22,103 bases of DNA from positions 1-22,103 of IMG/VR virus record IMGVR_UViG_3300010373_001375. One strand, 5' to 3'. A model generated the notes under the pieces. It was not told the DNA's origin. It ran no database searches and worked only from the letters and a program-made list of their open reading frames with translations. The stretch comes from a virus. The translations under genes and the position numbers were made by a program. This document shows positions 1-22,103 of the stretch, piece by piece (positions within the stretch are counted from its first letter, which is position 1; each line of letters starts with the position of its first letter).

Positions 1-210
1 AAGCATAAGGGCCTGCCGACTGACGCGGTCGATCCGTCCGATCCTGAGCTGGTCGCTGGTGAACCAGGCCGCGTCACAGAGAGATGCCATGGGCGCTGGA
101 CGAAAGAGGCGCTGGCCGTGCTGAAGAAAACCACCGTGCAAGGCGCGTGGAGAAATCGCAAGCGACTACGCAAGCTGGCCAGGCAGCGACAGCCGCTATG
201 CAATTCCTAA
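1..210 (+). CDS. 3' end of an unrecognised protein gene (partial)
   Basis: Frame 1 is open from the first base to a TAA at 208-210, giving the last 69 residues of a protein whose start lies outside the window. The visible tail starts HKGLPTDAVDPSDPELVAGE and becomes strongly basic (a WTKEALAVLKK segment, then WRNRKRLRKLARQRQ), which could be a nucleic-acid-contacting helix. I do not recognise the family. A competing frame (ATG at 84, running to 389) looks like a shadow because its composition is not protein-like past 210. The two hairpins with T-runs at 259-301 would terminate this transcription unit, so it probably belongs to an earlier phage operon rather than to the late operon that follows. 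Confidence 0.4.
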   Translation, partial: KHKGLPTDAVDPSDPELVAGEPGRVTERCHGRWTKEALAVLKKTTVQGAWRNRKRLRKLARQRQPLCNS

Positions 211-543
211 ACCGCTTCCTGCGCAACAGGAAAGCCTCAGGAGCGATCGGAAAAGCGACTGCCACTGTGGCAGGATTTTCCGGGGAAAACGCGATTTTTT
301 TGAAATGCCGCGCGCGATCGCATTTTCTATTGGCGGGTCCCTTTTACGAAACACGTTGTTGCCGACCCCACCGGGAACAGTCGCCATAGTAAGCACAGTT
401 TGTTTCGCGCCATTTTTACGCAAATCGACTAACTGGATTTTCCTTGACTCTTTCTGATTTCATGCTTCGCAGATCGATCGGGCCTCTTGCGCCTGCCGAT
501 CTCCCCCGGCGTGGAAACAGCGACACGAAAAAAGATCAGCGAA
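211..543 (+). other. Leader/intergenic region before the late operon
   Basis: About 330 bases without a convincing gene. Apart from the terminator-like hairpins at 259-301 I see no clear structure. Short reading frames on both strands here look like shadows in GC-rich DNA. A late-operon promoter must lie somewhere upstream of 544, but I could not find a good -35/-10 pair: TTGACT at 444-449 lacks a usable -10 at the right distance. The stretch is more AT-rich around 400-460 (CCATTTTTACG, GGATTTTCC) than the genes around it, which fits a regulatory role. Confidence 0.4.
259..301 (+). terminator. Tandem hairpins with T-runs, probable intrinsic terminator
   Basis: CTGCCA (259-264) and TGGCAG (268-273) form a perfect 6-bp stem with a 3-nt loop, followed directly by GATTTT. 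A second hairpin, TTTTC (276-280) with GAAAA (285-289) around a CGGG loop, is followed by seven T at 295-301. The pair sits after the stop at 210 and before the late operon. It could end the upstream unit, or it could be the obstacle that the NusG-like factor encoded just downstream helps polymerase to pass. The first stem is short and the second AT-rich, so strength is uncertain. Confidence 0.45.
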
Positions 544-1044
544 ATGACCGGCCGATTCTGGCTGGTTCAGGTCAGGCCGCTTTTTGAACAGCGGTTCGCC
601 CGCGATCTCGATAGCGCTGGGGTCGATTATTTCCTGCCGATGACCCGGATCAGACGCACGCGGATAGACCGCGGCCGGCAACGGCAAATCACACAGACGC
701 GCCCGCTCTTTCCGCCATACCTGTTTGTGAACCTTGCGCCCGATGATCGGCCCGATGCTGTAGTCAGGTCAATCGCTTCGCCCAAGCTCATCAAGATCGT
801 GAACCAGCTTCAAATTAAGCACGAACTCACGCAGCTTGAGTGCGCTCTGGACATTGACGACACGCTGACTGCATGCCCCATCATTCGCGAAGGTGAGGGG
901 GTTCGCGTAGTGGACGGGCCTTTCATCGGCCTGCAAGGTCACGCGGTGCATCAAGACGGGCAATGCCGCGTGCAGTTTCGAGCGTCCTTGCTTGGTCAGT
1001 GTGTTGAAGTGACCGTTCCGCTCGATCGCATCGAACCCTGCTGA
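544..1044 (+). CDS. NusG/RfaH-family transcription elongation factor
   Basis: A 166-residue protein with the two-domain NusG layout. The N-terminal NGN domain starts FWLVQVRP (residues 5-12) and carries the signature RPLFPPYLFV (53-62). The C-terminal KOW domain is at about 115-145 (EGVRVVDGPFIGLQG). Such proteins bind the RNA polymerase clamp and change pausing and termination; RfaH/LoaP-type paralogs serve particular long operons. I chose the ATG at 544 because FWLVQ must lie near the N-terminus; the frame is open back to 487 and an upstream start would add 19 non-NusG residues. It is the first gene of a 20-kb plus-strand late operon, so a role as phage antiterminator (analogous to lambda Q) is inferred. 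It has insufficient similarity to housekeeping NusG length or linkers to be the host essential copy. Confidence 0.8.
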   Translation: MTGRFWLVQVRPLFEQRFARDLDSAGVDYFLPMTRIRRTRIDRGRQRQITQTRPLFPPYLFVNLAPDDRPDAVVRSIASPKLIKIVNQLQIKHELTQLECALDIDDTLTACPIIREGEGVRVVDGPFIGLQGHAVHQDGQCRVQFRASLLGQCVEVTVPLDRIEPC

Positions 1045-1058
1045 CAATCGAGAATCAC

Positions 1059-1493
1059 ATGAGCAGCGCATCACTCAATGCCCAGGCTCCGGGTTGCATC
1101 GAAATCGATACAGGAGTCGTCAACATTCCCGCCACGTCCACCTGGACGCTCGTCGGCGTGATCGAACTCGGCGGCGTGCACAAGAATGCCTTTCTGGCCT
1201 TTGCCGTGGGCAGTGCGGACCTGCTGGGTATCAAGCTGTCGCGATCGGAAACCAGCGGCGGCCACGACGCCAACAAGCAAATCGATTGGCGTGAAGATGT
1301 TTATTTCGACAGCACAGGCATAAGCATGCCGGGAACGATGACGCGCGCCACCTTTGGGAATGGCCCAAACTTGCCAAATGCGAACGCCCGCAAGCATGTA
1401 AACATTCACAGCCTTGAGGCTGTGCAGGAGATTGGCATTTGGGCCCAGTCTGCCAACGCTTCCACGTTGCAAGTCACTGGCAGCATCATCTAG
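1059..1493 (+). CDS. Small phage structural protein, unrecognised family
   Basis: 144 residues starting ATG 15 nt after the NusG-like stop. The composition (Gly, Ala, Ser, Thr, Ile, Val; few charged residues, one Cys) and alternating hydrophobic pattern suggest an all-beta virion protein, for example a decoration or fibre-like jelly roll. Segments such as TSTWTLVGVIELGG and IHSLEAVQEIGIWAQS look like beta strands. No signal peptide, membrane segment or catalytic motif is visible. It lies directly upstream of the gpW-domain gene at the head of the structural operon. The family is unknown to me; structural assignment is inferred from context and composition. Confidence 0.6.
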   Translation: MSSASLNAQAPGCIEIDTGVVNIPATSTWTLVGVIELGGVHKNAFLAFAVGSADLLGIKLSRSETSGGHDANKQIDWREDVYFDSTGISMPGTMTRATFGNGPNLPNANARKHVNIHSLEAVQEIGIWAQSANASTLQVTGSII

Positions 1494-1512
1494 CCGACGC
1501 GACGCAAAACAA

Positions 1513-2163
1513 ATGCCCGTCCAATCGAGCATCAACACGCGAATACAGATTTCAGCCGCTCCGGGGCTGACTCTGTACACGTTTGTTGTCCCGGCATTGG
1601 GAAGTCTGCCGACGTCGGACGTGTGGGCCAGCTCCGCACTGGCGTTGCAGGAAACGATTCCCAACAGCGGCGAATACTTCGGCACATTCCCCGATCAATC
1701 GCAGGCAGGCTTGTATCTTCTGCCGATCTTTGTGCAGAGCGGATCATCACCCGCCTCGGCTGACTTACAGCTCGGCGTCTGGCAGCCACAGGCGACCGAC
1801 AACAACACACCCGCGCCGCTCCCAGCCAATGGCGCCATGACTCTGGCGATTGACTGGGATACCGAGTGCGGCATCCGCAGCATGAGCCGTCTTGGCGCTG
1901 CCCCCGGCGGCCCGCGTCCGGAAGTGCTGCCGCAGCCTCAAAACAGCGTCGTGACCGCCCAGCGGATCCTGTCGGCGCTGTACAAGGCGCGAGAAGACAT
2001 TGCCAGTAGCGGAAGCTTCGTCAACGTCAACATCGACGGGCAGGCCTTCACCTACTCGAGTATTTCCCAGATCGAGCAGTCGATTTACTTTTGGGAAAGA
2101 AAAGTCGCACGCCTCAGTGGACGACGCCGCCGTGTAAACACTCTGCGCCTCGATTGTTTCTAA
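1513..2163 (+). CDS. Head-tail connector protein with C-terminal gpW-like domain
   Basis: 216 residues. The last ~70 residues (about 148-216) match the gpW pattern: a first helix (VTAQRILSALYKAREDIAS), a beta hairpin (VNVNIDGQAFTYSS), a second helix (ISQIEQSIYFWERKVARL) and a basic end with RRRR. Lambda gpW is a 68-residue head-completion protein that closes the portal channel and prepares tail joining. Here the domain follows a ~140-residue beta-rich N-terminal region (TLYTFVVPALGS, NSGEYFGTF, YLLPIFVQSG) of unknown function with a Pro/Ala linker. The frame is open back to 1414, but that part overlaps the previous gene, so I use the ATG at 1513. The position just upstream of the portal gene is the lambda order W-B. 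Domain call is by pattern, not search. Confidence 0.65.
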   Translation: MPVQSSINTRIQISAAPGLTLYTFVVPALGSLPTSDVWASSALALQETIPNSGEYFGTFPDQSQAGLYLLPIFVQSGSSPASADLQLGVWQPQATDNNTPAPLPANGAMTLAIDWDTECGIRSMSRLGAAPGGPRPEVLPQPQNSVVTAQRILSALYKAREDIASSGSFVNVNIDGQAFTYSSISQIEQSIYFWERKVARLSGRRRRVNTLRLDCF

Positions 2164-2169
2164 ACCAAC

Positions 2170-3717
2170 GTGAGCCGGGCAAAAGCAACCAAATCCGCCA
2201 AGCGCCAAATGTCCGCGCCTGTGAAGGCACCGGGCAACCGGCCGAGTCGCCAGGGCAATTACTCGCAGCCGCCCTTTGTCGGCATCGGGTATGACGCGAT
2301 CAAGCGCCGGGGCCGACGTGCCACGCCGCCGGCGAACACATTCAGTGAAGACTTGCAGTTGCGGGATCTGGCGCGCCGCCAGTTGCTCAGCAACCTGCGC
2401 GACCTTGATCGTAATTTCAGCCTTGCCGGCTGGATGGTTCGCCGGCACCTCGATTATGTCGCGACGTTCAATTTCCGTTCCAAGACGGGAATCAAGGACC
2501 TCGACGACGATATCAACCGCTTCCACCGCTGGTGGAGCTTGCCCAACAACTGCGATCCGGCCGGCCGTCACAGCTTGCAGGGCCTCACTCGCCTGTGGGA
2601 AGCACGGCGCGTGCTCGATGGTGACGTCCTCACCAACCGGCTTGCGACAGGAAGAATTCAGACGATCGAAGGCGATCGGATCATGACGTTCGGCGGCCCG
2701 GCGATCCCATTCGATGAACTGGGCATTAAGGACCCCGAGAACGTCATCAACGGCGTGTACGTCGATCAGTACGGTCGTCCCAAGTCGTACATGGTCTTTA
2801 AGCGCCACCCGCTGTGGACCGGCTTGCGGTGGGACAAGGCCATCCCGGCGAAATTCGCAGACTTGCTTGGAACCTTTGGCCGCTATGACCAGGTGCGCGG
2901 CATCTCAGCGCTAGCCAGTTCCGCCAACTCAATGCGCGACGTGTACGAATCGCTCGATTACGCCGCCATCAAAGGCAAGATCGCCCAGTTTTTTGCTCTG
3001 GCTGTCACCCGCGCCGCATCGGATCAATTTGGAGAACAGGAAGAACGCGGGGGCGAGAGCGATCCAGACGCCGATCCGGACAAGCCACGCTATGACCTCG
3101 ACCTCAGCGGCCCGGGCGCAATTGTCGATATGGACCCCGGCGACAAGATGGAGGTTATCGAGTCGCGCACGCCCAGCACCGAGTTTCAGTCTTTCACCAA
3201 ACTGGAAATCATGCTGGCCTTGAAGTCGCTCGATATCCCCTACTGCTTTTTTGATGAGAGCAATAGCAACTACAGCAGCACTCGCATGGCGGGGATGCAG
3301 TACCTCGAAGCCTGCAAGGCACCGCAGCATGAGATCCGGTTGCTGCTGGATAAGCAGACCCGCTGGCGGCTGGGACTTGCAGTCGCAGACGGGGAAATCA
3401 CCCTGCCGGGCAAAATGACCGTTCGCGATTTGGAGTGGGAATATACCCACGCCGGAGCGCCCTTGTATGACCCGATGCGTGAGATCGGCGCTGCTGTCAT
3501 TGCCATCAACGCGGGCCTGTCCAGTGAAATCCGAGAGGCCAAGAAACTGGGCGTGGACGTGTTCGAGCTGATCGACGAACGCGCCGCCGTCAAGAAATAC
3601 GCCAATGAAAAAGGCGTGATCCTGTCCACCGCACTGCCGGCCAATGCGCTGCTCGACCCCAACAACAGCACGGCCCAAAAGCAGCATGAGGCTGAACAGC
3701 AAAGCCAAAACAATTAG
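2170..3717 (+). CDS. Phage portal protein, lambda gpB family
   Basis: 515 residues from GTG 2170 (an ATG at 2209 is the alternative). The portal forms the dodecameric DNA channel at one capsid vertex, docks terminase during packaging and later the tail. Family features seen: a basic N-terminus; the LQLRDLARRQLLSNLRDLDRN segment followed by GWMVRRHLDYV (about residues 60-95), the usual start of lambda-type portals; DGDVLTNR at about 150; and the conserved late region LALKSLDIPYCFFDESNSNYSSTRM, where the NYSS(A/T)R motif is diagnostic. The ~515-residue length fits the family (lambda B is 533). The C-terminal ~60 residues include SSEIREAKKLGVD and a Gln/Asn-rich end. It sits between the gpW-domain gene and the S49 protease, as in lambda. 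Confidence 0.92.
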   Translation: MSRAKATKSAKRQMSAPVKAPGNRPSRQGNYSQPPFVGIGYDAIKRRGRRATPPANTFSEDLQLRDLARRQLLSNLRDLDRNFSLAGWMVRRHLDYVATFNFRSKTGIKDLDDDINRFHRWWSLPNNCDPAGRHSLQGLTRLWEARRVLDGDVLTNRLATGRIQTIEGDRIMTFGGPAIPFDELGIKDPENVINGVYVDQYGRPKSYMVFKRHPLWTGLRWDKAIPAKFADLLGTFGRYDQVRGISALASSANSMRDVYESLDYAAIKGKIAQFFALAVTRAASDQFGEQEERGGESDPDADPDKPRYDLDLSGPGAIVDMDPGDKMEVIESRTPSTEFQSFTKLEIMLALKSLDIPYCFFDESNSNYSSTRMAGMQYLEACKAPQHEIRLLLDKQTRWRLGLAVADGEITLPGKMTVRDLEWEYTHAGAPLYDPMREIGAAVIAINAGLSSEIREAKKLGVDVFELIDERAAVKKYANEKGVILSTALPANALLDPNNSTAQKQHEAEQQSQNN

Positions 3718-3719
3718 TC

Positions 3720-3992
3720 ATGCGCTGGCACAAGAAAATCCGGAAAACCCCCGCGCGCGGGACCGAGCGAGAGAGAAGCTCATTTCTCTTTTGGCCGCGG
3801 ACCATCAACGGCGAAACCCGCTGGCTTGAGCGTGCAACGATCCTTCAGCGATATGGGCCGACGTTTGAGGAAGCAGCGACACAGCGTCTCAAATACTTCA
3901 CCGTCAAATGGCACGACGTGACGTGGATTGATTACGGCTCAAGGCTTGCCTGGCGCTCTCGCCATCCATGGCCGCGCCCCAATAACGGATAA
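3720..3992 (+). CDS. Small conserved phage protein between portal and protease
   Basis: 90 residues starting two bases after the portal stop and ending four bases before the protease ATG at 3997, so spacing strongly supports a real gene. It is basic and Trp/Arg-rich (MRWHKKIRKT at the N-terminus, FLFWPRTINGETRWLERATI, then LKYFTVKWHDVTWIDYG). A small protein with a similar 'rFlf.Pr..nG..rWLe' then 'kW.d..W' pattern occurs at this place in other planctomycete-type prophages as I recall them; its role is unknown. It has no signal peptide, membrane segment or catalytic motif. It might be a small head or connector accessory protein. Confidence 0.6.
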   Translation: MRWHKKIRKTPARGTERERSSFLFWPRTINGETRWLERATILQRYGPTFEEAATQRLKYFTVKWHDVTWIDYGSRLAWRSRHPWPRPNNG

Positions 3993-3996
3993 ATCG

Positions 3997-5571
3997 ATGG
4001 AAATTCCAACCTTCACCGCTGTCGCCGCGCTATCACAGATCTTCTCTGATCGTGCGGTTCTGTTGTCCGAGGCGCATGCCAGGTCGCTTTTAACCAGAGC
4101 CGCCCAGGCCATTCGCGCGAACAAGGTGGAGCAGGTCGATTCGGTTTCCGGCCCCGGCGCCGTCGAAACCGTCAGTGAAATCGCGGTAGTTTCGGTTAAT
4201 GGCATTTTGACCAAAACCCCGACGTGGGCAGATTCATATTTCGGACTTTGCCCGTCCTATGGCGTGATGGATCAATTGGCTGTCGCGGTAGGCGATGGGA
4301 ACGTGAAGGCCATCGTACTCGACATCGACACGCCCGGTGGATTCGTCAACGGGACGGTGGAGCTGGCCGACTACATTGCCACAGCCAAAGAAACCAAGCC
4401 CATTATGGCCGTGATCCGCGGCCTTTGTTGCTCCGGCGGTTATTGGCTCGCTTCGCAATGCACCAAGATCATCGCCAGGCCAGAATCAGAAGTGGGCAAC
4501 ATCGGTGTGTATTCAGTTCTCACGGATGTATCGAAGTTCTACAGCGAGATCGGCATTGACCTCACTTTGATTGCTTCTGGCCAGTTCAAAGGACTGGGGG
4601 CCGACGGCAAGGTGAGTGAAGATTACGTCTCCGATACACGCCGCATCATCACCGGCCTGTATCAGCAATTCGTTTCAGCCGTGGCCAAGGGGCGCGGCCT
4701 TTCTCTCGAGGAAGCCCAGGCCATTTCGGACGGTAAGGCTTACTTGGGTCCACAAGCATTGAAACTGGGTCTGATCGACGAGCTTGCGACATCGTTTGAC
4801 GCAGCGATTCAGACCGTATCCACCGCGGCGACCGCCGCAAAGAGAGCGACTATGAAGAACAAGCTCGCAGGTGCGGCAGGTCAGCCGGCCGCTGGCAAGG
4901 GCGAGGCCACCGGCACAAGTGCCGACGACCTCAAGAGCGAAATGACATCGACCATTTCCAGCGCCAATGACCACAAGACGCAGGCGCGGAAGATGCTCGA
5001 TGCATATACGGCCAAGTCCGAAGAGATGGACGACGATTCAAAGTCGCTGGCCAAGCAGACAGTGACCGCGCTGCGCGCCGCCAGTGAAGAGGCCGAGCGT
5101 TGCGCTGATGCGATCGACGGTGACACCGACCCCGACGACGATCCGGATGATCCGGGCGAGGACCAGGGCGACGAAGAATCGGCCAGCAAGGGCAAGGGCG
5201 CCAAGCCCAAGGCACTCAAAGCGGCCGATTACATCGCCGCATTCGGCGACACCGGCGCGCGATGGTTCTACGAGGGCAAGTCGTTTGCCGCCGCCACGTC
5301 CGAGTACATCACCAACCTGAAGGCGACGCACAAAGCGGAGATCGACAAATTGACCGCGGAGCGCGATTCGTTCAAGCAAAAGTTCGAATCGATGGACCGG
5401 GGCAACGAGGCGGCCAGCTTTTCGGTCAATGGTGCAGACGCTACCGCCGGCAAGGGCAAACAAAAGCTCAATGGCTTGACGCCAGGCGTGCAGGCCTACG
5501 CGAACGCCATCAAGCTGCCGACCGATTCCGCCGCCGCGCTTCCGCCCAAGGCCCCCGCGGCGGGCAAGTAA
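3997..5571 (+). CDS. S49-family prohead protease with C-terminal scaffold-like region (lambda gpC type)
   Basis: 524 residues. Residues ~55-275 are an SppA/ClpP-fold serine protease of family S49: LDIDTPGG (108-115), the nucleophile in CCSGGYW (Ser146), VGNIGVYS, and the general-base Lys in SGQFKG (Lys198). The Ser146/Lys198 spacing of 52 equals that of the Ser147/Lys199 dyad of Bacillus SppA. In lambda gpC the protease matures the prohead and its C-terminus acts as scaffold. Here residues ~285-524 are low-complexity: Ala/Lys-rich, an acidic block near 375-395 (DTDPDDDPDD), a coiled coil (EIDKLTAERDSFKQKFE, about 448-465) and a basic Lys/Pro end, as in scaffolding proteins. The frame is open to 3928, but ATG 3997 avoids overlapping the preceding gene. 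Confidence 0.88.
   Translation: MEIPTFTAVAALSQIFSDRAVLLSEAHARSLLTRAAQAIRANKVEQVDSVSGPGAVETVSEIAVVSVNGILTKTPTWADSYFGLCPSYGVMDQLAVAVGDGNVKAIVLDIDTPGGFVNGTVELADYIATAKETKPIMAVIRGLCCSGGYWLASQCTKIIARPESEVGNIGVYSVLTDVSKFYSEIGIDLTLIASGQFKGLGADGKVSEDYVSDTRRIITGLYQQFVSAVAKGRGLSLEEAQAISDGKAYLGPQALKLGLIDELATSFDAAIQTVSTAATAAKRATMKNKLAGAAGQPAAGKGEATGTSADDLKSEMTSTISSANDHKTQARKMLDAYTAKSEEMDDDSKSLAKQTVTALRAASEEAERCADAIDGDTDPDDDPDDPGEDQGDEESASKGKGAKPKALKAADYIAAFGDTGARWFYEGKSFAAATSEYITNLKATHKAEIDKLTAERDSFKQKFESMDRGNEAASFSVNGADATAGKGKQKLNGLTPGVQAYANAIKLPTDSAAALPPKAPAAGK
4852..5571 (+). CDS. Possible nested scaffold gene (Nu3-like) inside the protease gene
   Basis: An in-frame ATG at 4852 (MKNKLAGAAG) lies exactly where the protease domain ends and the scaffold-like region begins. 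It is preceded by AAAGAGAG (4839-4846), a purine-rich ribosome-binding-like stretch at workable spacing. Starting here gives a 239-residue Ala/Lys/Asp-rich protein with an acidic block and a coiled coil, without the protease. In lambda, the scaffold Nu3 is made from just such an in-frame internal start within gene C. The start and its use are inferred; the long protein may instead supply the scaffold alone. Confidence 0.4.
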   Translation: MKNKLAGAAGQPAAGKGEATGTSADDLKSEMTSTISSANDHKTQARKMLDAYTAKSEEMDDDSKSLAKQTVTALRAASEEAERCADAIDGDTDPDDDPDDPGEDQGDEESASKGKGAKPKALKAADYIAAFGDTGARWFYEGKSFAAATSEYITNLKATHKAEIDKLTAERDSFKQKFESMDRGNEAASFSVNGADATAGKGKQKLNGLTPGVQAYANAIKLPTDSAAALPPKAPAAGK

Positions 5572-5641
5572 GCCGCCGCAGTCGCCCAAAGTCGCCGGGT
5601 AACCGTTCCCACAACTTTTTCACCGCAACCCACGCGTGATT

Positions 5642-5660
5642 GTCGCGCCGCGCTCGCGAC
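5642..5660 (+). other. Stable hairpin in the leader of the capsid gene
   Basis: GTCGCG (5642-5647) pairs perfectly with CGCGAC (5655-5660) around a 7-nt loop, in the 128-nt gap between protease and major capsid genes. It is followed by ATCGCG and a TCTTTCTCCC tract, too poor in T for a convincing terminator, and ends about 40 nt before the capsid start. It might stabilise or process the capsid mRNA to raise its yield, or weakly terminate. The gap is the longest in the head module. Confidence 0.4.
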
Positions 5661-5699
5661 ATCGCGTCTTTCTCCCTTGCGCAACGAGGACATACGACC

Positions 5700-6650
5700 A
5701 TGTTAACGATGCTCGATATCATCAAGCAGAATGGTGCGGACCCCGTCACCGGCTTGATTGATGAAACGGTTCTGGCCCACCCGGAAATCACGGCCATCGC
5801 GGCTCGCACGATCAAGGGCGAGAAATACAAGACCATGGTGCGCACCGCCCTGCCGGTTACCGGCTTCCGCAGTGCCAACCAGGGCATGGACCTCAACTCT
5901 TCGAAGTATGAAGAGCGGGAGGTGGAGACGTTCATCTACAACGCCCCGATCCAGGCCGATAAGGCCGTGGCCGACAAGAGCGAGGACGGCGCGACCGCCT
6001 TCATCGCGCGCGAAGCCAAGGGCGTTTTGGAGTCGTGCTTCCAGACCCTTGCCCGTTGCTTCTACTACGGCCGTAATGCGACCTATGGCGGTGATGCCAA
6101 GGCATACGCCGGGCTGCTGGATTTCTACGATCCGGTCAATTACGTGGTGGACGCCGGCGGAACGTCGGCCAACACCGGCACATCGGTGTGGGCGATCAAG
6201 ACCGATCCCGAACACGTGCAGTGGGTCATGGGCGTTGACGGCCAATTCCAGTTGTCGGACTTGATGTTGCAGCGCGTGGTGGACGGCAACAACAAGCCTT
6301 ACATGGCTTACTACCAGGAACTGCTGTCCTATCCGGGCGTGCAGCACGGCAGCGTGCGCGGAGTCAGCCGCATCAAGAAAATCACCAACGATGCCGGCCA
6401 CACGCTCAACGATAATCTGCTGGCGCAACTGATCGCGCTCCACCCGCTCAGCGATCAGCCGACGTTTATCCTCATGAATCGCCGGGCACGCGCCCAGCTT
6501 CAGCAGTCCCGCACCGTCACCTTGTTCGGAAACTCGTCCAACCAGGTGAGCGGCGCTATCGCCAACGTGGCACCGGTGCCCACCGAGTACAACGGCATCC
6601 CGATCCTCACGACGGACGCAATCAGCAACGTGGAATCTCTCACGCTGTAG
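5700..6650 (+). CDS. Major capsid protein, HK97-type fold expected
   Basis: 316 residues from ATG 5700, which has a GAGGA sequence at 5685-5690 about 10 nt upstream; the frame is open to 5640 but without a start of that quality. Position after the protease/scaffold gene, and length, fit the shell protein of a lambda-sized head. Seen in the sequence: an N-terminal part with repeated acidic/basic charge (TIKGEKYKTMVRTALPVTGFR), a central segment TSVWAIKTDPEHVQWVMGVDG, a region AYYQELLSYPGVQHGSVRGVSRIKKI like other major capsid proteins ('pG...gs.rsv.RI'), and a C-terminus with PTEYNGIPILTTDAI, the typical last strand ('y.GiPi...d.i'). No maturation propeptide is obvious, so scaffolding may be supplied in trans by the upstream gene. 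Confidence 0.8.
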   Translation: MLTMLDIIKQNGADPVTGLIDETVLAHPEITAIAARTIKGEKYKTMVRTALPVTGFRSANQGMDLNSSKYEEREVETFIYNAPIQADKAVADKSEDGATAFIAREAKGVLESCFQTLARCFYYGRNATYGGDAKAYAGLLDFYDPVNYVVDAGGTSANTGTSVWAIKTDPEHVQWVMGVDGQFQLSDLMLQRVVDGNNKPYMAYYQELLSYPGVQHGSVRGVSRIKKITNDAGHTLNDNLLAQLIALHPLSDQPTFILMNRRARAQLQQSRTVTLFGNSSNQVSGAIANVAPVPTEYNGIPILTTDAISNVESLTL

Positions 6651-6734
6651 TTTCCGCCGCGCGCCAGATCCATCGCCAAATCAGTCGCCGTCTGCAGTTC
6701 GTTCCCATCCCTTTAAAAATCAACGGAGCTTCCC

Positions 6735-7058
6735 ATGTCCGCACCCGACGTGAAAAAGGGCCAGAGGGTCATTCTGGTCCTTGCCAACGGTGATCGCACC
6801 GAGGCCAAAGCCATTGCCGATGGTCCCGACGATGGCGGTCGCATCGACCTGGCCGTGACCAAGCACCCGCGCCACGGTGATTTCACCATCACTCGCGCGC
6901 CCCACGATCCGACCGGTACCAAGGCCGATTCGTGGCACCTTCAGGCCCCGCCGCCCAAGGCCGCGCCGGCGACCAAGTCGCCGCCCAAGGCCGACGAATC
7001 GCCCGAGACACCCGGGACGACCGGGACGCCGCCTGCCGCCCCGCCGCCGGCCAAGTAG
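6735..7058 (+). CDS. Small protein with beta-barrel-like core and Pro/Lys/Ala-rich tail
   Basis: 107 residues, ATG preceded by CGGAGC at workable spacing. The first ~70 residues (VKKGQRVILVLANGDRTEAKAI, GRIDLAVTKHP, GDFTITRAPHD, DSWHL) read as a small beta-barrel of the kind that begins 'GQ.V..vl.nG...pA.I', seen in phage proteins after the capsid gene. Residues ~72-107 are disordered, rich in Pro, Ala, Lys and Thr (KAAPATKSPP and similar). The place just after the capsid protein is where lambda-like phages have head decoration or FI-type packaging accessory proteins. Function unknown. Confidence 0.6.
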   Translation: MSAPDVKKGQRVILVLANGDRTEAKAIADGPDDGGRIDLAVTKHPRHGDFTITRAPHDPTGTKADSWHLQAPPPKAAPATKSPPKADESPETPGTTGTPPAAPPPAK

Positions 7059-7118
7059 CAGGGCCAGCCAAATAGCGTTGCTTCCATTCCATTCATTCAT
7101 TGAACAAGGACTTTGACC

Positions 7119-7540
7119 ATGCGACCGAATTTAAGTGATGCGGCCCTCAACGTTTCCGGGGCCCTGCCCAATGGCGCGACGACCTCGACAGTCGTCTTTG
7201 ATACCGCCACGTCCAACCGCGCCGACCAGTCGGGCCGGATGGAATACGAGATCCAGGCCCCGGCACTGACGACAGGCCAGCTTGCCGACGCGGCAACCAT
7301 GACCTACGCCGTGCTGATGTCTGCCAACGCCGATGGATCGAGCCCGGTCCTGATCTATGACAAGGTGCTTGTGCAGACCGGTGCCGGCGGCGTCGGGCAG
7401 CGGCCAATAGCGCTCGATTCCGTCTGCCCTACCAGCCCGGCGGCGCCAATGCCAACCTGCGTTATCTCGTGATCCGCGCGACCAACAGCGGCGCGGGCAA
7501 CGCCAGCCCGGTGAACATGACGCTGGCCCTTTTCTTCTGA
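7119..7540 (+). CDS. Capsid-associated (Bbp16-like) structural protein, interrupted by a -1 frame break
   Basis: ATG 7119 with AAGGA upstream (TTG 7113 is in frame but less likely). The first frame reads a beta-rich structural protein to TGAGGVG, then degenerates and stops at 7472. From the GGG at 7395-7397, the -1 frame continues it sensibly: AAANSARFRLPYQPGGANAN, LRYLVIRATN, SGAGNASPVNMTLALFF, stop 7538-7540. That ends 2 nt before the next start, matching operon spacing. Read through, the protein has ~140 residues and resembles Bbp16-like capsid proteins in order of parts: VLVQTGAGG, 'RFRLPYQPGG', 'LRYLVIRA', a beta end. One missing G (GGG for GGGG) explains it as mutation or assembly error; there is no canonical slippery heptamer, so programmed shifting is less likely. 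Confidence 0.6.
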
Positions 7541-7542
7541 TC

Positions 7543-7938
7543 GTGATCGGCCAGCAGCTACAACGCGCCGCACGAGCGCTGCAAAGCGCGATGCTGAAGG
7601 CTGCCGGTGCTTCCGTGACCTACACGCGAGGCAACCTGTCGGCAACCATCGACGCGGTGCGCGCCCGCTCCACGTTCGTCAGCGACGATCAGGCAGCGGG
7701 CATGCAAATCCAGGCATCGACGCAGGATTTCATGATCGAAGTGACCGCGCTGATTTTGGGCGGCGCTTACGTGCGGCCCCAGGCAGGCGACAGGATCAGC
7801 CTGCAGATCGATCAGCCGGTAATCGGGGGCAATACCTGCCAGTCGGTTACGCAGGTTTTTGAAGTGATCGACCCGCCTTATAGCCCGGCCGATTCGGTCG
7901 ACCAGCGCTATCGCGTGCACACCAAACAGGTTTCGTAA
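7543..7938 (+). CDS. Probable head-tail joining (neck) protein
   Basis: 131 residues from GTG 7543, 2 nt after the frame-shifted stop of the preceding gene. It begins with a helix (QQLQRAARALQSAMLKAAGA), then SVTYTRGNLSATIDAVRARS, and has a beta-rich rest with RPQAGDRISLQIDQPV and VFEVIDPPYSPADSVDQRYRVHTKQV. The pattern 'vtY.RG....ida..' then 'P..GD.i' then 'yeV........D......i' is that of lambda FII-type or head-closure stopper proteins. It sits between capsid-associated and tail-completion genes. Its stop overlaps the next start by one base (TAATG). Assignment is by pattern and gene order. Confidence 0.6.
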   Translation: MIGQQLQRAARALQSAMLKAAGASVTYTRGNLSATIDAVRARSTFVSDDQAAGMQIQASTQDFMIEVTALILGGAYVRPQAGDRISLQIDQPVIGGNTCQSVTQVFEVIDPPYSPADSVDQRYRVHTKQVS

Positions 7939-8378
7939 TGCCGGTCAACGCAAGTCAATTGCGCGATGCAGTCGTATCTGCAATCAACGGCAATGGATTT
8001 CAGCCAAGCATTCAGGCCGTTGCTGCATACGACCTGGCGGCCAACATTCAGGACCTGAGCGGCGGGCGGATTCTGGTCATACCGCAGACGCGCACGCTGG
8101 AACCCACCCAGCGCCGGGGCGATCAAAGGGCCTCATTTTCCATCGACGTGGGGACGCAGTTCAAAGGCAAGGACATCCTGCCGGCAACGCTCGACCCTTA
8201 CCTTTGCCTGTCCGAGCAGATCGCCGTGTTCTTCTTGGGCAGGCAGATCAACGTCAACAACGTTCCGACTGGCACCTGCACCGAAGTCACCTGGCCGCAT
8301 GGGCTGTTTATCCAGCAGCACATGAGTGAGTTTCGGGCCCTCACGTCGGTTGTCACGCTCAAGTTTCTTGTCAACTAA
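7938..8378 (+). CDS. Probable tail-completion/tail-terminator protein
   Basis: 146 residues, start overlapping the previous stop by one base. N-terminal helix (NASQLRDAVVSAING), then beta segments with RILVIPQTRTLEPTQRRGDQRASFSIDVGTQF, a helix (LDPYLCLSEQIAVFFLGRQIN) and beta strands to the C-terminus (RALTSVVTLKFLVN). The alternation of an N-terminal helix, a strand pair with 'v.v.p......', a second helix 'l...eqi..fl' and C-terminal strands is the layout of tail-terminator proteins (lambda gpU-like) that cap the tail tube at the head side. It lies directly before the tube protein gene, which fits. No direct sequence match is claimed. Confidence 0.5.
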   Translation: MPVNASQLRDAVVSAINGNGFQPSIQAVAAYDLAANIQDLSGGRILVIPQTRTLEPTQRRGDQRASFSIDVGTQFKGKDILPATLDPYLCLSEQIAVFFLGRQINVNNVPTGTCTEVTWPHGLFIQQHMSEFRALTSVVTLKFLVN

Positions 8379-8392
8379 TCGGAGTACTTGCC

Positions 8393-8875
8393 ATGATTCA
8401 GATTGGCTTCAACTGCCATGCCTACAGCCTCAACACGACGCGTGCAGCGTGGTCGGGCAGTGCTACAAACGGCATCTACGTCGGGGCCGCCCCAGGCGGA
8501 CTTTCCGAGCTGTCGGCGGTCCGCAATGCGACCGCCACGATCGACAACGGCGAAGCGGATGTAAGCACCCGCGCCAGTGCCGGCTTCGAGCTTTCGGCTC
8601 AGGCGCTATTCAAATGGTCGGTCGATCTGGAGATTCCGTGGAATCCCGGTGACCCCTCGTTTGACCTGCTGCTGGGTGCATACCTGCAGCGGCAATCCGT
8701 AGCGGTCGTGCTGCTGGACGGCGACAAGACTACCGCCGGCTCGCAGGGGCCATGGGCCGACTGGGCGGTGATGAAGTTCAGTCGCGATGAGAACCTCGAC
8801 AAAGAGGTGATCGCGCAAGTTACTCTGAAGCCCACGCAAAGCGCGGTACCGCCCCAGTGGGTTAAAGTCGCCTAG
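8393..8875 (+). CDS. Probable major tail (tube) protein
   Basis: 160 residues, ATG 8393 with CGGAGT upstream. The segment LSAVRNATATIDNGEADVSTRASAGFEL matches the signature of siphovirus tube proteins ('v.nvtl....eaDvT.R...G'), followed by strands KWSVDLEIPWNPGDPSF, a helix (FDLLLGAYLQRQ), VAVVLLDGDK and a C-terminal AQVTLKPTQS strand. This is the beta-sandwich that polymerises in hexameric rings around the tape measure. Position between neck and tail-assembly genes supports it. A 144-nt gap follows. Confidence 0.7.
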   Translation: MIQIGFNCHAYSLNTTRAAWSGSATNGIYVGAAPGGLSELSAVRNATATIDNGEADVSTRASAGFELSAQALFKWSVDLEIPWNPGDPSFDLLLGAYLQRQSVAVVLLDGDKTTAGSQGPWADWAVMKFSRDENLDKEVIAQVTLKPTQSAVPPQWVKVA

Positions 8876-9019
8876 TTCCACTCACCAAAAGGGAACCTGT
8901 AAACCGCCGCTTCAAGGCGCAGTACGTGGCCAGAGTCTTGGCAGAAATGCAAGTAGATGCGTGCCTAAAGAACGTCCTGTTCGGCTGGTGAGTTCAGTTA
9001 CCATTCGAGGATTTCAACC
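8876..9019 (+). other. Intergenic stretch with short open frame and small hairpins
   Basis: Largest gap in the neck/tail module. It has two short inverted pairs: GTTCC (8875-8879) with GGAAC (8892-8896), and CGCC (8905-8908) with GGCG (8916-8919). A frame from 8899 to 8991 (VNRRFKAQYVARVLAEMQ, then VDACLKNVLFGW) has protein-like composition but no standard start near its beginning; an internal ATG would leave only 14 codons. It could be a decayed or very small gene or chance. The next gene starts at 9020 with GAGGA upstream. Confidence 0.3.
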
Positions 9020-9541
9020 ATGTCCCTGAATAACACGACCTTCTCGGCTTCGCTCCAATCGGGCGAAACGAACGCATTTGGCGCAGTGACCGCCTCAGCC
9101 AATTTCACGCATCAATCGGCGTCGATTACCACCCCACTCACCAACGGCACCGGATCCGGCCAGGCCAACCATGCATTGGAAGTGACCGGCGCGGCAGGCA
9201 CCGGCGGTGTCTCTATCGACTTGACCGCGGTTACCGGCGGCCTGGATGGAAAGGTGCGCGACTTTTCCAATGGTGGAACTGGCGGCGCGATCAAGGACCT
9301 GATCATCGAGAACCTTGATCCGGCCAACACTATCACCATTACCCAGCCCGGCGCGAACGGCTGGACCGGCTTCAGCGGCGCGGCTACTGGACTTGATTAC
9401 CCGATTGAACCGGGCGGCTGTTTGGCGCTGCATTCACCGGTTGCGGGCCGGCCCGTTGGCGCAGCCAATAAGCTTTTCACGCTCACCGGTTCCGCGGGTT
9501 CACCTCAGTACAAGATGAGCATTGCCGGCATCGGAGCGTGA
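9020..9541 (+). CDS. Glycine-rich tail structural protein, unrecognised family
   Basis: 173 residues, ATG with CGAGGA about 10 nt upstream. Almost wholly beta in character: Gly, Thr, Ser, Ala and Ile-rich (TNAFGAVTASANFTHQSASI, GGVSIDLTAVTGGLDG, DLIIENLDPANTITITQPG), ending YKMSIAGIGA. The phrase LIIENLDPANTITIT followed by EPGGCLALHSP resembles virion proteins that describe a displayed beta sandwich. It lies between the tube protein and the tail-chaperone genes and may be a tube-associated decoration or a second tube protein. No enzymatic motif or signal peptide. Confidence 0.55.
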   Translation: MSLNNTTFSASLQSGETNAFGAVTASANFTHQSASITTPLTNGTGSGQANHALEVTGAAGTGGVSIDLTAVTGGLDGKVRDFSNGGTGGAIKDLIIENLDPANTITITQPGANGWTGFSGAATGLDYPIEPGGCLALHSPVAGRPVGAANKLFTLTGSAGSPQYKMSIAGIGA

Positions 9542-9559
9542 TCAGGTACTATTGCGGTC

Positions 9560-9814
9560 ATGCAAAAGGCGCAAATCGTACAAGAGGCGATCGAGCGGAT
9601 ACAACGGTGGGAAAATGCCCCCGCTGAGAACGAGCTTCGCCTCAACGTCCGGCCGCACGTGCTTGAGCAGGAAATCACCTGCGCCGTTGCCAAGATGATC
9701 AATACGATTGCGGGCGAAATTCGTACCTGGCACGATGCCCTGCCCGACGCCGCTGCATCCGAGAAGATCCAACTTCAGCACGTCATGCGACTGTTGAAAG
9801 AGATAAACCGCTAA
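9560..9814 (+). CDS. Small helical protein in tail-assembly cluster
   Basis: 84 residues, predicted all-helical: QKAQIVQEAIERIQRWENAP, LRLNVRPHVLEQEITCAVAKMIN, IRTWHDALPDAAASEKIQLQHVMRLLKEINR. No known family recognised. Its ATG follows the preceding stop by 18 nt and its stop precedes the next ATG by 6 nt. Charged helical proteins of this size in the tail region are often assembly chaperones or structural adaptors; that role is inferred only from place and composition. Confidence 0.5.
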   Translation: MQKAQIVQEAIERIQRWENAPAENELRLNVRPHVLEQEITCAVAKMINTIAGEIRTWHDALPDAAASEKIQLQHVMRLLKEINR

Positions 9815-9820
9815 TCGGCC

Positions 9821-10249
9821 ATGCCCGCCGGCTTCAACGTCAAAAATATGTTCTTCGATCGACGCCCGGTGATCGAAGCGCTGGGCCGGGCGACAGCTAA
9901 CGCCTTGTCCAAGGCCGGCGCTTTCGTCCGCACGCGCGGCAGGTCCAAGCTTCGAAGGCGCAAGGCCAGCGCCGGCGCAAACCAGCCGCCGTCGTCGCAC
10001 GATGGCTCGCTCAAAGACAAAACATATTTCTCATTCGATCCAAAGTCCCGCTCTGTCGTCATCGGGCCCGAGCGATTCAAAAAGGGCGTGGCTGAGACGA
10101 TCGAAAAAGGCGGGGAAGAGACGTTGACCGACAAGCGCGGTCACACACGCCGCGTCACCTATCCCCCTCATCCGTGGATGGGGCCGGCACTGGCCGAGGA
10201 AGTGCGGGCCGGGACGATTCCGGGCCCCTGGCATGATTCCATCAAGTAG
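9821..10249 (+). CDS. HK97 gp10-like tail component
   Basis: 142 residues. It fits the HK97-gp10/lambda Z pattern in order: a helix with ALGRATANALSKAGAFVRTRGRSKLRRRK, a Pro-rich stretch with NQPPSSHDGSLKDKTYFSF, a strand 'SRSVVIGPERF' (VVIGP is typical), an 'IEKGGEE' segment, 'RRVTYPPHPWMGPALAEEV' (the P-F/W-M-x-PAL motif) near the C-terminus. Members are tail-completion or neck proteins that help join head and tail. It lies between a small helical gene and the tail chaperone pair. Confidence 0.75.
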   Translation: MPAGFNVKNMFFDRRPVIEALGRATANALSKAGAFVRTRGRSKLRRRKASAGANQPPSSHDGSLKDKTYFSFDPKSRSVVIGPERFKKGVAETIEKGGEETLTDKRGHTRRVTYPPHPWMGPALAEEVRAGTIPGPWHDSIK

Positions 10250-10261
10250 GACGCAAACCCA

Positions 10262-10756
10262 ATGAAGATTTTTAAGGACGCAAACGGTCACGATTGGGCG
10301 ATCGACATCAATCTGGACGCTCGCAATCAGATCAAGGAGCGAGTGAAAATCGAGATCGATGGCCAGCAGGTCGCCTTTGACCTGCTGGACGTCAAGGCCG
10401 CGCAGCGTATCGCCGTCATCGGCGACATGCAGGAAGCTGAAACAGTCGGACGAGTGCTGTGGGCGCTCTGCAGCGAGCAGGCAGAGAAGGCCGGCATTGA
10501 CGAGCGAGCCTTCTATCGCGCGATCAAGGGCGACGTGTGGGACGCCGCCTGTGCCGCGCTCAAGGCGGAACTCGTCGATTTTTTCCCGAAAGATCGTCGC
10601 ACATTGCTGGCCAGCGCGATGGAAAAAGCAGAGCAGATAAGAGCCATGCTGATCGAAGAATCGACCGCGAAATTGAGCAGCGGGGAGATCGAAAGACAGA
10701 TCAAGCTGGAAATGCAGCAGATGTTGAGCGGGCTATCTACAAGCTCGCAGGACTGA
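10262..10756 (+). CDS. Tail assembly chaperone, upstream frame (lambda G-like)
   Basis: 164 residues, ATG 10262 with TAGGA upstream. It starts with beta-type segments (MKIFKDANGHDWAIDINLDARNQIKE, FDLLDVKAAQRIAVIGD) and continues with helices (RVLWALCSEQAEKAG, FYRAIKGDVWDAACAALKAELVDFFPKDRRTLLASAMEKAEQ, LSSGEIERQIKLEMQQM). This matches the tail-chaperone proteins preceding a tape measure in siphoviruses. The frame -1 to it carries the conserved T-like part starting before 10756, so the pair is expected to make a long G-T fusion by frameshift, as in lambda. A canonical slippery heptamer TTTTTTC is at 10579-10585 in the right register, though ~150 nt before the T part becomes recognisable. Confidence 0.7.
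   Translation: MKIFKDANGHDWAIDINLDARNQIKERVKIEIDGQQVAFDLLDVKAAQRIAVIGDMQEAETVGRVLWALCSEQAEKAGIDERAFYRAIKGDVWDAACAALKAELVDFFPKDRRTLLASAMEKAEQIRAMLIEESTAKLSSGEIERQIKLEMQQMLSGLSTSSQD
10579..10585 (+). promoter_or_regulatory. Candidate -1 slippery heptamer TTTTTTC
   Basis: Six T then C. In the chaperone frame the codons are TTT (10580-10582) TTC (10583-10585) with T at 10579 in front, the X XXY YYZ form needed for -1 slippage by two Phe tRNAs. The -1 frame is open from here to 11052. Slipping here, however, would translate about 45 residues of unremarkable shadow-like sequence before the conserved T part, so the real site could be nearer 10700-10735, where I see no canonical heptamer. Confidence 0.35.
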
Positions 10757-11052
10757 TCGGCGTAGACCCCGGGCCGCTCACGCCCCGCAAACTGTCCTGG
10801 ATGGCCGAGGGTGTGCGCGAAGAATGGTGGAATCACACCAGCCACTTAATGGCCGCGCTGCACAATTCCAACCCTTATCGCAAAGACGACGCCAAGCCGT
10901 CTGACTTCAATCCAACGCTCCGGAGAGGCCGCAAGGAGCCAGACGTGATGGTGCCGCTGTCGCAGCTTTCCGGCCTGATCGTTAAGGAGAACCGCAAGCC
11001 CGGGACACTCATCGGCGGCGGTACCCAGCCAGTCCTACCACCCACAAAATAA
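10720..11052 (+). CDS. Tail assembly chaperone, downstream frame (T-like part of G-T)
   Basis: The frame -1 to the G-like gene. Recognisable coding starts at about 10726: ERAIYKLAGLIGVDPGPLTP, RKLSWMAEGVREEWWNHTSHLM, AALHNSN, KPSDFNP, the pattern 'lAg..GvdP..lT.reL..MaeG...eW.htS.lmA...N......p.dFnP' known from planctomycete-type prophage proteins preceding the tape measure. The first in-frame ATG is at 10801, after the motif has begun, and no ATG, GTG or TTG lies close upstream, so frameshift or unusual initiation is needed; the 10720 start is only the approximate edge of the conserved part. It ends 3 nt before the tape-measure start. Confidence 0.65.
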   Translation, partial: DVERAIYKLAGLIGVDPGPLTPRKLSWMAEGVREEWWNHTSHLMAALHNSNPYRKDDAKPSDFNPTLRRGRKEPDVMVPLSQLSGLIVKENRKPGTLIGGGTQPVLPPTK

Positions 11053-11055
11053 GCC

Positions 11056-13092
11056 ATGTCATCGCAAGCCATTAGAGCCGGTTCCGCATTCGTTGAAATC
11101 TTTGCCGACGATTCAAAGCTCATGCGCTCGCTGGCCAAGAACCAGGTTGCCTTGAAGAAATGGGGCAAGACCGCATCGGCCGTCGGTACCAAGCTCATTG
11201 CCGCCGGAACGGCGATGCTGGCGCCCTTGATGGCCGCAACGCGCGCCTATGCGTCGATGGGCGCGGAGATGGCGCGTGGAGCCCAGAAAACCGGGATGGC
11301 CGTCGAGTCGCTGTCGCAACTCAAATATGCCGCCAATCAAAGCGGCGTGGAATTCGAAAAGCTCGAAACCGGCATCGCCCGGATGAATCGATCGATTCTC
11401 AACGCGGCTGAGGGTAGCCAGCAATCGCAGGAAGCCTTTGCTCATCTGGGTTTGTCGGTCGCTCAACTCTCGCGCATGAAGCCCGAGGAACAATTCCGGG
11501 CGATCGCCGAGGCCTTGTCGAAGATCAAGAACCCGACGCTCCGCAGCGGGCTCGTGCAACAGATCTTCGGACGCAGCGGCAGCGAGCTATTGCCATTGCT
11601 CAACCAGGGAGCCGCCGGCATCGACAAGATGATGAAGCGAGCCGATGAACTGGGCTTGACCATGAGCACCAGCGCGGCCAATGGGGCGCTGGCGTTCGAT
11701 CAAAAGCTCAATGACTTGTGGCAAGTGGTGAAAATGGGTGTGTTCCAGATCGGCGGCGCGCTTGCCCCGGTGCTCGACACGGTGACCGGCTACATGATCA
11801 AGGGAATCGGCGTCGTGCGGGATTTCATCACGCAGCATCAGGGTTTGATTGTCGCCGCGGCCGGAGCTGGCGCGGCCCTGCTGACTGGCGGAATCATCCT
11901 CAAGGGTGTCGGGGCGGTTTTCAGTGTTGCATCGGGAGCCGTCGGAGTTTTCAGCACCGGGCTGGGCATCGCCAATGCGCTTGTAGCTGCCGCGGTGTCG
12001 CCGCTGGGGCTCATGACGGTCGGGCTGCTGGGCGGTGCCGCTGCGTTCCTGTATCTCACCAAGGCCGGTGCAGCGACGCGTGAATATCTCTCGGGCGTGT
12101 TCAGCGACTTGCGCGACGAAACCGTGACCGCGTTCCAGGGCGTCCGCGATGCCATGGCCGCCGGCGACTGGGGATTGGCTGCGAAAATCCTATGGACATA
12201 CGTCAAGCTCGAAGCACTCAAAGGCAAGACATTCCTGCGATCGAACTGGATCAGCATCAAAGCCGATGCGCTGGATATCTGGTCAAGCACCGTCGAAGGC
12301 ACCGAAAAGATTTGGTCCTATGCCAAGGAGTACTTGAGCAACTGGGATGGAGTGAAGACCGCGATAACGAAGGTGACCAACTGGTTTAAAAACACCTGGG
12401 AAAACGTTGTCGATTACGTCGCCGACAAACTCCAAAGCTTTTATGACACCGACAATCAGGAGCTTCAAAAGGGATTGAAGGACATCGACGCCAAGGAAAA
12501 ATCCGGCAAGATTACCCATGAATTTGCCGAGCAGGCCCGCAAGAACCTACACAGCACTTTCGATAGTTACGATGATAAGCAGCGGCAACAGCGCGACGCT
12601 GATCGTCAATCCGCATATCGAGACGCCCAGGCCAAAGCTGATGCAACTTTCAAGTCAGCGCATCCGGAGCTTGTGCAGCAAGAGGAAGCGGCGCGCAAAC
12701 GCATTGAGGATGAACAGACCAACCGTCGCAAATCCAATGACGATGAGGCGGCCAAGGCGCGTAAGGATGCGATTGACCAGGCCTCACAAGAACTGGCCGA
12801 CCTGAAAAAGCAGCTTGCGGCCGGCGCGCAGCAGGCCCAGACCGAGGCCGGCAAGAGCCGCACTTTCAACGCCCCCACATTCGACGCCAGTGCAGCCAAT
12901 GAGGGGCTCGAAGGGATGATGAAATCCACCGTCGCGGGCACGTTCAGCGCCGCCGGCGCTTTTGGGCTGGGCAACAGCAATACCGGCGAGCGAATCGCCA
13001 AGGCCACGGAAAAAACCGCTCAATTCGTGGAGATGATTCTCAAAGAGGGCAAGGGCGGCGCAAAAAACGTCAGCGGACTCACTTTCAGTTAA
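11056..13092 (+). CDS. Tail tape measure protein
   Basis: 678 residues, the longest tail gene. N-terminal helical part with repeated Ala/Lys (SKLMRSLAKNQVALKKWGKTASAVGTKLIAAG) and GAEMARGAQKTGMAVESLSQLKYAA; a long hydrophobic zone at about 265-345 (GLIVAAAGAGAALLTGGIIL, then ALVAAAVSPLGLMTVGLLGG) typical of tape measures; a charged coiled-coil region at about 480-600; and a C-terminus MMKSTVAGTFSAAGAFGLGN plus ERIAKATEKTAQ, a motif shared by planctomycete prophage tape measures as I recall them. The protein sets tail length by extending inside the tube and may enter the host membrane. By the usual ~1.5 angstrom per residue, a tail near 100 nm would be expected. It follows the chaperone frame by 3 nt. 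Confidence 0.88.
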   Translation: MSSQAIRAGSAFVEIFADDSKLMRSLAKNQVALKKWGKTASAVGTKLIAAGTAMLAPLMAATRAYASMGAEMARGAQKTGMAVESLSQLKYAANQSGVEFEKLETGIARMNRSILNAAEGSQQSQEAFAHLGLSVAQLSRMKPEEQFRAIAEALSKIKNPTLRSGLVQQIFGRSGSELLPLLNQGAAGIDKMMKRADELGLTMSTSAANGALAFDQKLNDLWQVVKMGVFQIGGALAPVLDTVTGYMIKGIGVVRDFITQHQGLIVAAAGAGAALLTGGIILKGVGAVFSVASGAVGVFSTGLGIANALVAAAVSPLGLMTVGLLGGAAAFLYLTKAGAATREYLSGVFSDLRDETVTAFQGVRDAMAAGDWGLAAKILWTYVKLEALKGKTFLRSNWISIKADALDIWSSTVEGTEKIWSYAKEYLSNWDGVKTAITKVTNWFKNTWENVVDYVADKLQSFYDTDNQELQKGLKDIDAKEKSGKITHEFAEQARKNLHSTFDSYDDKQRQQRDADRQSAYRDAQAKADATFKSAHPELVQQEEAARKRIEDEQTNRRKSNDDEAAKARKDAIDQASQELADLKKQLAAGAQQAQTEAGKSRTFNAPTFDASAANEGLEGMMKSTVAGTFSAAGAFGLGNSNTGERIAKATEKTAQFVEMILKEGKGGAKNVSGLTFS

Positions 13093-13095
13093 CCC

Positions 13096-13989
13096 ATGGC
13101 ACTTTCAATCGAAGAGCATTGGAAGTCCGGCGAAGGCTCGCTTGGACGTAGCAGCAACGACGTGTATCGCGCGATCGTGTCGGGCGATCCTGTCGCCGAC
13201 AACGCCGACGATCCGGCAACGGTGATGTTGTTTGCCATGCCGCATTTCAGCGGCGCGTCGGCCCTTGGAAATATTATCCACACGTTTGAACGCGAACGCA
13301 TCGCGCCGGGCAAGTGGATCATCACCGCCAACTATCAGAGTCCCACACTCGACCGCCAGACAAACGATTCAGCTTTCTCATTCTCAACCGGCGGTGGAAC
13401 TCAGCACATCACCCACAGCCGAAATACCGTCGGGAAATACTCCGCGTCACAGGATCAGTCACCCCCGGACTACCAGGGCGCGATCGGCGTGACCGACACC
13501 GGAATCGACGGCGTTGATATCAAGGTTCCGTCCGCACAATACAAAACGACGTTCTATCTGCCGACCATTTCAGAGGCCTACGTTGAGCAACTGCACAGCC
13601 TCACGGCCAGCGTCAATTCCGATACTGTCAACATGAATATTGACGGCGTGGAATTCACCTTCAGATCAGGCGAGTTGCTATTTGAAGGCGCGGAGGGATC
13701 GAAGCGCAATGGGTTTGGAGACTGGGAACTTACTCTCAATTGGTCTGCCAGCGCCAACGCGGTTGACCTTTCGGTCGGACCCATCACAGGCATCATCAAG
13801 AATGGATGGGACTACATGTGGGTTCGCTACCAGACCACCACCGACGATACGACCAACGCTCTAATTCAAAAGCCCGCTTTTGTGTACGTCGAGCAGGTCT
13901 ATGCCTATTCGCCGCTTGGCGGACTCATTCCCGCCGGCGCCTTCACCGTTCCATGGCTCGCACCGAGCGTCGGCGGCGTGCCGATCTAG
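13096..13989 (+). CDS. Distal tail/baseplate-type structural protein
   Basis: 297 residues starting 3 nt after the tape measure, the position of distal tail proteins. Mainly beta: AVMLF-like strand ATVMLFAMPHF, GKWIITANYQSP, TTFYLPTISEAYVEQLHSLTASVNSDTVNMNI, FRSGELLFEGAEG, WELTLNWSASANA, then GIIKNGWDYMWVRYQ and VYVEQVYAYSPLG. The run 'GelLf.g..g..+..g.we.tl.f.as.n....' followed by 'gi.KnGWDYmWVrY' is a pattern I associate with a conserved protein of planctomycete-type siphoviral prophages. Probably part of the tail tip; no enzymatic motif is seen. Confidence 0.6.
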   Translation: MALSIEEHWKSGEGSLGRSSNDVYRAIVSGDPVADNADDPATVMLFAMPHFSGASALGNIIHTFERERIAPGKWIITANYQSPTLDRQTNDSAFSFSTGGGTQHITHSRNTVGKYSASQDQSPPDYQGAIGVTDTGIDGVDIKVPSAQYKTTFYLPTISEAYVEQLHSLTASVNSDTVNMNIDGVEFTFRSGELLFEGAEGSKRNGFGDWELTLNWSASANAVDLSVGPITGIIKNGWDYMWVRYQTTTDDTTNALIQKPAFVYVEQVYAYSPLGGLIPAGAFTVPWLAPSVGGVPI

Positions 13990-14006
13990 ATTAAGGAAAA
14001 CGCGAC

Positions 14007-14447
14007 ATGCCCAATCAATATCTGCTGTACAACAATCCCGTCATCAATGGAACTCCCAGCGCTTCTCCGTTGACGACGATGGAGCGCGACAATCAGGGCA
14101 ATTCTAACGCTGTTGGCTTCACAGCGACGAGCTTTCTTGAGACGCTTGGCGCGCTTTATCTGGCTCTGGGAACCAAAAGCGCCAGCGCCACGCTCGATGA
14201 AACCGCCACTGTTTGGAAGATAAATGCCAGTGGCGCCGCAGTCACTGAAACCTTGCCGCCGGCCAGCACCGTCTCGGGCTTGCTCTATGCCATCATCAAG
14301 ACCGATAGCAGTGCCAACGCTGTCACGGTCAAGGGCAGCGGAACAGAGAACATCAACGGGGCCAACACTTACAACCTCACTGCTCAATACAAAGTCGTGA
14401 TCGTCATCAGCGACGGTACGCAATGGTGGATTCTGTTTAGCAACTAA
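14007..14447 (+). CDS. Tail tip/fibre protein with C-terminal beta-sandwich domain
   Basis: 146 residues, ATG with AAGGA 10 nt upstream. The N-terminal ~55 residues are Ser/Thr/Asn-rich. From about residue 65 there is a domain seen at the C-terminus of many phage fibres and virion proteins: VWKINASGAAVTETLPPAST (the 'v..inas.g.vt.tLPp' strand and turn), GLLYAIIKTDSSANAVTVKG, TENINGANTYNLTAQYKVVI, VISDGTQWWILFS. The domain is a compact beta sandwich, often found at exposed positions, so a host-surface contact role is possible. It lies between a distal tail protein and the packaging genes. Confidence 0.6.
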   Translation: MPNQYLLYNNPVINGTPSASPLTTMERDNQGNSNAVGFTATSFLETLGALYLALGTKSASATLDETATVWKINASGAAVTETLPPASTVSGLLYAIIKTDSSANAVTVKGSGTENINGANTYNLTAQYKVVIVISDGTQWWILFSN

Positions 14448-14450
14448 CCT

Positions 14451-15098
14451 TTGCCGCTCCAACCATCGCTCAATCCGCTTCTGCATTCCACCGGCGCGGG
14501 ATCGATCGAAGATCAGTTGCGCCGCCTGCCTCACCTGCAGGGAGATCGCCGGCAGGTCATGCGCCACGTTCGGCGGGATTTCCGGGACGTGCGCAAGGCC
14601 ACAGATACAGCCGATGCCATCGACCACATTCCATGGGCCGATGAAGCGATCCACCTGGCGGTATCTGGCCGCTTTGCCCTCTGGCACATCGTCCCGGCCG
14701 TGCTGAAGCTGTCGGGAACTCGAATCGATGAGTTGATCATCGCCACACTTGGGTTTTCCAAGCGAAATATCAGCGGGCTTTGCGAGCTGCTGGACGCTGG
14801 CCAGATCGGACGCGTTTATTTGTTGGCCAGTCACTACTTCAAAGGCACGAGCAATGAAATCTACACCCACGCGCAAAAGCTGTTTTCCGAACGTCCAGGC
14901 AAAGCGCACTTTGCCAGCGTCAGAACGCACGCAAAGCTTCTACTGTTCCGCCTCTCGGATATGCGGACCATCACCGTCGAATCATCGGCGAATTTGCGGA
15001 GCTGCAAGAACATCGAGCAAATGACCCTTATCGGTGATCCGGGCCTGCATGCTTTTCACCGCGGCTGGATCCTCGAACTCTTCACGGCCGGCAAATGA
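14451..15098 (+). CDS. Phospholipase-D-like (HKD-type) protein next to terminase
   Basis: 215 residues from TTG 14451 (3 nt after the previous stop); the conserved SIEDQLRRLPHLQGDRR part lies before the first in-frame ATG, so TTG is preferred. A PLD-like half-site is visible near the end: THAKLLLFRL (His160, Lys162), then VESSANLRSCKNIEQ (Ser178, Ser179, Asn181, Glu189), corresponding to the 'HxK...GS.N' motif. The usual Asp five residues after Lys is Arg here. PLD-superfamily enzymes cleave or transfer phosphodiesters (nucleases, lipases), working as two half-sites; a single one implies dimerisation, as in Nuc. IIATLGFSKRNISGLCELL (96-114) may be a core strand. Its TGA overlaps the small terminase ATG by 4 nt, implying co-translation with packaging genes. 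Activity is unproven. Confidence 0.55.
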   Translation: MPLQPSLNPLLHSTGAGSIEDQLRRLPHLQGDRRQVMRHVRRDFRDVRKATDTADAIDHIPWADEAIHLAVSGRFALWHIVPAVLKLSGTRIDELIIATLGFSKRNISGLCELLDAGQIGRVYLLASHYFKGTSNEIYTHAQKLFSERPGKAHFASVRTHAKLLLFRLSDMRTITVESSANLRSCKNIEQMTLIGDPGLHAFHRGWILELFTAGK

Positions 15099-15403
15099 GT
15101 AAAAAGACAACCGCCCTTGCTCTGCCGCCCGACCGGATCGACCAGGTTTTCACTTGGATTCTCAACGGCGGCTCCGAGCACGACATCATCGAGGCTTCGC
15201 AAAAGACGTGGCCCGACTGCCAGCCCATGCCCCTGATCGTGGCGGCTATGACTCGCATCATCAAAAGCGCCGAAAGCGATCCCAGCCTGATTCGCGGCTG
15301 GTGTATCGAGGCGACGCGTCACGTCTACCAGAAGGCGATTGACGCCAACGACCTGCCGACGGCACTCCGCGCCGTCAAGCAGCTCTACAACTTCGCAGCC
15401 TGA
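15095..15403 (+). CDS. Probable terminase small subunit
   Basis: 102 residues, start overlapping the PLD-like gene's stop (ATGA). All-helical: DRIDQVFTWILNGGSEHDIIEAS, MPLIVAAMTRIIKSAESDP, RGWCIEATRHVYQKAIDANDLPTALRAVKQLYNFAA. The layout 'ildwi..G.se.di.ea', long helices, then 'r..yr.aie.nDl..Alra.kql..l' fits small terminase-like proteins of planctomycete-type prophages, which recognise phage DNA and load the motor. It directly precedes the large subunit (3-nt gap), which is the main support; sequence evidence alone is weak. Confidence 0.65.
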   Translation: MSKKTTALALPPDRIDQVFTWILNGGSEHDIIEASQKTWPDCQPMPLIVAAMTRIIKSAESDPSLIRGWCIEATRHVYQKAIDANDLPTALRAVKQLYNFAA

Positions 15404-15406
15404 TTC

Positions 15407-17488
15407 ATGTTTTCGATCAAGACAGCCAGGAAGCCGCGCCGCAAGGCAACCGGCCAGGGCGGCTATGAGCAGCACCGGGACAAGATGGCCCGCGTGTCTG
15501 CGGAGAAATCGCGCAAGGGCCGCGACGTCGCCGACGATCGGCCAGACTGCGCTAACCCCGAGCGCCGCGCCCAGAGCAGAAGCCTCGAGTATTTTCTTCG
15601 GACCTATCTTCCGCAGACGTTTTACCTGCCATGGTCGCCGGATCATCGGACGGTGATCCAGAAGCTTGAAAGCATCATGCAGGACGGCGGGCAGTCGGCT
15701 TACGCCATGCCGCGCGGCAGCGGCAAGACCGCGATCGTCGAGGGGGCGGTACTGTTTGCGACTCTGCACGGCTTGCGGCGATTTGTATCGGTGATCGGCA
15801 GCGAGGAAAGCGCCGCAGTCGAGATACTCAAAAGCATCAAGACCGAGCTCGAAACCAACGACCTGCTGGACGAGGATTTTCACTTCACTTGCGGGCCGAT
15901 CCGCGCACTTGAGGGAATCGCCAATCGGTGCAGTGGCCAGCTTTGGAAGGGAAAGCGGACCCGCATTGTTTGGACCGACAAGCGGATTGTTTTGCCCACC
16001 GTCGAGGGCAGCCTATCGAGCGGCATCGTGCTTGACGTTGCCGGCATCACCGGGCGAATTCGCGGCAAAAAAGCCAAGCTGGCCAACGGTCAATCCATCC
16101 GGCCCGACCTGGCGCTGCTGGATGATCCGCAAACCGATGAATCGGCGCATAGCCCATCGCAAGTGGCTCAGCGGGAAAGGCTCGTGACGGGAGCTGTGCT
16201 GGGGCTTGCCGGACCGGGCAAGAAAATCGCGGCCGTCATGCCCTGTACCGTGATCGCAACCGACGACCTGGCCGACCGGGTACTGAATCGAAAGAAGCAT
16301 CCGGAGTGGCAAGGCGAGCGCGCCAAGCTGATGAACGCCATGCCGACCAATGTTGTCCTATGGGATCAATACGCGCAGATCCGTGCCGACAGCCTTCGAG
16401 CGGACAACAAGGGACGAGAGGCCACGGAGTTTTACGCTGCAAATCGAGAGCAGATGGATGCTGGCGCCCTGCCGGCGTGGCCAGCCCGGCACAACCCCGA
16501 TGAAATATCGGCGATCCAGCACGCCATGAATCTTCGCATCGACCACGGCGAAGCGGTCTATGCGGCAGAGTACCAGAATGAGCCTTTGATTGAGCAGCTT
16601 GGAGAACAGCAACTGTCGGCCGATGAAATCTGCGCAAAGGTGAACAACCTCGACCGTCGCGCCGTTCCGATCGGCTGTGAGACGCTTACCGCATTCATCG
16701 ACGTGCAGGGCAGCGTGCTGTTTTGGATGGTGATCGCGTGGGCCGAGGGCTTCACCGGCTACATTATCGACTACGGGACGTTTCCAGAGCAGCACGGTGA
16801 TTACTTCACGCTCAATGACCTGCGCGTCACGCTGGCCAAGGTATTCCCGGCCGGGGGCGAAGAGGCGCAGATTTACGCTGGCCTTGAGAAGCTAACCGAT
16901 CAACTCATCAGCCGCGCTTGGATTCGCAATGGCACAGAAATGCGCATCAGCAAGCTGCTGATCGACGCCGGCTATAAGACCGACACCGTCTATCAGTTTT
17001 GCCGCCAGTCCAAGCACGCCGCGATTGTAATGCCCAGCCACGGCCGTTCTGTGGATGCCAGCAGCATTCCATGGGAACACTTCAAAGCTGCGGCGGGGGA
17101 AAAGATCGGCCATCACTGGCTTACTAAACCCAATGAGCGAGGCGTCAGGCACATCACGATTGATACGAATTTCTGGAAGACCTTTTTCCATGCTCGACTG
17201 CGCGTGGCCATGGGAGATAAAAGCTGCCTGTCATTGTTCGGCAAGGTGCCCAAGTCGCACCGGATGCTTGCCGACCACTTCACCGCGGAATATGGCGTCA
17301 AGACTGAGGGACGCGGGCGAACGGTCATTGTCTTTAAGCTCAGGCCCGGCCGCGATAACCATCTTCTTGACTGCGCCGTAGGCAACTGCGCTGCCGCGTC
17401 ATTACTTGGCGTCAAGCTCGATACCGACAAGCCCGTTAGGAAACCCGCGCCACGCCGAGGCAAGCGCGTTACCCCATTGAATTGGTGA
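15407..17488 (+). CDS. Terminase large subunit (DNA packaging ATPase-nuclease)
   Basis: 693 residues. Translocates and cuts phage DNA at the portal. The N-terminal region has RSLEYFLRTYLPQTFYLPWSPDH (about 58-80), a typical adenine-binding lead-in, then Walker A MPRGSGKT (101-108) and Walker B DLALLDD (234-240, Asp239-Asp240). An ATPase coupling segment follows (VMPCTVIATDDLADRV, 278-293). The nuclease domain is an RNase H fold: AFIDVQG (Asp432), LLIDAGY (Asp520) and NHLLDCAVGN (Asp655) are the likely metal-binding acidics. The N-terminal ~45 residues are basic and Lys/Arg-rich. Unlike lambda, the gene lies after the tail genes, not before the head genes. Confidence 0.93.
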   Translation: MFSIKTARKPRRKATGQGGYEQHRDKMARVSAEKSRKGRDVADDRPDCANPERRAQSRSLEYFLRTYLPQTFYLPWSPDHRTVIQKLESIMQDGGQSAYAMPRGSGKTAIVEGAVLFATLHGLRRFVSVIGSEESAAVEILKSIKTELETNDLLDEDFHFTCGPIRALEGIANRCSGQLWKGKRTRIVWTDKRIVLPTVEGSLSSGIVLDVAGITGRIRGKKAKLANGQSIRPDLALLDDPQTDESAHSPSQVAQRERLVTGAVLGLAGPGKKIAAVMPCTVIATDDLADRVLNRKKHPEWQGERAKLMNAMPTNVVLWDQYAQIRADSLRADNKGREATEFYAANREQMDAGALPAWPARHNPDEISAIQHAMNLRIDHGEAVYAAEYQNEPLIEQLGEQQLSADEICAKVNNLDRRAVPIGCETLTAFIDVQGSVLFWMVIAWAEGFTGYIIDYGTFPEQHGDYFTLNDLRVTLAKVFPAGGEEAQIYAGLEKLTDQLISRAWIRNGTEMRISKLLIDAGYKTDTVYQFCRQSKHAAIVMPSHGRSVDASSIPWEHFKAAAGEKIGHHWLTKPNERGVRHITIDTNFWKTFFHARLRVAMGDKSCLSLFGKVPKSHRMLADHFTAEYGVKTEGRGRTVIVFKLRPGRDNHLLDCAVGNCAAASLLGVKLDTDKPVRKPAPRRGKRVTPLNW

Positions 17489-17492
17489 AAAC

Positions 17493-18473
17493 ATGCCTGG
17501 TGATGTAATGAAAACAGTGGCCAACGGTTCGCCCGTTCGGCCGTCTGCGCAGTGGCAGAATCGCGCAAATCGAGCGATCAAAAAGAGCGAGGCCAATGGC
17601 AACTCGCTGAGCGCCGGCCAGCCCGGCATCCGCCAACCGATCATCACAATCTTTGTCCAGAACAACAGTGGAGAGGACCGCAAGCGCTTCGAGGTTCTGG
17701 GCATTGATGGGATTCTGTATGGGCCGGACGACAACAAGACGGAGTTCCAAAACAATCCGTCGCTGACGGGCGTGACGCCTGTCGAAACCGAGCATTTCGG
17801 TAACTTCGTTATCTGCGCCGAGCCCATCGCCGACGGAGCTGTGGGCCGCGCATGGATCATCGGCGTCTGCTCAGTCCAGATCGACATTCAGAACGTCGCT
17901 GATGGATTTGCCGACGTGGAGGATAACGAGCCTGGCCAGTTAAAGAGCGGACAGCAAGGCGCCGCGCAGATCCTGTGGACCGAGAACGACGAAAACGGCA
18001 CAGACGACACCGGCATTATGTGGGCGGTCGTTCGCCTCACGGGACCCGGTCCGCTTATTTGCATCACCGCGGAACTTACGGGGAAATCGGGCACGCGCTA
18101 TAGCTGGGAGCAGGCTGCGCCCGACAGCGGAACTGGCGCATGGAGTGTAGTCACCGACGGCAAGACCGGATCATTTACAGACAAGCCCGCGATCGATCTT
18201 GACGCGTCCGATACCACCGACCTTACTGGAAAATTTGTCGCGCTGGTTCCAGTTACGGGCAGTGACGGAAAACTCTGCTATGTCATCGCCGGCGGCCCCG
18301 GCGCTGGAGGCGGCATCACCAATGAATTCACGGTGCTCACCAACATCGTGATCAGTGGAACGACCGTAGTTGCTTCTACGCTGACTGTCACCGTTACGAA
18401 TGGTCGCATCACCGCCATCGCCGACGGAGACGATGTAACTCTGGATGGCACGGATTGCACGGGCTTGACCTGA
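17493..18473 (+). CDS. Tail/virion-associated protein, planctomycete-phage type
   Basis: 326 residues from ATG 17493 (a second ATG at 17508). N-terminal basic segment, then IRQPIITIFVQNNSGEDRKRFEVLGIDGILYGPDDN and 'FVICAEPIADGAVGRAWIIGVCSVQIDI', a conserved-looking order (beta strand, 'RkrfevLgi...lygP', then 'EPIadGaiGra.i.GvcsV.v'). The middle has AAQILWTENDENGTDDTG and LTGPGPLICITAELTG. The end has repetitive beta segments rich in Thr, Val and Gly (VISGTTVVASTLTVTVTNGR). I regard it as a tail or fibre-like structural protein known from such prophages; no enzyme motif is seen. It starts 4 nt after the terminase stop. Confidence 0.55.
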   Translation: MPGDVMKTVANGSPVRPSAQWQNRANRAIKKSEANGNSLSAGQPGIRQPIITIFVQNNSGEDRKRFEVLGIDGILYGPDDNKTEFQNNPSLTGVTPVETEHFGNFVICAEPIADGAVGRAWIIGVCSVQIDIQNVADGFADVEDNEPGQLKSGQQGAAQILWTENDENGTDDTGIMWAVVRLTGPGPLICITAELTGKSGTRYSWEQAAPDSGTGAWSVVTDGKTGSFTDKPAIDLDASDTTDLTGKFVALVPVTGSDGKLCYVIAGGPGAGGGITNEFTVLTNIVISGTTVVASTLTVTVTNGRITAIADGDDVTLDGTDCTGLT

Positions 18474-18484
18474 GGAGGGGAGCC

Positions 18485-19285
18485 ATGCCTTTTCAACCAG
18501 CCATCTCTGGCGGGAAGCTCGTATTCAAGGACGGCGTCCTGGGCATGACCGAGCCCGCTGACTTTGACGACTTCTGCTACTGCTGTTCCTGTCCCCCGAC
18601 TACCAATTGCAAATACCCGGACGGCTCTTCTCAGACCTGCTCCAATGGCAAAAACATCGCGCTGCCGAACTTTCTAAAAGTCAGCCTGAGCGGCATTGTC
18701 GTGCAGTCATGCGTGACGAACTTTCCGGATTGGGCTTCGATCAATGATGGTTGCACATGCCCGCGAGCCTCAGGCGCTGGAACGTGCGGCGCTTCCTACC
18801 AATGGTATAACGCGGATTTGGATTTCGCGGACCTCACGCCCAACCCGGCCAACGATTCACCGTGCAATTACACGATTGACTTCGATTATCGAACGCCCGG
18901 CACAATCTCTATGGCGCTGGGGGATAAATGCTGCACGATCCAAGACGAAGGTATCTTCCCGGTCGGGTTTAGCTGGCGAGCATCATATGACGCATCAACC
19001 GAACTTCTAACAGTCATCGTAATTGCCGGTGACCACGCAGAGACGACCCAGGTCGGCGGAACGATCGATGTCATTCCGATTTTCTTCGCTGGCAGAGCAA
19101 GCGTGCCTTGCGGCACATGGAAACCGACAGACGTAATCACGATTGCCAACACCCTTTCTGTCGGCCAGGAGATTACCAGCGGATGGCCTTTGTCCGGCGG
19201 TGGCGTGGAACTGTGGGCCATGGCCAGCGGTGGCACCTGCACCATTCAATGTCTCAAAACCGACCCCGGAACCTATGCCCCTTGA
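18485..19285 (+). CDS. Cysteine-rich tail/surface protein (16 Cys in 266 residues)
   Basis: 266 residues. The ATG at 18485 is preceded by GAGGAGGGG (18472-18480), by far the best ribosome-binding site in the window; an earlier open frame to 18455 is ignored. Cysteines are clustered: CYCCSC and NCKYPDGSSQTC near residues 31-52, CTCPRASGAGTC at ~90-101, KCC at ~140, TCTIQC near the end. Much of the rest is beta-like (Thr, Gly, Ile, Val). No signal peptide or catalytic motif. Clusters of this kind suggest disulfide bonding or metal binding in an exposed virion protein, possibly receptor-binding. Overlaps the next gene (with an Erv/ALR-like domain) by 11 nt. Family unrecognised. Confidence 0.6.
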   Translation: MPFQPAISGGKLVFKDGVLGMTEPADFDDFCYCCSCPPTTNCKYPDGSSQTCSNGKNIALPNFLKVSLSGIVVQSCVTNFPDWASINDGCTCPRASGAGTCGASYQWYNADLDFADLTPNPANDSPCNYTIDFDYRTPGTISMALGDKCCTIQDEGIFPVGFSWRASYDASTELLTVIVIAGDHAETTQVGGTIDVIPIFFAGRASVPCGTWKPTDVITIANTLSVGQEITSGWPLSGGGVELWAMASGGTCTIQCLKTDPGTYAP

Positions 19286-21404
19286 ACTTCGCCAACGTCA
19301 GATGATTTGCTGGAAGTGCGCCCAGCGAGATCGCACCAGCGCCGATCGTGACGCATGCAAGGCTGGCGGCCAATGCAGCGAGCATGCGCAAAACGACACG
19401 TGCCCGCTTGGGCTGCATGTTCCACCGCCGCCGCCAGCGCCGGAGCTGGTGTGGAATCACATCAAGGGGCCGTGGAAGCGGCTAAAAGTGTATTGGGCGC
19501 AATATCCGGAAGTGCATGCGATCTACCGGCAGGCGATGGCCGACGCAGCCAGGGCAATTCTACCCTATCCAGACGACGCGAACGGGCGCGGGATTGTGAT
19601 ATGCGGGGGAGGTGCTTACGCCTACTCAGCACTTATCACGCTGGCGATGATCCGCCACGTTGGATGCACTTTGCCTGTCGAAATATGGGGATTCGATGCC
19701 AGCGAGTTTCCCGACTGGTTTGCGACCGAAACGGCGAAGCTTGGCGCCACGCTGCATGCAGCAGATGCCTTCTATCCCGTCGATCCGGTGCGCGGCATCT
19801 ACGACCGCGATAAAGGTTGGACGCTCAAAGCCTACGCCATCCTGCATTCTCGCTTCCGAGAAATTCTTTACCTTGACGCCGACTCTTACCCCGTTCGCGA
19901 TCCGTCTGATTTGTTCGAGCGGGCCGAGTATATCCAGCATGGCGCTATCTTCTGGCCCGACACCCCTGAAACCGGCGGAACTGATTTCCCCGAATCAGTG
20001 TGGCAGACGATTGGCATTGCCCCACGCTCCGAGCCGGAGTTTGAGGCCGGGCAATTCATCGTGGACAAAGCACGATGCTGGAAAGCACTTCGCTTGCTCA
20101 ACTGGATGAATCAGCACAGCGATTTCTATTACTGGTTTGATCGTCAGAACGCCTATGGAGATAAGGCGCTTACCCATTTGGCGTGGAGATATACGGGGAT
20201 GGACTACGGCATGCCCGCCAAGCGCCCGGACTATCTTGAACCGGCGATGGTCCAATACGACTTTGACGACAAGCCACTTTTCGTTCACCGGGTCAAAGGA
20301 AAATTCACGCCCGTCGAAAGTCTTGACCAATATGCGATTTTCAAAACGACGCACCAATTGCCCGACCGCTACAACCCCGCTCTGCCGATGGAGGAAGTAG
20401 CTTGGAAGTTGGACGAGAAATATCTGCCGCTGGTGCCCAAGCCCGAGCCGAAAAAGAAAATCGATCTTCCGCAGTCGTCATCGTGGGGAACCGCGCTTTG
20501 GGATATGTTTCACCGCCGGCCCGCCACTTGTGATTTAGCAAATGAATCAACTTGGCTCAGGTTATTTGCCCGCAAGATTCCATGCGGCGACTGCCAGGGA
20601 CATTGGAATAAGATCGTTGAAGCGAACCCACCCGACCTGTCCAGTCGCTTCGCTTATGCCCACTGGACGCATGACCGACACAACGATGTCAATCAGAGCA
20701 AAGAAATCCCCACGCCGGTTATGAGCTGGGCAGACGCCGCGATTAAGCATGAGTGGTGGAGAATCACCGATGGGATGCCCACGCGCCTTGCGATTGCCAC
20801 GCTTTGGACGGAGGAAATCGTAGACGTTGCACGCATCACCTTTCCCACCAAGCGCCGCTATGCCGTCAAATGGAGCTTGCCCTACATCGAACACTATGGC
20901 GTAATTCATGGGGAGCGCCCGCCGGCATGGAGCAAGTTGCCGCTGCTGATCGAGCACTTACCCAAATACGATTGGATTTTCTGGACGGACGCCGATGCGA
21001 TGTTTGCTCAATATGACACCGACCTGCGCGACATGCTGGACGACAGCGCGGACTTGATTTGGACCGAGGACCACAACGGGCCGAACACCGGCGCATTTTT
21101 CATCCGAAACACGCCGGCGAGCATGGACCTGTTGAAGCGAGCGGATGCGATGTTCAACGAGCTTTCGGAAACCGACCGTCAGGGACGGTTCCGGGGCTTG
21201 TGGGAGCAGGGAGCGATCCGCTACGTCATCGAGGACCAAGCCGCGCCCCTGAAGGTCAAGACACTGGCCAAACGAGAAATCAACAGCTACGAAACCGACT
21301 ACGAAGCAGGCGATTTGATCCTGCATTTTCCCGCGCACGACAAACTTGAACGCATGAAGAAATTTTTAAATCTGTCGGCAGAAAATGCAGCCGATGGGAA
21401 TTGA
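19275..21404 (+). CDS. Fusion: glycosyltransferase + Erv/ALR-like thiol oxidase + second glycosyltransferase
   Basis: 709 residues from ATG 19275, overlapping the preceding stop by 11 nt. N-terminus (1-45) has five Cys. Residues ~105-350 read as a mannosyltransferase-like GT (MNN1/PF11051 type): GRGIVICGGGAYAYSA, CTLPVEIWGF, ILYLDADSYPVRDP with DAD at 201-203, QHGAIFWPD. Residues ~400-490 read as an Erv1/ALR-like domain: SSWGTALWDMFH, the CxxC in IPCGDCQGHW (Cys437, Cys440), RHNDVN (468-473) and a late Trp; the usual extra Cys pair after HN.VN is absent. Residues ~525-700 read as a GT34/GMA12-MNN10-like GT: KYDWIFWTDADAMF (DAD 572-574), NTGAFFIRNT (604-613), GLWEQGAI, KREINSY. Could glycosylate phage or host surface. 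Domain calls are by motif. The stop lies inside the tRNA 3' end. Confidence 0.7.
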   Translation: MPLELRQRQMICWKCAQRDRTSADRDACKAGGQCSEHAQNDTCPLGLHVPPPPPAPELVWNHIKGPWKRLKVYWAQYPEVHAIYRQAMADAARAILPYPDDANGRGIVICGGGAYAYSALITLAMIRHVGCTLPVEIWGFDASEFPDWFATETAKLGATLHAADAFYPVDPVRGIYDRDKGWTLKAYAILHSRFREILYLDADSYPVRDPSDLFERAEYIQHGAIFWPDTPETGGTDFPESVWQTIGIAPRSEPEFEAGQFIVDKARCWKALRLLNWMNQHSDFYYWFDRQNAYGDKALTHLAWRYTGMDYGMPAKRPDYLEPAMVQYDFDDKPLFVHRVKGKFTPVESLDQYAIFKTTHQLPDRYNPALPMEEVAWKLDEKYLPLVPKPEPKKKIDLPQSSSWGTALWDMFHRRPATCDLANESTWLRLFARKIPCGDCQGHWNKIVEANPPDLSSRFAYAHWTHDRHNDVNQSKEIPTPVMSWADAAIKHEWWRITDGMPTRLAIATLWTEEIVDVARITFPTKRRYAVKWSLPYIEHYGVIHGERPPAWSKLPLLIEHLPKYDWIFWTDADAMFAQYDTDLRDMLDDSADLIWTEDHNGPNTGAFFIRNTPASMDLLKRADAMFNELSETDRQGRFRGLWEQGAIRYVIEDQAAPLKVKTLAKREINSYETDYEAGDLILHFPAHDKLERMKKFLNLSAENAADGN

Positions 21405-21410
21405 ACCCAC
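21386..21410. other. Putative prophage attachment junction at tRNA 3' end
   Basis: The last codons and stop (TGA) of the fusion glycosyltransferase gene lie inside the T arm of the tRNA-like gene, whose 3' end faces the phage genes while host-like DNA lies on the 5' side. This is the geometry produced by integrase-mediated insertion into a tRNA 3' end. The integrase gene and the partner attachment copy are not in the window, so the exact core is unknown. Confidence 0.4.
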
Positions 21411-21526
21411 AACCTGCCGGCAAATGATGGGGGCGTAAGCGGCCGTGTCACGCTTCTTTGGACTCGCCTTGTCCATCACCGGTTCTTCACCCGGCCGGCC
21501 GCTCTTGCCATTTGAGCTACGGCCGC
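21386..21526 (-). tRNA. tRNA-like gene with expanded (about 67-nt longer) anticodon arm
   Basis: On the minus strand the acceptor stem is perfect, GCGGCCG (21526-21520) with CGGCTGC (21393-21387), counting one G-U pair, then discriminator A (21386); no CCA is encoded. The D arm is GCTC/GAGC around a 9-nt loop with GG. The T arm is GTGGG-TTCAATT-CCCAT, and the variable loop AGGTT has normal size. The anticodon stem GCCGG/CCGGC also pairs, but its loop is about 74 nt instead of 7. The insert has TGATGG/CCATCA pairing and inner hairpins, plus CCGGGTGAAGAACCGG near its 5' side, which contains GAA (Phe) with an 8-nt loop. No U33 is found at either loop edge, so intron, decayed tRNA or other use stay open. 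Confidence 0.6.
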
Positions 21527-21557
21527 ATCACTGGGTTTTCTTCAAGAATGCCCAGGC

Positions 21558-22103
21558 TCATGGCTGCTTTCCCGCTGCGATCTTCTCGGCTTCATCGCCG
21601 GCAACAGGCTTCACAACGCCACTGTGATACAGCACGTTGATTCCATCGCGCGCCTTTTTTGGGTCAGCCGGTTTGTCGAACGCAACGACAGCGGTATCAG
21701 GGTCGGCCTGATGATATCCCAAAAAGACATAGCTTGATCCGGGAATCGGGCAGGCCAGCACGCCAGAATCATCGACATCTTTTGCCGCAACCAGATCGGA
21801 AAGCTTTGCAGGCCCATCGCCGTGATGTTCATTGGCATACATCACGCACCCCATTCCAATTTTGAAAAGATGCGAAGCCGATTGCACGGCCAGGTCCTGC
21901 GCGTTCGCTTGATCGGTTCCGGCTTTGAGAATCGATGACGCCAGCGGATCCGACTGCCGCAGAGTGTCGGCGGCTTGCCGGGCGGTACTTTGGAAATCCT
22001 TCAGCACCTCTTGCCGGCCGTGCGAGACGCCGCCAGCCCAGCCAAGGACGAATCCAAGCACAGCCGCCGCAGCGGCTACGATAGACCACATTCCACGCGA
22101 CAT
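21558..22103 (-). CDS. Membrane-anchored pilin-like/DUF1559-type host protein
   Basis: 181 residues, ATG at 22103-22101 (start exactly at the window edge, so an upstream in-frame start cannot be excluded). N-terminal hydrophobic anchor MWSIVAAAAAVLGFVLGWAGGVSHG (residues 5-29) followed by a charged extracytoplasmic part. ASHLFKIGMGCVMYANEHHGDGPAKLSDL (about 76-104) matches the 'L..ig.a...Ya...g.g.P.sL.dL' motif of Planctomycetes secreted/pilin-like proteins. VLACPIPGSSYVFLGY, TAVVAFDKPADPKKARDG and INVLYHSGVV parallel the end of that family (usually 'vvaye.p....g.nVLf.DGhV'); here HSGV replaces the usual DGHV. Function of the family is unknown. Opposite strand to the phage operon, so regarded as host DNA. 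Confidence 0.65.
   Translation of the reverse strand: MSRGMWSIVAAAAAVLGFVLGWAGGVSHGRQEVLKDFQSTARQAADTLRQSDPLASSILKAGTDQANAQDLAVQSASHLFKIGMGCVMYANEHHGDGPAKLSDLVAAKDVDDSGVLACPIPGSSYVFLGYHQADPDTAVVAFDKPADPKKARDGINVLYHSGVVKPVAGDEAEKIAAGKQP

Follow-up and report, generated by a model that had tools for sequence, protein, structure and literature searches.

The cytoplasm in which tailed phages are assembled is reducing. In sulfhydryl oxidases of the Erv family, the FAD is held by a Trp and a His of helix alpha-1, the His after the CxxC, and a His and two Asn of helix alpha-4 (PMC4721541, PMC3616962), and the HNxVN motif is a hallmark of these enzymes (PMC3616962). The Ervs of large DNA viruses are often compact and devoid of a shuttle, sometimes carry extra fused domains, and are tied to virion assembly (PMC3509050, PMC10598087). 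Here we describe an Erv/ALR-like domain placed between two putative glycosyltransferases (GTs) on a single polypeptide, encoded in an IMG/VR viral record of 22,103 bases (the whole stretch analysed, hereafter the window). The window contains genes for a lambda-type portal, an S49 protease, a gpA-type terminase nuclease (Pfam), a major head protein and a tape measure protein. Because of these genes it is, judged by gene content, a tailed phage, and the late operon proposed in the original prediction was borne out by the same portal, protease, terminase, head protein and tape measure genes. A NusG-like protein (PF02357, 2e-10), possibly a phage antiterminator, is encoded at the record start (487-1044, +), and a conserved 326-aa protein with no family match lies between the terminase and the cysteine-rich gene (17493-18473, +). 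Coordinates of the features are given in Table 1.

Table 1 Features of the window that bear on the Erv-glycosyltransferase fusion and its neighbour.
Feature	Position in window	Strand	Remarks
Tape measure protein, 678 aa, no Cys	11056..13092	+	Late tail region
Terminase large subunit (gpA-type nuclease)	15407..17488	+	
Cysteine-rich protein, 266 aa, 16 Cys; proposed substrate	18485..19285	+	
Fusion-protein CDS P0001	19275..21404	+	709 aa; same architecture in L002, 85% identity
Cysteine cluster near the N-terminus, C12-x2-C15-x12-C28-x5-C34-x8-C43-PLG; may be a shuttle or a metal site	19308..19421	+	
Putative MNN1-type (PF11051) glycosyltransferase, best HMM stretch; DxD at 19875-19883	19584..19970	+	
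Erv/ALR sulfhydryl oxidase-like domain	20457..20759	+	PF04777, AF2 model, Foldseek
Active-site CxxC (C437-G-D-C440), then H443-W444	20583..20594	+	
HNDVN (residues 469-473), Erv alpha-4 FAD adenine site	20679..20693	+	
Putative GT34 (PF05637) glycosyltransferase, DxD (572-574) to HMM match end	20988..21329	+	

The fusion gene reads from ATG to TGA with no internal stop. From the N to the C terminus, its product consists of a cysteine cluster followed by PF11051, PF04777 and PF05637, all Pfam matches exceeding the curated cut-offs, and its cysteines are at positions 12, 15, 28, 34, 43, 110, 131, 268, 419, 437 and 440. The HMM assignments and the intact ORF thus upheld the predicted GT/Erv/GT fusion, and the two DxD motifs, the CxxC and the five N-terminal cysteines were all located as described. 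An assembly chimera was ruled out, since a protein with these three domains in identical order, 85% identical over its full length, is encoded on the independent IMG/VR phage contig L002; C34 of the N-terminal cluster is not conserved there. L002 thus answers the search for homologs of this domain order that the original prediction had called for. Close-relative searches of viral contigs with each GT returned the same single relative, and a search of genome contigs with the fusion protein as query gave nothing useful. Between the window phage and its relative, dN/dS was 0.08 for the N-terminus with the first GT, 0.20 for the Erv domain and 0.20 for the GT34 domain, values which indicate purifying selection on every segment.

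Assignment of both flanks to GTs comes from HMM matches and DxD motifs. PF11051 (MNN1-type mannosyltransferase) covers residues 104-232 (E=3.9e-24, 85.9 bits vs cut-off 22, Pfam) and PF05637 covers residues 592-685 (E=1.5e-14, 54.8 bits vs cut-off 23, Pfam), with DAD motifs at D201-A-D203 (residues 201-203) and D572-A-D574 (572-574). In the PDB sequence search, the C-terminal part matched the GT34 xyloglucan xylosyltransferase XXT5 (9p3j, 2e-4) and also XXT1, while the MNN1-type domain gave no match. The prediction of GT flanks therefore stands on the HMMs and motifs, from which a GT-A fold in each half is a candidate assignment; the full-length model was too poor (pLDDT 48) to add to it. A standalone phage GT34-like gene was also seen in LR756508.

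The middle segment was identified as Erv/ALR by both HMM and structure prediction, the checks proposed for it. PF04777 matched residues 408-477 (E=1.6e-9, 38.4 bits vs cut-off 27.6, Pfam), and a PDB search by sequence retrieved the solved Erv2, Erv1 and ALR structures, Erv2 being the best (1jr8, 3e-8). AlphaFold2, supplied with 18 aligned Erv segments from phages, gave a model with five helices (12-29, 32-44, 49-61, 69-86 and 96-102) at a mean pLDDT of 87.7, and the top 24 Foldseek matches of this model in the PDB were all Erv1, Erv2, ALR or ASFV pB119L (probability 1.00). A chance motif was ruled out by the Pfam, PDB sequence and fold searches. The predicted FAD-site residues are all present (W409, H413, H443, H469, N470 and N473), and the CxxCxxH motif is kept. 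The earlier worry over missing FAD residues is mostly answered by the presence of W409/H413, CxxCxxH and HNxVN; what remains of it is that the window reads QSKEIPTPV after HNDVN instead of xLGKP, with the LGK basic residue out of register (TSIGKPIKN in L002), and that H469 is replaced by Q in L002 (QN for HN). Because of these deviations in the two phages, FAD binding may be weakened in this lineage, whose Erv may be a poorer oxidase than those of its relatives. The Erv domain also lacks the structural disulfide found in cellular Ervs, and the noted gap in the second Cys pair is real, as no shuttle pair lies within the domain; many compact viral Ervs are likewise without one (PMC3509050). Candidate shuttle cysteines are C12/C15 at the N-terminus, outside the Erv domain.

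The misplaced basic residue in the window and the QN of L002, together with an Erv dN/dS above that of the first GT, would also fit a degenerate, non-catalytic fold that is kept to give the two GTs a scaffold, to dimerise them or to bind a partner. However, the CxxC, the alpha-1 Trp/His, CxxCxxH and HNDVN are all kept in the window and the dN/dS is still in the purifying range, and we consider this explanation unlikely, although it is the best of the alternatives to a disulfide-forming enzyme.

The original prediction treated a single phage protein; it noted neither that Erv recurs among phages nor that a cysteine-rich gene adjoins it. IMG/VR was scanned with a DNA pattern (CxxC-x23-W-x4-HNxVN) that is blind to neighbour genes, which gave 23 places, 18 of them Erv-like ORFs. 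Seventeen contigs were carried on (16 from the pattern scan plus L002), and all 17 passed the PF04777 cut-off. Positions outside the search pattern were conserved among the phage Ervs as well (alpha-1 Trp in 18/18, His in 17/18). Genes typical of tailed phages (terminase, portal, tape measure, prohead protease or tail protein) occur in the window and in most of the other contigs, namely G001, G002, G003, G005, G007, G008, G009, G010, G012, G013, G014, G016 and G017. A second DNA pattern yielded no further phage.

In the window, the gene directly upstream of the fusion gene, whose 3' end overlaps the fusion start by 11 nt, encodes a 266-aa protein with the highest Cys density in the window. An alternative TTG start at 18455 (ORF tool) is not common to the relative. 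The ortholog in L060 is 91% identical, has 16 Cys and shows a dN/dS of 0.08, so that this gene too is under purifying selection. Counting one phage per lineage, with lineages delimited by our own judgement of how similar the phages are (L062 and L071 counted apart despite related Ervs and gene order), the upstream same-strand neighbour of Erv was Cys-rich (>=3.5% and >=6 Cys) in 9/14 lineages compared with 3.2% of 278 background genes (p ~7e-11). It ranked first by regional Cys density in 8/14 lineages, where 0.92 was expected (p=5e-7). Genes were called with a simple script, and individual boundaries are approximate. These upstream neighbours include proteins of 349 aa with 21 Cys (L061/L069), 132 aa with 13 Cys (L063), 835 aa with 63 Cys (L074), 266 aa with 12 Cys (L066), 245 aa with 11 Cys (L075), 203 aa with 10 Cys (L071), 363 aa with 13 Cys (L067) and 461 aa with 15 Cys (L073). 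The neighbour was not Cys-rich in L065, L070 and L076 and was ambiguous in L072. The gene downstream of Erv was usually not Cys-rich and showed no comparable trend. In L017, a Cys-rich segment, a Ser-rich linker and the Erv domain form one protein. Erv genes beside Cys-rich genes thus recur in about ten phage lineages, and in several phages a Cys-free tape measure gene precedes the Cys-rich gene at a distance of a few genes. The Cys-rich proteins of different lineages have mostly no detectable homology to each other, and no known virion family was matched in Pfam and PHROG searches. Part of the 835-aa protein (L074:6986-9490) is 49% identical to the 132-aa Cys-rich protein of L063.

Fusion of Erv to a GT was not confined to the window lineage. 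In L013 and L026 (IMGVR_UViG_2936182689_000004 and _000005), two related phage contigs that belong to the same IMG genome record, Erv-GT2 fusions were found behind a zinc-ribbon-like N-terminus, and both have a Cys-rich gene upstream. A GT29 sialyltransferase-like domain (PF00777, 1.3e-13) is fused to Erv in L023 / L072 (IMGVR_UViG_3300044630_006976), a contig that also has prohead protease and DNA ligase genes. On a small Erv tree with weak deep support, the GT2 and GT29 fusions fell apart from the window fusion. As read from these domain architectures, the repeated Erv-GT fusion suggests a functional link.

Recurrent GT fusion, together with C..C...CPLG clusters ahead of Erv in the window, L021 and L015, would also be expected if the Erv oxidised the fusion's own N-terminal Cys cluster or stabilised the GTs, with the neighbour incidental and the enzyme modifying host envelope glycans. 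We think this improbable, because the Cys-rich adjacency is strong even for Ervs without a GT fusion and a Cys-rich segment is itself fused to Erv in L017. Least probable of all, and in our view quite doubtful, is that the neighbour is a tail protein which binds zinc or an iron-sulfur centre, while the Erv acts separately, for example in host redox control: the N-terminal CC-C clusters of many Cys-rich proteins do look like metal sites by eye, but up to 63 Cys are distributed along one protein and a dedicated thiol oxidase adjoining a metal-thiolate protein seems chemically implausible.

Searches outside the IMG/VR phages placed the Erv domain in a known family and returned no phage counterpart. 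By tblastn, four phage Ervs had no match in 50,697 GenBank phages, and PHROGs contained no match to the fusion protein. In BFVD, the confident named Erv fold matches were sulfhydryl oxidases of eukaryotic viruses and none were phage proteins. The open-licence literature yielded no phage Erv-type thiol oxidase, no Erv/Cys-rich pairing and no Erv-glycosyltransferase fusion. The earlier statement that this architecture is not described for phages accordingly holds within the GenBank phages, PHROGs, BFVD and open-licence literature searched; the same collections gave no earlier instance of a recurrent tailed-phage Erv module paired with Cys-rich genes, or of its fusion to GTs. That the phages had picked up a common gene of their bacterial hosts was not supported, as a PF04777 search was negative in all 993 genomes drawn from the phyla to which a Boseongicola, a Pedobacter and a Bacillota genome belong, planctomycetes being among the phyla outside the sample. 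The same PF04777 search was positive in all 17 phage contigs and in one archaeal MAG. Some bacterial carriers of Erv are listed in the literature (PMC10598087). Applied to 257 Gb of bacterial and archaeal genome contigs, the DNA pattern found one real Erv, in a Nitrososphaeraceae MAG; this 252-aa protein (L035, QCWD01000197.1; 76.5 bits) may be archaeal, viral or misbinned.

We favour, by a slight balance of probability, the reading that the fusion is a phage enzyme for modification of a Cys-rich virion protein, in which the Erv domain makes disulfides and the GTs glycosylate the same or a nearby protein. We infer here the catalytic activity, the identity of the substrate, its location in the virion and the shared target of the GTs. 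The Erv domain would bind FAD, and its CxxC would take electrons from thiols of the adjacent 266-aa, 16-Cys protein, proposed as the substrate because a Cys-rich gene adjoins Erv recurrently. With O2 or another acceptor taking up the electrons, disulfides would arise while the tail is being assembled in the reducing cytoplasm of the bacterium. Glycosylation by the two GTs would be directed at this partner or at a surface protein of the virion close to it. The Cys-rich partner is probably tail-associated, and its place in the late operon, a few genes past the tape measure gene, suggests a possible tail-tip or surface role. For tailed phages more broadly we make a more tentative proposal, which we put at somewhat less than an even chance: some of them may carry their own cytoplasmic disulfide system, made up of an Erv and a dedicated Cys-rich tail-associated protein, sometimes with GTs on the same chain, as a counterpart of the virion pathways of poxviruses and ASFV. 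If this is true, phages themselves supply the disulfide chemistry for a component of their virion, as poxviruses and ASFV do. The Erv/Cys-rich pair names a likely substrate and could be the source of a small disulfide catalyst that works in the cytoplasm and comes with its own substrates, and the repeated Erv-GT fusions hint that one target receives both disulfides and glycans.

Compared with Erv1, Erv2 and ALR (PF04777), the window Erv shares the five-helix fold, the CxxC, the alpha-1 Trp/His, CxxCxxH and HNxVN. It differs from the cellular enzymes in being sandwiched between two GTs in a tailed-phage protein and in lacking the CX16C structural disulfide and an in-domain shuttle, and it has 7 residues fewer than yeast Erv1 from the alpha-1 His to the CxxC. 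The flanking domains are like MNN1-type (PF11051) and GT34 GMA12/MNN10 GTs in their HMM matches above cut-off and their DxD motifs, but they are phage-encoded and fused to either side of an Erv. A multi-domain Erv fusion is a feature in common with QSOX; however, QSOX has thioredoxin and psi-Erv domains, neither of which was detected in the window protein (for thioredoxin, no Pfam match at E<=1). A viral origin is shared with poxvirus E10R, ASFV pB119L, mimivirus R596 and baculovirus Ac92, and pB119L is among the best fold matches of the window Erv. Those four enzymes serve eukaryotic viruses, whereas the window Erv is found in a tailed phage.
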